DNA from: Spirochaetales bacterium
GTDB taxonomy: Bacteria > Spirochaetota > Spirochaetia > UBA9216
Direction of reading: 5' to 3'
Assembly: GCA_016839055.1 (NCBI GenBank)
Contig: JAEKNX010000006.1
Coordinates: 186,001 to 250,000, forward strand
Length of the DNA stretch: 64,000 nt
Each line of letters opens with the position of its first letter. The stretch's first letter is position 1. Shown in pieces: positions 1-64,000 of this stretch. The notes under the pieces were generated by a model that was given only the letters and a program-made list of their open reading frames with translations, did no database searches and was not told the DNA's origin. The translations under genes were made by a program, and so were the position numbers.

Positions 1-1
1 A

Positions 2-601
2 AAACTCTACTATGCGCTTAATGCCGGAGCCATTCCGTCAGGCCTGAGCGAGTCGGAGTTGTTCGGAGCGGAGGCGGGAGCCTATACCGGGGCAGTCAAA
101 CGAAAAGGCTGTTTCGAGTATGCTGACGGCGGAACCCTCTTCCTTGATGAGGTCGGGGAGCTTGATAAGGATGTTCAGGTTGAATTTCTCAGGGTTCTTG
201 AAACCGGAAGAGTCCGGCGTGTCGGCGGCAACAAGCAAGTAAAAACAGATGTCAGACTGGTAACTGCGACGAATAAAAACCTTAATGCCGCTGTGCGGGC
301 CGGGAGTTTCCGGCAGGACCTTCTTTTCAGGATCAATGTTTTCCAGATAAAAATACCGCCGCTGCGCGATCATAAAGAGGATATTCCTGATCTGCTGAGG
401 CATTTCAGCGGACAGCTGAGGAGCAAGAGGCCGGACAAGTGCTATATGTTTTCAGATTCATTTATTAACGGACTCTTTGAGCATGACTGGCCGGGAAATA
501 TAAGGGAACTTCGAAATGTTTTCCACCGAGCCGTCTATGCCTCGGATTCTGAGGTGCTGACGGCCGAGTCTTTGCAGTTTGATAATTTCAATCCGGATTA
601 A
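2..601 (+). CDS. Sigma-54-dependent activator, AAA+ domain (5' truncated by window)
   Basis: C-terminal part of an NtrC-type enhancer-binding protein, open to the window edge. The sigma-54 contact loop reads GAYTGA (canonical GAFTGA). It is followed by the Walker B-type stretch GGTLFLDEVGEL, sensor I (RLVTATNKNL), the arginine-finger region (FRQDLLFRINVF) and sensor II (WPGNIRELRN). This ATPase remodels sigma-54 RNA polymerase closed complexes. The protein stops about 20 residues after sensor II, so the usual Fis-type helix-turn-helix is missing, as in FlgR of Helicobacter and Campylobacter. The N-terminal sensory or receiver domain lies outside the window. The stop overlaps the end of the convergent secreted-protein gene by 4 bp. 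Confidence 0.9.
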   Translation, partial: KLYYALNAGAIPSGLSESELFGAEAGAYTGAVKRKGCFEYADGGTLFLDEVGELDKDVQVEFLRVLETGRVRRVGGNKQVKTDVRLVTATNKNLNAAVRAGSFRQDLLFRINVFQIKIPPLRDHKEDIPDLLRHFSGQLRSKRPDKCYMFSDSFINGLFEHDWPGNIRELRNVFHRAVYASDSEVLTAESLQFDNFNPD

Positions 602-1071
602 TTAAGTTTTCTGATTCCCACCGCGTCTATTACGGCCCGCAGCCCCTCATCGGTTCTGGTGAGACCCAGGAAGTATCCGTATGCCAGCAGCTCCGAGTTC
701 AGCGGTATTTCAGCGGGGTCTACCTGTCTTGATCGGCGTGCCGGTATTGCCGCGGCAAAGCCAGGACCCCGCAGGAGAACAATACATCGGGAAACGATGA
801 TATCATCCGAATCAAGCCATTCACCGCTTGCGAGGATCAGCTCTCCTTCGAAAACGTCGGCATCGGGAGTTACTATCCTTCTTGAAGTGACTGTACCGTT
901 TAGAATAACCGGTGTTCCTTCCTCTGGAAGGCCGGTTCCGTTCTTTACCGCTTCGTCAAGAGTTCTGATTGTTATTGATAAATCAATACTTTCAGACGGT
1001 TCCGCGGAGAGCGCGGCGGCTGCCAGACACAAGAATAACAGGGCCGGCAATTTTTTAACTAAGGCTTTCAT
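598..1071 (-). CDS. Hypothetical secreted protein
   Basis: 157 residues with a clear Sec signal peptide (MKALVKK, then a hydrophobic Leu/Ala core, likely cleavage after ALSA). The mature part is acidic and looks beta-rich, with segments such as GTPVILNGTVTSRRIV and ELILASGEW that suggest an OB- or beta-sandwich fold. No lipobox cysteine is visible, so a periplasmic location is more likely than a lipoprotein. I do not recognise the family. It converges on the sigma-54 activator with a 4-bp overlap. Confidence 0.7.
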   Translation of the reverse strand: MKALVKKLPALLFLCLAAAALSAEPSESIDLSITIRTLDEAVKNGTGLPEEGTPVILNGTVTSRRIVTPDADVFEGELILASGEWLDSDDIIVSRCIVLLRGPGFAAAIPARRSRQVDPAEIPLNSELLAYGYFLGLTRTDEGLRAVIDAVGIRKLN

Positions 1072-1224
1072 ATGGCAATATTAGAATTTAAAGCTTCAGA
1101 GGTCAAGAAATTAAAAATATAATATTGATTTATTGTAAAAATACTCCGATCATATAATATAAATTTATATTCGATATTGAAAAACTGTTATTTGACTGGT
1201 AAACTAAGAACAGGTTGAGGTGCG

Positions 1225-1776
1225 ATGAGTAATAACGATATAGTTACAGGGTTTGATGAGGAAAAGGACGACAGCTTAAGAATCAAGCTTCAGAGCGTAG
1301 ACGGAGTACAGGGATGTCTTGTTTTATTTTTAACGGGATACATCGATACATACAACTCGAATTTTTTTCAAAAGCGGGTAACCAAGGCAATTGAGGCTGG
1401 ATATATCAAGCTGATTTTCAACTGCAGCGGTCTTAATTATGTTTCTAGTACGGGAATAGGTTCTTTTACAGCGTTTTTAAAGGCGGCAAGACCCCGGGGT
1501 GGAGATCTTGTTCTTCTTGAGATTCAGCCCAAAGTGTATGAAGTCTTTCAGCTGCTAGGGTTTTCCCAGTTTTTTAATATTAAGGACAGCCTCAACGAAG
1601 CGGTTGAGTTTTTTGGTGCCGGAGGCGGCGCGAAGGGCTCGGACAGTTTTCCGAAAATCTTCCAATGTCCTATCTGTTCCAAAAAATTGAAGGCGACCAA
1701 ATCAGGGCGGTTTAGGTGTTCTGAATGTAAGACTATTCTGGCGATAGACAATTCCGGCCAGGTGTTTTTAGGTTGA
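1225..1776 (+). CDS. STAS-domain protein with C-terminal zinc ribbon
   Basis: 183 residues. Residues about 15-120 form an anti-sigma-factor-antagonist (STAS) domain: LVLFLTGYIDTYNSNFF, then the phospho-acceptor-type loop CSGLNYVSSTGIGSF with conserved Ser/Thr-Gly, then DLVLLEIQPKVYEVFQLLGFSQFF. Residues about 145-175 hold two CxxC knuckles (CPICSKK, CSEC), a rubredoxin-like zinc ribbon not normal for SpoIIAA-type proteins. The ATG is preceded by TTGAGGTG. The next gene starts 15 bp downstream, so the two are probably co-transcribed. It likely acts in a partner-switching or scaffold pathway; the partner is not visible here. Confidence 0.85.
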   Translation: MSNNDIVTGFDEEKDDSLRIKLQSVDGVQGCLVLFLTGYIDTYNSNFFQKRVTKAIEAGYIKLIFNCSGLNYVSSTGIGSFTAFLKAARPRGGDLVLLEIQPKVYEVFQLLGFSQFFNIKDSLNEAVEFFGAGGGAKGSDSFPKIFQCPICSKKLKATKSGRFRCSECKTILAIDNSGQVFLG

Positions 1777-1791
1777 GGATAAATACCACAG

Positions 1792-2460
1792 GTGGTTTCC
1801 GGCGGGTTTAAGGTAGCAGTATCTGGAACCGACAGCCTGATGAAAAAGAAATTGCAGCTGTACAGCGGGGAGTTCCCCGATGTGCAGCTTTTTTTTATTA
1901 ATGAGCATCTTGAAATGCCGGACGCCGATCTTCATGTTCTTCCCGCCCGGGATGCCGGGAACGTTTTCGGCCGTATGACTGGGGAATCGCCTCCGGTTAT
2001 CTGTTTTGGAGCTCCGGATAATATGGGGCTCTGCCTTTCCGCCGGCTGCATAGATTATCTATGTCTGCCTTGGACGGCGGATGAGTTTTTTGAGCGGGTA
2101 AGACGAGGCTGCGGAACCTGGACTTTAAGACATGATGGTTACACTCTGGTTCTGCGCGGAGACCGTATCCTTCGCCGGCTAGCCGTGGGCACCGGGCCTG
2201 AGGCTCGGGTTAGGCTGACCGCGGCCGAGCAGAGGATAATGCGGTTGTTTTTTCGAAATAGGGGACGCTGTTTCGGAAGGGAAATGATAACCGAACTCCT
2301 TGGAGGGGGGATGTGTTCCGGTTCACGCAAAATTGACATGACGGTATCAAGACTCCGGAAGAAGACGTCTGTGCTGATTTACGGGCCTTCTGAGAAGGTT
2401 TCGCGGAAGCCTGACCAATTAATTAAAAATGAACCCGGCCGCGGCTGGGGAATAATGTAG
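1792..2460 (+). CDS. Winged-helix regulator with degenerate receiver-like N-terminus
   Basis: 222 residues with a GTG start (MVSGGFKVAVSG). The first ~105 residues resemble a response-regulator fold (FKVAVSGTDSLMKKKL...PPVICFGAPDN...GCIDYLCLPWTADEFFERVRRG) but lack the acidic pocket and phospho-acceptor Asp. The C-terminal half looks like an OmpR/PhoB-type winged helix: RVRLTAAEQRIMRLFFRNRG, then GREMITELL, then KIDMTVSRLRKK. It is probably a transcription factor controlled by something other than phosphorylation, perhaps by the STAS protein encoded just upstream. Its stop codon TAG is the first triplet of the 18-bp direct repeat flanking repeat element 1. Confidence 0.7.
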   Translation: MVSGGFKVAVSGTDSLMKKKLQLYSGEFPDVQLFFINEHLEMPDADLHVLPARDAGNVFGRMTGESPPVICFGAPDNMGLCLSAGCIDYLCLPWTADEFFERVRRGCGTWTLRHDGYTLVLRGDRILRRLAVGTGPEARVRLTAAEQRIMRLFFRNRGRCFGREMITELLGGGMCSGSRKIDMTVSRLRKKTSVLIYGPSEKVSRKPDQLIKNEPGRGWGIM

Positions 2461-2475
2461 TTTTTACTTATTCTT
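2458..2475. repeat. Left 18-bp direct repeat flanking element 1 copy 1
   Basis: TAGTTTTTACTTATTCTT directly abuts the left end of the element. The same sequence with one difference (C for T at position 14) abuts the right end at 2745-2762. This is the arrangement of a target-site duplication. The repeat includes the stop codon of the upstream regulator gene. Confidence 0.75.
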
Positions 2476-2744
2476 CAGCAATTCCGAATTTAATCTCCGG
2501 AAGCATCTGAATAATCTTTAAAATGTCTAAATATCTGAACCATTCCTCTTTGCCGTGTGTTGAATAGTTTTAATTCCCGCTTCCGGGAAGTTAGTGGTTC
2601 TGAATTTGGCTGCTTTTTTATGCCGCCGCTGGGGGCCCCGGTGCTGTCAGGAAAAATTGAGGTCTTCCGAACCTTTTTCTGATGGCATCGGGGTCAGCAA
2701 GGGCCGACATTCGGGGGAATTGCAGCCAAATTCAGAATTACTGG
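2476..2744 (+). mobile_element. MITE-like structured repeat, family 1, copy 1
   Basis: A 269-bp non-coding element. A second copy lies at 21309-21572 in opposite orientation. Its ends form imperfect inverted repeats (CAGCAATTCCGAATTT at the left; CAGTAATTCTGAATTT read inward from the right, 14 of 16 matching). Inside are a second inverted pair (CTCCGGAAGC near 2495 with GCTTCCGGGA near 2579) and a third (GAATTTGGCTGC at 2602-2613 with GCAGCCAAATTC at 2722-2733). The third pair encloses a long hairpin at about 2636-2693. No ORF is carried, so it would need a transposase supplied elsewhere. A structured RNA role is an alternative. This explains the whole gap between the winged-helix regulator and fxsA. 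Confidence 0.75.
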
Positions 2745-2762
2745 TAGTTTTTACTTACTCTT
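2745..2762. repeat. Right 18-bp direct repeat flanking element 1 copy 1
   Basis: TAGTTTTTACTTACTCTT, matching 17 of 18 bases of the left copy at 2458-2475, directly abuts the right end of the element. Confidence 0.75.
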
Positions 2763-2779
2763 GCTCATAATTTGCCGCT

Positions 2780-3241
2780 GTGATATTCTGCTCGAAGATG
2801 AATAATAGGTTTTTACTAAAGTTACTTGATACCGGTTTCCTCTTGAAGATAGCCTTTGTGCTTCTTCTTCTTTCTCTGGTTTTCATCGGCGAATTTTTTG
2901 TTGTACTGTTTATCAGCGAGTTCTGGGGCGCTTATTTCACCCTCGCGGTTGTCGCCCTTACCGGTCTTGCCGGCTTGTTTCTGAGTTTCAGGGATGTTTC
3001 GGTGATAATTCATCTGATAAGGGACAAGGCCGGAGAAGGGGAATTTCCCGAGAAGGAGATGGTCTCACTATCGGGGGCAATTGCCGGCGGGCTTCTTCTG
3101 ATTCTTCCCGGATTTATAACCGATTTTCTCGGTATTATCAGTTTTTTCCCTGTTATCAAGACATTGTACGGAAAGATAATAACCCTGAAACAGGGCGGCA
3201 GAATGCATGAGCTCTATGAATATCTTAAAATATACGAATAA
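2780..3241 (+). CDS. fxsA: FxsA family membrane protein
   Basis: 153 residues with three to four hydrophobic segments (about residues 15-45, 47-68 and 95-125). The family signature follows the second segment: GGLLLILPGFITDFLGIISFFPVIKTL, split here as LLLILPGFITDFLG plus the following hydrophobic stretch. FxsA is a small cytoplasmic-membrane protein linked in E. coli to phage F exclusion; its general cell role is unclear. The open frame begins with GTG at 2780, but ATG at 2798 is equally possible and neither has a strong ribosome site. It starts 17 bp after the direct repeat bounding element 1, so insertion may have affected its promoter. Confidence 0.85.
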   Translation: MIFCSKMNNRFLLKLLDTGFLLKIAFVLLLLSLVFIGEFFVVLFISEFWGAYFTLAVVALTGLAGLFLSFRDVSVIIHLIRDKAGEGEFPEKEMVSLSGAIAGGLLLILPGFITDFLGIISFFPVIKTLYGKIITLKQGGRMHELYEYLKIYE

Positions 3242-3246
3242 TCTTT

Positions 3247-3265
3247 CGGCTCCGGTTCGGAGCCG
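3247..3265. terminator. Hairpin between convergent genes
   Basis: A 7-bp stem (CGGCTCC/GGAGCCG) with a GGTTC loop lies exactly between the stop codons of fxsA and the convergent glycosyltransferase gene. There is no U-tract on either side, so it may act only as a weak bidirectional terminator or a 3'-end stabiliser. Confidence 0.5.
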
Positions 3266-4018
3266 CTACTTTCCCGATATCCTGTAAACAAGCAGAAGAA
3301 TCAGGTAATAGAACCTGATAAATAATCTGAATATTTTAAGCGGATTTTTTAGAACCTCAGGAATAATCTCGGTTCCGGCTTCCCAGCTTCTTCTCGACCC
3401 CTTTTTTTTCTTCCCGCTGAATATGGCGAAGCAGTCGCAGCAACAGAGATAGATTCCCGGATTAAAGCCGCTAATGTGGTTGTTCAGCCATTTGTCCCGG
3501 CCTTTCAGTCCATTACCGGCGAGAAGGAGGGACGGAGATGCTTTTTTAATAGCAAGAAGGAGGTTCTCCTCCACAGCCTGTGAATAATAACCTGTGTAGC
3601 GGCCAACTATATTAAGACCTGGGAATGAAATTCTCATATTATTGAAAACAGTCTGCAGGTCGTGCTGTTTTCCGCCCATCAGATACATTGTTTTTTTGTA
3701 TCTTTCCATTATCCCTAGAATCCGGATGACAAAGTCAAAGGGGCGGTAGCGGAAGGCCTTTGTTTTTCTCAGGAATTTTATCCCGTCGAGGATGCTTCTC
3801 GAAGTAGGCAGGACCAGAGCTGCCTCCCTGAGGGTCTTCATATAGTCTTTGCTGCGTCTTGCCCGCATAAGATCAAAGAAATTGATTAGAACAACCTGAT
3901 GATGCCCTCCGTCCTCGGACATCTTTTTGAACACCTCTTCGATTTTTTCTTCCGGCAGAATGTCCACAGGAACTTTTAAAAAGCTGATTCTCTCTATTTC
4001 GGGATGTCTATTATCCAT
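3266..4018 (-). CDS. WecG/TagA/CpsF family glycosyltransferase
   Basis: 250 residues. The family pattern is recognisable: VVLINFFDLMRARRSKDY near the N-terminus (usual Asn-Xaa-Asp region), LVLPTSRSILDGIKFL (usual DG.G motif), LMGGKQHDLQTVFNNM and LNIVGRYTGYYS (the nucleotide-sugar GG.P...GYF region), and LLLAGNGLKGRDKWL. Family members add N-acetylmannosamine-type sugars to lipid-linked carriers. The conserved small residues are partly replaced, so activity is not assured. The hydrophobic C-terminus (LFIRFYYLILLLVY) suggests membrane association. It starts 25 bp inside the 3' end of rsmE and is translationally coupled to it. Confidence 0.75.
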   Translation of the reverse strand: MDNRHPEIERISFLKVPVDILPEEKIEEVFKKMSEDGGHHQVVLINFFDLMRARRSKDYMKTLREAALVLPTSRSILDGIKFLRKTKAFRYRPFDFVIRILGIMERYKKTMYLMGGKQHDLQTVFNNMRISFPGLNIVGRYTGYYSQAVEENLLLAIKKASPSLLLAGNGLKGRDKWLNNHISGFNPGIYLCCCDCFAIFSGKKKKGSRRSWEAGTEIIPEVLKNPLKIFRLFIRFYYLILLLVYRISGK

Positions 4019-4761
4019 TCATCTTTCTCCAGCAGGATGGTTTTTACCGCGCCCAGCGCGTAGATTGCCGCAGTTTCTGTTCTTAGTACGTTTTGACCAA
4101 GATAAACCGGATAAAATCCGGACGCAAGCAAAAAATCTGTTTCGGCGGGGGAAATCCCCCCTTCGGGACCAATTAAAACTGATACCGAGGCGGGACAGTC
4201 GTTAAGATACCTGTGCAGCGATCCTTTTGCAAGCCGATCCTGATGAAAAAATAATTTCATTCCGCGGATTTCCCTCTGTTCGAGAATGCTTGGCAAGTCT
4301 CTGATCAGGCAGGGCGGCAGAATATCGGGTATTCCCCGGTTTCCGCTCTGCTGTGCGGCTTCGGCTGCAATTTTCTGCAGACGGAGCTGCTTCCTGTCGC
4401 TTCGCTCTTCTTTTATGACAGGCACGGTGTTCTCGCTTTCCACCGGGATGATCATACTTACACCAGCCTCGACGGCCTGCCGCACAATCATCTCGAGTTT
4501 CTTTCCCTTCGGCAGGCACTGAATCAGGATGAGATCAGGCCCGACCGGCGCCTCGTCCGTGAGCGCTCTGCAGCCGGCCCGAAGGTAGTCTTCACCTTCT
4601 TCGATGATGGTCAGCATATACCTCCGGCCTGCCCTGTCAACCGCCGGAATCTCGGCTTCGGTCTTTAGCCGGAGGACCTTTATCAGGTACCTCCACTCGT
4701 CTCCGGTGAGTCTTATCTCATCCTGGCCTGTAAGGCCGTCTGGCAGAACAAACTGTCTCAT
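3994..4761 (-). CDS. rsmE: 16S rRNA m3U1498 methyltransferase RsmE
   Basis: 255 residues, the normal length. It methylates N3 of U1498 in 16S rRNA using S-adenosylmethionine. The SPOUT trefoil-knot signature is clear: VLIGPEGGISPAE followed by LGQNVLRTETAAIYAL. The N-terminal PUA-like part (EIRLTGDEWRYLIKVLRLK) is also typical. The C-terminus extends slightly and ends within the first codons of the glycosyltransferase gene. Confidence 0.95.
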   Translation of the reverse strand: MRQFVLPDGLTGQDEIRLTGDEWRYLIKVLRLKTEAEIPAVDRAGRRYMLTIIEEGEDYLRAGCRALTDEAPVGPDLILIQCLPKGKKLEMIVRQAVEAGVSMIIPVESENTVPVIKEERSDRKQLRLQKIAAEAAQQSGNRGIPDILPPCLIRDLPSILEQREIRGMKLFFHQDRLAKGSLHRYLNDCPASVSVLIGPEGGISPAETDFLLASGFYPVYLGQNVLRTETAAIYALGAVKTILLEKDEWIIDIPK

Positions 4762-4782
4762 AGCTCGCGGATTCTTTTCGGG

Positions 4783-6225
4783 CTACTGCGCAGCTTTAAA
4801 AGCAGCATCGAAGCTGCCGCTTTTAAACATATCCAGCGAGTATTTGAGAACCTGATCATAATCAAGATCGAAGATCGGAGGATTATTCAGACTCCTGTTG
4901 TATTCTTCATGGATGAGCTTCCTGATGAGTCTGACTTCGAGGACATTGCCTCCGTCCCTGATTTCGGAAACAAATCTGGAAATATCGCCCTCGCCGGCAT
5001 CCGGGTTCTTGCTGACAAATAAGGCTATAGTATTATTTTCAATTAAATCAGCGAGGCTTAGGAGTTCTTCCTCGGAGAGTTCATCCGCGACTATGTTTTT
5101 ATGAGGTTCAATGCCAATCTTGTCAATATTATAGTCATTGGGAGTATAGTACCTCGAAATAGTCAGTTTGAAACCACTATCGTCGAAGCTGCGGATCTGC
5201 TGAACCGAGCCCTTACCGAAGGTTGTATCGCCTATTAGGTAGGCGCGGGAGGTGTCTTTAAGCGCGCCGGCTATGATTTCAGAGGCTGAAGCTGAACCCT
5301 TGTCGATAAGGAGGATGATTGGAATATCCTCATCAACTGCTGTTTTTTTCGATGCCTTGAATTCCTCGAGGGTTTTCAGGTTCCTGTCTTTTGTGCTTAC
5401 GATTGTACCCTGATCGAGAATTAGATCGGCAACGTCTACGACGCTTGAGAGCAGGCCTCCGGGGTTTCCTCTGACGTCGATAACCAGCGAGGAGTAGTTT
5501 TCAGCCGTAAAGAAGGCGACCGCTTCCTTCACTCCGTCTTCGGTATAGGGTGTCCATCGGATGATCTTAAGATATGCCGTCTGTTTATCTATCATCGCAT
5601 ATTTCACGGTCGGAACCTCTATTACTGCGCGCTTGAGGGTGAATTCTTTCTCTATCTTGCCTCGCCGGTGGATTTCCAGGCTGACCTCGGTTCCCGGAAC
5701 GCCCCGGAGGAGATCCGCGACTCCATCGCTTGAGAGGCCTTCGGCCGATTCTCCATTAATTGAGATGATAAAGTCACCAGCTGATATTCCGGCCTTGTAG
5801 GCAGGGGTTCCATCTATCGGGGCAATTACCTCGACAAAATCGAAATACCGATCCCTGAATGTCATGTCGGGAGAATACTCCGGTCTCTTGCCGCCCTGTT
5901 TTGAGATGAACATGCCTACTCCGCCGAATTTGCCGGTTGTAGTGTCGGAGAAGTCCTCCATATCCTCTGGAGTCAGGTAGACCGAGTAGGGATCATTAAG
6001 ACTTTCAAAAAGTCCTTTGGCTGCGCCCTCGTACATCTGCTGGGGACTCACCTCGTCAACATAGTTCTGCTGAACAAAATCAAACAGAACTGCCAGATTT
6101 TCGATATATTTATCATTCCGGGGCCGGAATGACGATGCTTTCATCGGACCCGCCGACGTCAGTATAAATGCAACGACAAGCCCCATTGTAACGGCAAGCC
6201 AGATTATTCGTTCTTTGTTTTTCAT
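4783..6225 (-). CDS. ctpA: C-terminal processing protease, S41 family
   Basis: 480 residues from the ATG at 6225. An upstream TTG at 6270 would add 15 residues, but the ATG version begins directly with a normal signal anchor (MKNKERIIWLAVTMGLVVAFILT). Order: N-terminal anchor, PDZ domain at about 110-190 (GDFIISINGESAEGL), then the S41 protease core. The core has the nucleophile Ser in DKGSASASEIIAGAL and the general-base Lys in FGKGSVQQ. It cleaves exported proteins near their C-termini in the periplasm. It lies 22 bp upstream of rsmE in the same direction. Confidence 0.93.
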   Translation of the reverse strand: MKNKERIIWLAVTMGLVVAFILTSAGPMKASSFRPRNDKYIENLAVLFDFVQQNYVDEVSPQQMYEGAAKGLFESLNDPYSVYLTPEDMEDFSDTTTGKFGGVGMFISKQGGKRPEYSPDMTFRDRYFDFVEVIAPIDGTPAYKAGISAGDFIISINGESAEGLSSDGVADLLRGVPGTEVSLEIHRRGKIEKEFTLKRAVIEVPTVKYAMIDKQTAYLKIIRWTPYTEDGVKEAVAFFTAENYSSLVIDVRGNPGGLLSSVVDVADLILDQGTIVSTKDRNLKTLEEFKASKKTAVDEDIPIILLIDKGSASASEIIAGALKDTSRAYLIGDTTFGKGSVQQIRSFDDSGFKLTISRYYTPNDYNIDKIGIEPHKNIVADELSEEELLSLADLIENNTIALFVSKNPDAGEGDISRFVSEIRDGGNVLEVRLIRKLIHEEYNRSLNNPPIFDLDYDQVLKYSLDMFKSGSFDAAFKAAQ

Positions 6226-6302
6226 AACTTTAAAATACCTCTGCTTATATTTTACTAACACGGAGGGCAATCTTCAAGAGGAATAAAATATTATGCTGAG
6301 GA

Positions 6303-6470
6303 AAATCCAAAAATCCTGGAATTGAAGATTCGCTATTTTGGGAAAATATATACATTAGCTATAAATTAAGTATTTTTAACATCTTGTTATGCTCTAATAT
6401 TTTAGCTGTTTATCGGCAAAAACGCTTCAGAGGTTCTTTCTGAAATAACCGATTTTTAAAGAATCTCTGC
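6303..6470 (+). repeat. Family 2 intergenic repeat, copy A
   Basis: Matches the reverse complement of 41633-41779 (copy B) in several blocks: CAAAAATCNNGGA..TT.GAA.AT near 6308, CTTGTTATGCT at 6383-6393, GCAAAAACGCTTCAGAGG near 6416, and AAATAACCGATTTTT near 6443. The last block is the loop of a hairpin with arms AGAGGTTCTTT and AAAGAATCTCT; the arms differ in sequence from copy B but still pair. A promoter-like TTAACA-N16-TATTTT sits in the middle. It lies between the divergent ctpA and flhG-like genes and fills most of that gap. Confidence 0.6.
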
Positions 6471-6485
6471 TTTTAAGATAGACCT

Positions 6486-6514
6486 TTGCCCAGATTCTGC
6501 CTTCATGATATACT
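6486..6514 (+). promoter_or_regulatory. Sigma-70-type promoter for flhG-like gene
   Basis: TTGCCC (6486-6491), a 17-bp spacer and TATACT (6509-6514). The predicted start of transcription is about 16 bases before the ATG, and GGAGG (6528-6532) provides a strong ribosome site. Confidence 0.55.
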
Positions 6515-6536
6515 TTCTCCTTAAGCTGGAGGTATT

Positions 6537-7679
6537 ATGCAGATCATTCCAATTGCGGGCGGAAAGGGCGGTGTCGGGAAATCGCTTTTAGCCGTAAATC
6601 TTTCAATTGCACTCGCCCAGATGAACAAAAAGGTTGTCCTCGCAGATCTGGACCTTGGCGGTTCCAATCTCCATATGATGCTGGGCAGCGGAAAGAAGCA
6701 GGCCGGAATAGGCTCCTGGCTTACGAGAACTGATATTGAGTTTGAAGATATTATTCTCGATTCAGAGTACCGAAACCTGAGATTTATTCCAGGTGATTCC
6801 GAAATTCCCGGACTAGCGAATATTCAGCAGAATCAGAAGCGCAGGTTAATCAAACATTTAAGCTCTCTCGTTGCTGATTTTGTAATTCTTGATCTTGGAG
6901 CAGGAACGTCTTTTAACACCCTCGACTTTTTCATGACCTCCGGAGCCGGTATTATTGTAACCGCGCCGGCGCTGACCGCGACGTTGAATGCCTATCTTTT
7001 TCTTAAGAACGTTGTTTTCCGGATGATATCCACTAGTTTCACCGGTAAGAGTCCGGCCCGGGCCTATCTTGATGAGCTTGCCTCAAACGGTGACGGTCTA
7101 CAACGCGTATATATTCCGGGGCTCCTCGAGAAGCTCGAAGAGCTTGATCCGGTAAAGGCTGCAGGTTTCATGAAGAAGCTGGAGAGGTTCTCGCCCATGC
7201 TGGTAATGAACATGATTGAAAACCCGAAAGACTCCGTAAAGGCTGAGAAAATAAAACGCTCATGTGAACAATATCTTGGAATCGACATGGAATACCTGGG
7301 GGTTATTTACCGTGATCCGCTTCAGGATATCGCGCTTAACTCCCGTCTTCCAATAATAAAATATAAGCCTGAATCGGTCATCTCGATGGCTGTTTACAGG
7401 ATAGCCGACAGGATAATTCAGAAGAGTTCTGAAGAGCCGGATCTGATGGATATTCGGAGCCTCGAAGAGAGTTATCAGAATACCGAGATGGAAGCGGAGA
7501 TGGATTTTGACTACAAGATGCAGGACCTTGAGAATCTGCTGCATAGCGGAGCTCTCACCAAGGGAGAGCTGATAGATACAATCAAGAGTCTGCAGTATGA
7601 GAACTCGGTATTAAGAAAAGAAAATAATCTGCTAAAATCAAAGATTGTTTCGGCGGCTGCGCAGGGATATAAAGTCTGA
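6537..7679 (+). CDS. FlhG/MinD-like ParA-family ATPase
   Basis: 380 residues. It opens with a deviant Walker [10 protein letters not shown], followed by VVLADLDLGGSNLHMMLG (Walker A' region) and FVILDLGAGTSFNTLDFF (Walker B), all typical of MinD/FlhG ATPases. The central part (FTGKSPARAYLDEL...YLGVIYRDP) matches FlhG-like enzymes that control flagellar number and placement together with FlhF. The final ~70 residues are acidic and coiled-coil-like. The downstream fapA gene starts 2 bp after the stop, supporting one operon with a role in flagellar or polar organisation. Confidence 0.88.
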   Translation: MQIIPIAGGKGGVGKSLLAVNLSIALAQMNKKVVLADLDLGGSNLHMMLGSGKKQAGIGSWLTRTDIEFEDIILDSEYRNLRFIPGDSEIPGLANIQQNQKRRLIKHLSSLVADFVILDLGAGTSFNTLDFFMTSGAGIIVTAPALTATLNAYLFLKNVVFRMISTSFTGKSPARAYLDELASNGDGLQRVYIPGLLEKLEELDPVKAAGFMKKLERFSPMLVMNMIENPKDSVKAEKIKRSCEQYLGIDMEYLGVIYRDPLQDIALNSRLPIIKYKPESVISMAVYRIADRIIQKSSEEPDLMDIRSLEESYQNTEMEAEMDFDYKMQDLENLLHSGALTKGELIDTIKSLQYENSVLRKENNLLKSKIVSAAAQGYKV

Positions 7680-7681
7680 TT

Positions 7682-10648
7682 ATGTCTGGAAAGAAGAGTA
7701 TTACCGGACGGATTAATATAGATACCGATGATGAAGGGCTTCTCGCCGTTTTTCGTTTTACGCCTGAGGCAGGCGGCGCAGAATGGGATCTTCAATCAAT
7801 AAACAGATACATATCCGAGAGAAAAATTGTTTACGGATTTGACCGAAAAACACTGGAGGGAGCTCTGAATGACTTATTGTCAAAGGGGACGGAGGCTGAA
7901 TTCACCCTCGCCGAAGGAGATGCTCCCGTAAAGCCCGTACCGGCTGAATGGAACTGGACCGAGTCAAAAATTCCGGAAGAACGGAAGGCCGACACGCAGC
8001 GGGTTCTTCACAATGCCGCGCCCCCTGAGATCCTCCGGACGGAAATCGAGAAGGTTAGGCAGGAGCGTGTAGTAAAGAAGAAGGGAATTCTCCCCTTCGG
8101 CAAAGAAAAAGAAGAGACGGTTGCCGAGATTGTAAAGCTGGAGAAACGGGTACGGGTTGCTGTCGAATCTGAGGTTGTTGACGCGGGCTGGGTAGAAGCC
8201 GGAACGGTTATCGCGGAGATTTACCCGGGAAAACCCGGAGCTCTCGGAAAGGATGTATACGGAAGGCCTATTCCGTCGCCCTCTTCGGATGATGAGTTCT
8301 GGCCAGGCCGGAATATTGAGACTAAGGGCGGCAAGTATATTGCGGCCGAAAGCGGAGTCCTTCGCCGCGGTGTTAACTGGGTTGAAGTTCTGCAGTTCAA
8401 GGCTCATGACTGGTCACTTGAGCTTTCAAAGGACAAGAATACATGTCTTTTAAGGTTCAATCCCGGAGGCCTTGAGTCGAACCTCCCCGATCCTGCCGAA
8501 ATTATAAAGCGGGCTGAAATGCTCGGCTGCGCGCCGGACACGCTTTTCTCAGAGGATAAGCTGACTGGAATTATAAGGACGGCCGTCTCAACCGGCAAGA
8601 TTCTTGATAAGGTAATAATTAGTACTGATGATGACGGTTTTTTCGAGATAAGGGTAACAGAAGATAAACTGAAGGCCGAACTGGTAATGCATAAGGGCCG
8701 CGGGGAAGGAAAGTCCCTGGTTCTGAAGCAGGTGGGAGCCGCTATAAAGTCCAGCGGCCTCAAAGGGCTGGATTTGAAAAAGATTCAGGAGATAATTCTG
8801 GAGTTCTATCGCGGCCCCGAGACTGATTTATGTTTTACCCTTTGCGAGGGAATTGCCGCGGAACACGGCGAGACTGGAAAAATTACATGGGATCTGGTAT
8901 TCCTCGGAGGGTCCCAGATTGATGATATTAAAAAGCGATCGGCGACTCTCAGTGACGAGTATCTTTCCAAGATTGAATCTGCCGCGAATTATCCTCCCGC
9001 CGAGGCTGCCGCCCTGGCCTTAGTGAAGGATCAGCAGCAGATTGCCGTTCTCCCTGTTGACTCGGGGAAAAGCGGTGTCGATGTTTACGGCAAAGAGGTT
9101 GAGTCTTCCTCCGTGGACACCGGTGCTTTTGAGGCCCTTGAAAATGTTAAATTTGAAGGCGGTAATCTTGTCTCGACCGCGGCCGGGCTTTTTGAGCGGT
9201 TTGAAAAAGAAGGTGAAACAGCCTTCCGGATTAGGCCATATCAGGATTCCGAGACAAAAATAAAAGTTTCCGCTGATAGGATGTCGGCGACCATGACCGC
9301 CGTCCCTTCCTTAGGAGCGGGGCGTCCGCCTTCTTTAGAAGACGCAAACCGGCTGATAGCGGAAGCCGGCCTGGCAAAGGGGATTAACACCGAGACTGTC
9401 CGCGGAGTTGTAGAGAAAGCGCGCGCCGGTGAGAGCGTCTCCGGCGCTTTGATTGCGATGGGGCAGGCACCGAAGAATGCCGGCGAGTACAAGCTGAAAT
9501 TTCTCATAGAGCTTGCAGGCGGTGAGGCCGTGAGTATTGATGCAAGCGGAAAGGCCGACTACCGTAAACAGAATAAGATATCAAGCGTTAAAGAAGGCGA
9601 TCTTCTCGCCGAAATCCAGGTGATTGAGGGCGAATCCAAAGACGGCTGGGATGTCCTTGGAAAAGCACTTCCGGCCAAACAGCTTACTCCGCTGAACGTC
9701 GAGATAGGAAACAATATCAGGGAAGAAAAAGATGAACAGGGCGATACCTTCCTGGTTGCCGCGAAATCGGGCCGGGTCCTGTATGAGAATAACAGGATTG
9801 AAGTGCAGGAGAGCCTGTTTGTAAAGGGTGATGTTGATTTTGGAACCGGTAATATAAAGTTCGGCGGCGATGTCAACGTTAAGGGTAATGTTAGAAGTGG
9901 TTTCTATGTCATGGCCGGCGGAAATGTGGCTGTTGGAATGAACTCGGAGATGTCGCTCCTGTCCTCTGATAAGTCAATCATGGTCGCTCAGGGAGTGAAA
10001 GGCGGCGGGAAAGCCATTATTAGAGCCAAGGCCTCCATTTTGCTGTCATTCGCCGAGCGGGCAACTCTGCTGGCGGTCGAGGATATTACCGTGAAGAACG
10101 CTGTCTTCAACTGCAAGGTTAAATGTAACGGAAAATTGAGGCTGAAGACCGAGAAGGGCTATCTCGTCGGCGGGCGTATTCAGGCCAGAGGCGGGATAGA
10201 GGCTGCGAACATAGGCTCTGGATCCGGAAGCCGGACCCAGGTCTCCTTCGGTCAGGATTATCTAATTTCAGATCAGATTGAGATCGAAGAGAATGAAATA
10301 AATAAAATAAAAAACAAGCTGATTAAAATAGATCCTGAAATGCGGAATGCGGAAAGATCCGGAGAGACAAAGATTCTTGCCGGACTAAGGATGGAAAAAT
10401 TCAAGTTAATGAAGATTCTTGAGAAGAGAAGCCTTCGTGTGTTCACGCTTAAAGAGCGTTTTGAACAGCATCATCCAGGTGAGGTTATCGTAAGGGGTGA
10501 GGTTTTTCCGGGGGTTGTTTTTGAGAGTCATGGCAGATATCTCGAAATTTCTAAAAAAGAAAAAGCGGTAAAGATTTTATTTAATCAAGAAACCGGTATG
10601 CTTGAAACAGTCTCTCTGGAGAAGAAAGGCGAATCAGGCGGGGAGTAA
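7682..10648 (+). CDS. fapA: Large FapA (DUF342) family protein
   Basis: 988 residues, well above the ~450-700 usual for DUF342 proteins. The C-terminal part (about 700-985) has the right-handed beta-helix pattern VKGDVDFGTGNIKFGGDVNV, then MAGGNVAVG, GGGKAIIRAKASILLSF and ARGGIEAANIGS, followed by a coiled coil (about 865-925). The characteristic FapA motif with G-K-DVYG-like sequence occurs three times: near residues 183-195 (GKPGALGKDVYGRPI), ~457-470 (SGVDVYGKEV) and ~648-660 (KDGWDVLGKALP). This indicates triplication of the N-terminal unit. FapA proteins are cytoplasmic polymerising scaffolds linked to flagellar assembly. It sits between flhG-like and lgt with 2-bp gaps. Confidence 0.88.
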   Translation: MSGKKSITGRINIDTDDEGLLAVFRFTPEAGGAEWDLQSINRYISERKIVYGFDRKTLEGALNDLLSKGTEAEFTLAEGDAPVKPVPAEWNWTESKIPEERKADTQRVLHNAAPPEILRTEIEKVRQERVVKKKGILPFGKEKEETVAEIVKLEKRVRVAVESEVVDAGWVEAGTVIAEIYPGKPGALGKDVYGRPIPSPSSDDEFWPGRNIETKGGKYIAAESGVLRRGVNWVEVLQFKAHDWSLELSKDKNTCLLRFNPGGLESNLPDPAEIIKRAEMLGCAPDTLFSEDKLTGIIRTAVSTGKILDKVIISTDDDGFFEIRVTEDKLKAELVMHKGRGEGKSLVLKQVGAAIKSSGLKGLDLKKIQEIILEFYRGPETDLCFTLCEGIAAEHGETGKITWDLVFLGGSQIDDIKKRSATLSDEYLSKIESAANYPPAEAAALALVKDQQQIAVLPVDSGKSGVDVYGKEVESSSVDTGAFEALENVKFEGGNLVSTAAGLFERFEKEGETAFRIRPYQDSETKIKVSADRMSATMTAVPSLGAGRPPSLEDANRLIAEAGLAKGINTETVRGVVEKARAGESVSGALIAMGQAPKNAGEYKLKFLIELAGGEAVSIDASGKADYRKQNKISSVKEGDLLAEIQVIEGESKDGWDVLGKALPAKQLTPLNVEIGNNIREEKDEQGDTFLVAAKSGRVLYENNRIEVQESLFVKGDVDFGTGNIKFGGDVNVKGNVRSGFYVMAGGNVAVGMNSEMSLLSSDKSIMVAQGVKGGGKAIIRAKASILLSFAERATLLAVEDITVKNAVFNCKVKCNGKLRLKTEKGYLVGGRIQARGGIEAANIGSGSGSRTQVSFGQDYLISDQIEIEENEINKIKNKLIKIDPEMRNAERSGETKILAGLRMEKFKLMKILEKRSLRVFTLKERFEQHHPGEVIVRGEVFPGVVFESHGRYLEISKKEKAVKILFNQETGMLETVSLEKKGESGGE

Positions 10649-10650
10649 AA

Positions 10651-11655
10651 ATGCAGGCGTTTATATATTTTCCGAATTGGATTAAACCTGAAATCATTCC
10701 GGGCTTTCCAGTCAGGTGGTACGGGCTGATGTATCTGGTGGCCTTTGGCATCACCTATTTTCTTGTTATTAGACAGCTTAAGAAGGACAAGCCCGGGATC
10801 GAGGAGGATGATCTTCTTAACTGTTTTTTCTGGGCAATTATCGGGCTTCTAATAGGGGCCAGGATTTTCGCTACAACCATATATGATCCGACACATTATT
10901 ATATTACCAGGCCGTGGCTGATCTTCTGGCCGTTCCGGGATGGACAGTTCACCGGACTTCAGGGCATGAGCTATCACGGCGGAGTAGTCGGTGCGGTCGT
11001 CAGCACTATGATCTATTGCAGAATTCGAAAGCTGAGCTGGTTTAAGGTCGCGGACCTGATAGTTGCGGGGCTTCCACTGGGATATACCTTCGGAAGACTC
11101 GGTAATTTTATAAACGGCGAACTCTGGGGAAGGGTTACTACAAAACCTTGGGGAATAGTCTTTCCGCATGCTCCAAAATTTTCAGTTGCAGGGGAATGGG
11201 TCAGAGACGTGGTGCATCGGGTTGGAATGGAGCTTCCTTCGGCCGGACTTATCAATCTGCCACGGCATCCGTCGCAGCTCTATGAAGCCCTTCTGGAAGG
11301 TGTCATTCTCTGGCTTTTTCTCTGGTTCATAGTGAAACCGAGAAAGAAAACAGACGGAACCATGATTAGTTTCTATCTGATAGGCTACGGACTGGTACGG
11401 TTTTTTATTGAATATTTTCGTGAGCCGGATGCCGATATGGGGTTCCCTCTTCAGTTCGCCGATGCCGGACCGACACCGGCGCTGTTTAGTTCCTTCTTTA
11501 ACTTTTCGACAGGACAGATCCTCTGTGCACTAATGATTATCGGAGGAATTGCCCTCTACCAGTTTTCAAAACGCCGCGCCTTCGCGCCCCCTTCCGAAAA
11601 GGAGAGTGGCAGCGCCGGCAAATCCATAAGACGCCGGAGAAAGCGGATAAAATAA
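10651..11655 (+). CDS. lgt: Prolipoprotein diacylglyceryl transferase
   Basis: 334 residues. Lgt transfers diacylglycerol from phosphatidylglycerol to the lipobox cysteine of prolipoproteins in the inner membrane. The HGG motif (GMSYHGGVVGAVV), the Lgt signature GRLGNFINGELWGR and the late RHPSQLYEALLEGV block are all present among about seven membrane segments. There is an unusually basic 30-residue tail (ends RRRRKRIK). It follows fapA with a 2-bp gap, and a strong inverted repeat follows its stop. Confidence 0.97.
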   Translation: MQAFIYFPNWIKPEIIPGFPVRWYGLMYLVAFGITYFLVIRQLKKDKPGIEEDDLLNCFFWAIIGLLIGARIFATTIYDPTHYYITRPWLIFWPFRDGQFTGLQGMSYHGGVVGAVVSTMIYCRIRKLSWFKVADLIVAGLPLGYTFGRLGNFINGELWGRVTTKPWGIVFPHAPKFSVAGEWVRDVVHRVGMELPSAGLINLPRHPSQLYEALLEGVILWLFLWFIVKPRKKTDGTMISFYLIGYGLVRFFIEYFREPDADMGFPLQFADAGPTPALFSSFFNFSTGQILCALMIIGGIALYQFSKRRAFAPPSEKESGSAGKSIRRRRKRIK

Positions 11656-11665
11656 CCTTAACTAT

Positions 11666-11692
11666 CACCCATAGGGGATTCCCCTATGGGTG
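11666..11692 (+). terminator. Strong hairpin after lgt
   Basis: A perfect 12-bp stem (CACCCATAGGGG/CCCCTATGGGTG) with an ATT loop, 10 bp after the lgt stop. No U-run follows, so it may be a factor-assisted terminator or an RNA stabiliser rather than a classical intrinsic terminator. Confidence 0.55.
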
Positions 11693-11769
11693 CAGTAGTG
11701 GCTGCTCCTATGAAATGTTTCAAAGATGCCTGATTTGCGGCTGCTGTTTCATGTGTCATCATCGTAAGC

Positions 11770-12738
11770 ATGAAAGAATCATGGATTAAGGAAAACGAAG
11801 TCGAAAGAGAAAATGAAGCTGGCGAACTCGATGCACTCTCTCTTTATTTAAAGCAGATCTCCGCCTATCCCCTGCTCAGCAGGGCCGATGAGTTGGATGT
11901 AGCATTAAGAATAAGCAGCCTTAAAGAGAGGGTTAAAAACCTCGAAGAGGCATCTCAGTTTGACGAAATTCTCAGCCATGACTATGATCAGAAGAAGGCT
12001 CTCTGTGATGCCGACCTGAATAAAGCCAGAAATAAACTTATTACAAGTAATCTCAGGCTGGTCGTTTCCATCGCGAAAAGATATCAGCACCGCGGACTCA
12101 ACCTGATTGACCTGATAAATGAAGGAAATATCGGGCTGATTGAAGCAGTCGAACGTTTTGATTACCGGAGGGGTTGTAAATTTTCTACCTACGGAACCTG
12201 GTGGATTCAGCAGGCGATCATCAAATCGATAGCCGACAAGGGTAAAACAATCAGGATACCCGTACATGTACTTAATTCGGCGCGAAAGTGCTTTTCGGCT
12301 TCACGCGAACTTGCGCAGAATCTCGGACGGGACCCGAGATCTGCCGAGATAGCACATTATATGCACATGACTGAAGCGAAGGTTGATACCATCCTCTTGA
12401 GTACCGGAGATGCTACATCGCTTGACATATCCGTTGATGATGAAAACTCCACTAATCTTTCGGAGCTCATCTCGAGTGATGAGTCCTACGAACCTTTTGA
12501 AGAATTTTTCAAGATTAACATCAAGGAGATTCTAGCCCATTCACTGGAAGAACTGACAGAGCGCGAACGAGAAATTGTTAAACTCAGATTCGGGTTGGAC
12601 GGCAGAACTCCTCTGACTCTTGAGGAGATCGGCAAGATATTCAGCATAACAAGAGAAAGGGTTAGACAGATTCAGAATAAAGCAGTAGCAAGACTGAGTG
12701 AGTCTTCCGAGATACAGGAACTCAGACGGGTGATATAA
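11770..12738 (+). CDS. Group 2 sigma-70 factor (RpoD/RpoS-like)
   Basis: 322 residues. Region 1.2 (DALSLYLKQISAYPLLSRADEL), region 2 (ARNKLITSNLRLVVSIAKRY, INEGNIGLIEAVERFDY, FSTYGTWWIQQAI), region 3 and region 4 (LTEREREIVKLRFGL, LEEIGKIFSITRERVRQIQNKAVARL) are all present. It lacks the region 1.1 and large non-conserved insert of the housekeeping RpoD, so it is an alternative group 2 factor, probably RpoS-like in role. It forms a pair with the degenerate receiver gene starting 2 bp after its stop, which may regulate it. Confidence 0.9.
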   Translation: MKESWIKENEVERENEAGELDALSLYLKQISAYPLLSRADELDVALRISSLKERVKNLEEASQFDEILSHDYDQKKALCDADLNKARNKLITSNLRLVVSIAKRYQHRGLNLIDLINEGNIGLIEAVERFDYRRGCKFSTYGTWWIQQAIIKSIADKGKTIRIPVHVLNSARKCFSASRELAQNLGRDPRSAEIAHYMHMTEAKVDTILLSTGDATSLDISVDDENSTNLSELISSDESYEPFEEFFKINIKEILAHSLEELTEREREIVKLRFGLDGRTPLTLEEIGKIFSITRERVRQIQNKAVARLSESSEIQELRRVI

Positions 12739-12740
12739 AG

Positions 12741-13121
12741 ATGGCAAGTCCACTTTTGATTTTTTCTGATTCGAATGCTCTCATCGGAAACATCCAGTAT
12801 GTCTTTAAAGACATACTGGAGTGTGTAAGTTCCGACTCTCTCGAGTGGATTGAGCAGTACCTGACATGTCATGATATTAAACTGTTAATTGCGGATATGG
12901 ATATGGAATTAAACGCCGCCGCACGGAATGAGGTTCTGGAAGGTCTCAAGGAATACCGGAATGGCCAGACTTCTTTCCTTTTTCTCGTTTCTGAAAAACG
13001 GAAACTTGAAATAGAGAGAGATTATGAGGACTTATCGGATATGGTTGTCTCCGCCGACTGGCTTATCAAGCCGTTCAGCAGGGACAACCTGGTTTTTACT
13101 GTAGGCAAACTCTGCGGTTGA
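12741..13121 (+). CDS. Degenerate response-regulator receiver protein
   Basis: 126 residues, a single receiver-like domain. The pattern LLIFSDSNALIGNIQYVF...KLLIADMDMEL...TSFLFLVSEKRKL...VVSADWLIKPFSRDNLV follows a CheY fold. A possible phospho-acceptor Asp lies in IADMDME and the conserved Lys-Pro in LIKPFS, but the N-terminal acidic pair is reduced to a single Asp. It starts 2 bp after the sigma factor stop. It could be a regulatory partner of that sigma factor (inference from position only). Confidence 0.7.
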   Translation: MASPLLIFSDSNALIGNIQYVFKDILECVSSDSLEWIEQYLTCHDIKLLIADMDMELNAAARNEVLEGLKEYRNGQTSFLFLVSEKRKLEIERDYEDLSDMVVSADWLIKPFSRDNLVFTVGKLCG

Positions 13122-13131
13122 GATTAAGATC

Positions 13132-13160
13132 TTGACGTAGAGTTTTTTTTTTGCTATTCT
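13132..13160 (+). promoter_or_regulatory. Promoter of the fur operon
   Basis: TTGACG (13132-13137), a 17-bp spacer containing a T-tract, and TATTCT (13155-13160). The Fur operator begins within the -10 element. Confidence 0.75.
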
Positions 13161-13187
13161 ATTGATAATGATTCTCAATATCAATAG
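13159..13187. promoter_or_regulatory. Fur box (operator)
   Basis: The core GATAATGATTCTCAATATC (13164-13182) closely fits the Fur consensus GATAATGATWATCATTATC. It sits inside a perfect 9-bp inverted repeat (CTATTGATA at 13159-13167, TATCAATAG at 13179-13187). Its overlap with the -10 element and transcription start implies iron-dependent autorepression of fur, the NifX-like gene and mrp. Confidence 0.85.
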
Positions 13188-13213
13188 AAAGACAAATATG
13201 AAGAGTAGCTCTA

Positions 13214-13696
13214 ATGGATGAAAACTGCAATAGACGGCTTATTCCCTGCTGCATGAATCTTGAGGGCGGAATCCGGAACCGCGGACTGCGGATGACAATA
13301 CCCCGGCAGCTTGTGGCTGGCGTGCTCGATACTGCCGACGGTTATCTCAGCGCTGATGAGATTTACACCAGGATAAGGGAAGATTACCCGGGAATCGGGC
13401 TGGCAACAGTCTACAGGACCCTTGTTTTACTTGATGAGATGGGGATTGTAAACAGATACAACTTCGGCGACGGCTGTGCACGATTTATAATCGCTGAAGA
13501 GCAGACGAGTGAACATTCTCATCAGCTTGTATGTGAGAAATGTTTCAAGGTTGTCAAATACTCGGATTTTGTAAAAGATGAACTGGATCTCTTCCGCAGG
13601 GTGGAATCGGTTTTGTCTGAAAAACACGGGTTTGAAATAAACAGACATATTGTGCAGTTTTACGGTATATGTCCGGACTGCAAAGAGGAGAAATGA
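13214..13696 (+). CDS. fur: Fur family metalloregulator
   Basis: 160 residues. The DNA-binding winged helix (GLRMTIPRQLVAGVL, then GLATVYRTLVLLDEMGIV) precedes a metal-binding dimerisation domain with HSHQLVCEKC and a C-terminal CPDC pair forming the structural zinc site. The Fur box in its own promoter supports a Fur rather than PerR or Zur assignment. The first 16 residues are unusual in containing three cysteines (Cys5, Cys12, Cys13); a start at Met14 is possible but lacks a ribosome site. The NifX-like gene begins 1 bp after its stop. Confidence 0.9.
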   Translation: MDENCNRRLIPCCMNLEGGIRNRGLRMTIPRQLVAGVLDTADGYLSADEIYTRIREDYPGIGLATVYRTLVLLDEMGIVNRYNFGDGCARFIIAEEQTSEHSHQLVCEKCFKVVKYSDFVKDELDLFRRVESVLSEKHGFEINRHIVQFYGICPDCKEEK

Positions 13697-13697
13697 A

Positions 13698-14057
13698 ATG
13701 AAAGTAGCAGTAGCAACGTCCAACGGACAGGTTTCAGAGCATTTTGGTCATGCACCAGGATTCACAACGGCGATAGTCACTGAAGAAGGTATAACTGATG
13801 TTACATATATCGACAACCCCGGTGGAAATTGTCAGGCAATTCCGATGATGCTCGCGGGACTGGGAATTAACGTCGCGATAGTCGGCGGAATAGGCGGAGG
13901 AGCCGTGTCAAATCTCCAGGCTAACGGAATTGAGGTTATAGGAAGTGCATCTGGTCCGGTTGAAGCCGTTCTTGAAGCGTTTAAAACCGGAACAATTGAA
14001 AAAGGCGCAGTCGGCTGTGATCACCATGATCATGATGATCACGACTGCGGAAAATAA
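13698..14057 (+). CDS. NifX/NifB-C-like (dinitrogenase iron-molybdenum cofactor family) protein
   Basis: 119 residues from the ATG at 13698, which follows AGGAGAAATGA spanning the fur stop; upstream in-frame codons lie inside fur. The pattern [28 protein letters not shown], then [23 protein letters not shown] is that of the NifX/NafY/VnfX fold, which binds Fe-S cofactors or precursors. The tail is rich in His, Asp and Cys (two Cys, five His), suggesting metal binding. No nif genes are nearby. Placement between fur and mrp suggests a role in iron or Fe-S cluster handling. Confidence 0.88.
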
Positions 14058-14070
14058 CAGGACATTAATA

Positions 14071-14889
14071 ATGAAAACAGAAGAACAGATTGCACAGGAT
14101 AGCCGGCTAGCCGACAGAATGAAGCTGATCAAGCACAAGCTTGTTGTCATGAGCGGCAAGGGCGGTGTCGGTAAATCAACCATCGCCGTAAATATTGCAA
14201 GAGGTCTCGCTGCCAAAGGATATAAAGTCGGCATAATGGATACCGATATTCACGGCCCTAATGTGGCGAAGATGTTCGGCATGGATGATGAAACACTTTT
14301 TCAGAGTGATGACGGTATAGAACCGCCTTTAACCTATGACAACCTCAAGGTTGTCAGCCTCGCGATGGCCGGTTCTGATGCCGACACCCCGATTGTATGG
14401 AGGGGGCCTCTCAAGATGGGTTTCATCAAGCAGCTTTTATCCGACGTAAACTGGGGAGAACTTGATTTTCTCGTTATAGACTCTCCCCCTGGTACCGGTG
14501 ATGAGCCGCTGTCAGTTTGTCAGTTGATTCCGGAAATTGACGGCTCGGTGATTGTGACTACTCCCCAGGACGTCGCGATTCTCGATTCGAGAAAAAGCGT
14601 GAATTTCTCGAAACAGGTAAATGTTCCCGTTCTCGGAGTAATTGAGAACATGAGCGGTTTTGTCTGTCCGGACTGCGGCAAGACACATTATTTATTTGGA
14701 ACCGGCGGAGGAGAGAAGGCGGCAAAAGATATGGATGTGCCCTTCCTTGGCAGGATACCAATTGATCAGAAACTTATGGAAGCCCAGGATAAGGGCAAAA
14801 ATGCCTTCCTGACCGCTCCCGAGTCTGAAGCCGTGAAGATCTTAAGCGGAATTATTGATGTTATCGCTGATAAAATTTATCCGCAATAA
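14071..14889 (+). CDS. mrp: Mrp/NBP35 family Fe-S carrier ATPase
   Basis: 272 residues from the ATG at 14071, preceded by CAGGA; the longer open frame upstream lies inside the NifX-like gene. The N-terminal deviant Walker A is [10 protein letters not shown], with Walker B-like [16 protein letters not shown] and the family CxxC at FVCPDCGK, which binds a bridging [4Fe-4S] cluster between two subunits. Mrp proteins deliver Fe-S clusters to apo-targets. The gene is the third of the Fur-controlled operon. Confidence 0.95.
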
Positions 14890-14893
14890 ACAA

Positions 14894-14923
14894 TTGATTA
14901 GCAGACATTTTGAGTGTTATAAT
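14894..14923 (+). promoter_or_regulatory. Promoter-like sequence downstream of mrp
   Basis: TTGATT (14894-14899), an 18-bp spacer and a perfect TATAAT (14918-14923). Transcription would start near 14930, just before the hairpin at 14938, about 225 bases upstream of the kinase-like gene at 15154. Either that gene has a long leader or a small RNA is made here. Confidence 0.45.
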
Positions 14924-14937
14924 ATAGACGACATCGG

Positions 14938-14960
14938 CCGGCAGAATTATATTCTGCCGG
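14938..14960 (+). terminator. Palindromic hairpin after mrp
   Basis: A 9-bp perfect stem (CCGGCAGAA/TTCTGCCGG) around TTATA, 49 bp after the mrp stop. The following TTCGCTATT is not a proper U-tract. It may end the fur operon or form the 5' stem of a transcript from the promoter at 14894. Confidence 0.45.
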
Positions 14961-15153
14961 TTCGCTATTGCAAAATATGAAAAAACATGTATAAAAAAGT
15001 AGACAGTTTTTCTCAACCCTACAAAGCTTCAATTATTGTTTAAATAATCCCTTATCTATTAACGAATTAAAAAGTGTTTTTTTATTTTCTCTCATGGCAT
15101 GGATCCTGCACTGTATAACATACTGAGAATTTATAAATAGGGGTTTTTCTTTA

Positions 15154-15783
15154 ATGAGTGACAGCAGAGTATTACGCGCAGTGTCCAAAACAAAAAGTAC
15201 GGATACTTATCATAGTGAAATTAAAACGGAATTATTTCGAAAAAGTATTCATGTACTAGTTGCATTTGTACCGGCGCTTGCCACAATAAATATTGAAATT
15301 ACTCAGCTTGCCCTTGCCCTTGCGGTCGTTCTGTATTCCACGAGTGAACTTATGAGACTCAACGGACGGCAGGTTCTACTCATATCCGGCATAACTGCCG
15401 CGGCCTCCCGTGAGCGTGATAAGGGGCATATGGTTCTTGGACCTGTGACACTTGCCGTTGGTGCAATGCTCGCGCTTATGCTTTATCCGCTGAAGGCCGC
15501 CGAGATTGCCATCTATGCTCTGGCGTTCGGCGACAGTGCCGCGAGTATAGTGGGAACGCTTTTCGGAAAAATTGTTATTCCCGGTTTTGGAAAGAAGACT
15601 CTTGAAGGAACACTGGCGTGTTTCGCGGCAGTGTTTATTGTGACTTTTTCGATTACCCAGAATATTTCAGCTGCTTTTATAATTGCCTCGGCAGCGGCTC
15701 TGATTGAGCTGATACCGATTAAGGATCTTGATAATCTGCTTATTCCAGTAGGCACCGGCCTCGTGGCCGTACTCATCCTCTAA
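15154..15783 (+). CDS. Dolichol/phytol kinase-like membrane protein
   Basis: 209 residues. An N-terminal motif ELFRKSIHVLVAFVP precedes about six membrane segments. The CTP-dependent kinase signatures are ALAFGDSAASIVGTLFGK, GKKTLEGTLAC and a late LIELIPIKDLDN. This matches the SEC59/DGK1/VTE5 group, which phosphorylates polyprenols, phytol or diacylglycerol. The substrate cannot be told from sequence. RBS AGGGG lies 12 bases before the ATG. Confidence 0.85.
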   Translation: MSDSRVLRAVSKTKSTDTYHSEIKTELFRKSIHVLVAFVPALATINIEITQLALALAVVLYSTSELMRLNGRQVLLISGITAAASRERDKGHMVLGPVTLAVGAMLALMLYPLKAAEIAIYALAFGDSAASIVGTLFGKIVIPGFGKKTLEGTLACFAAVFIVTFSITQNISAAFIIASAAALIELIPIKDLDNLLIPVGTGLVAVLIL

Positions 15784-15796
15784 AAATTAAACTAAC

Positions 15797-16561
15797 TTAT
15801 TCCCAGAGATACAGCTGATGTGTCCTTATTCCGAATATGATGGTGCCAGTCACCAGCAGGATAAAACCGGCAGCGGCGGGAATATACCCGGGCATGTAAA
15901 AAAGAAGTTCTCTTCCGGCAGCCGCGAGGAAGAGTCCGGCTGCGATTAGAAGATATTCATAATTCTCGTTCTTTAATCCCGCAATAATAAAGTTAAGAAC
16001 CGCAATGAGCTTAAGCAGTCCTATGGCAATCGCTATCTCGAGGAATCTTCCTATTTCCCAGGTGTTTCCCGGGACGCTCGATGAAATATCGACCGGCAGC
16101 ATCCATACGAGTGCCGCGGAAATAATTATAGAAACCGATAATACAAAACCCATTCGCTGATATTCCATGCCGGAGGAAAAAAGGCCCGAGCAGAAAAGCG
16201 CCAGCGCTCCCATAAATCTTCCGAAATAAACCAGTCTTGTCGCCATCATCCCGTAACTAAAGGGGAGTTCTGCGCCGGCTGACATCGGGATGATAAATTT
16301 GAAGATATCAAAAGAAAACGTAAAGATGAAAATATAAAAAAAGAAGATTTCCGCCGAGGCCGTATTCCTGAAAGTCAGGAAGATGAAAATAGCTGCAGTC
16401 GAGGCAAAAAGCATTAAAGCCGTTATCGGCAGAAGAAGAGTCAGCGTTGTTTCAGTGATAAACTCAAGATTTCTGACGGTTCCGATTATTACGATGGTAA
16501 GAGCTGAGATTGATAATAAAGCCAGTACAAGCATGAAGAAGTTTCTGAATCTTAAAGTCAT
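15797..16561 (-). CDS. Hypothetical multi-pass membrane protein
   Basis: 254 residues with about seven to eight hydrophobic helices spread over the whole length, beginning with MTLRFRNFFMLVLALLSISA and ending with a helix followed by GIRTHQLYLWE. No soluble domain or catalytic motif is visible. The layout resembles 7-8TM sensor modules without the cytoplasmic output domain. Not recognised further. It converges on the kinase-like gene with a 13-bp gap. Confidence 0.6.
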   Translation of the reverse strand: MTLRFRNFFMLVLALLSISALTIVIIGTVRNLEFITETTLTLLLPITALMLFASTAAIFIFLTFRNTASAEIFFFYIFIFTFSFDIFKFIIPMSAGAELPFSYGMMATRLVYFGRFMGALALFCSGLFSSGMEYQRMGFVLSVSIIISAALVWMLPVDISSSVPGNTWEIGRFLEIAIAIGLLKLIAVLNFIIAGLKNENYEYLLIAAGLFLAAAGRELLFYMPGYIPAAAGFILLVTGTIIFGIRTHQLYLWE

Positions 16562-16640
16562 AGTTTATTATAAATATGCATCACTATTTTTACTATAGAA
16601 AACTAAAAAAATGTTCGATACTGAGAAAGGGAGGCTTCCA

Positions 16641-17327
16641 ATGAAGAGGAATGTTCTTGTTTTAATATTATTACTATGCACTTTATCGGTATTTGCCGGA
16701 GATGTTGCTGACTATGTAAATCTCGGTTTTTCAGACGATTCTAAATATTTCATGTTTGGTCTTTATGGAATCGATTATAAGAGTTCAAATCCTTACGCGG
16801 ATATATATACCATAGATGTTAATGGTAATAAATTTGCGGATAAAGGGGTTTGCACGAAGGTCTACAATATTGATCTTCAGGTCGGACAGGACGGCAGCGG
16901 TGCCCTGTATAATCTGCTTGAAGAAAACTTTAATCAGCTTAAACCTTTTAAAATTAACCATCTTAACAAGGGGAGAATTGTTTATCTGCTGATAAATGGA
17001 GATGCACCCAAAGATATTCTGGAATTCCGGGATTTTCAAAACAATGGAAAATATCATGTTGCACTCACGCAACAGCGGTTTGGAAATGACAAGAAGCCCA
17101 GCGCCTCTTTTCACATTCAACTGACTGTAACCGACAGCAGCAGCAAGACTACTGTATATACAATAGGTCTTCCGGATTATAAGCGGACCGATGTTCTGAA
17201 ATACCGGATTAAGCAGGTTATGTTTGCTCCCGATGAGAAGTCTCTGGTCTTCGTTGTTGAAAAGGAAATCCTTGACGGCGCCGGCCCGAGTATCAGATAC
17301 ATGGTTGAAACTGTTAAACTGAAATAG
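16641..17327 (+). CDS. DUF2259-type predicted secreted protein
   Basis: 228 residues from ATG 16641, chosen because AAGGGAGG lies directly upstream. A signal peptide (MKRNVLVLILLLCTLSVFAG) is followed by LGFSDDSKYFMFGLYGIDY and PYADIYTIDV, which fit the opening of the DUF2259 family (usual form FS.DG.YFAFE.YG...PYAEIYVID). Periplasmic location is likely and function unknown. It is followed by two further exported-protein genes in the same direction. Confidence 0.75.
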   Translation: MKRNVLVLILLLCTLSVFAGDVADYVNLGFSDDSKYFMFGLYGIDYKSSNPYADIYTIDVNGNKFADKGVCTKVYNIDLQVGQDGSGALYNLLEENFNQLKPFKINHLNKGRIVYLLINGDAPKDILEFRDFQNNGKYHVALTQQRFGNDKKPSASFHIQLTVTDSSSKTTVYTIGLPDYKRTDVLKYRIKQVMFAPDEKSLVFVVEKEILDGAGPSIRYMVETVKLK

Positions 17328-17360
17328 AGACAGGTTCCGGAGAACCCCAAGGATAACCGG

Positions 17361-18557
17361 TTGAAAAAAATTACGCAGCTCCGAATTTCTTTAGTTTTAA
17401 TATCAATACTTGTCTTATCTTCGGCCGCAGTCTTCGGTGAGCAGGTAAGGCAGCTTTCGTTTGACCTCTGGGCATCGCGGGCAGAGGTTTTCTTTTTCGA
17501 TGACAGCAGAGAGCTGTACGGCTATGCGGGCAGCATCGACCCGTCCGGAACTTTTTCGGTGGATAAGGACATCTTCCCCGATATCCCGGAGAAGATGTTC
17601 CTGCCATGGTCTGAGGCTCGCAGCGTGTCGGGCTTTACCGGAACATCTGAAGATCTCATCATTGGAATAAATAAAGGCTACCCCCTCAGGTTTGACGCCT
17701 CCGGTTATGAAACACTCAGGTTTGAAAGACCGTCGGCCGAGGTGATAGATGAATATCTTGATTTTTCTGCAGGCAGAACGCTTGGGACCGTTTTTACGGA
17801 GAGCGGCTCTGTATACTTTCATTTTTATAAAGATGTTTTATTTGATACAGGCGCAGATGACGCGGCCCAAGGTGATTCATCCGCGTCATTTCTTTTAAGG
17901 TATGAGTCGGGCCGTAACCTATCGGCCGTAGACCTGAAATTCGCCGAAGTCGACCCCGACTGGGAGCCTGTCGAATTTATCAGCACCGCCGAGGGCAGTA
18001 TGGCGGCCTGGAAATATTCGGATGAAAAGAAGACCCGTTTCAGGTATATTAAACATGCTGAGGATGGGACGGCCCTTAAGGAAATTGATGAGGCTTATTT
18101 CAGGGACGGCTATGCTCTCATTCCCTTCAGCGAGGGCTCCTTTTCCCTCAGGGGCTTTATCAGGGCCGTCAGGGAGGGCGTTCTGCCGGGACAGCTCGCG
18201 GACGCTGGAGATGTCTTTTTGAAGCTCTCTTCCACCGAAGCATCAGCTTACAGTGAAAATTATCCTGCCTTCTTCTTTGACCGGGCTGATAGCGGCTCCT
18301 CTGCATTGAAGTCTCCTGTTCTCCTGCCGGCGGCTGGCGGCGGAAATCTCTGGTATATTCTCTCTGATGACACGATAATCCGCTGTGCTGACAATGTCTC
18401 CGTCTGCTCTCTGCCGGAGCTTCCTCCTGGTTTTAGATACAAAGAGTTATGGGCCGGCGGGGAGTATCTGATTGTCAGCTGGGAGGAGACGAGGTTTCCC
18501 TTAATAGGCCGTTCCGGGATGATTACCGTTCGATTAAGTGATATACTCAGAAACTGA
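17361..18557 (+). CDS. Hypothetical exported protein
   Basis: 398 residues, TTG start (TTGAAAAAAATTACG). A signal peptide ends near AAVFGEQ. The mature protein contains repeated short strands (LYGYAGSIDPSGTFSVDKD, LVFV-like and SGSVYFHFYKD patterns), suggesting a beta-rich, possibly propeller-like fold. I do not recognise the family. It lies 33 bp after the DUF2259 gene and overlaps the extended frame of the next gene, so the three form a probable envelope operon. Confidence 0.6.
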   Translation: MKKITQLRISLVLISILVLSSAAVFGEQVRQLSFDLWASRAEVFFFDDSRELYGYAGSIDPSGTFSVDKDIFPDIPEKMFLPWSEARSVSGFTGTSEDLIIGINKGYPLRFDASGYETLRFERPSAEVIDEYLDFSAGRTLGTVFTESGSVYFHFYKDVLFDTGADDAAQGDSSASFLLRYESGRNLSAVDLKFAEVDPDWEPVEFISTAEGSMAAWKYSDEKKTRFRYIKHAEDGTALKEIDEAYFRDGYALIPFSEGSFSLRGFIRAVREGVLPGQLADAGDVFLKLSSTEASAYSENYPAFFFDRADSGSSALKSPVLLPAAGGGNLWYILSDDTIIRCADNVSVCSLPELPPGFRYKELWAGGEYLIVSWEETRFPLIGRSGMITVRLSDILRN

Positions 18558-18588
18558 GCATGACTCGAGTCACAGAGTGGAGGATGCC

Positions 18589-19242
18589 TTGACTGTTAAA
18601 AAACTAATTATCATTCTTAATTTAATAATTATTCCTCAACTGCTTACGGCCTTCTCTCTTGAGGGCATACAGTTTAATACGGGCAATGCAATTATCCTGA
18701 ATGCCGAAGATGTCTCAATCAGTCCTGCACCCACGCAATCTGCTGCTCTTCTGGGGGTCTCAGTTCCGATGATGTTTACAGATATCCTGTATTTTGAGCC
18801 GGGAATCAGGTTGTACGCCTTCAATGTCATTCTCGAGGCTACAAAATATAAGCCGGTTCCCGCCGCGGTAGAGACAAGGGACAGAGTCTCCGTTCTCGGC
18901 TGTGAAATCCGGCCGGAGATAGGCGCGGTTTTCAAGATCTCCGAGAGTATCGAGCTGGGGGTAACCGGGGCTCCTGTTGTGCTTCTGCGGTTTCCTATTC
19001 AGGCTAATGATGATGCCGGAGATGAGGAAAAAACCACAATCCTAAATTATTACTTCAGTTCGCTGCGGTTTCTTAGTTTTTACACGGGAGGATTTTTTAC
19101 CTGGAACTTTTCAGAAAACATCGCCCTCAAGCTTAAAATCGGAACCGATATCCCCATTTATCATATCTGGGACGGTGAGGTAATTGCGTTTTATGATCAG
19201 ATGATAATAGTGCCGGAACTCTGTTTTTTCTGGCGTTTTTGA
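18589..19242 (+). CDS. Hypothetical outer-membrane beta-barrel-like protein
   Basis: 217 residues from a TTG at 18589, chosen because GTGGAGG sits 6 bases upstream and the product then starts with a signal peptide (MTVKKLIIILNLIIIPQLLTA). The mature sequence shows alternating hydrophobic strands, for example FEPGIRLYAFNVILE, IELGVTGAPVVLLRFP and IALKLKIGTDIPIYHIW, and ends with the aromatic terminus LCFFWRF typical of outer-membrane barrels. Family not recognised. Confidence 0.6.
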   Translation: MTVKKLIIILNLIIIPQLLTAFSLEGIQFNTGNAIILNAEDVSISPAPTQSAALLGVSVPMMFTDILYFEPGIRLYAFNVILEATKYKPVPAAVETRDRVSVLGCEIRPEIGAVFKISESIELGVTGAPVVLLRFPIQANDDAGDEEKTTILNYYFSSLRFLSFYTGGFFTWNFSENIALKLKIGTDIPIYHIWDGEVIAFYDQMIIVPELCFFWRF

Positions 19243-19247
19243 GCGCC

Positions 19248-19268
19248 GCCTGCAGAACCTCTGCAGGC
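19248..19268. terminator. Bidirectional hairpin between convergent genes
   Basis: An 8-bp stem (GCCTGCAG/CTGCAGGC) with an AACCT loop, 5 bp past the barrel-protein stop and 8 bp from the stop of the convergent symporter gene. Flanks are not U-rich. Confidence 0.5.
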
Positions 19269-19276
19269 ATTATCGG

Positions 19277-20506
19277 CTAACTGAATTTTCTTATTGGAAT
19301 ATCTTCCTGAAGTCCGGCTCTTTTTGAACCAATCATTGAAACAAGTGAATTCGTCATGGTATCAAGCAGAACGCTGACGCTGAACAGAATCGGGAGTATC
19401 GGTTTTAGAATAAGATAACCTTCCTCAATTCCCTTGCCGTATATTGAACACAGGAGCGACACTGATACGAAAAATCCGCTGCCCGGAAACGGTCCGACTA
19501 TAAACGACGCCAGAAATGAGAAGGCGGCTACCCATATTACTCCGCTAAGATTTAGGCCGAGGCTCGAATATGATTTAAGAATAACTATGAAAGCAACCGC
19601 GGTAATCATTGCCGTTCCGCCTCTGCCGAAGATGGCAAGCAGCGGCAGGTTTACCGAGCCTGCTTCCGGTTTAGAGCCCATATTTTCCCGGCTGTTCTTT
19701 ATCTGAAGGCCCAGGCAAAACAGACTGTCGCCTGAAACAGCGGCCGCAAGAGCGGGTGCTATTGCTCCGTAGATCCATTTATATGGATTTTTCTTTCCGA
19801 GGATAAAATAAATTATTATGGGATAAATAATAAATATTATTAAAAGAATATCAGCCGCAATTGCCAGGAGCATCTGTCTGAAAAGGTCTATCTCTGCGGT
19901 ATTCCGAATCTGCTCAGTCAGAAACCAGGCCATCGGAATTACAAAGAATCCCATCAGTTCGATGATAAAAGAGTTGATGTGGTAGAAAATGCCGGACATT
20001 GATTCAAAAAACTGAACGGCCGCGCGGGTTATCACCTTATCGAAATTCAGGTTGAATCCTACCAGTATTGCCATTATAAACAAGGGAAGAATGTGGTTTC
20101 CATCCTGGAATACTGCCGCGAAGAAGTTTCGTGGGAAAATAGTCAGCAGGGTTTCGTAAAAACCCGGGAGGTTCACCGGCGCATTTTCCTCGATGAATAC
20201 CGGAATGCGTTCAGGAGAAAGAAGCAGAACCGACAGGGTCCCGATTATAGATAGGAGGGCGCTTGTTGCCACCATGTAGAAGATTGTCTTTCCGAAGAGC
20301 ACCGTCGTTTTCTTGTTTCGGCTGAGAGTGTATATTCCGGTAATTACTGAAAAGAATACCAGCGGAAATAGAATATACCGTCCTAGGCTGACCGAAAGGT
20401 ATGACAGTTTTTCAATTAATTCCAAGTTGGTCCAGGCTTCGGGTATAAAAATACCCAGAAGTACGCCGACGATTATTCCAATAAAAAGCTTCAACCATAT
20501 TTTCAT
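19277..20506 (-). CDS. Dicarboxylate/amino acid:cation symporter (DAACS family)
   Basis: 409 residues from ATG 20506 (an in-frame TTG lies 18 bases further upstream). Eight membrane segments plus re-entrant loops are apparent. Family blocks: LFLRFPLVFF-like ILFPLVFFSVITGIYTLS, the serine-rich motif region around SGDSLFCLGLQIK, IFGRGGTAMITAVAFIVIL and a late SVLLDTMTNSLVSMIG. The canonical serine and NMDGT-type motifs are diverged, so substrate (glutamate, aspartate or C4-dicarboxylate) is not assignable. Confidence 0.85.
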   Translation of the reverse strand: MKIWLKLFIGIIVGVLLGIFIPEAWTNLELIEKLSYLSVSLGRYILFPLVFFSVITGIYTLSRNKKTTVLFGKTIFYMVATSALLSIIGTLSVLLLSPERIPVFIEENAPVNLPGFYETLLTIFPRNFFAAVFQDGNHILPLFIMAILVGFNLNFDKVITRAAVQFFESMSGIFYHINSFIIELMGFFVIPMAWFLTEQIRNTAEIDLFRQMLLAIAADILLIIFIIYPIIIYFILGKKNPYKWIYGAIAPALAAAVSGDSLFCLGLQIKNSRENMGSKPEAGSVNLPLLAIFGRGGTAMITAVAFIVILKSYSSLGLNLSGVIWVAAFSFLASFIVGPFPGSGFFVSVSLLCSIYGKGIEEGYLILKPILPILFSVSVLLDTMTNSLVSMIGSKRAGLQEDIPIRKFS

Positions 20507-20584
20507 ATGGATACAGTAACTCAAATTTTTTTTAATTTCAACTTGCCGCAGAGATTAAAATAAATCTGGCGATCCATTAATTCC

Positions 20585-21253
20585 TTATGTCCGCCCGAAA
20601 TCGAAGAGACTTTTCCTGTCGGTGAATTTATACAGCTTGCCCGGTACGTATCTGCCTTCGCTTATTGTTTTGAAGTAGAAGTTGATGAAATCCTCGGCTC
20701 TGTTGCTGTCCGACTCAAAACAGTAGATCCTGAAGGCCTCATTTTGATAGAGGATTGAAAGATTCTGAACAAAGGTTTTCAGATAACTGAATACCGCGCT
20801 TTCAACTGGCGTCATCACCTTAAGCCCGTTAGAATCGAGAATCAGCGAAATTCTTCCTGATTTCTGTTTGATGAATAGTTGGATCAGTTCTTTCAGGAGG
20901 TATCCGTATCCTTTTATCCATCTGTCTATCATTAGATCATAGACAGGAGTCGAAATCTCATGAAAGGTCTTGTTGAACTCTCCCGGCTGATAGCTTATGA
21001 TGGCCTCATCAATTCTTTTATGCCGGTTTATAATTGTAAGGATGGAATTCCTGGCCGACAGCGGTGACCGCTTATTCCAGATTATATTCAGTTTTTCAGG
21101 TTCTGTTTTTTCAGCGCCGGAGATTGACTTCGGAGTGAGGCTTCCGGCTTCACTCTTCTCGGAGAGGAAAATAACATTTTCGTCTTTTCCGGAATTTTTC
21201 TCTATTAGTTTTTTGTGATTCAAGCTGCCTGCAACCAGGATTATTTTACTCAT
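20585..21253 (-). CDS. Degenerate short-chain dehydrogenase-like protein
   Basis: 222 residues. The arrangement recalls an SDR Rossmann fold: KIILVAGSLNHKKLI at the N-terminus, then WIKGYGYLLKELIQLFIKQKSGRISLILDSNG, then a helix AVFSYLKTFVQNLSILYQNEAFRIYCF where a YxxxK would be. The glycine-rich TGxxxGIG, the NAG strand and the catalytic Tyr are not intact, so a dehydrogenase reaction is unlikely. It may be a structural or regulatory paralogue. No clear operon partner. Confidence 0.5.
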   Translation of the reverse strand: MSKIILVAGSLNHKKLIEKNSGKDENVIFLSEKSEAGSLTPKSISGAEKTEPEKLNIIWNKRSPLSARNSILTIINRHKRIDEAIISYQPGEFNKTFHEISTPVYDLMIDRWIKGYGYLLKELIQLFIKQKSGRISLILDSNGLKVMTPVESAVFSYLKTFVQNLSILYQNEAFRIYCFESDSNRAEDFINFYFKTISEGRYVPGKLYKFTDRKSLFDFGRT

Positions 21254-21298
21254 GTGCGTAACAGTTTACATGCAATAAATTCTAAGGTCAAGAAAGGA

Positions 21299-21308
21299 GT
21301 GAAAATTC
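21299..21308. repeat. Direct repeat flanking element 1 copy 2 (first)
   Basis: GTGAAAATTC abuts one end of the element and is repeated exactly at 21573-21582 at the other end, as in a target-site duplication. Confidence 0.65.
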
Positions 21309-21572
21309 CTGCAATTCAAAATTTGGCTGCAATTTTATAATCATCCGGCCCTTGCTGCACCCCGTACCCATGAAAAACTGCTGCGAAGACGCAGATGTTT
21401 TCCACAGTTACGAGGCCCCGCAGCGTCGGCATACACAGGCAGCCAAATTCAGAACTACTGACGTTCCGGAAGCGGGAATTAGAACTTTTCAACACGTGGC
21501 AAAGAGGAAGGATGTAGACAATATTTAGACATTTTAAAGATTATTCAGCCGCTTCCGGAGGTCAAAATTGCT
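21309..21572 (-). mobile_element. MITE-like structured repeat, family 1, copy 2
   Basis: A 264-bp copy, reversed relative to copy 1 at 2476-2744. In the copy 1 orientation the shared blocks are CCTCCGGAAGC near the 5' end, GCTGAATAATCTTTAAAATG with CTAAATAT after it, TTCCTCTTTGCC, AATTCCCGCTTCCGGAA, TTCTGAATTTGGCTGC, GCAGCAAGGGCC and the closing GCAGCCAAATTTTGAATT. Between the last two inner blocks lies a long hairpin (21358-21420) whose arms differ from copy 1 yet still pair. No ORF is carried. With its flanks it fills the 355-bp gap between the SDR-like and nuclease genes. Confidence 0.75.
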
Positions 21573-21582
21573 GTGAAAATTC
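21573..21582. repeat. Direct repeat flanking element 1 copy 2 (second)
   Basis: GTGAAAATTC, identical to 21299-21308, abuts the opposite end of the element. Confidence 0.65.
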
Positions 21583-21607
21583 TGTATGAGGAGCCTGTAT
21601 TAGGATT

Positions 21608-22159
21608 CTAAAAGATTTCCTCATTGAGTTTTTTTATCTGATCACGGAGTATTGCGGCTTCTTCGTAATGTTCGAGTTTGATAGCGTCCTCGAGGGCTTT
21701 TTCGAGTTCAATCTTCCTGTTTTCCGCCTCGGAGTTTGCTTCATCTGTCTTTTCGGTAATAAAGTGAATGGAAACTCCGGCCTCATCAATAATTTCTTCG
21801 GCGATGAAGATAGGGCAGTCAGCCCTTACCGCGATGGCGATACTATCCGACGGCCGTGAATCTAGGGTGACAGCATTTCCCATATTGTCGAGATAGATGG
21901 TGGAATAGAAGATTCCGTCTTTAATCTCGGAAATTTCAACTTTCTTTAGAGTGCTGCCGGTTTTGCTGATGCCTTGAAGGAATAGATCATGGGTATTAGG
22001 CCTAGGCATAGGGATGTCGCCCATTCCAATCAGAATAGACTGAGCCTCAAGCTGGCCGACGAAAATAGGAACGGCCGCGTCCGTGCCCAAAGGCTTAATC
22101 AGTACGGCGTAGCCCTGATCTGTGTGTGCCACATTCCAGACTTCGGCTTCAACAAACAT
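21608..22159 (-). CDS. Bifunctional nuclease domain (DUF151) protein with UVR motif
   Basis: 183 residues. Residues 1-135 form the BFN/DUF151 domain: VLIKPLGTDAAVPIFVG, AQSILIGM, PRPNTHDLFLQ, FYSTIYLD and SRPSDSIAIAVRADCPIFIAEE. Residues about 148-180 are a UvrB/UvrC-type helical pair (IELEKALEDAIKLEHYEEAAILRDQIKKL) used for protein contact. Family members have reported DNase and RNase activity. The BFN plus UVR fusion is common in several phyla. Confidence 0.9.
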   Translation of the reverse strand: MFVEAEVWNVAHTDQGYAVLIKPLGTDAAVPIFVGQLEAQSILIGMGDIPMPRPNTHDLFLQGISKTGSTLKKVEISEIKDGIFYSTIYLDNMGNAVTLDSRPSDSIAIAVRADCPIFIAEEIIDEAGVSIHFITEKTDEANSEAENRKIELEKALEDAIKLEHYEEAAILRDQIKKLNEEIF

Positions 22160-22268
22160 CAGTTACCTCTACCATAGAGATTAGGGTATTACCTTCCTAT
22201 TTTCAATGGAGGTCCTTTTAAAAAAACATTTATTTTAGAAAGTTCTTAATTTTTCGCCGGCTTAGAAC

Positions 22269-22823
22269 TCACAGGAGTTTTATTTTCGGCCCCGGGATTA
22301 TTCCTCCGTCAGCCGCGGTTTCAAAGATGCCGGCAGCCAGTCTGCAATAGTCGTCAAGAACTGCCTCGTCTTCGGGAGAAAAACGGCTGAGGACCCAGGA
22401 TGAGACGTCTCTTCCCGCTGGAGGTCTGGAGATTCCCATTCGCAGCCGGAAGAACTCGGGGCTGCCGCAGAGGTTCGTTATCGAGCGCAGACCGTTGTGG
22501 CCGCCGGCACCTCCACCTTTTTTAAACTGAACAGTTCCGAAGGGCAGTTCGAGATCATCATGTATAACCAGCAGGCTGTCGGTCTCAATCTTGTAGAATG
22601 ACATTGCGGCTGAGACACTTTGTCCGCTGTTGTTCATCAGTGTCTGAGGTTTTAAGATGATCAGCTGTTCATTGCCATGGTGCTGAGCGTATTCGGCCTT
22701 GAATTTTGTGTTCCAGACCAGATGGTCGTAATAACTAAGCTTTTCAAGCATCATCCATGCGAGATTGTGCCTGGTTCGTTCATATTTTTGGCCTTTATTT
22801 CCCAAGAAAGTGGATAAAATCAT
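22269..22823 (-). CDS. pth: Peptidyl-tRNA hydrolase
   Basis: 184 residues. Pth cleaves the ester of peptidyl-tRNA released from stalled ribosomes. Signatures: a first strand with LGNKGQKYERTRHNLAWM (Asn-His pair), LKPQTLMNNSGQSVSAAMSFY, LLVIHDDLELPFGTVQFKKGGGAGGHNGLRSI and FFRLRMGISRPP. The catalytic His is in TRHNLAWM and the Asp in IHDDLELP. The C-terminus is slightly short. The gene stands alone. Confidence 0.96.
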   Translation of the reverse strand: MILSTFLGNKGQKYERTRHNLAWMMLEKLSYYDHLVWNTKFKAEYAQHHGNEQLIILKPQTLMNNSGQSVSAAMSFYKIETDSLLVIHDDLELPFGTVQFKKGGGAGGHNGLRSITNLCGSPEFFRLRMGISRPPAGRDVSSWVLSRFSPEDEAVLDDYCRLAAGIFETAADGGIIPGPKIKLL

Positions 22824-22857
22824 GGTTTTATCTTATCATAAATACTGAGGAGGTTGA

Positions 22858-23622
22858 ATGGACAGGAATAATTTTGAAGCTAGGAAAGTATTCTTCCTTT
22901 ATCCGCATAGTGTAATCCAGAAAGAGCTGGTGCAAGAACTTGTTGCCAACGAATATGAAGTTTATCTGGTTATGGATCACAAGAGACTACGGGAAATAAT
23001 TTCTGAGTATGATCAGCCGATAGTTTATATAAATATTGACGATAATCTGCAGAATAAGGAGTGGGAGGAGTATATCAATGAGATGATAAGCTCTGATGAT
23101 AATAATGCCCGTGTCGGAGTGCTTACGTATAATGAAGATCAAAGGCTCGCTCAGCATTATCTAATGGATTTAATGATTTCCTGCGGGTTTATCAAGTTGA
23201 AACTCGGTCTGGAGCAGAGTAAGAAAATTATTCTTAAGACTCTGGAGGTAAATGAAGCTAAGGGGCGGCGGAAGTATCTCAGGATGAACTGCTGGGAGCA
23301 TCGGAATGCGGATTTCAACGTGAAGATCCAAGGCAGCTTTTTTACAGGCCGAATCAAAGACATCAGCTCTGTCGGAATGGCTTTCGTTTTTAATGAGGAT
23401 CTTGTTCTTTCAATCCATTCAGTCGTCTCCGATATCCAGCTCAAACTACGAGGCAAGATTGCCAGGGTCTCGGGCCCTGTCATGGGTACCCGTGTTATCC
23501 CGGAAGGAACGGTTCACGTCCTGGTTTTTGATAAAAAAACGGATTTAGAGACCCGGGGCAAAATCCATGCTTTTATTTATGAGACGCTCCAGGATCAGAT
23601 CAGGCAGAAATTGAGCGGCTAG
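22858..23622 (+). CDS. PilZ-domain protein with receiver-like N-terminus
   Basis: 254 residues; the ATG follows CTGAGGAGGTTGA. The first ~120 residues look like a receiver-type alpha/beta domain (KVFFLYPHSVIQKELVQELV, then YDQPIVYINID) without a clear phospho-acceptor pocket. The C-terminal half (about 138-250) is a PilZ fold: KYLRMNCWEHRNADFNVKI, then FFTGRIKDISSVGMAFVF (usual DxSxxG motif present), then KLRGKIARVSGPVM. It probably binds c-di-GMP, although the N-terminal RxxxR arm is reduced. GGDEF and HD-GYP proteins are encoded in this window. Confidence 0.85.
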   Translation: MDRNNFEARKVFFLYPHSVIQKELVQELVANEYEVYLVMDHKRLREIISEYDQPIVYINIDDNLQNKEWEEYINEMISSDDNNARVGVLTYNEDQRLAQHYLMDLMISCGFIKLKLGLEQSKKIILKTLEVNEAKGRRKYLRMNCWEHRNADFNVKIQGSFFTGRIKDISSVGMAFVFNEDLVLSIHSVVSDIQLKLRGKIARVSGPVMGTRVIPEGTVHVLVFDKKTDLETRGKIHAFIYETLQDQIRQKLSG

Positions 23623-23628
23623 CCCGGC

Positions 23629-24507
23629 TCAGACTGCCGCCTTCATCATCTTCCATTTTTTCCACTGATACCATTGTTCAGGATTCGCGGATACATATTT
23701 CTGCCACATCTCTAATGCGTTTTTCGCTGTTTCCTGTCCGCTTTCTATTTGCTCCAGGTTAAGGGTGTAGGTGCCGTCGGAGTTGCGCCGGAGAAAGGTT
23801 CCTATGACTGGACAGTCCGCTCTTTTTGCCAGCACATTGAGGGTGTTGTCGAAATAAAGGGTCTTGCCGAAAAGATTGATGGTTCGGTTCTTCCTTCTCC
23901 TCCACTTGTCAACTTCATCACATTCAGTCATGAGAATTCTGTTTCTTGCCAGGCAGTCAAAGGCTGTAAAGAGCATATTGCCGCAGTTTTCTTCGGTCAG
24001 AAGCTCGGTATCTACAAATCTGGTTTTATCTGTCAGCGCGTTCATCAGGACATCTGTCTGACATTCGAGGATGACGCTAAGCGGATATCCTTTTACCGAG
24101 AGAAGCCACGGAATGAATTCTACCGCTCCCCAATGTGCTGTTACGAGTATCACGCCCTTTCCCTGCTTGAGGGCGTCTATTATAAGGTGTTCGTTCTCGA
24201 TTGTAAATTTATCATTGATGAAATTTTTAATTTCCGGATAGTTCCTGTAGGCCGAGAACATTTTCTCAAAATAATGGGTAAATATTCCCTTGAAGGCTTC
24301 TTTTGTCGTATTCTTGATGAATGCCTCATCTTTTCCCTCGAGAAGGTCTCTGATATTGGTTTTAATGAGGTCGCGTTCCTTGCGGTTGAATGTGTAATAG
24401 ATTTTGCCCAGCAGCTGCATGTAGCTGAAGCATAGATGAGGGTTAAACCTCTTGAACATCATCACGTTTACTCTCGATTGACAGAATTTTGACAGATTCA
24501 GTTTCAT
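23629..24507 (-). CDS. LpxL/HtrB-like acyltransferase family protein
   Basis: 292 residues; the ATG is preceded by ACAGGAG. The acyltransferase motif HxxxxE appears in VTAHWGAVEFIPWLL, with PLSVILECQTD and NRILMTECDEV in the positions of later conserved blocks. Family enzymes transfer acyl chains to lipid A precursors or other glycolipids at the inner membrane. Many spirochaetes lack classical lipid A, so the acceptor may be another envelope lipid. It converges on the PilZ gene with a 6-bp gap. Confidence 0.8.
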   Translation of the reverse strand: MKLNLSKFCQSRVNVMMFKRFNPHLCFSYMQLLGKIYYTFNRKERDLIKTNIRDLLEGKDEAFIKNTTKEAFKGIFTHYFEKMFSAYRNYPEIKNFINDKFTIENEHLIIDALKQGKGVILVTAHWGAVEFIPWLLSVKGYPLSVILECQTDVLMNALTDKTRFVDTELLTEENCGNMLFTAFDCLARNRILMTECDEVDKWRRRKNRTINLFGKTLYFDNTLNVLAKRADCPVIGTFLRRNSDGTYTLNLEQIESGQETAKNALEMWQKYVSANPEQWYQWKKWKMMKAAV

Positions 24508-24699
24508 TTCGATTCTCCTGTTTTTTATATTTTTTTTAGGTGGCCTAGGGAATCAACCCTCGCTGCCCCATATAGATATTTCACCACAGGAAAATTCAAC
24601 AAGCAAGCGTTTTTTTATTTTGTTGAGTAAAGGCTCTTTTAAAACAGTAGATTTTCAATTCCACGATTTTTGAGATTACCTTAGTTTAGTAAAATTCTA
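24508..24699. other. Intergenic gap with probable family 2 remnant
   Basis: 192 bp between two minus-strand genes. Positions 24641-24673, read on the minus strand, match the first block of family 2 (CAAAAATC.TGGAATTGAA.AT as in copy A at 6308). Next to it is AGGCTCTTTT, like the AGGCTCTG of copy B, and the middle of the element is missing. A stem TCAACAA/TTGTTGA lies at about 24597-24627. The remaining part up to the acyltransferase holds only an A/T run and its ribosome site. Confidence 0.4.
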
Positions 24700-26610
24700 T
24701 CATTCAGAATGTTCGAGGTAATGGTCGTCGTCTTTAATTTCTTTTTCAAAGACACCGATGAATGCCCTTGTGACCTCTGGGGAAAACTGACTGCCTTCGG
24801 CTTCCGAGATTCTTCTTACAGCTTCATTCTTGTGAAGTCCTTTCCGGTATGCCCTTGAAGAGGTTATCGCGTCGAAGGTATCGGCGATTGAAATTATCTG
24901 CGCTCCCAGGGGAATTTCGTCTCCCGCTAGGCCGTCGGGATAGCCCTTACCGTCGTATCGTTCATGATGGGAGCGAATCAGGTAGGCATGAGCCTTGAGT
25001 CTGCGTATCGGATTAATAATTTCACAGCCTTTTTCAGGATGCATTCGTATGATCTTGAATTCGGCCGCCGTAAGTTTCTTCGGACTCTTGACAATTGACT
25101 CTGGGATGCCGATTTTTCCGACATCATGAAGCAGGCTGCCTATACCTATGAAGTCAGCTTCTTCCTTTGGGAGATTCATTTCTTCCGCGATTTTAATGGC
25201 AAGCTTGGATACTCGCTCAGAATGACCTCTTGTGTAAAGATCTTTCTCTTCTATGGCTTTTACCAGAGCCTTTACCGTGTTGAGGTAGCCCCGCTTTATC
25301 TCCTCGTCCTGCTGAGTCTTGTACAGGGTTGCGGCAAGATTGTTGACGAAGATGGAGAGGTGTTCGAGTTCTTTTTGCGCAATAAGATTGTTAGATATTG
25401 TCCTGTCGGCTGCCAGGATTCCGATTGCTCCTTTCGAGGTTAGAAGGGGGCAGAACGCAATTGAAGTCGGCTGGAACTCCTTGATAATCAGATTATCCGG
25501 ATTCAGTCCCGCTTTCTCCGTATTCCTAATCAGTATCGGCTTGCCGTCGATGGTTGTTTTTATGAGTATATTGTTAGTCTTGGTCAGCGGAATACGGTAA
25601 CCCTTAAGTTTCTTATTTATTTCGTCCTGTTTTACACCGGTTGCGTGGACGTACTCGAGATACTCTTTGTCTTTATCTATCAGCATTAGCAGCGCCCGGT
25701 CAAACTTCAGTACTTTTACGATGATATTCATCGTTGTTTTTAGAATTTCATCAGTGTCGCCCATGGAAACCAGGAGCCTTGACGCCTCATTTATTGCCTT
25801 AAGCCGGTCTACCTTCTCTCTGAGTTCATTATTCAGCTTGACAACTTCTTCGTTCTTCTTTTTCAGCAGGAGCTTATCGCTTTCTATCTCCTCTATTGCC
25901 AGCAGGAGTTTTGCCTTTTTGGTTTTTATCTGGTGTTTAATCACGAAACTGAATAATTTTCTTCTCTGAAATTTTATATTGTACTGACAGTAAGGGGCTC
26001 CGTCAAAATAGCAGTCAGTCTCTATTACCTCCTGAGGCGACATTCCCCATATTGTCGGGATGGCCGCGTAGACCCCCTGGTTGTAGAGGCAGACGTTCTT
26101 ATCCAGAATTCTTCCGTCTTTCCAGTGAAGCCTTATGACGGTGCGTTTTTTGGATAAATAAACTGTTTCGATAATCTTTGTAGTGTTGAATTGTTGATTA
26201 ATCTGGTTGAGCCGTTTCAGGATGGTCTTAGGGCTGGAGAAAGTAGTCAGGAAAAAATTGAGAAGAACTCCGATATTCCGAGACGTGATCGTCTCAATGC
26301 CGATATGAAACGGAACACTCGGATCTTGGAAAATTCTGACCGCATTGTTGAAGAGAGCCGTAATAAGCTCTGATGTAACCCAGTTGTTCTCATCAGTGAG
26401 GAAGGCTTCAATGTTTTTAATGTCGTTATAAGGTTCCGGAAGATTGACAAAAAGATCTTTCAACTTTTCCGGTTTATGTCTTCGTATATAATGATAGATG
26501 CCCTTGCTGTTTACGCAGTTGACCTCATGGAGATCACAGTGCCTGATAGGGACGGCAGATGTGGAAATTAGGGTCTTTGTGTTGGTGAAGGCTGGATTCG
26601 AAATCACCAA
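24700..26610 (-). CDS. GAF-HD-GYP c-di-GMP phosphodiesterase
   Basis: 636 residues. The N-terminal ~220 residues form an unrecognised sensory region with a hydrophobic patch around NIGVLLNFFLTTF. A coiled coil (about 225-275) leads into a GAF domain (about 280-430, FDRALLMLIDKDKEYLEYVHATGV). The HD-GYP domain occupies about 450-625: ALVKAIEEKDLYTRGHSERVS, LLHDVGKIGIPE (the HD pair) and HHERYDGKGYPDGLAG (the GYP motif) are all intact. It should hydrolyse c-di-GMP. The start is a TTG or GTG with no good ribosome site, so the first residues are uncertain. Confidence 0.9.
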   Translation of the reverse strand: MVISNPAFTNTKTLISTSAVPIRHCDLHEVNCVNSKGIYHYIRRHKPEKLKDLFVNLPEPYNDIKNIEAFLTDENNWVTSELITALFNNAVRIFQDPSVPFHIGIETITSRNIGVLLNFFLTTFSSPKTILKRLNQINQQFNTTKIIETVYLSKKRTVIRLHWKDGRILDKNVCLYNQGVYAAIPTIWGMSPQEVIETDCYFDGAPYCQYNIKFQRRKLFSFVIKHQIKTKKAKLLLAIEEIESDKLLLKKKNEEVVKLNNELREKVDRLKAINEASRLLVSMGDTDEILKTTMNIIVKVLKFDRALLMLIDKDKEYLEYVHATGVKQDEINKKLKGYRIPLTKTNNILIKTTIDGKPILIRNTEKAGLNPDNLIIKEFQPTSIAFCPLLTSKGAIGILAADRTISNNLIAQKELEHLSIFVNNLAATLYKTQQDEEIKRGYLNTVKALVKAIEEKDLYTRGHSERVSKLAIKIAEEMNLPKEEADFIGIGSLLHDVGKIGIPESIVKSPKKLTAAEFKIIRMHPEKGCEIINPIRRLKAHAYLIRSHHERYDGKGYPDGLAGDEIPLGAQIISIADTFDAITSSRAYRKGLHKNEAVRRISEAEGSQFSPEVTRAFIGVFEKEIKDDDHYLEHSE

Positions 26611-26637
26611 CTAGCCTCGGCTGAGGCATTTTTCCGG

Positions 26638-27450
26638 TTAAAAGTGCTTGCTGAGATATTCCTCACTTTTAATTGAGGTAATGGTCTTGAGATCAATGAT
26701 ATTAAGCTGTTCTTTTGCGAAATTGAATACAGTTTCATAATCAAAACTATAGCCGAACTTTTCAAAGAAGTCGGATAAATTGTTTTTGGGCCTCCAAGAC
26801 GAATATCGGCATTCTTCTTCAATAACTGGAATTGTATTTTCTCTGCAGAATGTATGGATTTCATTCTGGTTAAGATAAAGTAGAGGCCTGTAAACCGAAT
26901 AACCTTCCGGCATAGTAAAAAACGGATAAAATCTCTGTGAAACCTCGAGAAGCCGACTCTCCGACAAGGTTTCGCTGTTCAAGGTTGTTGAGCTCAGCTT
27001 TTCGGCCAGGATGCGGTTCAGCGCATAGGCTGCTATATCCCATAGGCTGTGGCCTGATACAATCACAATATCAGAGACCGGCCGTTTGAAATATGAAAAA
27101 ATTTCCGGTAGGGATTTCTTTCGTTCATTCTGACAGGGCCTGCAGGGGTTGGAAACTCCCTCCATAATGTCGTCTCCAGCTTTCGGCGTCTGGATGGTTA
27201 GTTCAACACCTTTTTTTGCCCAGTATTCAGACAGCATGGAGTTTACTTTGCTTGTGTATCTATGCTGAGGATAGGCACACATAAAGGCCCGCAGCTCGAA
27301 GTCATACTGTTTTTTGACCTCGTTGAGAAAAAACTGACAGACCGAGGAGTCTTTTCCGGCCGAAAAGGTAAGTGCGAGTGCCTTTCCCCGGCATTTTTCC
27401 AGCCATTGCCTGTTGTTTTCATGCCAGAGTTCAAACGTCGATTCGTTCAT
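26638..27450 (-). CDS. PP-loop ATPase of the TtcA/PAPS-reductase type
   Basis: 270 residues. The ATP pyrophosphatase loop is FSAGKDSSVCQFFL (SGGxDS variant). A CxxC (NPCRPCQ at about 131-134) and a later Cys (EEECRYSSW) fit the cysteine layout of tRNA thiolation enzymes such as TtcA and NcsA. SGHSLWDIAAYALNRIL occupies the position of the usual GH..DD motif but lacks the double Asp. The substrate is uncertain; sulfuration of tRNA or another small acceptor is the best inference. It overlaps the dipeptide epimerase gene by 20 bp and is translationally coupled to it. Confidence 0.75.
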   Translation of the reverse strand: MNESTFELWHENNRQWLEKCRGKALALTFSAGKDSSVCQFFLNEVKKQYDFELRAFMCAYPQHRYTSKVNSMLSEYWAKKGVELTIQTPKAGDDIMEGVSNPCRPCQNERKKSLPEIFSYFKRPVSDIVIVSGHSLWDIAAYALNRILAEKLSSTTLNSETLSESRLLEVSQRFYPFFTMPEGYSVYRPLLYLNQNEIHTFCRENTIPVIEEECRYSSWRPKNNLSDFFEKFGYSFDYETVFNFAKEQLNIIDLKTITSIKSEEYLSKHF

Positions 27451-28591
27451 TTGTATATCCTTTCAGTTTTTCTTCATCTATTTCATAGCCGAGGCCATTG
27501 TCTCTTATTATTTCAGCCGCGCCTCCGGGGCCGAAGCTCAGGTCTTCCTTGGTGATGTTTCCGCTCAGAAGGTGTAAGTCATACGAGCCGTCAGTGTATT
27601 CCGGCTTGCCCATGATGGACGCCGCGGCACGGCCCGCTGCGGACAGTATGCCTGTTTCGCCAACGTGGCAGCCTGCCATATAGCGGAGGCCCAAGTGTTC
27701 CGCCTCTTCGGCCATCGACAGGGCCCGCAGCAGGCCGCCGTTTTTCGCTAGCCGGATGTTGAACATCCCGAATGTTTTCTCTTCGGCAGCCCGTCTGATG
27801 TCGGCGGCGGTCAATGCGGACTCATCGGCCATGAATGTTAATCCATCTGTAAGGCCGTCCGGGGAAAGCTCGGAGATTCTGCTTTCCCCGGCCTCTTCCC
27901 GTCCAAAGGGTTCTTCAATTATTTTTATCCCGGCCGCCACTATCATTGGAATGTTTTCCGCCGCGTCGGCAAGGCTCCAGCCTGCGTTGGCGTCCACCTT
28001 CAGATCGAAGCCCTTACCCATGATTTTTTGCGTGAGCCCGACTACGTCCCTATTGTATTCGAAATTGCTGCCGAGTTTTATTCTGAGGTTGTTGATTCCC
28101 ATCTTCCTGTAACCTTCGAGCAGCTTTTCCGCCGCCTGTGGCTGGAGTATCGGCAGGGTTCCCCCGTAGATTATCTGTCTGCGGACCGGTTTCAACCCGA
28201 GGAGGCTGTAGATATCGACCTTCTCTGCTCTGCAGAGAAGGTCGAGGACGGCCGTCTCTACTGCGCACAGGAGGGGGAGTTCCGTCTCTGAAGCTTCGGA
28301 AAATCTAACCGCGTCGAGAAGTTCCTCTTTTGACAGTTCGAGCATCCGGAACGGAAGCAGTCTTGCAAAGGCGGACTTCAGGAGGCTCTGCCTGTCGCCT
28401 TCTCCGAGACTGCCCGAGACGTATTCGCGCACTACAGCCTCGCCCCAGCCAGTAACAGGAAAACCGCTGTCATCGAGTGCTGTAAGTTTCAGTATTATTG
28501 AGTCGGAGAAAAAACGATCCGCCTTCGAGTGGGCGAAGTTCATCTTAAAGGGGATCTTAAGGAGAAATAACTCTGCGCTTATAATCTTCAT
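27431..28591 (-). CDS. Dipeptide epimerase (enolase superfamily)
   Basis: 386 residues. Muconate-lactonising subgroup features are visible: the KxK-type segment LRIKLGSN, metal ligands in VDANAGWS (Asp), IIEEPFG (Glu) and MADESALTAADI (Asp), and the second catalytic Lys in NIRLAKNGG. This set matches L-Ala-D/L-Glu epimerases that recycle murein peptides. The KxK first lysine appears as Arg-Ile-Lys, so only one lysine is retained there. No peptide permease is nearby. Confidence 0.85.
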   Translation of the reverse strand: MKIISAELFLLKIPFKMNFAHSKADRFFSDSIILKLTALDDSGFPVTGWGEAVVREYVSGSLGEGDRQSLLKSAFARLLPFRMLELSKEELLDAVRFSEASETELPLLCAVETAVLDLLCRAEKVDIYSLLGLKPVRRQIIYGGTLPILQPQAAEKLLEGYRKMGINNLRIKLGSNFEYNRDVVGLTQKIMGKGFDLKVDANAGWSLADAAENIPMIVAAGIKIIEEPFGREEAGESRISELSPDGLTDGLTFMADESALTAADIRRAAEEKTFGMFNIRLAKNGGLLRALSMAEEAEHLGLRYMAGCHVGETGILSAAGRAAASIMGKPEYTDGSYDLHLLSGNITKEDLSFGPGGAAEIIRDNGLGYEIDEEKLKGYTNERIDV

Positions 28592-28690
28592 CCCATATTT
28601 ATAGAATGCCCCATAGCCGCGGTCAAGTTCTTTTTTTCCGGTCCGGCAATTCCGCTGGTATTTTAACCGCGCATTGTGTAAACTTATCCG

Positions 28691-30424
28691 GTGTTAAAAG
28701 AGTATAAGAGGCTTCTTCCCTATTATCGAAAACACATTTTTATGTATTTTCCGGGGCTAATATGTCTGGTTGTCACCGATGCCGGGCAGCTTTATATTCC
28801 TCAGCTGACTAAAACAGCGATAGATATGGTTGCTTCCGGAGGATTCCTGCTCGAGGCGGTTCTGCGCATAGCGGTTATTATGATTATTCTATCGGTTCTG
28901 ATAGCTGCCGGGCGGTTCGGCTGGAGGTTTTTCATAGGCGGCAGCGCGAGGAAGATTGAGAGTGGTCTCCGTGAAGAGCTGTTCAGTCATCTTCTTCGGC
29001 TTCCTCCTGATTTTTATGAGAAACGGAAGACCGGAGATATGATGGCCCGCTTCACCAACGATATGAATGCCATACGCATGGCCTGCGGGATGGCCGTAGT
29101 TTCCCTTGTTGATGGTATTTTCATGGCCGCTTTCATCTTTATTATCCTGTTTTCTCAATATCCGCTGATTGCCGGGTGGATAGTACTGCCTTTTCCGGTA
29201 CTGGCCTTTCTCGTCCTGGGGTTCGGACGAATACTCGGCCGCCGCTCAAAACTTGTTCAGGAGGGCTTCTCGGCCTTGAGCGCCATGGTTCAGGAGATCT
29301 TTTCCGGAGTCAGGGTATTAAAGACCTTCACGCGGGAAGGATGGGCGGTTGAAAAATTTGCCGACGCTAATAATGAGTATCTGAGTCGTACAATGTCGCT
29401 CGTGCGAATTTGGGGCCTTTTTTTCCCACTTATAAACTTTCTCTCAGGGCTCACCGCGCTTCTCCTTCTCTGGTTTGGCGGACGGGAGGTTATAGCCGGA
29501 ACTCTTTCTCCCGGTGACTTCGCCGCGGTCCTGAGTTATCTATCCCTCCTTGTCTGGCCGATGATGGGAGCGGGCTTCACTATTAACTGGCTTGAGCGGG
29601 GAGCCGCGTCGCTCTCCCGGATTGGTGAGTTTCTGGATGCCGAGCCTTCGATAAAAAGCGGCTTATCAGAACAGCCTGTGTCAGGCGCTATCGAGGTGAG
29701 GGGGTTATCCTCCAGGTGGCCCGGCGCCGCGGAGGAAGTTCTGTCTGATATAAGCTTCACCATCCCCGAAGGGAAATCGGTCGGTATTCTCGGCAGGACA
29801 GGCTCCGGAAAGAGCAGCCTTGTGAATCTCATCCCGCGGCTCTATGATCCACCGCCGGGAACTATCTTCATCGGCGGCAGGGATGTCCGAGAATACGGAC
29901 TCGAGCCGCTCAGGCGGAGCGTCGGGCTTGTGCTTCAGGACTCTTTTCTTTTTTCGCAGACCATAAAACAGAATATAGGTTATGCCGACGGGGACCTGAG
30001 CGATGAGATGATAGCCGATGCTGCGGAGTTCTCGACAATTGACAGGGATCTGAAGAATTTTCCGTTCGGATGGGACACAATGGTCGGAGAAAGGGGGCAT
30101 ACCTTAAGCGGCGGTCAGAAGCAGCGGGTAGCTATATCCCGGGCGTACCTCACCGATCCTGAAATCCTAATCTTCGATGACTGTCTGTCAGCCGTCGATT
30201 CCGAGACTGAATCCGAAATTCTGAGACAATTTCTGGAAAAGAGGAAGGGAAGAACCTCAATAATTATTTCAAACAGAACCGGAACTCTATCCCATACAGA
30301 TTTCATTCTGGTTCTCGAGGATGGACGACTCAGCGCTTCAGGGCCGCACGAGCAGCTCATTGAGGCGAAAGGCTTTTACCGTGATATTTATAAACTTCAG
30401 CAGGCGGAAGATGAAAGACGATAG
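28691..30424 (+). CDS. ABC exporter half-transporter with degenerate nucleotide site
   Basis: 577 residues, GTG start. Six membrane helices (residues about 15-310) precede an ATPase domain with Walker A GRTGSGKSS, Q-loop VGLVLQDSFLFSQ and signature LSGGQKQR. Walker B ends IFDDCLSAVD, so the catalytic Glu is Asp. The H-loop His is replaced (IIISNRTGTL). These changes mark the non-catalytic partner of a heterodimeric exporter such as TM287/288, BmrCD or TmrAB. The partner gene overlaps its 3' end by 14 bp. Confidence 0.92.
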   Translation: MLKEYKRLLPYYRKHIFMYFPGLICLVVTDAGQLYIPQLTKTAIDMVASGGFLLEAVLRIAVIMIILSVLIAAGRFGWRFFIGGSARKIESGLREELFSHLLRLPPDFYEKRKTGDMMARFTNDMNAIRMACGMAVVSLVDGIFMAAFIFIILFSQYPLIAGWIVLPFPVLAFLVLGFGRILGRRSKLVQEGFSALSAMVQEIFSGVRVLKTFTREGWAVEKFADANNEYLSRTMSLVRIWGLFFPLINFLSGLTALLLLWFGGREVIAGTLSPGDFAAVLSYLSLLVWPMMGAGFTINWLERGAASLSRIGEFLDAEPSIKSGLSEQPVSGAIEVRGLSSRWPGAAEEVLSDISFTIPEGKSVGILGRTGSGKSSLVNLIPRLYDPPPGTIFIGGRDVREYGLEPLRRSVGLVLQDSFLFSQTIKQNIGYADGDLSDEMIADAAEFSTIDRDLKNFPFGWDTMVGERGHTLSGGQKQRVAISRAYLTDPEILIFDDCLSAVDSETESEILRQFLEKRKGRTSIIISNRTGTLSHTDFILVLEDGRLSASGPHEQLIEAKGFYRDIYKLQQAEDERR

Positions 30425-32195
30425 AACAAACGGCAATAAGCCTGAAATCATGAAAAAACTCCTCTTCTATCTTCGCCCCTACCGGTTTTATGTGGCGGTT
30501 TCTTTCGTCTCACTCGTCGTGGCAAGCCTGGCGGAACTCCTGGTTCCGGTTCTGATACAGCATTCGGTCGATAGTAACATCCTGGGGACTCCGCCTAACA
30601 TAGCCGGGCTCGGAACGGACTGCCTGATTCTTCTCACGCTTCTTTTTCTTGGGCTCGGCGCTTCATTTTTTCAGATTTACCTCATGTCGGCAGCCGGGCT
30701 TGGCATCATGAAGACTCTTCGAATACAGCTTCTTGAGCATACCCTCGGTCAGTCGCTGTCTTATCTCGGCGGCCGGCCGGTAGGCAGTCTTGTTACCAGG
30801 ATTACGAATGATGTGGAGACAATAAGCGAATTCTTCTCTTCGGTTGTTATGACACTGATAAAAAATTTTTTCGTGATGGCCGGAGTCCTGGGGGTTTTGT
30901 TTTATCTTGATAAAAGGCTTGCGCTGATAACAATTCTGACTCTGCCGCCGGCTATAATTATAACCCTTCTGTTCCGGGTAAGAGCCGGAGATGCCTACCG
31001 TAGAGTAAGGAAGGGTGTCTCTGCAATAAACGCCTTTCTCTCGGAGCATATCTCCGGAATAAAGGTTATTCAGGTCTTTGCCCGGGAGAAACGGACTATG
31101 GCTGAGTTTGTCGAGAATAACAATAAGTTGCTGTCCTCGAATCTTTCGGAAATGTATGTCTTCGCCGTCTTTCGGCCGCTGATTGCAATGTCCAGCACAA
31201 TATCCCTTGCCCTTATAATCTACTTCGGGGCCGGCCTCAATCAGGCCGGGGTTCTTTCTCTTGGTGTGCTCATAGCCTATCTTGATCTGATTCGGAAGTT
31301 TTACCATCCTCTTCAGCAGCTGTCTGAACAGTTTTCAATCATGCAGTCGGCAATGGCCGGCGGAGAGCGGGTATTTGAGCTTCTCGAAACTGAGGATCGG
31401 ATTTCTGAATACAGCCGGGATAGGCCGGCCGGCGTGGACTTTTGTCTCATCGCGGAAGGAAGGCAGCCGGCTGTGGAGTTTGCTGATGTTCACTTTGCCT
31501 ACAAGGAGGGGGAGCCCGTCCTTAAGGGAGTCAGCTTCAGCGTTGCTGAGGGTGAGACTCTGGCGATAGTTGGTTACACAGGTGCCGGAAAGAGTACAAT
31601 AGCAAACCTTGCCGCAAGGTTCTATGACGCCGACTCAGGCTGTATCAGGATAGCCGGACGTGATATCCGGGAACTTCCGCTTAAGACTCTTCGGCGGACA
31701 GTTCAGGCAGTGCAGCAGGATGTTTTTCTTTTTTCCGGAACCATAAGGGAGAATATCTGTCTCGGCCGGAATTTCACCGAAGAGGAGCTGTCCGCCGCCG
31801 CCGATACTGCGAGGCTGAGTCCCGTTCTTGAGAAACTCGAGGACGGGCTTGATTACCATCTGAGCGAGGGCGGTACAAATCTTTCAGGCGGACAGCGACA
31901 GCTCATAGCCTTTGCCAGGGTTATTGCCCATGATCCTGCCATGCTCATCCTTGATGAGGCGACGGCCAGCATCGATACCGAAACAGAAAAGTTGATACAA
32001 ACGGGGCTTGGAAATCTTCTTAAAGGCAGAACGGCAATAGTAATTGCGCACAGGTTATCCACAATCAGTGATGCCGACCGGATCCTGGTACTCAGTTCCG
32101 GCAGAGTCGCTGAGAGCGGCAGTCATTCTGAACTTATGGCCGCGGACGGACTCTATTCAAGCCTTTATAATCTTCAGTTCGGACGTGATTTGTAG
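30411..32195 (+). CDS. ABC exporter half-transporter, catalytic partner
   Basis: 594 residues from ATG 30411, preceded by GGCGGAAG inside the upstream gene; a longer frame from 30321 lies wholly within that gene. It has six membrane helices, then an ATPase domain with Walker A GYTGAGKST, signature NLSGGQRQ, Walker B LILDEATASID and H-loop VIAHRLSTI, all canonical. It pairs with the degenerate half-transporter encoded immediately upstream. Likely cargo classes are drugs, lipids or peptides; none can be chosen from sequence. Confidence 0.93.
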   Translation: MKDDRTNGNKPEIMKKLLFYLRPYRFYVAVSFVSLVVASLAELLVPVLIQHSVDSNILGTPPNIAGLGTDCLILLTLLFLGLGASFFQIYLMSAAGLGIMKTLRIQLLEHTLGQSLSYLGGRPVGSLVTRITNDVETISEFFSSVVMTLIKNFFVMAGVLGVLFYLDKRLALITILTLPPAIIITLLFRVRAGDAYRRVRKGVSAINAFLSEHISGIKVIQVFAREKRTMAEFVENNNKLLSSNLSEMYVFAVFRPLIAMSSTISLALIIYFGAGLNQAGVLSLGVLIAYLDLIRKFYHPLQQLSEQFSIMQSAMAGGERVFELLETEDRISEYSRDRPAGVDFCLIAEGRQPAVEFADVHFAYKEGEPVLKGVSFSVAEGETLAIVGYTGAGKSTIANLAARFYDADSGCIRIAGRDIRELPLKTLRRTVQAVQQDVFLFSGTIRENICLGRNFTEEELSAAADTARLSPVLEKLEDGLDYHLSEGGTNLSGGQRQLIAFARVIAHDPAMLILDEATASIDTETEKLIQTGLGNLLKGRTAIVIAHRLSTISDADRILVLSSGRVAESGSHSELMAADGLYSSLYNLQFGRDL

Positions 32196-32878
32196 ACTTC
32201 AGCAGGCATTACAATTAGATAGGCGGGGGTTAATTTTCTGTTGTAGACAATGGACCAGTTGAAGGTTTTCCCCTTAAATTCTGTTGTCGCGGGCAAATGG
32301 GTCTTTTCAAGTCTTGAAATGATGTCTGAAATGTTTATTCCGCTAAAAAGGCCGTCAATATTGCTTCCCTTTGGATTCGATGAGCTGCCGTTGAACTCTT
32401 CGGTCCAGCCGCGGCTCACCTGGACGATCTTCCCTGACATGTCGGTCAGAATCAAGGGCGGTGAAAGATAAAATGAGAAAAGTTCCAGGGCGTTTGATAA
32501 GGCGCTGATCTTAAGACCCCTGTTTCGGCTGATTTCATCTATCTGCCGGTATAGAATGTTGAGTTTTCCACCGGTTTTCCCCAGGCGCAGCAGGCCTTCT
32601 TTTGTCGATGCTGGATTCATGCTGTTCTGTCTGATGAGTTTGTCCAGCATTTTGTCAATATTACGGCATCTGGTGATTGCAAGAGTAAATATTATAATAA
32701 GAAGGGTGCTGGTGACGATTGTCGTGAACAATAGGGTCTCCGCCCTGAATCTCAGCTGCTCCGATCCGCCCGGCGCCGGAGAACTCATCATCACAAAGGC
32801 TGTTGCCGTAATACCCATCATCAGGATGATGATGATTGAAAAGAAAATTATCAGTACTGATCTTTTAATTAGCAGCAT
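32174..32878 (-). CDS. Hypothetical two-TM protein with PAS-like C-terminus
   Basis: 234 residues. Two membrane helices (about 8-32 and 48-68) bracket a short periplasmic loop. The cytoplasmic part holds a linker helix and a PAS-like segment (LSPPLILTDMSGKIVQVSRGWTEEFNG...GLFSGINISDIISRL). No kinase, cyclase or HD output domain follows. It is encoded 2 bp after the stop of the KtrA-like gene and overlaps the ABC exporter's 3' end by 22 bp, so it may sense conditions for potassium uptake (positional inference). Confidence 0.65.
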   Translation of the reverse strand: MLLIKRSVLIIFFSIIIILMMGITATAFVMMSSPAPGGSEQLRFRAETLLFTTIVTSTLLIIIFTLAITRCRNIDKMLDKLIRQNSMNPASTKEGLLRLGKTGGKLNILYRQIDEISRNRGLKISALSNALELFSFYLSPPLILTDMSGKIVQVSRGWTEEFNGSSSNPKGSNIDGLFSGINISDIISRLEKTHLPATTEFKGKTFNWSIVYNRKLTPAYLIVMPAEVYKSRPN

Positions 32879-32880
32879 TA

Positions 32881-33570
32881 TCAGATGCCTCTCAGCCTGT
32901 CGATGTCCTCATTTCGGCCTACGACAAGAAGGATGTCCCCCTCCTCGAGGATGGTTGAGCCGGTAGGAAAGACGATTTGTTCGCCTTTAACAGGATTGCC
33001 TTCTTCGTCTACCGATAGTTCGCCGCGTTTAACTGCCGAAACGGTCAGGCGCATCCTGCCTGGGATATCAAGCTCCATGAGATTCTTTCCGACGAAGGTA
33101 GCAGGAACCCATATTTCGGCAATACTAATCTCCAGAGTGATGGGCACCCTGTCCAGGATGTCCGGAGATATGATCTTCTCGGCAAGGCGGCGTCCTGCAT
33201 CTTTTTCGATATTAATTATCTCGTTTGCGCCGACCTGGCTCAGGACCCTCTGGTGAATTTCTGACGAGGCCCTCGCGATGATATAGGGAACTCCGGCCTT
33301 CTTAAGGAGGGCGGTTGTCAGGATGTTTGCCTCGATGTTGTCTCCTATCGCTATTATGGCCATGTCGATATCCTCAATAGGAAGGGTTGAGAGACTCGCC
33401 TCGTCTGTTGAGTCGAGGAGGAAGGCCTGTGTTACCCCGTCCTTTATCTTCTCTATCAGTTCCGGTCTATTGTCTACGGCTATTACTCTTGCGCCCTTCG
33501 CGGACAGTTCTTCACAGGTCTGAAGTCCGAATGTTCCGAGCCCTATTACCAAAAAAATGTTCTCATACAT
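32881..33570 (-). CDS. ktrA: KtrA/TrkA potassium uptake regulatory subunit
   Basis: 229 residues. The RCK_N nucleotide-binding fold begins VIGLGTFGLQTCEELSAKGARVIAVDNRPELI (GxGxxG plus acidic ribose contact), followed by IGDNIEANILTTALLKKAGVPYIIARA. The RCK_C domain covers about 140-225 (GKNLMELDIPGRMRLTVSAVKRG, ILEEGDILLVVGRNEDIDRL). It gates the membrane channel subunit by binding ATP/ADP or NAD(H). It lies 4 bp downstream of the ktrB-like gene. Confidence 0.93.
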   Translation of the reverse strand: MYENIFLVIGLGTFGLQTCEELSAKGARVIAVDNRPELIEKIKDGVTQAFLLDSTDEASLSTLPIEDIDMAIIAIGDNIEANILTTALLKKAGVPYIIARASSEIHQRVLSQVGANEIINIEKDAGRRLAEKIISPDILDRVPITLEISIAEIWVPATFVGKNLMELDIPGRMRLTVSAVKRGELSVDEEGNPVKGEQIVFPTGSTILEEGDILLVVGRNEDIDRLRGI

Positions 33571-33574
33571 AATG

Positions 33575-35263
33575 TTATCCTATTGCTATATCTCCCTGCG
33601 GGTACTGAACACTGGACTTTTCACTTTTCACCGACAGGGTCGAAAGTATTGTAAGCGGACCGAGACGTCCGTTGAACATGAGAAAGATTATAACCAGTTT
33701 TCCGATATTATTCAGTCTAGGCGTGAGGCCTGTAGAAAGGCCCACGGTCCCGAAGGCGGAGACGGTCTCAAAGATGATATCTCGCAGCTCAGCCTGCTGG
33801 GTAAAGGCGAGTAAGGCAGCGGACAGGAAGATTACCATTATACCGTACTGGCTTATTATAAATGCCTTAAGGATCCTTGTTTTTGACAACTGGTATCGGT
33901 ATATAGTGACCTTCGGAGATCCGGTGATGATGCTCCTGATGTAGGCCGCGATAACCGCCGCTGTGTTAATCTTGATACCTCCGGCGGTGCTGCCCGAGGC
34001 GGCTCCGATAAACATAAACAGACACATAATCAGGATTGTTCCTGTTCCGAGAGAGGCGAAGGACACCGAATTGAAACCGGCCGTTCGGAGGGTTACCGAC
34101 TGGAAAAAGGCAGCGAGGTACTGGCTGCCGGTCCGGTAGCCGACGAGGACTCCTCTGTGTTCGGCCGCGTAGAAAAAATACATACCGGAAAGAAGAAGAA
34201 TGCCTGTCCAGCTCAGAACCACCTTCGAGTTCAGGCTGAGCTTACGGGAGCCCCTCTTCAGCGCAATATCGCGAAGGTTGAAAATGACTGTAAAACTTAG
34301 TCCTCCGGCAATTATCAGGATGCTGATGGTGAAAATAATAATCGGGTTTCCGGTAAAACTCTCGAGGCTGTTTGAAAATAATGAGAAGCCTGCGTTGCAA
34401 AAGGCCGAGATGGAATGAAATACTGAACTGAAAACAGTCGCGGTGGAAAAACCGGTTTTCATGCTGAAGGCTGCAGTAAGAACAAGAGCGCCGACGGCCT
34501 CTATAGAGAAGGTTAGATAGACTATTGATTTAACAGTCCTGGTTATTCCCGAAATATCATCATCGTTGATGGCGTAGGACAGCCTCTTTTTTTCCGTGTA
34601 GCCCATTTTTCGGCCTCGGAGGAACAGGGAGATGTAGGAGATGATCATTATCCCCAGTCCCCCTATCTGAATAAGTATGAGGATTATGATTTTACCGAAT
34701 AAGCTGAAGGCTGTTGCTGTATCCACTATGATGAGGCCTGTAACGCAGACAGCCGATGTTGCTGTAAACCAGGCGTCTATAAAAGGCATGCTCTGTCCGT
34801 CTGAGGATGCGAAGGGCAGCATGAGGAGCATCGTCCCTAGGGTGATTATTATCTGAAAGCTGGCAAGAATTGAGAAGGCCGGCCTGTCGGAGATTCTCGT
34901 CAGTATGATTTCTACCGACCTGATTCCTTCTACAAGGCGATAGAGCAGAAAGATATTTCTGGTTACGTGAATTGTAGTGTCGAGGTAATGGGGCGCTGAT
35001 GCTCCGGCCGTTGTTGCCTGAAAAATAAGGGCCGAGGCAAAAAGGGCGGTAAATATTATGGCGGCCATGTTCTTAATTAGATACTGTTTCCTGTATTCGG
35101 CCGTCTGAAAGCCAGCGACAATCTCCAAGGCCATTAGGGCGGCAACTATAAGTTCCAGCCGTTCTGTTGCCGCGGCTGCCGGGCGGCCTGTGACCTGAGC
35201 CAGAATCAATGCGGCCAGGCTGAGAGTCAGGGTAGTGAATAAAAGCAGACGTCTTTTTTTCAT
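33575..35263 (-). CDS. ktrB: KtrB/TrkH-type potassium transporter
   Basis: 562 residues from ATG 35263. An open frame up to 35350 would overlap the divergent IMPACT gene, so the shorter start is preferred. The four selectivity-filter P-loop repeats are visible around TATSAVCVTGLIIVDT, SAFCNAGFSLFSNS, TLRTAGFNSVSF and SAFGTVGLSTGL. About 120 extra hydrophobic residues precede the first repeat, a voltage-sensor-like extension (three to four helices) not found in Bacillus KtrB. It imports K+ with the KtrA-like subunit. Confidence 0.92.
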   Translation of the reverse strand: MKKRRLLLFTTLTLSLAALILAQVTGRPAAAATERLELIVAALMALEIVAGFQTAEYRKQYLIKNMAAIIFTALFASALIFQATTAGASAPHYLDTTIHVTRNIFLLYRLVEGIRSVEIILTRISDRPAFSILASFQIIITLGTMLLMLPFASSDGQSMPFIDAWFTATSAVCVTGLIIVDTATAFSLFGKIIILILIQIGGLGIMIISYISLFLRGRKMGYTEKKRLSYAINDDDISGITRTVKSIVYLTFSIEAVGALVLTAAFSMKTGFSTATVFSSVFHSISAFCNAGFSLFSNSLESFTGNPIIIFTISILIIAGGLSFTVIFNLRDIALKRGSRKLSLNSKVVLSWTGILLLSGMYFFYAAEHRGVLVGYRTGSQYLAAFFQSVTLRTAGFNSVSFASLGTGTILIMCLFMFIGAASGSTAGGIKINTAAVIAAYIRSIITGSPKVTIYRYQLSKTRILKAFIISQYGIMVIFLSAALLAFTQQAELRDIIFETVSAFGTVGLSTGLTPRLNNIGKLVIIFLMFNGRLGPLTILSTLSVKSEKSSVQYPQGDIAIG

Positions 35264-35348
35264 GGGTGTTTTACAATAGCCTAAATAGCTTTCGGCCGCA
35301 ATACGGCCATGGGTTTTCACGGTGGCGGCCATGGGGTAGAATGCAAGC

Positions 35349-35969
35349 ATGCTGATACCCGAAGGCGGTTCGTGCTTCGAACTTGAAATTAAAAAATCCC
35401 GTTTTATTTCTGAGGTAACTCCCGCCGGGAGTCCTGCTGAGGCGCGTGAAATTTTAAAGAGTAAGAGGCGTGAGCATCCGGACGCGGCTCACGTTGTTCA
35501 CGCCTTCATTACTGGAGCAGAGAGGCAGCATATGGGAATGAGTGATGACGGTGAGCCTTCGGGAACTTCGGGTAAGCCTGCTTTAGAGGTCCTGAAGGGC
35601 CGGGGCGTCACAAACCTGATGCTCACTATTGTCCGCTACTTCGGCGGGACAAAGCTAGGCACAGGCGGACTCGTTAGGGCTTATTCCGAAGCCGCCAGGG
35701 GTGCTCTTGACCGACTGAAGACGGTGCCGCTTGTCACGTATACTTCCTTCCGGATAAAGGCCGATTATAGTTTCTACCAGCCCTTATCGGCGACAGCCGG
35801 CATTCATGAATGCAGGATAGAGACCGAATCTTTCGGAACCGCGGTGGAGATTGAGGGGCTTGTGCCGGAAGAGAAGGCTGATGCCTTCAAGGCCGCCGTT
35901 ACAAGTCTGAGCTCAGGAAGGGCGGAAATCAACGTCGGCTCAGAGAATCAGACGGTGATTCTGGAATAA
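35349..35969 (+). CDS. IMPACT/YigZ family protein
   Basis: 206 residues. N-terminal domain: KKSRFISEVTPAGSPAEA, then DAAHVVHAFI, then the family signature SDDGEPSGTSGKPALEVL and LTIVRYFGGTKLGTGGLVRAYSEAA. The C-terminal half is the EF-G-like DUF1949 domain (FRIKADYSFYQPLSATAG). Function in bacteria is not settled; translation-related roles are proposed. Its 3' end overlaps folA by 22 bp convergently. Confidence 0.92.
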   Translation: MLIPEGGSCFELEIKKSRFISEVTPAGSPAEAREILKSKRREHPDAAHVVHAFITGAERQHMGMSDDGEPSGTSGKPALEVLKGRGVTNLMLTIVRYFGGTKLGTGGLVRAYSEAARGALDRLKTVPLVTYTSFRIKADYSFYQPLSATAGIHECRIETESFGTAVEIEGLVPEEKADAFKAAVTSLSSGRAEINVGSENQTVILE

Positions 35970-36448
35970 ATTTCAAGGGTGAAATCAGTAAAATCCTCTT
36001 TGTTTTCGAGTCTCCAATCGGCCTCGGAAAATTCGGGGAAGAAGGTGTCGCCGTCGAAGCTTCCCGGAACTCTTGAGAGATAGAGTTTTTCGGCGCCGGC
36101 TATAGCCTGCGCGTATATGCTCGCGCCGCCGGCGATGAGGACTTCCCGTGCTTCTTTGCCGCCGGAAATCTCAGCGGCTGTTTTCAGGGCAGCCTCTAGG
36201 GAGCAGCATACACTGATTCCGGCGGCAGTGAGCTTTTTTTTCACATCCTCCGAACCGGAGAGGACTATCGTCGTTCTTCCCGGAAGCGGCCTTCCTATTG
36301 ATTCAAATGTCTTTCTTCCCATGATAAGGATCTTGCCGAGGGTGAGTTTTTTAAAAAGTTTCAGATCTTCAGAGATGTGCCAGGGAATTTCATTATTCCT
36401 GCCAATGACAAAATTATCTGATATTGCTGCTATAATACTGTATTTCAT
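35948..36448 (-). CDS. folA: Dihydrofolate reductase
   Basis: 166 residues from ATG 36448, chosen because GAGGACAACA sits just upstream; ATG 36460 would add four residues. It reduces dihydrofolate with NADPH. Landmarks: SIIAAISDNFVIGRNNEIPWHISEDLKLFKKLT (active-site Trp and acidic residue), ILIMGRKTFESIGRPLPGR, and EVLIAGGASIYAQAI. ThyA, which generates dihydrofolate, is encoded two genes upstream in the same direction, with the diguanylate cyclase between them. Confidence 0.96.
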   Translation of the reverse strand: MKYSIIAAISDNFVIGRNNEIPWHISEDLKLFKKLTLGKILIMGRKTFESIGRPLPGRTTIVLSGSEDVKKKLTAAGISVCCSLEAALKTAAEISGGKEAREVLIAGGASIYAQAIAGAEKLYLSRVPGSFDGDTFFPEFSEADWRLENKEDFTDFTLEIYSRITV

Positions 36449-36456
36449 TGTTGTCC

Positions 36457-37707
36457 TCATTCCGCTGAAAAAATGCTAATCTTGTTTCTTCCGCCTTCTT
36501 TCGCCGCATAAAGGGCTTTATCCGCATCGCGCGTAAGCATGGATGAGTTGTCAAGTTCCTTTCGGTATTGAGCCAGTCCGAAGCTGGCTGTGAATTGCGG
36601 TATTTCATCGGTCTTTGATTCCGACTCTATTCTGCTTCTTATTCGTTCTGCGACAATTAATGCCTGTTCAATGTTTGTCTGCGGAAGGATGACTCCGAAT
36701 TCCTCGCCGCCGAGGCGCCCTGCGAAATCTGTTTCACGAAGACTGCTGCTTAAGATCTCAGCAAATTTCATGAGGGCCTTGTCTCCGACATCATGTCCGT
36801 AGTCATCGTTGACCTTTTTGAAATGATCTATATCGATCATGATGAAGGACAGCTTGCCGTCATAACGTTTTTCTCTTGTCATCTCCCGATCAAGGGTTTC
36901 CATGAATTTTCTCCGATTAAAAAGACCGGTCAGCGGATCGGTGAATGCCAGAATATTGAGTTTTTCCTTTGCGGATTTAAGCTGTAGATGGGTATTAACC
37001 CTGGCTATAAGCTCGGGACTATTGAAGGGCTTTACCACATAGTCAATTCCGCCGTAGATGAAGCTCTCAATAATAGTTTTTTCATCTTTCTTGGCGCTTA
37101 GAAAAATAACCGGAATATCTATAAATTCTTTATGACTTTGAATCTGCGCGCAGGTATCAAAGCCTGAGAGTCCCGGCATGACAATGTCAAGGAGAATGAG
37201 ATCCGGCAAATAATTTGTCATTACTTCGAGCGCTTCATCACCACTCATTGCCGATATGGTTCTGAATCCTGATTTCGACAGAATTTTTTCCAGAAAGACG
37301 ACATTTTCTATCATGTCGTCAACTATGAGTATCAGAGGTTCCCTCTCGTTTTTCAGATTGGTCTTTGATTTCAGTTCGCTTCCCGGAGGGCTGGGAGTAA
37401 ATGGAGATCTCCTGACAGCGGTATTGGTCTTGCTCAGTCTCTGTGCCAGTTCGTCGAGGATTGTAAGCAGGGATTCTCCTCCCGACTTTATCGCGGCCAG
37501 GAATTTAATTTTCTCATTATCCTTTTCAGTTTGAAGCAGCAGATCCGAAAAACCGAGTATCGCGTTAAGCGGAGATCTTAAATCATGGTTAACCTGTGTT
37601 TTTATCGTTTCTAATGTAGTCCTTACCCTTATGAAATTCCTTAAGTGAATAGATAATAGAACAAGAAGAATTACTGATATTATCAGGTGGATGACTGCAA
37701 GTATCAT
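36457..37707 (-). CDS. HisKA-REC-GGDEF diguanylate cyclase
   Basis: 416 residues. An N-terminal membrane helix (MILAVIHLIISVILLVLLSIH) precedes a dimerisation/phospho-acceptor segment with an H-box (VNHDLRSPLNAILGFSDLLL) but no ATPase domain. A receiver follows at about 125-240 (LILIVDDMIENVVFLEKIL, LPDLILLDIVMPGL, VVKPFNSPE), then a GGDEF domain (about 250-412) with LTGLFNRRKF, IDIDHFKKVNDDYGHDVGD and the active loop GGEEF. It should make c-di-GMP under receiver control. It overlaps thyA by 4 bp and folA starts 8 bp past its stop. Confidence 0.92.
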   Translation of the reverse strand: MILAVIHLIISVILLVLLSIHLRNFIRVRTTLETIKTQVNHDLRSPLNAILGFSDLLLQTEKDNEKIKFLAAIKSGGESLLTILDELAQRLSKTNTAVRRSPFTPSPPGSELKSKTNLKNEREPLILIVDDMIENVVFLEKILSKSGFRTISAMSGDEALEVMTNYLPDLILLDIVMPGLSGFDTCAQIQSHKEFIDIPVIFLSAKKDEKTIIESFIYGGIDYVVKPFNSPELIARVNTHLQLKSAKEKLNILAFTDPLTGLFNRRKFMETLDREMTREKRYDGKLSFIMIDIDHFKKVNDDYGHDVGDKALMKFAEILSSSLRETDFAGRLGGEEFGVILPQTNIEQALIVAERIRSRIESESKTDEIPQFTASFGLAQYRKELDNSSMLTRDADKALYAAKEGGRNKISIFSAE

Positions 37708-38567
37708 ACGGCTACCGGAAACTTTATGAATGGCTGCGGATCGTAACCTTCGAGTTTTACATCGTCGAAACTCATGTTAAGAAGGGGTTTGTCGGCTATC
37801 AGCAGAGTGGGCCTGTCTCCTGGTTTTCGTTTCAGCTGCTCCTTGAGCCCCTCGATATGATCTGTATAGATATGCGCGTCTATCATGGTATGGGCAAACT
37901 CTCCTGCCTCAAAGCCCGTCTCCTTCGCAAGAAGCATGGTTAGCAGGCTGTAGCAGGCAATATTAAAGGGTACGCCAAGGGCAATGTCGGCGGAACGCTG
38001 GGTTAGATGACAATTTAGTTTGTTGCCGGTCACATTGAAACAGAAGGTGTAATGACAGGGCGGAAGCTTGCTCTCGGCCGCGTTTCCGGGGTGCCAGGCG
38101 GATACAATCATCCGTCTCAGATTGGGAGTTTCCGGATTGATCCTGATTTCTTTAAGGGTATCGATTATGTAACTTATCTGATCGAAGACGAGGCCGCCTG
38201 TGCTCTCGTCTCGGCTGATCCATTTTGTTCCCCAGTTTTCACCGGGCAGCCCGCTCTCTGGAACCGGAAACCTCCGCCAGAAACGGCCGTATGCCGTCTC
38301 GAGCCGGCCCTCCTTATCCGCCCAGGCGTCCCAAATTTTGGTCTTTTCGCTGAGGGTTTTAACATGTTCTTCGCCGGAAAGGTACCAGATCAGCTCATGG
38401 AGCATCGAATTGAAGATGATCTTCTTGGTTGTAAGCAGGGGGTAGCCCTCCTGCAGGTTGATTCGGTAAAAATACGCGAAACAGCTCAGGGTGTCGGTTC
38501 CCGTGCGGTTTTTCTTCAATTCTCCGTTTTTTAAGACGTAATCAACGAGTTCTAAATATTCTTTCAA
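37704..38567 (-). CDS. thyA: Thymidylate synthase
   Basis: 287 residues from a TTG at 38567. This start has GGGAGGA upstream and gives KEYLELVDYVLKNG, aligned with the usual ThyA N-terminus; a TTG at 38612 would add 15 residues. It methylates dUMP with methylenetetrahydrofolate. Motifs: NRTGTDTLS, LLTTKKIIFNSMLHELIWYLSG, the catalytic Cys in KLPPCHYTFCFNV, TQRSADIALGVPFNIACYSLL and HIYTDHIEGLKEQL. It forms a folate/dTMP operon with folA. Confidence 0.95.
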   Translation of the reverse strand: MKEYLELVDYVLKNGELKKNRTGTDTLSCFAYFYRINLQEGYPLLTTKKIIFNSMLHELIWYLSGEEHVKTLSEKTKIWDAWADKEGRLETAYGRFWRRFPVPESGLPGENWGTKWISRDESTGGLVFDQISYIIDTLKEIRINPETPNLRRMIVSAWHPGNAAESKLPPCHYTFCFNVTGNKLNCHLTQRSADIALGVPFNIACYSLLTMLLAKETGFEAGEFAHTMIDAHIYTDHIEGLKEQLKRKPGDRPTLLIADKPLLNMSFDDVKLEGYDPQPFIKFPVAV

Positions 38568-38695
38568 CTTTTTTAATCCTCCCGGCTGTTTGAGGGAATT
38601 TCTGTAGTCCAAAATTATTGGGATATATGAAATTCCAACAAGATAATACTATATAAATACTGTAACATATAAATCTGCGTTAGAAAACATCAGGG

Positions 38696-40618
38696 CTATC
38701 GGTTTAGAATTTTTTCGGTATCTATGAGCCGCACGGAATACAACGGTTTGCCCTGATAGACAGGATCGGAGCGGTAAATCGGAATGTCTTCCGCCTCAAT
38801 CTTGTAGTAAAAGCTGTCGGGGCTGTTTAGAAGGAAGTCAAGCAGAGAGATGATCATGAAGGTGTGCCTGACGAGGTTTTCGTTTGTAGTCGCGATGTGT
38901 TCCGCTAATAGAACTTTCCGGAGCCTGCGGCTGGTAGTGTTTTCGATCTCAAAGCTGAAAGGCTCGGAATAGTTACCGATTATGCTCTTCCGGTCCTCGC
39001 TCGCATCGAAGTCTACAAGCAGATTTTGCAGCAGCCTAAAGAGGTTCCGTACTGAATGATGGAACTTCCTTGCTGTGGGAGGAATTGACTGTGAGCGATA
39101 CAGGGTTTTGAATTTCAGATAAGGCAATATGAATCTGCGTTTATACCAGTATGTATCAACCAGCAGCTTCTGTCCGAATCTCCCTGCGGAGAACTCTACT
39201 CCCTTATCAACGTTTCTGCAGTATTCAATCAACATCTTGTTGTAGTTATTCTGAATCATTTCATCGATGAACAGATGCCACTTGCCGGTCTCTTCTTCAA
39301 TTTCCTCATTCTGGGCTGAGCCTATACTGAGGTTGCGAAATCCGTACAGCAGTTCCTGAATTACCGCTGCGAGGATTACTACCTGTTGCAGCGGATCTTC
39401 CGCGGCTATAAGCTCTGTTCCTTTTGGAAAGTTGAATACCGGATGAAAATATGGATAGAGATCGGGTAGGTTCTGGTAATTCTTCCATCCGGACTCGGGA
39501 AAAAGCTGTTCAAGGAAGGCGGGAGCCCCGCTGATCTCGGATTCATCTCTCTGCTTATAGGGTTTTCTGAGGCTGTCCTCAATTTTCTTTTTTTCATCAT
39601 CAAGTGCTTTTTTCAGGTGGGATAGAGAATACTGGTTTTTGAGAGCCGCCTCGATGGGATCCGGAGTTATGAGAGAATCCTCTTTTTTAATCTGAAGAAG
39701 GCTGAGGATTGTGTTCCACCGATATTTAATGAAGTCATTGTAGTAATAAAACCGGCTTCCCGATAATTTCAGCAGCAGCGGATAGCAGGTGTAGGCAACG
39801 TCTTTGAAAACAATTCGGATTTTTTCTCGCGCTGTGGTATATCCTTCCTCTATGAGGGTAAGTTTGTCAGCCTCTTCCGCGTGAAGAAGAATCAGGATCT
39901 TATAGAGTCTGTCCAGTGCGCCGAAGATGTGATTAAGTTCGACCCCGTTCAGCGTCATGATGGGACGGTAGATGTAGCGGCAGAGGTTTTCGCATTTCTG
40001 AACCTCGATGTTTCTCGGAGATTTTTGAAGAAGAACGAGATTCTGGTTCATCTCTTTCAGATCCCAGCTGATCAGCTGGCGGATTATGTCCCGATAGAAT
40101 GGATTTACATATTGGCGGAAGACAAGCGGATCGAGTTGTTTAAGAAGCTGTTTCAGGGAGCTGACCAGGGCTTCAATGTGAGAATAATAGTAATTGTCTC
40201 CAAGGGCGATAAACTCAGGGTTAATCCTGTCCTTTGGTTTAACTATAAAACTCAGGTAGGACGAGAGAACCGCGGATTTTGTCTTGATCTTGTGTTCGGG
40301 CTTCGATGCTAAAAGATCTATTTTAATTCTGTCTATATATCTGATTTTTGGGTTATAGGCTTTTTTCTGTTTATAGTGACCTGAGTATACCGTACTGCCG
40401 GTTTTTTTACCGCCTGTTGTCCGGGGGTGAGGGCTGTAGGATGAGCTCTTAAGTTCCTTGTATTTTGAGGTTAGCTGTTCATCTGATTTCTCGGTACCAA
40501 TATCTCCGCCGAGGAGGGAGGCCATTCGTTTGGCTTCCTCCCTGGAAAGATTGCCGAGGTTGCTTCTGGTTCGGTCAAGATCTCCAGGATTATATTTCTC
40601 AGGAGGTCGTTTCCCCAT
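38696..40618 (-). CDS. Large hypothetical cytoplasmic protein
   Basis: 640 residues with no signal peptide or membrane helix. The first ~95 residues are polar and probably disordered (PGDLDRTRSNLGNLSREEAKRM); the remainder is mostly alpha-helical with many Tyr, Lys and Leu. No nucleotide-binding or catalytic motif is apparent. It resembles the long conserved hypothetical proteins common in spirochaete genomes, but I cannot name a family. It lies 55 bp downstream of trxB in the same direction. Confidence 0.65.
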   Translation of the reverse strand: MGKRPPEKYNPGDLDRTRSNLGNLSREEAKRMASLLGGDIGTEKSDEQLTSKYKELKSSSYSPHPRTTGGKKTGSTVYSGHYKQKKAYNPKIRYIDRIKIDLLASKPEHKIKTKSAVLSSYLSFIVKPKDRINPEFIALGDNYYYSHIEALVSSLKQLLKQLDPLVFRQYVNPFYRDIIRQLISWDLKEMNQNLVLLQKSPRNIEVQKCENLCRYIYRPIMTLNGVELNHIFGALDRLYKILILLHAEEADKLTLIEEGYTTAREKIRIVFKDVAYTCYPLLLKLSGSRFYYYNDFIKYRWNTILSLLQIKKEDSLITPDPIEAALKNQYSLSHLKKALDDEKKKIEDSLRKPYKQRDESEISGAPAFLEQLFPESGWKNYQNLPDLYPYFHPVFNFPKGTELIAAEDPLQQVVILAAVIQELLYGFRNLSIGSAQNEEIEEETGKWHLFIDEMIQNNYNKMLIEYCRNVDKGVEFSAGRFGQKLLVDTYWYKRRFILPYLKFKTLYRSQSIPPTARKFHHSVRNLFRLLQNLLVDFDASEDRKSIIGNYSEPFSFEIENTTSRRLRKVLLAEHIATTNENLVRHTFMIISLLDFLLNSPDSFYYKIEAEDIPIYRSDPVYQGKPLYSVRLIDTEKILNR

Positions 40619-40673
40619 AAAATAATACTCCCCAGTTTCTTTATCGGCGGTACCTAATCTTAACTTTAACCTT

Positions 40674-41615
40674 TTATAAAGGATTTATAATCATATATTT
40701 CTCAGCTTCAAGGGCTGCCATGCATCCTGACCCAGCTGATGTTATTGCCTGGCGGAATTTTTTATCCTGAACATCGCCCGCGGCGAAGACTCCGGCAACG
40801 GAAGTAACTGTGGATCCGGCTTGAGTTATAATATAGCCTTCTCCGTCGGTTTTAATCTGTCCGCCGAGGAATTCCGTATTTGGATTATGCCCAATAGCGT
40901 AAAAAAGTCCTTTTGCTTCATGATCTCGCAGCGCGCCCGTTTTCACGTCTTTTAAAATTACATGGGTGAGGGCCTTGTCGCCTTTTACGTCAACGAGAAC
41001 TGTATTCCATAGTACTTCAATCTTTGGATTTTCGAGAACCCGCTGCTGCATTGCCTTGCTGGCGCGAAGCTCGTCCCTTCGGTGTACTATGCTGACCATG
41101 CTGCCGAATTTTGACAGATGCATTGCTTCTTCCATTGCAGTGTCTCCACCGCCGATTACAATCAGGGGCTGGTTTCTGAACACCGGTAGGGCTCCGTCGC
41201 AGACGGCGCAGGCCGAGATTCCTTTCTGCCAGAAGTCGTCTTCATGCGGCACCCTCATTCTCTTTGCAATGGCGCCGGTAGCAATAATGAGGATTTCCGC
41301 CTGTTGTTCGGCGTCCGCGGTTCTGACTATAAAGGGCCTTTTAGAAAGATCGACCGATTCAATTGTCTCAGTTAATATCTCGACTCCCGAATTAATCGAC
41401 TGGGCCCTCATCATCATCATCAGTTCGGAGCCGCCGATGCCGTCCGGAAAACCGGGAAAGTTCTCTACTGAGCCTGTGGTCGTCAGCTGGCCTCCGGGAG
41501 CGACTCCTCCGGCCATCCATCCTTCATATAAAAGAGGCTTGAGGTTCGCCCGTGCGGCGTAAATTCCCGCTGTATGGCCCGCTGGTCCTGCTCCGATTAT
41601 TATTACCTTTTTCAT
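40674..41615 (-). CDS. trxB: Thioredoxin reductase
   Basis: 313 residues, the normal length for the low-molecular-weight FAD enzyme. It transfers electrons from NADPH to thioredoxin. Motifs: VIIGAGPAGHTAGIYAARA (FAD), the redox-active ISACAVCDGALP, IVIGGGDTAMEEAMHLSK (NADPH) and the late GVFAAGDVQDKKFRQAITSAGSGC. RBS CAGGAG lies beside the terminal hairpin of family 2 copy B. A second, fused thioredoxin reductase is encoded near 62 kb. Confidence 0.96.
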   Translation of the reverse strand: MKKVIIIGAGPAGHTAGIYAARANLKPLLYEGWMAGGVAPGGQLTTTGSVENFPGFPDGIGGSELMMMMRAQSINSGVEILTETIESVDLSKRPFIVRTADAEQQAEILIIATGAIAKRMRVPHEDDFWQKGISACAVCDGALPVFRNQPLIVIGGGDTAMEEAMHLSKFGSMVSIVHRRDELRASKAMQQRVLENPKIEVLWNTVLVDVKGDKALTHVILKDVKTGALRDHEAKGLFYAIGHNPNTEFLGGQIKTDGEGYIITQAGSTVTSVAGVFAAGDVQDKKFRQAITSAGSGCMAALEAEKYMIINPL

Positions 41616-41632
41616 TATTCGCTTTCTCCTGA

Positions 41633-41779
41633 GGCTCTGTAAAAAATCGGTTATTTTTTACAGAGCCTTTGAAGTGTTTTTGACAATAAGAGCTATACTA
41701 CTATAGCATAACAAGTTGTCAAAAAACTTCATTGAAATCTAAAGTAGGAATTTCAAAAATCCCTGATTTTTGAAATTCC
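41633..41779 (-). repeat. Family 2 intergenic repeat, copy B
   Basis: Read on the minus strand this copy holds three perfect hairpins: 15-bp arms GGAATTTCAAAAATC (41765-41779 with 41747-41761), 10-bp arms TTTTTGACAA/TTGTCAAAAA (41716-41725 with 41677-41686), and 14-bp arms GGCTCTGTAAAAAA closing on TAACCG (41633-41667). The second hairpin contains CTTGTTATGCT and the third the AAATAACCGATTTTT block, both shared with copy A at 6303-6470. It ends a few bases from the trxB ribosome site. Confidence 0.65.
41695..41722 (-). promoter_or_regulatory. Promoter-like core of copy B, upstream of trxB
   Basis: On the minus strand: TTGACA (41722-41717), a 16-bp spacer and TAGTAT (41700-41695). The TTGACA lies in one arm of the second hairpin. 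Copy A has TTAACA-N16-TATTTT at the equivalent place. Confidence 0.45.
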
Positions 41780-42054
41780 CTCTTCTGTCTTGAATTAATT
41801 TATCACAAAACTTATTAAATAAGAAGAAAAATTGATTTTTTTAATGTAGAGGTTTTTTCAACACAATCTAATATACTAACAAATGACACACATATGAAAT
41901 ATAATATATTGTTATTTTTAGTTTTTTTTGCGGTCGCTTGTTGACTCTGTCTCGAATTCAAAAAAATTAAAAAATCTGTTACCTATTAACCTCTATGTCG
42001 TAGTATAGATTGATGAACAGAAATTAGATGGCGGAAAGCGCCGTCAAAGGAAGC
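41780..42054. other. AT-rich intergenic region before ECF sigma gene
   Basis: About 275 bp of very AT-rich sequence between the trxB leader and the ECF sigma gene. A TTGACT lies near 41943 but no convincing -10 element is spaced correctly. No ORF, repeat or strong hairpin was found. Confidence 0.4.
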
Positions 42055-42633
42055 ATGAGAATGGAAAACGAGCCGGAAAAACTTGCGGCAGCCGCAAGGG
42101 CGGGTGATGCGCAGGCGTTCGGAAGCCTCTATGAACTTTATTTTGACCGAATCTACCGCTTTATCTATTACCGCTGCCTGCATAGGGAGACTGCCGAAGA
42201 TTTATGTTCCAAAACTTTTCTAAAGGCTCTCGGTGGTCTTACCGGTTTTGATTCTGAGAAGGGAAGCTTCGGAAGCTGGCTGTACCGGATAGCCTTAAAC
42301 AATCTGACCGACCATTTCAGAAAAAGCGGCCGCTTTGAAGTTGTCTCAGACGTATGGGAGCTGCCGTCGGAACAGGACCCGCTGTTTGATGCGCATAACC
42401 GGCTCTACTGGGAGAAGCTGAAACCGGTATTTGATGAGCTGGAACCCGCTAAAAAAGAGATAATCATTATGCGCGTCTGGGATGGACTGAGTTTCGGAGA
42501 AATCGCCGAGCTGACTGGAAGGTCCGAGGCCGCCTGTAAGATGACATTCAAGAGGACAATCGTAGCCTTACGGAAGTCGGTTCCTCTTTCCATGCTGATG
42601 TTGTTCATCGTTTTTAAACAATCGGTACTATAA
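42055..42633 (+). CDS. ECF sigma factor (sigma-70 family)
   Basis: 192 residues from ATG 42055, preceded by AAAGGAAGC; ATG 42028 and 42061 are alternatives. Region 2 covers about 20-85 (FGSLYELYFDRIYRFIYYRC, ETAEDLCSKTFLKAL, SFGSWLYRIALNNLTDHFRK) and region 4 about 125-180 (ELEPAKKEIIIMRVWDGLSFGEIAELTGRSEAACKMTFKRTIVALRK). The last ~14 residues are hydrophobic (LSMLMLFIVF), unusual for ECF factors and suggesting membrane contact. The VWA-protein gene starts 10 bp downstream and probably encodes its membrane regulator. Confidence 0.9.
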   Translation: MRMENEPEKLAAAARAGDAQAFGSLYELYFDRIYRFIYYRCLHRETAEDLCSKTFLKALGGLTGFDSEKGSFGSWLYRIALNNLTDHFRKSGRFEVVSDVWELPSEQDPLFDAHNRLYWEKLKPVFDELEPAKKEIIIMRVWDGLSFGEIAELTGRSEAACKMTFKRTIVALRKSVPLSMLMLFIVFKQSVL

Positions 42634-42643
42634 GGAGACGAAA

Positions 42644-44590
42644 ATGGGTATCAATGAAATTCTTGAAGATCTTTACATGCTGGATCCTGCGCTGAAATCG
42701 GAGGAGGCTGAGTTGAAGAAGATAATTGAAAAACTTATAAGCCGGAAGCCCGAGGCTGAACCGGACGAAGAGTTTAAGGCAAGGCTTAAGAGTGAGCTCC
42801 TGGATATGATGGAGCAGAAACGGAGGCGGAAGGGCTTTTTTGTAATGCACCGGAAGGCCGTACTCGGCGCGGCAGTCGGACTGGCGGCGGCCCTTGTTCT
42901 GGTTATGACTTTTGCAATACGCCCTGCTATGATGAATGAACCCTCCGCTCATGGGGCAAAGGAGGCTGCCGAGAATTTTTATGCTGATGAGTCAGAGATC
43001 CTGGCCGGAAAGACCGAGGCGCCCATGCCGGCCGTGTCTGAGATGAAGAGGCGGAACACGAGGGCTGAAGCGCCCGTGACGGGATTTTCAATGGCGGCAG
43101 ATGAGATTGCCGAATATGAAAAGGATGACGACTTCGCAGCAGATCGGCTTACAGGTAACAATGAACTGAATACAGAGGAATATAATAGGATATTTGAGAA
43201 TGATTTTCTTAAGGCTGCCGAGGCTCCTCTGTCCACCTTTTCTATCGATGTGGATACCGCCTCCTATTCCAATGTTCGGCGTTATATTACCGGAGGAAGC
43301 ATGCCTCCCCCTGATGCCGTCAGGATAGAAGAGCTTGTCAACTATTTCACCTATGACTATCCTCAGCCTGAGGGGGACTTGCCCTTCTCTATTGTCACCG
43401 AATTTGCTTCCTGTCCATGGAATTCTGAGCATGGGCTTCTGCATATCGGTCTTCAGGGACTGACGGTTGATAAGGACGAGATTCCGCAGTCAAACCTCGT
43501 TTTTCTCATCGATGCTTCAGGGTCGATGGAGGATGAAAACAAGCTGCCTCTGCTGAAGAAATCACTATCTCTTCTTGTAAAAGAGCTCAGGCCGGAGGAT
43601 CGCGTTTCAATAGTAGCCTATGCCGGAGCGGCGGGCCTTGTGCTTCCTACGGTAGCCGGCAATGATAATGACGCTATAATGGCTGCTCTGGATAATCTCT
43701 ATGCCGGAGGTTCCACGGCCGGAGGTGAGGGAATAGATCTAGCCTACAGGGTTGCCGCCAAAAACCTTATTGTCGGCGGAAACAACAGGGTTATTCTTGC
43801 TACCGATGGCGATTTTAATGTCGGACAGAGTTCGGAGGCTGAACTTGTGAGGATGATCGAAGAGCGCAGGAATCAGGGAGTTTTTCTGACAGTCCTGGGT
43901 CTTGGAATGGGAAACTATAAGGATACAAGGATGGAGAGCCTTGCCGACAAGGGAAACGGAAACTATGCTTATATAGACACGCTGAGTGAGGCTCGGAAGG
44001 TTCTTGTAAATGAGATTAGCAGCACATTGTTTACGATAGCTAAAGACGTGAAAATACAGATTGAGTTTAATCCTGCAAAAGTTGAATCTTACCGGCTTAT
44101 TGGTTATGAAAACAGGCTTATGGCGGCCCGGGACTTTGATGATGATACCAAGGATGCCGGAGAAATAGGCGCAGGCCATTCAGTTACAGCCCTTTATGAA
44201 ATCATCCCGGCAGAAGGACCCGCCGGGACACAGGAGCTCAGGTATCAGAGCTGGACCGCCGCGCCCGCGGCTGAAGACAGCGGCGAACTTGGTTTTATAA
44301 AGTTTAGGTACAAGCAGCCGAACGAAGATCAGAGCAGACTGATAGAACTCCCTGTTTCAGCCGGTCATGTGACGATGGTATCGTCTGAGAATTTCCGGTT
44401 CTCGGCCGCCGTTGCGGAATGGGGGCTTATTCTCAGGTCTTCGAAATACGCTGCACGCGCGGATCTTGATAATGTAATACAGGCTGTCCGCGATTCTCTA
44501 GGCCAGGATGAGTATGGGTATCGGGCGGAATTTCTGGGGCTCCTGTATAAAACAAGGGAATTGATGGGTATCTCTGGAAATAGAGAATAG
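42644..44590 (+). CDS. Membrane-anchored von Willebrand A (YfbK-like) protein
   Basis: 648 residues. The cytoplasmic first ~65 residues are charged and helical, like an anti-sigma domain, followed by one membrane helix (about 68-90, AVLGAAVGLAAALVLVMTFA). The N-flank of the VWA domain includes PLSTFSIDVDTASYSNVRRYI, then the VWA domain at about 278-460 with MIDAS motif DASGSMEDEN, a later Thr (GGSTAGGEG) and ATDGDFNVG. The C-terminal part matches the DUF3520-like region. It probably regulates the ECF factor encoded just upstream in response to an envelope signal. No peptidase or chaperone is adjacent. Confidence 0.88.
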   Translation: MGINEILEDLYMLDPALKSEEAELKKIIEKLISRKPEAEPDEEFKARLKSELLDMMEQKRRRKGFFVMHRKAVLGAAVGLAAALVLVMTFAIRPAMMNEPSAHGAKEAAENFYADESEILAGKTEAPMPAVSEMKRRNTRAEAPVTGFSMAADEIAEYEKDDDFAADRLTGNNELNTEEYNRIFENDFLKAAEAPLSTFSIDVDTASYSNVRRYITGGSMPPPDAVRIEELVNYFTYDYPQPEGDLPFSIVTEFASCPWNSEHGLLHIGLQGLTVDKDEIPQSNLVFLIDASGSMEDENKLPLLKKSLSLLVKELRPEDRVSIVAYAGAAGLVLPTVAGNDNDAIMAALDNLYAGGSTAGGEGIDLAYRVAAKNLIVGGNNRVILATDGDFNVGQSSEAELVRMIEERRNQGVFLTVLGLGMGNYKDTRMESLADKGNGNYAYIDTLSEARKVLVNEISSTLFTIAKDVKIQIEFNPAKVESYRLIGYENRLMAARDFDDDTKDAGEIGAGHSVTALYEIIPAEGPAGTQELRYQSWTAAPAAEDSGELGFIKFRYKQPNEDQSRLIELPVSAGHVTMVSSENFRFSAAVAEWGLILRSSKYAARADLDNVIQAVRDSLGQDEYGYRAEFLGLLYKTRELMGISGNRE

Positions 44591-44620
44591 TCTATATAAT
44601 TAAAGCCAGTGTCTTTGACT

Positions 44621-44655
44621 AAAAAAGCCGTTTTCTTTCAGAAGGCGGCTTTTTT
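44621..44655. terminator. Intrinsic terminator after VWA gene
   Basis: Arms AAAAAAGCCG and CGGCTTTTTT with further pairing of TTTTCT to AGAAGG. A U-run on both strands makes it a bidirectional intrinsic terminator, 30 bp after the VWA stop. Confidence 0.85.
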
Positions 44656-44668
44656 CTTGGTGTCCGTT

Positions 44669-44696
44669 TTGACTTTTGTGTTTTTATTGTTAATAA
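44669..44696 (+). promoter_or_regulatory. Candidate promoter of the chemotaxis operon
   Basis: TTGACT (44669-44674), a 16-bp spacer and TAATAA (44691-44696), directly after the terminator and 34 bases before the STAS gene. A TATAAT at 44707 is too near the ribosome site to be its -10. Confidence 0.45.
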
Positions 44697-44729
44697 TTAG
44701 AATAGGTATAATTGCAGGAGAATGCTATT

Positions 44730-45041
44730 ATGAATACTAATGTAATGAAGATTCTTACTATTGAGAACGCGGCTGCGGCTGCGAATGAGTTGTTAAAGAG
44801 TTTGAAATCAAAGAAAGACATTGTTCTGGATCTTAGCATGGTAGATCGTGTCGACCTGTCCGGAATCCAACTACTGATCTCTGTCCAGAATACCGGTGAA
44901 GAGCAGAATGAATCTTTTTTTTATACAGGAACGCTTAATAAAGCAGTGTTTGATAAAATTTCAAATAATGGTTTCTGTTTTATTCCAAAAGAGGAAGATA
45001 GTGAACTGTTCACTATAAGGAGAAGCAGCGGTGAATTCTGA
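44730..45041 (+). CDS. Small STAS-domain protein
   Basis: 103 residues from ATG 44730, preceded by CAGGAG (an in-frame TTG at 44712 overlaps that site). A compact STAS fold: ANELLKSLKSKKDIVLDLSMVDRVDLSGIQLLISVQNTG, with the usual phospho-acceptor Ser in DLSGIQ. It is the first gene of the chemotaxis operon and overlaps cheA by 11 bp. The tight coupling suggests that CheA signalling is connected to a STAS-type switch. Confidence 0.85.
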   Translation: MNTNVMKILTIENAAAAANELLKSLKSKKDIVLDLSMVDRVDLSGIQLLISVQNTGEEQNESFFYTGTLNKAVFDKISNNGFCFIPKEEDSELFTIRRSSGEF

Positions 45042-47154
45042 TCAATTTCGACAGGCATTTATAGAGGAGTCCATGGATCTTCTAAGCTCGCTTGAATCCA
45101 GGCTGCTCGAGATGGAAGAAGCCCCTGGGGATAGAGAAAAAATATCTGCAGTTTTTCGAATTATCCATACAATTAAGGGTTCCTCAGCCATGTTCGGGTT
45201 TAATGAAATTTCTTCATTCACTCATCATGTTGAAAACATTCTTGATGCCGTGCGTGAGGGAAAGCTCAGTGTGAGCCGGGAGCTCATAACCTGGACGTTG
45301 AAGTCGGGAGATCATATCACCGCGCTGATTGAAGGTGACTCTGATCTGGAAGAAAAAGAGGCGTTAAACAGAAAGTCTGATGAAATAGTTACCTCGTTCA
45401 AGAATGCCGTAGGATTCAAGCCCACTGATGTCAGGGGGGCTCAACCCCCGCTGGCTGCGGAACCGGAAAAAACCGGAAAAGATGCTGTTCTTTGGCGCGT
45501 GAGGTTTAAACCTTCCAAGGAAATCTTTAAAAACGGAACAAATCCGCTTCTGCTGATAGAAGAACTATGCGAGTTAGGAGAACATCTTGTAATACCGAAT
45601 ATCAGTGATATCCCCAATCTCGATAAAATCGATCCGGAGCTATGTTATACCGGCTGGGACATCGTTCTTCTTACCGATAAGGCTGAAAATGAAATCAGGG
45701 ATGTCTTTATCTTTGTAGAAAATGATTCCGAGCTTCAGGTAAAACAGGTGCCTCAGGAGGAGTTCGATCTAACCGATGGAGAGTCTCCGAAGCTGGGTGA
45801 AATCCTCTTGAACCGCGGAGACATCAATGAAGATGCGCTTAAGAATCTTCTCGAGAAACAGAAGAAACTTGGACAGCTCATTCTCGAAAACAAGATGGCC
45901 TCGAAGGAAGCTGTCGATTCCGCCCTTAATGAGCAGAATTTCATAAAGACGGTTAATGAAAAACGTTCCGAGAAGGCTGGAGCCTCTTCACTCAGGGTTA
46001 ATTCGGATAAGCTCGATGAGCTTGTCAATCTTGTAGGTGAGCTTGTAACCGTTCATGCCAGGATTGATCTTGAGAGTAAAGATACAAGTACTGAAATGCG
46101 TTCAATGGTGGAGCAGCTCGGTAGAATAACTGAGAGTCTGCGTGAGAACACGATGAGTATGCGCCTGCTTCCAATAGGCACAACTTTCAGTCGTTACAAA
46201 CGGCTGGTAAGGGATCTTTCGAATGACATGGGGAAAAAGATCGAATTGATTATGAGCGGAGAGGAGACCGAGATAGACAAAACCGTTATTGAAAAGCTGA
46301 ATGATCCTCTTGTTCATATTATCAGGAATTCAATTGACCATGGAGTCGAGGATCCTCAAGAAAGGATAAAGAAGGGTAAACCGGAGACCGGCACTGTCAA
46401 GTTGACCGCCGAGCATGCCGGTGCCTCGATCCGGATTTCTATCGAAGATGACGGAGCCGGGCTTAACAGGCAGAAGATCTATGATAAGGCGGTCAAGAAT
46501 CATATCATCGAAGCCGGTGCTGTCCTGTCGGATGAGGAGCTATTCGGGCTGATCTTTCAGGCCGGCTTCTCTACCGCGACAAAGGTCACAAATGTTTCCG
46601 GCCGAGGCGTCGGAATGGATGTTGTTAAACGTCAGATAGAGAGTCTGAACGGGGCAATAAAGGTAGAGAGCCGGGAGCATGAGTTTACGAAGATTATTCT
46701 TTCATTGCCGCTCACCCTGGCCATTATTGACGGTTTTCTGGTTAGTGTCGGAGAAGATAATTATATTTTTCCACTTACCGTTGTGGAGGCTTGTCTAGAA
46801 AGCAAATTTAAAGAGCGCAAAGGTGGCAGCAAGAAGATGGTTCCTTATAGAGAGTCGCTGCTTCCCTATGTTGATCTCAGAGAGGAATTTGGAATTACAA
46901 GCGATCGGCCCGAGATTGAACAGATAGTCGTTGTTCGGTCGGAAGATAAACGGATAGGATTTTGCGTGGACAAGGTTCTTGGAGAGAATCAGACAGTAAT
47001 TAAATCACTGTCGGGAGTTTTTAAAAGTGCTAAAGGCTTTTCCGGGGCAACAATTCTCGGTGACGGCAGAGTTGCACTGATTCTGGACACTGAGGGCCTT
47101 TTGAAAAGATCACTGCTTAACGAAGAGAGTATGGCAAATGAACGATACAGCTAA
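45031..47154 (+). CDS. cheA: Chemotaxis histidine kinase CheA
   Basis: 707 residues, GTG start. P1 Hpt domain with phosphorylated His46 (RIIHTIKGSSAMFGF). A P2-like region covers about 150-235. Next comes an inserted tandem repeat at about 250-305 (PKLGEILLNRGDINEDALKN... then LGQLILENKMASKEAVDSAL). P3 dimerisation starts at LRVNSDKLDELVNLVGELV. The P4 ATPase has DPLVHIIRNSIDHGVEDP, EDDGAGLN and GRGVGMDVVKRQI. P5 CheW-like domain from about 560. It passes phosphate to CheY and CheB. The next gene, cheR, overlaps it by 17 bp. Confidence 0.97.
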   Translation: MNSDQFRQAFIEESMDLLSSLESRLLEMEEAPGDREKISAVFRIIHTIKGSSAMFGFNEISSFTHHVENILDAVREGKLSVSRELITWTLKSGDHITALIEGDSDLEEKEALNRKSDEIVTSFKNAVGFKPTDVRGAQPPLAAEPEKTGKDAVLWRVRFKPSKEIFKNGTNPLLLIEELCELGEHLVIPNISDIPNLDKIDPELCYTGWDIVLLTDKAENEIRDVFIFVENDSELQVKQVPQEEFDLTDGESPKLGEILLNRGDINEDALKNLLEKQKKLGQLILENKMASKEAVDSALNEQNFIKTVNEKRSEKAGASSLRVNSDKLDELVNLVGELVTVHARIDLESKDTSTEMRSMVEQLGRITESLRENTMSMRLLPIGTTFSRYKRLVRDLSNDMGKKIELIMSGEETEIDKTVIEKLNDPLVHIIRNSIDHGVEDPQERIKKGKPETGTVKLTAEHAGASIRISIEDDGAGLNRQKIYDKAVKNHIIEAGAVLSDEELFGLIFQAGFSTATKVTNVSGRGVGMDVVKRQIESLNGAIKVESREHEFTKIILSLPLTLAIIDGFLVSVGEDNYIFPLTVVEACLESKFKERKGGSKKMVPYRESLLPYVDLREEFGITSDRPEIEQIVVVRSEDKRIGFCVDKVLGENQTVIKSLSGVFKSAKGFSGATILGDGRVALILDTEGLLKRSLLNEESMANERYS

Positions 47155-47986
47155 TTTGAGTTTAAGAAAGATCGGCGATAAGGAATTCAAGCAGCTCAGC
47201 GAATTCATCGAAGATGAGGTGGGAATAAAGCTGCCGGAGGTGAAGAGGTCACTGCTTGAGTCACGGCTTCAGAAACGGCTGAAAATTCTCGGAATTGTTG
47301 ATTTTAAGGAATACTGCAATCATGTCTTTCATTCTACCGAGGGGGCAACCGAAGTTCTCGAGATGATCGATGCGATTACGACCAACAAGACCGACTTCAT
47401 GCGTGAGCCTGCTCATTTTGAATACATGGTACATGAAGCTCTTCCTGAGATAGTCAAGACCCGGGCTTCAATCAACCTCTGGTCCGCCGCCTGTTCTTCA
47501 GGGCAGGAGCCGTATAATATGGCTATGTTCATGGAGGAGTTTATCCACAAGAACAGAGCTGTCAATTACAGTGTGATAGCAACTGATATCAGTAAGAGTT
47601 CTCTGCAGAAAGCTCAAGAAGCTGTTTACAATAACCGGGATATCGAGGTTGTCTCCGATAGATTCAAAAAACAGTATTTCTTGAAGAGCAGGAAAGCCGG
47701 AAGCGAACTTGTAAGAATAAAACCGGAGATAAGGAAACAGGTCACCTTTCAGGGAATAAATTTGATGAAGGAGCATTACGGGCTTAGCGGGAAATTTGAT
47801 ATAGTTTTTTGCCGGAATGTGTTAATTTATTTTAATAAAGAAAATCAGGCCAGGGTTATTCAGCGGATAATTGATCATATGACCGATGGAGCGTATCTTT
47901 TCCTTGGTCATTCAGAAAGTCTTGCGGGTATGCGGAACCATCTAGTAAGTGTTGGTTCTTCCGTATATCGAAAGGAGAGCAATTGA
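47138..47986 (+). CDS. cheR: Chemotaxis methyltransferase CheR
   Basis: 282 residues. The N-terminal helical domain ([32 protein letters not shown]) is followed by the SAM-binding fold: [51 protein letters not shown] and [18 protein letters not shown], then [10 protein letters not shown]. It methylates glutamates of chemoreceptors. It overlaps cheA by 17 bp and cheB by 4 bp. Confidence 0.97.
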
Positions 47987-49074
47987 AAGATAAAATAAAA
48001 GTAATGATCGTAGATGATTCGGCTGTTGTCAGACAAACTATGTCGGAAATTTTAAACAGTGCGAACGATATTGAAGTTATAGCAGTGGCAAGAGATCCCC
48101 TCGTTGCAATCGAGAAACTCAAGACTCTCACTCCTGACGTAATTACTCTTGATATAGAGATGCCCAGGATGGACGGTCTGACTTTTCTTCGGAAGATTAT
48201 GAGTACAAACCCCATTCCTATTGTCATCTGCTCGAGTCAGGCGGAGGCTCAGTCACAGAATGCGCTGAACGCACTCGAAAGCGGAGCTGTCGATATAATC
48301 CGAAAACCGATGCTTGGGACTAAACAGTTTATCGAGGAATCCAAAATAATAATAACCGATGCTGTCCGAAGTGCCGCGGCTACCGGAGGTAGAAGAGTAG
48401 TAAATAAAATGAATACTATTAATCAAAAGGTTGCGCCGAAGCTGACCGCCGATGTTATTCTCTCGGGAGGTACCGGCCGGAACGTGATTGAAACAACGGA
48501 GAAGGTTGTGGCCGTTGGGGCATCAACCGGTGGGACCGAAGCCCTCCGTGCATTTCTTGAAGCACTGCCGGCGAATAGTCCGGGAATAGTTATTGTTCAG
48601 CACATGCCGGAAAAATTTACCGCGAGTTTTGCCGAAAGACTGAACGGCCTCTGTAATCTGACAGTTAAGGAAGCCTCAAATAATGATACAGTTCTCCGCG
48701 GCCACGCCCTCATAGCGCCAGGAAACAAGCATATGTTGCTTAAAAGAAGCGGCGCGCGCTATTATGTCGAAGTCAAGGATGGACCTCTTGTAAGCCGTCA
48801 CAGACCTTCGGTAGACGTCCTCTTTCGGTCAACGGCAAGATATGCCGGAAAGAATGCAATAGGGATAATAATGACCGGAATGGGAGATGACGGGGCTGTA
48901 GGAATGTTGGAAATGAAACAGGCAGGCTCTTACAATATTGCACAGGATGAAGCCAGCTGTATTGTTTTCGGTATGCCGAATGAGGCTATAAAGAAGGGCG
49001 GAGTTGATATAATTGTTTCGCTTGATGATATCCCATCGGTTATGTTGAAACAAGCAATGGTTAATAATAGATGA
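47983..49074 (+). CDS. cheB: Chemotaxis methylesterase/deamidase CheB
   Basis: 363 residues, TTG start overlapping the cheR stop. The receiver (1-120) has Asp11, Asp12 and phospho-acceptor Asp57 ([14 protein letters not shown]). The methylesterase domain (about 170-355) has catalytic Ser in [13 protein letters not shown], His in [11 protein letters not shown] and Asp in [10 protein letters not shown]. It reverses CheR methylation on receptors. Confidence 0.97.
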
Positions 49075-50840
49075 GCTCCAACAGTCAAATTCTTAAACAG
49101 GTTATTACGGATACTGAAAATATTTTCAGCAGAATAGCTGAGCATTATCCGAACCTTCTTAAGGAACTGGAAAAGAATATCAAAGATGCCTCATCTTCTC
49201 TTGATAAGCTTTCAATGGTTAATCCCGGAGGAGTAATGAAGGGCGCGGGAATTCCTGTTGGTTCCTATCTGGGGGAGAGGAAGGAAGAATCTAAAAAATC
49301 CCTGCTGGAGCTGAATGCTTTCCAGAAGCAGAATGAGGTCATTATAAAGAAACTCACCTCATCCATTACCGACTATCAGGACTCACAGGCTTATATCGAG
49401 GAAATTAGGGATATCTCCGAGTCGCTTCAGATAGTATCGCTTAATGCTCTTGTTAATGCAGTAAAGGCCGGAAAGGGCGGAGAGGGTTTTTCGGTGATAA
49501 CCGAGAATCTTAAGAATGTCACCGGTACAACAATTGAAAAAACGAGTATTCTGGAGCAGAAGGGGGAAGTCATTAAGCGGAAGCTTGACGTTTTCTGTAC
49601 TTCCGAGAAGGCAATATCACTGAATAGAAAAGAGCTGCTTGAACTCCTCGAACAGAAGATGATGAGCGGAATTGATACTTTTCAGGTAGAGTCTGAAACA
49701 GTTAATAATCTACTCTCAGGACTGAACAAGGAGTCAGAGAAGGTCCGTGGTAATATTCTCAGAGTGATGGAGGAACTCCAGCAGCAGGATATCATCAGAC
49801 AGACTATCGATCAGATTCTTATGTCAATGAAAGAGCTTCCAGTAGAAGTCGAAGGTTTTAGCATCGACGACTTTTCCGAAGACGAAGAGATGGATAAGAC
49901 AGTTTTTTATGAGCGGCTGATAGACATCTCTATAATAATGATAGATGAGGTTGTAGAGAAACTGAACCGAACCGTTAATATATTTTCTGAAAATTTTAAT
50001 CAGGCGCGGCAGAGACTCGAATATATACAGGGTGAAAAAAATGCGGCAATTGAGCATTTTATAACAAACCTTAAGTCAATGACCAGCCTGTCGGAAATGA
50101 ATATTGAAGTTAGGGAAAGATCGAATGAGCTGTCTGAAAAAAGACGAGGACTGATTTCACTTATTTCGGGAATCTTGAAACATGTTCATGGCATCTCCGA
50201 AGAAATAGAGTCTTTTAAGAAGATTTCCGGATGGCTGCAGAATGTCGCGGTATTGTCCCGAATAGAGCTGACACGGAGTCTCAGCCTCAGGCAGATGACT
50301 GAATCGGTTGATGATATGGCCGATCTTGTCGAAAGGATTCAGGAGCAAATTAAGCGCGGCGAGAGAGAAACAGGTGATTTTATCAGTTCTACCGGGATGC
50401 TCTTTGAGGAATATGAAGCCTATGCCGAAGAAGAACAGCATTATATGCGGGATTTTTTCGAGTCTTTTATAGACGGCATCAGTGAAATGAGTTCAATCAA
50501 TAACTCATTTTCGGATGTACTGAAAGATTTTAATTTCTTTTCTGAAAAGTTCAGGAACCTGTTCGAGATATCATCCGGAGAGATGGAGCAGTTGAAGAAA
50601 CTTACTGGAGAGCTGTCCCATGTCTCGGGAAATCTTCAGACGCTTAAAGTCCGGTTTGATGAGACTATAAAAAAGAAAATAGGTGAAAAAGAAATTCAGG
50701 AATGGAATATTTCAGACGAGAGTTTGAATAAAATAATAGAACGGTTTACAATATATAGTCACAAGAGATCTGCAGGTGAGGTCACAGGCCTCAATGTGGA
50801 AGAATCTGCCCTCGGGGCCGGAGAAGTTACTTTATTTTAA
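49071..50840 (+). CDS. Chemotaxis-operon protein, MCP-like and CheZ-like features
   Basis: 589 residues with no membrane helix, almost entirely predicted coiled coil. Residues ~115-150 resemble a degenerate receptor hairpin tip ([32 protein letters not shown]). Around residue 240 the stretch [17 protein letters not shown] has an Asp-x3-Gln spacing as in the catalytic helix of CheZ (DLTGQ). It overlaps cheB by 4 bp and is followed by cheY after 15 bp. It could be a soluble array component or a CheY-P phosphatase. No standard cheX or cheZ was found in the window. Confidence 0.7.
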
Positions 50841-50855
50841 TAATTGGAGGATTAA

Positions 50856-51221
50856 ATGGCTCAGACAATAATGGTAGTTGATGATTCAAATGCAATCAGG
50901 CAGAGTGTCAGTTTTATACTCAAGGAAAATGGTTATGAGACAATTGAGGCTTGTGACGGACGGGACGGATATGACAAACTCAAGGATCGGAAGGTTGATC
51001 TGATAATTACTGATGTAAATATGCCTAATATGGACGGCATATCGATGGTGCGCGAACTGCGGGAAACGGATACTCATAAGTTTACACCCATCCTTGTTCT
51101 GACAACTGAATCTCAGGCCTCAATCATGCAGGACGGCAAGAGTGCCGGAGCAACCGGGTGGATTGTTAAGCCCTTCTCAAATGACAAGCTGATCGCGACG
51201 ATAAAAAAAGTGTTAGGCTGA
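50856..51221 (+). CDS. cheY: Chemotaxis response regulator CheY
   Basis: 121 residues, a stand-alone receiver. The acidic pair Asp9/Asp10, phospho-acceptor Asp53 (LIITDVNMPNMDG), Thr in ILVLTTESQ and Lys in WIVKPFSNDKL are all present. CheY-P switches the flagellar motor. RBS TTGGAGGA lies 6 bases before the ATG. Confidence 0.96.
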   Translation: MAQTIMVVDDSNAIRQSVSFILKENGYETIEACDGRDGYDKLKDRKVDLIITDVNMPNMDGISMVRELRETDTHKFTPILVLTTESQASIMQDGKSAGATGWIVKPFSNDKLIATIKKVLG

Positions 51222-51240
51222 ATTTAATTCGGATCCGGGA

Positions 51241-51819
51241 ATGTATAAGTATTATGACAATAAATTAAAGAGAGAGATTAATAATCTTGGCCCGGGAGAG
51301 TATTTATCGTCTGACGAAGATATAGTAATAAATACAGTATTGGGTTCTTGTGTTTCTGTAGTCCTGTTTGATCCTATATTGAAAGCTGGCGGCTTCAATC
51401 ACTTCATGCTGGCGGATGTAAGTCTGAATACCAGAATAGACAATTTTTTCAAGGTGGAGCGTTACGGGCTTTACGCCATGGAATCCCTGATAAATGATTT
51501 TTTAAAAAGGGGAAGCAAAAAGAGTAATTTAAAAGCCAAGGTTTTCGGCGGCAGCAGGATGCTCGAAACCCAGAGGGTAATAGATATCGGCGCTGAAAAC
51601 ATCCGTTTTGCCGAAGAATTCCTGAAAACAGAGAAGATCCCCATCATCAGTCAGGATACAGGCGGCAGTAAAGCCATGAAAATATACCTGTATACGAAGA
51701 CTTTCAGAATTCTGCTTAAGCGGGTTGATTCTCGAACAACCGAACTATACCAGCAGATGGAAGCGTACAAGAAAAAGCTTAAAGAAGAGAAAGACGGAGG
51801 AATAATAGTTCTGTTTTAA
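51241..51819 (+). CDS. cheD: Receptor deamidase CheD
   Basis: 192 residues, slightly longer than usual. The catalytic Cys is in NTVLGSCVSVVLFDP and His in GGFNHFML, followed by AKVFGGSRML and a Thr-Gly context in ISQDTGGSKAMKIYL. CheD deamidates receptor glutamines and often acts with CheC-type phosphatases; no CheC is present here. It ends the operon and overlaps the convergent J-domain gene by 4 bp. Confidence 0.95.
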   Translation: MYKYYDNKLKREINNLGPGEYLSSDEDIVINTVLGSCVSVVLFDPILKAGGFNHFMLADVSLNTRIDNFFKVERYGLYAMESLINDFLKRGSKKSNLKAKVFGGSRMLETQRVIDIGAENIRFAEEFLKTEKIPIISQDTGGSKAMKIYLYTKTFRILLKRVDSRTTELYQQMEAYKKKLKEEKDGGIIVLF

Positions 51820-52352
51820 TAGTTTGCATTATGGACATTCAGTTTAAAAATAGCAAAGCCCATTTCGGTTGAGTTCATTATATTAAACTGGATGAAGTAG
51901 CTTCCGAAGAGGAGGTTTTTATTTGTTTTTTTCCTGTTTTGCCGCTGCCATGTTAGGGCGGAAATCAGTTCTTCCCAATTTATTTTTCCGCTATAATATA
52001 GGTACTCTCCGAGTCTGAGTTTTCTGTTAGGCAGTTTTCTCGAAGGGGTCTCAGGTTGCTGCCGGAATTCCTGATGGTGCTGTTCGGAGGAGACCTTAAT
52101 TTCAACGGCGTTATTTGATTTTACGGAGATAAGAAAATCATAGGCGTCTTTTAACCTAAGAAAACTGTCACTCTCAGCCGGGTTTCGAGCCTCGCTGGCG
52201 GTATCCGGATGGCATTCTTTGACCTTTGATCTGAATGCATGTTTAATTCCGGACAGCTGCAAATATTCAATTGTCTCTCTTTCAAAGGAAAAACTATCAC
52301 CGAAAAGAAGCGTACAAGCTTTCTGAATTTCATTTTCTTTAACAATGGTCAT
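51816..52352 (-). CDS. J-domain protein with LG..L...G repeat unit
   Basis: 178 residues. A J-domain-like region covers about 10-75 (HAFRSKVKECHPDTASEA, with the HPD triplet, then DSFLRLKDAYDFLIS). The segment at about 112-140 (RLGEYLYYSGKINWEELISALTWQRQ) matches one unit of the tandem repeat found in CheA. This motif type is known from MshE/GspE N-termini, where it binds c-di-GMP. It lies between cheD and cheW. Its HPD would normally stimulate a DnaK-type chaperone. Confidence 0.75.
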   Translation of the reverse strand: MTIVKENEIQKACTLLFGDSFSFERETIEYLQLSGIKHAFRSKVKECHPDTASEARNPAESDSFLRLKDAYDFLISVKSNNAVEIKVSSEQHHQEFRQQPETPSRKLPNRKLRLGEYLYYSGKINWEELISALTWQRQNRKKTNKNLLFGSYFIQFNIMNSTEMGFAIFKLNVHNANY

Positions 52353-52400
52353 AGTACTTTTTCGACCTTAATAAATAATTCTTTAGATATCTTTCAGCAT

Positions 52401-52436
52401 AAAAAAACAACAGAGCTTCCGGGAATTTCCCGGAAG
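52401..52436 (-). terminator. Intrinsic terminator of cheW
   Basis: On the minus strand an 8-bp stem (CTTCCGGG/CCCGGAAG, loop AAATT) is followed by CTCTGTTG and a run of seven T, just past the cheW stop. Confidence 0.85.
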
Positions 52437-52447
52437 TCTGAAACAGG

Positions 52448-52933
52448 TTATTCAACACTTTTGGGTATATTTACCTGGGACAATTCGTCCTCCGAGAGTA
52501 TCTTGTCTATATTGAGAATAATTACAAATTCACCATTGCGTTTTCCCATACCCGATAGGTATTTGTTGTCAATGAATATTCCAAGACGCGGTGGTTCTTC
52601 AATATCTTCCGCTTCAAGGGTAATTACCTCACGTGCGGCATCTACAAGAATACCCATCTGAATTACATCCTCATCGTGAACCATTTCGGTGACGATGACT
52701 GCGGTGTCTTCGGTTTGCAAAGTAGCGCCCCGGCCGAACTGCATTCGTAAATCAAGAACGGGGACTACAGAGCCTCGAATGTTTATTACTCCGCGAATCA
52801 TTGCCGGCATTCCCGGAACCCTTGTGATGTCAGGGACTTCGAGAATCTCCCTGATTTTGAATACATCTATTGCATATGTTTCTTCTTCAATTTTAAAAGT
52901 AACAAACTGATTGTTTATGATAGTTTCCTGCAT
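52448..52933 (-). CDS. cheW: Chemotaxis adaptor CheW
   Basis: 161 residues. One CheW/SH3-like domain: FVTFKIEEETYAIDVFKIREIL, VPGMPAMIRGVINIRGSVVPVLDLRMQFG and GILVDAAREVITLEAEDI. It couples receptors to CheA. AGGAGG lies 8 bases before the ATG. It is encoded apart from the main operon, in opposite direction, 91 bp downstream of a receptor gene in the same direction. Confidence 0.96.
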   Translation of the reverse strand: MQETIINNQFVTFKIEEETYAIDVFKIREILEVPDITRVPGMPAMIRGVINIRGSVVPVLDLRMQFGRGATLQTEDTAVIVTEMVHDEDVIQMGILVDAAREVITLEAEDIEEPPRLGIFIDNKYLSGMGKRNGEFVIILNIDKILSEDELSQVNIPKSVE

Positions 52934-53024
52934 TCTAAAAACCTCCTGCTGGTTGAAAATCCATCTATGGATTAATTCTAAAATTCCTGTACCCTAATAG
53001 CAAGTATATCTTAATAATATTAAT

Positions 53025-55100
53025 TTAAAATTGCTCAAATTCATCATCAAGATTGTCTATTGTAGTCTTCTCCACTGCTGGTTTCGGTTTAACATTCTGT
53101 ATCAAGACTTTGCCGGTCTGCCTTGCCTTCTTTTCCGAAGGGTTTGCGTGTTTTACGGCGGTTCGCGGGCCGGTACCTCGGGCTTCATCGAGCTTGAAGA
53201 AATCGATCATATCAAGCAGTTTTTCCGCCTGGGCTGAGAGTTCTTCGGACATCGAAGATGATTCCTCGGCTGATGCGGCATTCATCTGGATAACCTGGTC
53301 TAGTTGAATCATTACCTGATTGACCTGCTGTGCTCCGGAATTTTGTTCGAGGCTGGTGGCGTTTATTTCCTGAACAAGATCGGCGGTCTGTCTGATGTCG
53401 GGTATCATTTTTTGAATCATCTCGCCGGCGGTATTGGCCTTTTTGACACTGGAAGTCGCAAGGGCTAGTATTTCATTTGCCGCCGCCTGACTGTTTGCCG
53501 CGAGTTTTCCTACTTCGGAAGCTACAACCGCAAATCCCTTTCCATGCTCTCCCGCCCTGGCTGCTTCTATTGCGGCATTAAGAGAAAGCAGGTTTGTATT
53601 TCGGGCTATCTCTTCAATAACTCTGATTTTGGTGGCAATCTGGTTCATCGCTTCCACGGCCTCGAGGACGGCGTTTCCTCCAGTCTGTGCATCGTCAGCG
53701 GCCTTTGAGGCGATTTTTTCAGTCTGTGAGGAATTGTCTGTATTCTGTCTGATCGAAGCGCTTATTTCTTCCATGGAGGAGGAGACCTCTTCGGCAGTCG
53801 ATGCTTGTTCACTTGCACCCTGAGATATCTGTTCGGCTGTCGAGGCCAGTTGACGGCTTCCCTGGGAGACCATCTCCGCCGAGGTTCTGACTTCCCTGAC
53901 AACTTCACTCAGCCGGTTCTTCATCGTTCTAAGGGTATCAGCGAGGATGCCCATCTCGTCTTTCTGGTTGACATCTATATTCGCCGTCAGGTTGCCCTGC
54001 GAGAGCTCTTTTGAAAAAATAACGCCCAGATTAAGTTGGCTGCTAATCTGTCTGGCGATTATTACCACTGCAATGATTATTAGAAGCAGCGAGGCGATAC
54101 TAATGATGGATATTATCAGAATTGCAGACTTTGATTCTTCATAGACAACCGAGGTCGGGATGTTAACGGTCAGACAGATATTGTAGCCGGTTCCGTAAAC
54201 AGGCTGATGCTGGCCTGATATAATATACTCATTCTCTAATGAAGAATCATAAATTTCGAGGACGAAATTTTCCTTACTCATTACTCCTTTGATGAGGTCG
54301 GGATTGACCCCGTCGTTATCATTAAGGTTTGCTCCCAATATTCCATTTTCTCCGCCGCCGGCTATCAGCATGCCGGTTTCGAAAAAGATAGTCAGAAAGC
54401 CGGTATCCTTATAGGGTTTCTGAGAGGTAATCATATTATCAAGGTCGCTTATCGCTATATCACATCCTGCAATTCCTATGAATTTTCCAGAAGGATCCTG
54501 AATGGGAACAACGAGGGATGTAAGAAGAACATCCACTCCGTCGATGGCGTAGAGAAAGGGTTCAAGTATATGCGGGGTATTGGTGCGTTTGGGATCCTGG
54601 TAATAGGCTCCGGCTGTTGTATCCTGGTAATCTACCAGCGCGGAAAGAAGAATTTCGCCGTCCTCACCCCTGCTCATATAGGGAATATAGCGCCCTGACC
54701 CGTCATGGCCTTCAGTATTTGCATATTCCGCGTCTCTTCCGTCAAATTTATCCGGCTCAAACAGGAAATATGTGCCAAGGAGGTTTGGATATTGTTTCAG
54801 GACATTTACAAGGAGGGCATCGGCCTGCGCCCTGGTGAGATTGCCGTCTCCGGCGAAGAGGAGCCCTTCCGCGCTTTTGGCCATAGTCATCGCGATAAAA
54901 ACAGCCTGGTCAAGTTCCTTCGCCGCTACTGCCCCGAATTCTCCGGCAACCGAATCAGCGAGGGAAATCGCGTGATTTTTTGCCAGATTGGACACCCTGA
55001 TCTGGACAAACATGATTACCGATCCTAAGGCGATTATTGTGACTATCGACAGAATAGCTATCAGTCTCGTCCCAATCTTTAAATCTTTCATCTTTTTCAC
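53025..55100 (-). CDS. Transmembrane methyl-accepting chemotaxis protein with Cache domain
   Basis: 691 residues. Two membrane helices (about 12-32 and 325-350) flank a dCache-type ligand-binding region ([62 protein letters not shown]). A HAMP segment (about 352-405) leads into the signalling domain with the hairpin tip [33 protein letters not shown], here with [13 protein letters not shown] following. The N-terminal glutamine/glutamate helices fit methylation sites. The C-terminus is Asp/Glu-rich ([10 protein letters not shown]) with no CheR-docking pentapeptide of the usual type. It is probably co-transcribed with cheW. Confidence 0.95.
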
Positions 55101-55187
55101 TCTTTTCCATCCTTATCATCTTCGCTTGAGATTCTGTTTGAAATGGTTTAAATTGAACTTGGCGGCAATATCTTAATAACTAATTAA

Positions 55188-55216
55188 ATTATAGGAAATT
55201 ATAATACCCGGCGCAA
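55188..55216 (-). promoter_or_regulatory. Promoter of the chemoreceptor gene
   Basis: On the minus strand: TTGCGC (55216-55211), a 17-bp spacer and a perfect TATAAT (55193-55188). The receptor start lies about 88 bases downstream of the -10 element. Confidence 0.55.
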
Positions 55217-55298
55217 CTTGTAGGCTAAAGTTTTTGATTTATTTGTATTTTTGCAGGCTTAGGCAGTGCTCGCCAGCGTCCTTTCGGACTTGCTTCGC

Positions 55299-55317
55299 GG
55301 TTCGACTCCCATCATCT
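55299..55317 (+). repeat. Inverted copy of the tRNA-Ala 3' end
   Basis: GGTTCGACTCCCATCATCT matches 18 of 19 bases of the T-arm and acceptor 3' strand of the tRNA-Ala gene (complement of 55368-55386) but lies on the opposite strand, past the tRNA terminator. The 40 bases before it, with a GTCC/GGAC hairpin, do not complete a tRNA. It may be a decayed tRNA piece. Confidence 0.5.
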
Positions 55318-55320
55318 CAT

Positions 55321-55352
55321 ATAACAAAGAAGACCATCCTTGCGGGTGGTCT
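55321..55352 (-). terminator. Terminator of tRNA-Ala
   Basis: On the minus strand a 9-bp stem (AGACCACCC/GGATGGTCT, loop GCAA, one G-U pair) is followed by TCTTTGTTAT, 12 bases after the tRNA 3' end. Confidence 0.75.
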
Positions 55353-55364
55353 ATAATTAATCGT

Positions 55365-55438
55365 TGGAGCTGATGGGAGTCGAACCCACGGCCTGTTGAT
55401 TGCGAACCAACCGCTCTAGCCAGCTGAGCTACAGCCCC
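55365..55438 (-). tRNA. tRNA-Ala (anticodon CGC)
   Basis: A complete cloverleaf on the minus strand. The acceptor stem GGGGCTG pairs with CAGCTCC and includes the G3-U70 pair that defines alanine tRNAs; the discriminator is A. D-arm GCTCAGCTGGCTAGAGC; anticodon arm GTTGG-TTCGCAA-TCAAC gives anticodon CGC (reads GCG); T-arm GTGGG-TTCGACT-CCCAT. CCA is not encoded. Confidence 0.95.
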
Positions 55439-55448
55439 ATGAACTATG

Positions 55449-55478
55449 ATACTACATTATCGGGGAGGGGACAGTCAA
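55449..55478 (-). promoter_or_regulatory. Promoter of tRNA-Ala
   Basis: On the minus strand: TTGACT (55478-55473), an 18-bp spacer and TAGTAT (55454-55449). The -35 element overlaps the stop codon of the hybrid kinase gene, and the tRNA starts 11 bases after the -10 element. Confidence 0.55.
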
Positions 55479-58400
55479 TCTATTTTCTCTGACCATATTC
55501 TGAGAGATTGTATAAATTCCTGTTCGCTGAATGGTTTTGCCAGAAAGTCGTCGGCGCCGGCTTCTTTTGCCCTTTCAATGTCATCCTTGTAGACGTGGGC
55601 AGAGAGTATGATGATAAGCACGTGCGTGCCCGATTTTTGTTCAGCCGCGCGGATATTCCTTACTGCGTCCATCCCGTTCATTACCGGCATTCCGATATCC
55701 ATGAGCACGATGTCCGGTTTATATTCAATGAATTTTTCACATGCCTCAAGGCCGTTTTTACAGCTGATGAAATCACAACCATTATCCTTGAGAAGTCTCG
55801 TTATATATAGGCGGTTTATTGCTTCATCCTCGGCAACTAGGATTTTGATCTTTCCGCCGGCTGATGCAGAGTTCTGTTTTGTCTCTTTATTCTTTCTGCC
55901 GGGTCTCTCTGCTATTTTAAACGGCAGCTGAATTGTGAACGTTGTTCCCTCCTTAAGTTTACTCTTAACATTTATGCGGCCATCAAGGAGGTTCAGCAGT
56001 TCTTCGACAATCGCAAGGCCTAGGCCTACACCTCTTTCTGTTTTTGTGTAGGAGGAGTCGATCTGTTCGAAGCTGTTAAATATTGAGTCTAATTTTTCAG
56101 CTGGAATTCCTCTGCCGCTGTCGGAGACGGAGATCTCGCAATTAAACACTTTGTCTAGCCTGCTGCCGCTTATTTCAAGTCTTATTAGGCCGGAATCGGT
56201 ATATTTGACCGCGTTCGACAGGAGGTTGCTGAGAATCTGCGTCAGTTTCCGCCGGTCTCCGCAGATATAGTCTGGAATGCCGGCGGAATAAATAGTTTCG
56301 ATCCTGATGTTTTTCTCGATCGCCCTTGCTGAAAAAAGACTATTTATATACTCGATTACTTCCGGGAGAAGGAAGGTTTCTTCCATGATATTTATTTTTC
56401 CGGATTTCAACTTTTCAAAGTCCAGCAGATCATCGAGCAGCATCAGAAGATTGTCGGCTGAGACTCTGGAATAATCAATATATTCCTCCTGTTCGGAATC
56501 AGGCGAGGTTTTTTTAAGTAGTGAGAGCATTCCTATTATGCCGTTAAGCGGGGTTCTTATTTCATGGCTCATATTGGCTAGAAACAGACTCTTGGCGCTT
56601 GAGGCTTCTACGGCAAGTTTTCGGGCTTCTTCAATCTCGGAAGTCCGCGCTCTGACTCTGAGCTCGAGCTCACGGTTCAGGCTTCCGGCCGCTTTTGCGG
56701 CGGCAATGAGATTGTTCTTCTTTTTACCGAATATGTATACAAACAGGAATAATAATGCGGCTGCAATGAAAATATAGAAGATGACGGCCGCCGGTGAGAG
56801 TAAGGGATGAGGCTTGATATTAATCTTCAGCTTGAGGGTATTCCTGCTCCAGTTGTTTCTGCTTCCAGATCCCCGGGCGAAAAATGTATAGCTTCCCGAA
56901 GGAAGGCTTGTATAGGTGATATAATGACGATTTTGGGAGGATGTCCATTTGTCATTGAATCCTTCCAGTTTGTATTCGAACCTGTTCTGCTTCGGAAATG
57001 AATAGTCGGTAGAATTAAGTACAATGTTTATATTGTTCTGATCATGACTAAGGTTGATTGTCCCGTTTTTAATCGGAGAATTGGAACTTAAAAAATCCCG
57101 CCCGTCAATTTCAAGGGCGGTTATTCTTATTTCGGGTAAAAATTGAACCTCGTCATTAAATGTTAAAGGAACGGCTGTAATTCCATTTGTTCCTCCGCAG
57201 AATATGAAATTGTCGGAAGTAAAGAGAAAGTTAGATGTCAGTTCTCCGTCAAGAATGCCCGAGCTGCTGGTTATCTGCCTTATCGATCGAAACTCTGGTG
57301 TATATATTGAAATGCCGTTCTGTTCGGCTATCCAGATTTCGCCGCCTTCAACCGAATCAATATCGACGATTATATTACTCATGAGTCCGTCTTTACGGGT
57401 GAGATAGGTGAAGTTTCCGTCATCAGGATTTAATATGCTGATACCGCCGCCCATCGTTCCAATCCAGATTTTCCCGTCGCCGCTCTGGTAAAGACTCCTT
57501 ATGTCGTTGTGGCTAATCGTGCCGGCTTCACCATGCATGTATCTAAAGAATGTTCCCGAGTTCGAATTGAAGAGGTTGAGTCCGTGGTTTGTTGCTATCC
57601 ATATCCGGCCGAGACTGTCCTGCATAATGTCGCGGATTAAGTTGTCACTGAGGCTCGACGGGTCTCCTGATATATGTCTGTACTGCCTGAAGGTCTCCGT
57701 TTCGGGAGAATAGATTATAAGGCCGGAATTATAGGTTCCAATCCAGATTTCCCCGTTATTATCTTCCGAAAGCCGGACGAAAATATTATCGGCCTGCTGC
57801 CTGGGGCTCGATGGATTGTAAATCCTCTTGAAGTTATCGGTTTCAGGAAGGTAGATACTTAATCCGTTATTTGTTCCTATCCATAAGTTGCCTCGACTGT
57901 CTCTCATCATCGTGTTGACAATATTATTGCTGAGAGATTTATCGTCCTCCGGATTGTTGATGTATCTGCTTATCTCTCCGCTGACCCTGTTGATTCTGTT
58001 TATTCCGTTTCCGTAGATTCCAACCCAAATATTCTTCAGCTCATCCTCAAGCATTGAGTATATCTTGCCTTTTGAGAGTGACCTCTGTGTAGGTTTGAGA
58101 TTCGGGTAATATTTGAATTGGTTTTGCCATCTTACATATTTGTTTAATCCGCCGCCGTTTGTTCCTATCCACATAACCCCGGAATGATCTTCGAAGAGCG
58201 AATAGATTACATCGTGGGAAAGATCTTCGGATGTCATGGTATTATGATTAATTATACTGCCTGTTTCAGGGTCAATAATCAGAATGCCCTGTCCCCAGGT
58301 GCCAGCCCAGAGGTTCCCATCGGAATTGAAGGTAATAGTGTAAATATTAAAGCCCGGGGTTTCTATTTTAAAGATCTTCCCGGTTTTTGTGTTCAGTTTG

Positions 58401-59164
58401 ACAATTCCGCCGTCCCATAATCCCAGATAGAGATTATCCTTCTCAGAGTTCTGCGCTATGCTCATGACGGCGTTTCCGGGTAGTCCTCCGGGCTCTTCTG
58501 AACTGGCGATGGTTTCGAAGAATCCGGTTATTTCATTATATTTCGATATTCCACCGTATGTACCAATCCATATATTTCCGCTGCTGTCTTCGGTAATGGC
58601 TCTTATGACATTGCTTGGAAGGCTGCTCTTATTGCCTTCTTCCGGGAGGAACTGCCGGAAGGTTCCGTCGGCTTTCATCAGATTAAGACCGTTCATTGTT
58701 CCGACCCAGAGGCGGCCGGAGCTGTCTCTGAATATGCTTACTACAACACTATCGCTTAAGGTTGTACTGCTCCCTGTCTTACGCTGGTATCTCGTGAATC
58801 TTTCTGTCAGCGGATCAAACTGATTAAGACCATCATAGGTTCCCAGCCAGATGGAACCGTTTGTGTCGAGCATCATTGTCTGGATGAGATTATGACTGAG
58901 CGAGTTTTTATTAAAGGGATCCTGATTAAAAATCTGGAATCCGAAACCGTCATATCTGGCAAGTCCTCCCTGGGTTCCGAACCACAGATATTCATTATTA
59001 TCCTGCAGGATTGAGGATACCGAGGGATTGGGCAGTCCGTCTTCGGTTGACAGCCGGTTCAGTCTAAACCGGGCTGTGTCATCTGTGAAAACAGGAACCG
59101 CTGCCAGGATGGTGAACAGGCCGCCCATCAGGAACATGAGCCGGCGTGAGGGGGTAATCAGCAT
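55475..59164 (-). CDS. Propeller-type hybrid two-component sensor kinase
   Basis: 1229 residues. A signal peptide precedes about 14 two-component propeller repeats (about 30-640), each with LWIGTYGGLN-like units such as [14 protein letters not shown] and [14 protein letters not shown]. These form two seven-bladed propellers in the periplasm. A Y_Y_Y domain follows (about 690-760, [12 protein letters not shown]) and then one membrane helix (about 785-805). The cytoplasmic part has HisKA ([20 protein letters not shown]), an ATPase ([32 protein letters not shown]) and a receiver ([36 protein letters not shown]). No AraC-type output is fused, so its target lies elsewhere. It is divergent from the hydrogenase-like gene. 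Confidence 0.95.
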
Positions 59165-59247
59165 AATTAAAGACTAATGAAAATTGTTACAGCAATCAAT
59201 ACGAATATTTACTAATATACATATTTAATTTTGATTTTCATTCTTCG

Positions 59248-59256
59248 TGATATAAT
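59248..59256 (+). promoter_or_regulatory. Extended -10 promoter of the hydrogenase/receptor gene
   Basis: TGATATAAT (59248-59256), a perfect extended -10. A weak TTTTGA lies 16 bases upstream at 59229. Transcription would begin about 46 bases before the ATG at 59309. Confidence 0.55.
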
Positions 59257-59308
59257 GGTCGATAATAATAAAAATGCAATATTATACGTTCATTGTTATG
59301 GAGAGTTT

Positions 59309-61390
59309 ATGAAAAATCTTGTGGAAATTATTAGAATAGATGAGAAGAAATGTAATAACTGTCACAAGTGTATATCCGTATGCCCGGTAAAATTCTGTAT
59401 CGACGGAAGCGGGGATACTGTTGTCGTTAATCACAATCTTTGTATCGGCTGCGGAAGCTGTATCGATGCATGCAGTAGTAATGCGAGAACATTTATTGAT
59501 GATACTGAAGCTGCCTTTACAGCCCTTGATAATAGAGAAAAACTGATAGTAATATCGGCTCCCGCCCTTGTTAGTAATTTCAATACAAATTATAAAAATC
59601 TGATAGGATGGCTTAAGAGTCGCGGCGTGGCCGCTGTTTTTGACGTGAGCTTCGGTGCCGAGCTTACAGTGAGATCATACCTTGAGCATGTTAAGACTAA
59701 TAAGCCGAAATGTGTTATTGCCCAGCCCTGTCCGGCCATCGTCTCTTATATCGAGATCTATAAACCGGAACTGCTTAATATTCTTGCCCCCGCGGACAGT
59801 CCGATGCTTCATACCGCAAAAATGATCAGGGAGTTTTACCCCCAGTATAAGAACCATAAATTAATTGTCCTCTCACCCTGTATTGCCAAGAGGCGTGAGT
59901 TCGCTGACACAGGTATATGTGACTATAATGTGACCCTGGCCGGACTAAGCAGAAGGATAGAAGAGGATGGAATTAATCTTGATAGATTTGAGCCTGCGGG
60001 TTTTGACAATCCTCCTGCAGAACGGGCAGCGCTTTTCTCTTCTCCCGGCGGATTAATGAAGACCGTAATGCGTGAAAATCCCGCGGCCGGGGAGCTGATA
60101 AGAAAGATTGAAGGCCCATCGGAAATATACGAATATCTGGATACTCTTTCGGAATCCGTAAGAAAGGGAGTTAGTCCGCTGATTGTCGACTGTCTAAACT
60201 GTTCGAAGGGCTGCAACGGAGGAACCGGCACATTAAGCAGGGAAAGTTCCATTGATGAGCTGGAATTCTATATCTCAAAGCGGACCGAAGAGATGAAGTT
60301 GAAATACCGGAAACCGCTCTCGGTGAAAACTTCCAAGCGCAAATTAAACCGAGTGCTCGATAAGTACTGGAGGGCAGGTCTTTACGGAAGGACTTATCAG
60401 AACCGGGCTGAGAATAATACAATCAGGACACCCTCAAAAATGGAGATTGAAAAGATCTACACCGACATGCTCAAGGATACCGAAGCCGACTATCTGAATT
60501 GCGCGGCCTGTGGCTATAATTCCTGTGAGAGGATGGCAGTGGCTATTTTTAACGGCCTTAATAAAAAAGAAAACTGTCATCGCTATAAACATCGAATGGT
60601 CGAGATTGAGAAGAATGTTATTGATTCAATGAATCAGAAACTCGGAGACAGGATATCAGGATGCAAAGATCTTATCTTAACGGTTCAGGACTCACTAAAG
60701 ATTGTTGATTCAAATATGCTGGAACAAAGCGGTTCACTCGAAGAATCCTCAGGTTCGGTAAAACAGATGATTGATTCATTCAGTATTATCTCGGAAAGTT
60801 TTATGAAACAGAACTCTAATCTTAAGACCCTGATAGTGAAAGCCCGTGATGGAGAATATGAGCTCAAGGGCAGTTCCGGCGCTATTAAGAAGATTACTTC
60901 AGGAATAAGCAGAATAGGCGAGATGGTAGGAATGATCGATGATATATCCCAGCGGACAAACCTCCTTTCGATGAACGCGGCGATAGAGGCCGCTCATGCG
61001 GGAAGTTCAGGGAAGGGATTCGCGGTTGTTGCCCAGGAGATTAAGAAGCTTGCCGAGAATACAGCGGCGAAGGCGAAGGAAGTTGGTGAAACCCTCAATG
61101 GAATAATCTCCGAAGCCGGCACCACCAGCAGCAGTTCGGAACTTACAACAAGAGTTATTCTGGAAATAATCAGTGAAATTCATAAGCTGACAACGGATGT
61201 AAACAAGCTGGCTATCGATGTTGAGGGAATGGTTTTGGGAAGCAGCTCTATTATTTCATCTATAGATGTCCTCAAATCGGATAACCGAAAAGTTCTTGAC
61301 TCGGCTGCCGAGATTGGAGTACATATAAACCAGCTTGACAGTAATATGCAGGAGCTGATTACAATTGCATCAGGCTATGAGGAGAATTAA
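59309..61390 (+). CDS. [FeFe]-hydrogenase-like/chemoreceptor fusion protein
   Basis: 693 residues from ATG 59309 (GGAGAG upstream; a TTG at 59231 is far from any ribosome site). Order: two [4Fe-4S] sites (Cys15/18/21/25 and Cys45/48/51/55); a hydrogenase large-subunit domain (about 75-310) with L1-type [14 protein letters not shown]2-type [11 protein letters not shown] and L3-type [14 protein letters not shown]; a further cluster site near 396 ([10 protein letters not shown] plus a later Cys); and a receptor signalling domain (about 440-690) with tip [21 protein letters not shown]. No membrane helix is present. The L1 motif lacks the first Cys of TSCCP that relays protons in catalytic enzymes, as in sensory hydrogenases. 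It is probably a cytoplasmic H2 or redox chemoreceptor. Confidence 0.88.
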
Positions 61391-61419
61391 TATTGAAAAC
61401 AAAAAAAGGAGGCCGCTCA

Positions 61420-61956
61420 ATGAGAAGCAACTCTGACGGCAGGCGGCCGGTTATAAAAGGCTTTTCTCTTCTTGTAATTGTTTTCTTTATTGCATCACTG
61501 AACTTTACTCTCGACAGGCTTTCTAAAAATTATGCGGTAGAGCATATCAAAGGGCAGGGGACTATTCAGGTTGTAGGTAATATTTTCATTCTTCATTATG
61601 CCGAGAATGACGGAGCCTTCCTCGGTTTCGGGGGGGGGCTTCCAAAACCCCTTAAAACATTTCTATTGATTCTTCTCCCGGTTGTGCTTATAGTCGCGTC
61701 AACAATTTATACCGCCTTCAGCGGCAGTCTTCCGCCCGGTCAGATAGTCTGTCTATCTTCAATAATCGGAGGCGGTGCCGGCAACCTCTTTGATCGTATT
61801 TTCAACGACGGCACGGTGATAGATTTTCTTAATTTCGGAATAGGAGGTCTGCGGACTGGAATTTTAAATGTGGCCGACCTGTCGGTGACATTCGGTGCTG
61901 TTCTTCTGATTATCCTGCAGCTAAGGCAGTCAAAGGCCCAGGCCGCAGGAGATTAA
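61420..61956 (+). CDS. lspA: Lipoprotein signal peptidase (signal peptidase II)
   Basis: 178 residues from ATG 61420, chosen because AAAGGAGG lies 7 bases upstream; an in-frame TTG at 61393 overlaps that site. It cleaves diacylglyceryl-modified prolipoproteins. The catalytic aspartates lie in GGGAGNLFDRIFNDGTVIDFL and GILNVADLSVTFG, among four membrane helices. The codons for FGGGLP contain a run of nine G (61630-61638), which is slippage-prone. It lies 29 bp after the hydrogenase-like gene and works downstream of Lgt, encoded at 10.7 kb. Confidence 0.95.
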   Translation: MRSNSDGRRPVIKGFSLLVIVFFIASLNFTLDRLSKNYAVEHIKGQGTIQVVGNIFILHYAENDGAFLGFGGGLPKPLKTFLLILLPVVLIVASTIYTAFSGSLPPGQIVCLSSIIGGGAGNLFDRIFNDGTVIDFLNFGIGGLRTGILNVADLSVTFGAVLLIILQLRQSKAQAAGD

Positions 61957-61967
61957 ATCAGATTAAA

Positions 61968-63251
61968 TTAGGTTAATTCTTTTGAAATGGTTATTGCCGC
62001 TATGGTGCCGTCGGCGACCGCGGTAGTAATCTGTCTGAAAGCCTTTGTTCTGACATCACCCGCGGCAAAGACTCCCGGGATGTTTGTTTGCATATTTTCA
62101 CCGGTTTTAAGATATCCCCATTGATCAAGTTCCATTTCATCATTGAACATTTCCAGATTAGGGATGAAGCCGACGAAGACGAATATTCCGTTTGTTCTGA
62201 TCTCTGTTGTTTCACCGGTCTTGAGATTCTCTACAACAACACCCATGTCCATGTTTCCGTATTTTTTAAACTCACGGGGCTCATGTTCGAACATGAACTT
62301 GATCTTTTTGTCTGCGAAAATTTTCTTCTGGGCTTCCTTGTTTGCCTGCAGGGTGTCGAACTGGTGGACTATTGTAATCTTGCTTGCAAATTTGGACAGA
62401 AAGAGTGATTCCTCGATGGACGAGTTTCCTCCGCCTATGACTACAATTTCCTTGTCATCATAGTATTTTCCGTCACAGGTCGCGCAGTAGCTTATTCCCT
62501 GCCCCTGGTATTCTTTTTCTCCCGGGACATTGAGAGGTCTGGGTCTTGAGCCGGTGGCGATTACAATCTTCTTTGCTTCAATAGTCTCGAAACCGTCAAC
62601 AAGAATACTTTTGTTTTTTAGATCAATCTTCGATACTTCGACCGCGGATCTGAACTCAACGCCGTTGGCCTTTGCCTGTTCTCCCATGAAGTGACTAAGC
62701 ATGAATCCCGGCTGAGGTTCAATAAAGCCCGGATAGTTGGAAACCTGATGGGTTGTCGCTACATAGCCGCCGGGCAGGGCTGTATCAATTAGTATAGTAT
62801 TAAGGTGAGCCTGTGCAAGGTATATTCCCGCGGTGAGCCCTGCCGGACCACCGCCGAGGACGGCGACGTCACAGTTTGTAACAACCGGTTTGATGCTGCC
62901 GTGAATTTCTGCCGCCCTGTCTTCGGGAATCAGGGCGTCGAGTCCCTTCATTATTTCCGAGCGCTTGATTCCTCCGCTGAGCTTAGGGCCCGAAAGTCTG
63001 CCGTCCTGGTAGAACAGAAGGGTTGGAGAACTCGAAACATCAAGTTCTGCCGCGAGGTCACGGTTTCCCTGTCTGAATATTTTTACGAATGTTATGTCAT
63101 CACCGTAAAGGGTACTGAGACTCTCATATTTAGAGGCCAGAGCCTCGCATGGCGGACATTCGGTTGAGTAGAAATCTACAACCGCCCTCTTTTTGCCGAG
63201 GACTTCCTTCTTGAATTCTGATGCCTGTATTTCCTTGATTTTCCCTGCCAT
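61968..63251 (-). CDS. Thioredoxin-thioredoxin reductase fusion
   Basis: 427 residues from ATG 63251 (AAGGAG upstream; an open frame to 63299 overlaps the next gene). Residues 1-105 are a thioredoxin domain with active site TECPPCEAL (CPPC instead of CGPC) and SSSPTLLFYQDGR. Residues about 120-427 are an FAD reductase with VAVLGGGPAGLTAGIYLAQA, redox ISYCATCDGKYY, VVIGGGNSSIEESLFLSK and GVFAAGDVRTKAFRQ. The domain order (Trx then reductase) is the opposite of the mycobacterial fusion. It could deliver NAD(P)H electrons to its own disulfide and then to an acceptor. It converges on lspA. Confidence 0.92.
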   Translation of the reverse strand: MAGKIKEIQASEFKKEVLGKKRAVVDFYSTECPPCEALASKYESLSTLYGDDITFVKIFRQGNRDLAAELDVSSSPTLLFYQDGRLSGPKLSGGIKRSEIMKGLDALIPEDRAAEIHGSIKPVVTNCDVAVLGGGPAGLTAGIYLAQAHLNTILIDTALPGGYVATTHQVSNYPGFIEPQPGFMLSHFMGEQAKANGVEFRSAVEVSKIDLKNKSILVDGFETIEAKKIVIATGSRPRPLNVPGEKEYQGQGISYCATCDGKYYDDKEIVVIGGGNSSIEESLFLSKFASKITIVHQFDTLQANKEAQKKIFADKKIKFMFEHEPREFKKYGNMDMGVVVENLKTGETTEIRTNGIFVFVGFIPNLEMFNDEMELDQWGYLKTGENMQTNIPGVFAAGDVRTKAFRQITTAVADGTIAAITISKELT

Positions 63252-63276
63252 TCTGTTCTCCTTTTTGTTAATATGA

Positions 63277-64000
63277 TTATTCTTCCGAGGCGGAATCATT
63301 GCCGAAGTAGATCGGCAGACCGAGTGATATTAGATCCTTGACCGGCCTGCAGTCCGGAGACAAGATTGTTCCGTTTTTATTTTTGGCCGCAGATCCGCAT
63401 CCGCCCCCGCATGTAAGCTGCAGCTCACAGTTTCGGCATTCAGGGATTGAGGTTACGTCCCGGTCCTGCCAGCAGCTGACGGCTTCGCTGTTCAGAGTTT
63501 TCTCAGGATAAAAAGTACCGAGCTCTTCTCCATCTTTTCCAACGGTCGCAGTGCATGAGAATATCCTGCCGCTGTAGTCAAAGGCCCATTCGGACTTACA
63601 GCCCGGGCATGAGTCAAAGAGGGGCGAGGGCATTTCTCCCTTATCGAAGAGGAATCTGGAAATTGAAAATGCCGGCCGGTGAAACTCCATTATATCAGGA
63701 TTCTTCTGTATCAGATGGTAGAGATCCTGATACATCGATATCCTGTCGTAGAGGCGTCCTGAATTAGCCTGACAGTAGTGAAGCTCATAGTTTCGGCCTA
63801 GCTGAGTCTTGAAAATGGGGTTTTTAGTCCAGCCTTTTTCGATGGCAAAGTTTGCGAGTTCAGGAAGATGAGGCATATTCTCCTTGTCCATCACGGCTCT
63901 GAGGTTGACCGGTATTCCCTCTGCAAGGGTGGCGTCTATGCCCGAGACTACCTCGGTAAAGGTTCCCTTTCCGCCATGAAGCATTCTTCTGCTGTCATGA
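63277..64000 (-). CDS. Radical SAM/SPASM protein (5' part outside window)
   Basis: The C-terminal 241 residues of a radical SAM enzyme; the frame is open to the window edge (HDSRRMLHGGKGTFTEVV continues upstream). The CxxxCxxC radical SAM cluster lies beyond the window. Visible are a SPASM-type region with CPGCKSEWAFDYSGRIFSCTATVG and a cysteine set ECRNCELQLTCGGGCGSAA followed by a last Cys (PDCRP), which would bind auxiliary [4Fe-4S] clusters. Such enzymes modify peptides or proteins, for example sulfatase maturation. It is encoded 25 bp upstream of the thioredoxin fusion in the same direction, so the fusion might supply reducing power. Confidence 0.85.
   Translation of the reverse strand, partial: HDSRRMLHGGKGTFTEVVSGIDATLAEGIPVNLRAVMDKENMPHLPELANFAIEKGWTKNPIFKTQLGRNYELHYCQANSGRLYDRISMYQDLYHLIQKNPDIMEFHRPAFSISRFLFDKGEMPSPLFDSCPGCKSEWAFDYSGRIFSCTATVGKDGEELGTFYPEKTLNSEAVSCWQDRDVTSIPECRNCELQLTCGGGCGSAAKNKNGTILSPDCRPVKDLISLGLPIYFGNDSASEE

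Follow-up and report, generated by a model that had tools for sequence, protein, structure and literature searches.

The window, by which we mean the whole 64,000-nucleotide stretch of DNA analysed here, carries an intact gene in which an [FeFe]-hydrogenase H-domain is fused to the signalling domain of a methyl-accepting chemotaxis protein (MCP). The product is a well-supported member of a named, apparently untested class, group C2 of HydDB, which was listed as 'Chemotactic (putative)' in 2016 (PMC5037454, Table 1). It is best read as a cytoplasmic H2/redox chemoreceptor with H2 as its presumptive ligand, and we lean, with slightly better than even confidence, towards a soluble cytoplasmic chemoreceptor of the C2 kind in which a slow, non-metabolic H-domain is coupled to the receptor hairpin. 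In HydDB, the C2 H-domain is proposed to sense H2 and to act through methyl-accepting chemotaxis proteins, and the fusion in the window fits that proposal. As C2 is defined, the protein combines a sensory-type H-domain with MCPsignal (E 1e-24) on one chain; the match to C2 was made by group description, not by classifier or reference sequences. The original prediction had supposed that this output pairing might be unrecorded, which the HydDB definition contradicts.

Domain organisation and predicted structure

The positions of the gene, its motifs and the neighbouring chemotaxis genes are given in Table 1. The open reading frame begins with ATG, as read directly from the sequence. Pfam placed the Fer4-type clusters at residues 8-65, Fe_hyd_lg_C with 106 bits (cut-off 22.1), the FeS match PF04060 at residues 396-423 and MCPsignal at residues 511-645 with 87.6 bits (cut-off 34.6). 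The cysteines of the ferredoxin sites are invariant in the family alignment, gapped rows excepted. No HAMP or PAS match was obtained for the protein with Pfam, and no transmembrane stretch is evident in it. Rfam gave no match within 58800-62000, and promoter and terminator scans around the gene returned consensus matches only.

Table 1. Features of the fusion gene and of the nearby chemotaxis genes (window coordinates).
Feature	Position	Strand	Basis
CheA histidine kinase, likely signalling partner	45031..47154	+	ORF; H-kinase_dim match C17:231985
CheR-type methyltransferase	47138..47986	+	ORF; named by recognition
CheB-type methylesterase	47983..49074	+	ORF; named by recognition
BB0569-like chemotaxis protein	49071..50840	+	NCBIfam NF052273 E 7e-28, 97.5 bits, far under cut-off 1000
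CheD-type deamidase	51241..51819	+	ORF; named by recognition
CheW-type adaptor	52448..52933	-	ORF; named by recognition
Conventional membrane MCP	53025..55100	-	PF00015 match C17:239244
Shine-Dalgarno-like GGAGAG upstream of ATG	59300..59305	+	Direct sequence
Fused [FeFe]-hydrogenase H-domain / MCP signalling protein, 693 aa	59309..61390	+	ORF, Pfam, AlphaFold model
Two ferredoxin-type [4Fe-4S] sites, Cys15/18/21/25/45/48/51/55	59351..59473	+	Pfam Fer4 families
H-domain Fe_hyd_lg_C, residues 78-305	59540..60223	+	Pfam E 3e-30; Z 38.8 to CbA5H
L1 motif QPCPA, residues 139-143; C299 position Pro, ligand Cys141 kept	59723..59737	+	Motif alignment
L2 motif SPCIAKRRE, residues 189-197; ligand Cys191, Lys194, Glu197	59873..59899	+	Motif alignment
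L3 motif, residues 294-307; ligand Cys298, bridging Cys302	60188..60229	+	Motif alignment
C-terminal Fe-S site CX2CX4CX16C, Cys398/401/406/423	60500..60577	+	Pfam PF04060; TmHydS/TamHydS motif identical
Receptor hairpin N-helix, residues 424-563, modelled directly after last Fe-S cysteine	60578..60997	+	AlphaFold model
Adaptation (methylation)-type motif	60728..60757	+	Pattern search; putative function
Receptor tip, expected CheA/CheW contact, residues 543-582	60935..61054	+	Pfam MCPsignal 511-645; conserved columns
Receptor hairpin C-helix, residues 569-687	61013..61369	+	AlphaFold model

All four H-cluster ligands (Cys141, 191, 298 and 302) are present together with Lys194 and Glu197 of L2, and L3 reads D-C-L-N-C298-x3-C302-N-G-G. 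We take Lys194 to be the equivalent of CpI K358, a contact of the [2Fe] cyanide. Alignment of the TSCCP motif of CpI with L1 places Pro140 at C299 and retains the ligand C300 as Cys141, whereas alignment with the canonical hydrogenases of the same genome gives Ser at M353 and Leu at M497. Replacement of C299 is a usual feature of groups C and D, the putative sensory ones. A catalytic hydrogenase of group A or B was rejected on the change of C299 to Pro and on the further altered active-site residues. The two ferredoxin clusters, the cysteines of L1, L2 and L3, the extra Fe-S site and the receptor hairpin tip had all been anticipated by the original prediction and are borne out by the reading frame, Pfam, the motifs and the model, as is its observation that the first Cys of TSCCP is missing.

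Modelling with AlphaFold on 32 homologues (mean pLDDT 87.5, pTM 0.66) gave a hydrogenase body and a single antiparallel hairpin with helices 424-563 and 569-687. Residues 1-366 of the model match CbA5H with Z 38.8 and an rmsd of 2.6 A over 346 residues (Foldseek was also used), the match to CpI has Z about 36, and PDB entries 4xdd ('Apo CpI') and 3lx4 ('HydA(deltaEFG)') are among the fold matches. The long signalling helix is predicted to start immediately after Cys423, which completes the ligand set of the C-terminal Fe-S site, with neither PAS nor HAMP between sensor and output. Occupancy of the clusters is presumed.

The receptor tip keeps the consensus in its conserved columns. One consensus-type methylation motif is found; compared with that of the MCP at 53025-55100, it sits one heptad farther from the tip. 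Such a motif occurs in 36 of the 111 family members scored.

Extent of the family and its output domains

The pairing of Fe_hyd_lg_C with MCPsignal, for which the original prediction recommended a search, recurs in more than 100 homologues from several phyla. Since the pair is conserved to this extent, its origin by chance is excluded, and an assembly or annotation chimera was rejected on the same grounds. A profile of the sensor half, built from the family alignment, was used to bound the family: 144 collected proteins score above 480 bits, and all other H-domains reach at most 402 bits. The hosts belong to Spirochaetota, Bacteroidota, Acidobacteriota, Ignavibacteriota, Planctomycetota, Myxococcota, Bacillota and others.

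MCPsignal is present on 73 of the 82 C-termini scanned, and the remainder mostly carry a histidine kinase with a receiver, usually behind PAS, and in one case PAS and a SpoIIE phosphatase. Such swaps of the output lie within the sensor clade (L051, L040, L058, L071, L081 and L093; the SpoIIE phosphatase in L051). On the tree the whole sensor set forms one group with SH-aLRT 100, with most of the kinase-bearing members nested inside it; long branches keep this tree from fixing where the group stands relative to groups A, B, C and D. The original prediction had likened the protein to the HydS-type hydrogenases with PAS domains, a comparison that fails on the missing PAS match and on this separate clade. 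The arms that follow the Fe-S site vary by lineage from about 70 to 190 residues each.

In MAGs labelled Deltaproteobacteria (L067, L070, L082, L083, L084 and L087), two C2-MCP fusions share one locus in the same orientation, and their receptor arms are the shortest, at about 156 residues in total after the Fe-S site. At L054:5977-8058 an in-frame stop inside the H-domain splits a C2 fusion, and stops also interrupt the matches in G253 and G120.

Genomic context of the receptor genes

At no fewer than eight loci of Treponema type, the receptor gene adjoins hydE, hydG and hydF. L130 has the order hydE, C2 receptor, hydG, hydF, and L131 has C2 receptor, hydE, hydG, hydF; in the six others (L060, L064, L065, L066, L073 and L091) the three maturase genes lie within 6 kb of the receptor gene. 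As far as we found, neither this linkage nor the recurrent maturase absence in other hosts described below has been reported before. CheA-, CheW- or CheR-like genes are found near the receptor gene in L028, L029, L025, L036, L045, L094 and L143.

In the window, a che cluster that includes an MCP (45031-55100) lies 4-14 kb from the fusion gene, its nearest end about 4 kb away. The labels CheR, CheB, CheD and CheW in this cluster are presumed from recognition, not from a profile. The genome of the host, a motile anaerobic spirochaete, holds four CheA-type genes and more than 30 ORFs with an MCP domain. It also contains a second C2 fusion at L008:8-3464 (contig C5 of G000), a protein of 663 aa whose sensor half is 52% identical to that of the window protein; its tip is altered and its output may differ. 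This paralogue is placed between adenylate-cyclase-like and PilZ-like genes.

Absence of maturases in the host and in related spirochaetes

The host genome (G000) is 97% complete in 43 contigs and has nine H-domain ORFs, which, under names that are partly motif-only, comprise four of group A type, one group B-like, one PAS-type sensor, one group D-like and two C2; the four group A-type hydrogenases have canonical motifs. According to a review, all three maturases are essential (PMC6212873). The original prediction had staked its reading on HydEFG being encoded in the genome, and the search went against it, as it turned up neither HydF nor HydG nor a bona fide HydE. The best match to HydG in G000 has 37 bits and the best to HydF has 83 bits and is a double-GTPase Der-like protein, and searches for both down to E 0.001 yielded nothing beyond other GTPases and a radical SAM protein resembling HydE. 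The candidate for a true HydE (L009) was rejected at 164.8 bits, below the cut-off of 254.6; G002, from the same genus, holds a low-scoring HydE-like copy resembling L009 besides a true HydE. Among seven sampled genomes of the host's family, HydG is missing from all and HydF from six, and those without maturases include one rated 100% complete and others at 96-97%.

HydF and HydG were surveyed in 295 spirochaete genomes, all selected at a completeness of 90% or more, with a threshold of E 1e-90, at which maturases that are truncated or have diverged strongly would go unnoticed. A C2-type sensor was found in 67 of these genomes, of which 37 have HydF and HydG, two HydG only and 28 neither; the last group includes two-contig genomes at 99% completeness from other families. 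The sensor and the maturases occur together more frequently than expected, with maturases in 39/67 sensor-bearing vs 63/228 sensor-less genomes (Fisher p = 8e-6, shared ancestry uncorrected). The active site is conserved with or without HydF and HydG: the four H-cluster cysteines and Glu197 are each kept in 28/28 proteins from both kinds of host, and Lys194 in 27/28 from HydFG-bearing and 28/28 from HydFG-less hosts.

Some few-contig genomes of the same class, such as G029, have H-domain ORFs and no HydE, HydF or HydG. In G002, which is 81% complete and where HydG was not found, HydE and HydF flank an aspartate-lyase-like gene and follow immediately on a pair of NifH-like and a pair of NifD/E-like genes (L126:566-8146). 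HydF without HydG also occurs in four genomes of another genus (G017, G042, G245 and G295).

Interpretation of the maturase-less receptors

With no hydEFG genes found in the host, H2 sensing in this organism is a candidate function. The proposal that H2 or redox sensing feeds into CheA/CheW stands in part, for the sensory-type H-domain, the CheA/CheW-type output and the che genes of the host agree with it. At the level of the family, the chemoreceptor reading survives, because other members lie within hydEFG loci and hosts with and without maturases show the same invariant H-cluster residues. It is nearly an even call, in our estimate falling a little short of one, that a large proportion of spirochaetes, the host included, retain C2 receptors (and, in the genomes inspected for them, hydrogenases of canonical appearance) whose H-cluster residues are fully conserved, in spite of lacking HydF and HydG and, as far as tested, HydE; either an unknown maturation route or a cubane-only redox chemoreceptor must then be assumed.

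In the cubane-only form, the H-domain of hydEFG-less hosts would hold only the [4Fe-4S] cubane, and the Fe-S chain would read the ferredoxin/NADH state, giving energy or redox taxis instead of H2 taxis. The loss of both HydF and HydG from the host and 27 other sensor-bearing genomes agrees with such a receptor, as do the retention of every cubane ligand and the ability of hydrogenases to fold without [2Fe], for which 4xdd and 3lx4 are examples; nevertheless, we regard it as rather unlikely, as Lys194 and Glu197 are no less invariant in HydFG-less than in HydFG-bearing hosts and some homologues sit inside hydEFG loci. An ordinary C2 H2 sensor whose maturases were lost from the assembly, for example in a mis-binned operon, is more doubtful still. 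A genome of 97% completeness in 43 contigs could lack hydE, hydG and hydF together, as these are often a single locus, and its four canonical group A-type hydrogenases point the same way, but the absence recurs in the family genomes and in the two-contig genomes of other families, and recurrence across so many genomes makes genes missed by assemblies unlikely. Very improbable, finally, is a hairpin that no longer signals to CheA and drives another output, as perhaps in the paralogue of contig C5, whose tip QTKIIAFNAELEASSAG and neighbour genes suggested it; the window protein has the consensus tip and an adaptation-type motif, and the che cluster is close by.

Proposed mechanism

In the preferred reading, a C2-type chemoreceptor, the H-domain would be an [FeFe]-hydrogenase site that is slow and non-metabolic, and its occupancy or redox state would track H2, or low-potential electrons delivered through the two ferredoxin clusters. 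A change in its state would move the C-terminal Fe-S module, and this movement may pass through Cys423 into signalling helix 424-563 and the hairpin without PAS or HAMP, altering CheA activity and swimming. Direct passage is proposed because the helix is predicted to begin at once after Cys423. H2 left the C-terminal cluster of the related TamHydS unreduced (PMC13104023), and a conformational relay is therefore favoured over a simple electron-transfer relay. We infer H2 as the ligand, occupied clusters, this signal route with its sign, and incorporation into receptor arrays; the sign of the response is not predictable.

Relation to known proteins

Among characterised sensory hydrogenases, TmHydS of Thermotoga maritima (group C / M2f) shares with the window protein two N-terminal [4Fe-4S] sites, an H-domain without C299 and the C-terminal CX2CX4CX16C motif, but it has Ala at C299 and a PAS domain, whereas the window protein has Pro, an MCP hairpin and no PAS. 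TamHydS of Thermoanaerobacter mathranii (group D / M2e) has the same cluster layout and a hydroxyl residue at M353 (Ser or Thr in group D, Ser in the window protein); it differs in its Ala at C299 and in lacking a fused output domain. The catalytic [FeFe]-hydrogenases CpI, CbA5H and DdHydAB agree with the window protein in the fold of the H-domain (Z 32-39) and in possessing the four H-cluster cysteines, whereas the window protein replaces the proton-transfer Cys299 as well as M353 and M497 and is fused to a chemoreceptor. With soluble cytoplasmic chemoreceptors (e.g. Aer2-type, NF041847) it shares the MCP hairpin and the lack of an evident transmembrane region, but an Fe-S/H-domain stands in place of their PAS-haem sensor.

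Chemotaxis to H2 is reported for a methanogen, Methanococcus maripaludis, according to a citation within PMC4266047. In the literature examined we found no molecularly characterised H2 chemoreceptor and no experiment on any C2 protein, H2-dependent signalling included. The C2 family is a directly testable candidate for such a receptor, with a one-domain sensor, a CheA output and, in the model, a last cluster cysteine that abuts the signalling helix. If it senses H2, it would help to explain how fermenters and syntrophs position themselves in H2 gradients, and the maturase-less hosts pose the question of whether the H-cluster, or the H-domain, can work without HydEFG. Another sensory hydrogenase of the same host, of PAS type, is encoded beside a SpoIIE-like phosphatase and a group B-like hydrogenase (L128:8427-13064, contig C43 of G000), an arrangement that resembles the phosphatase-linked HydDB group C3.
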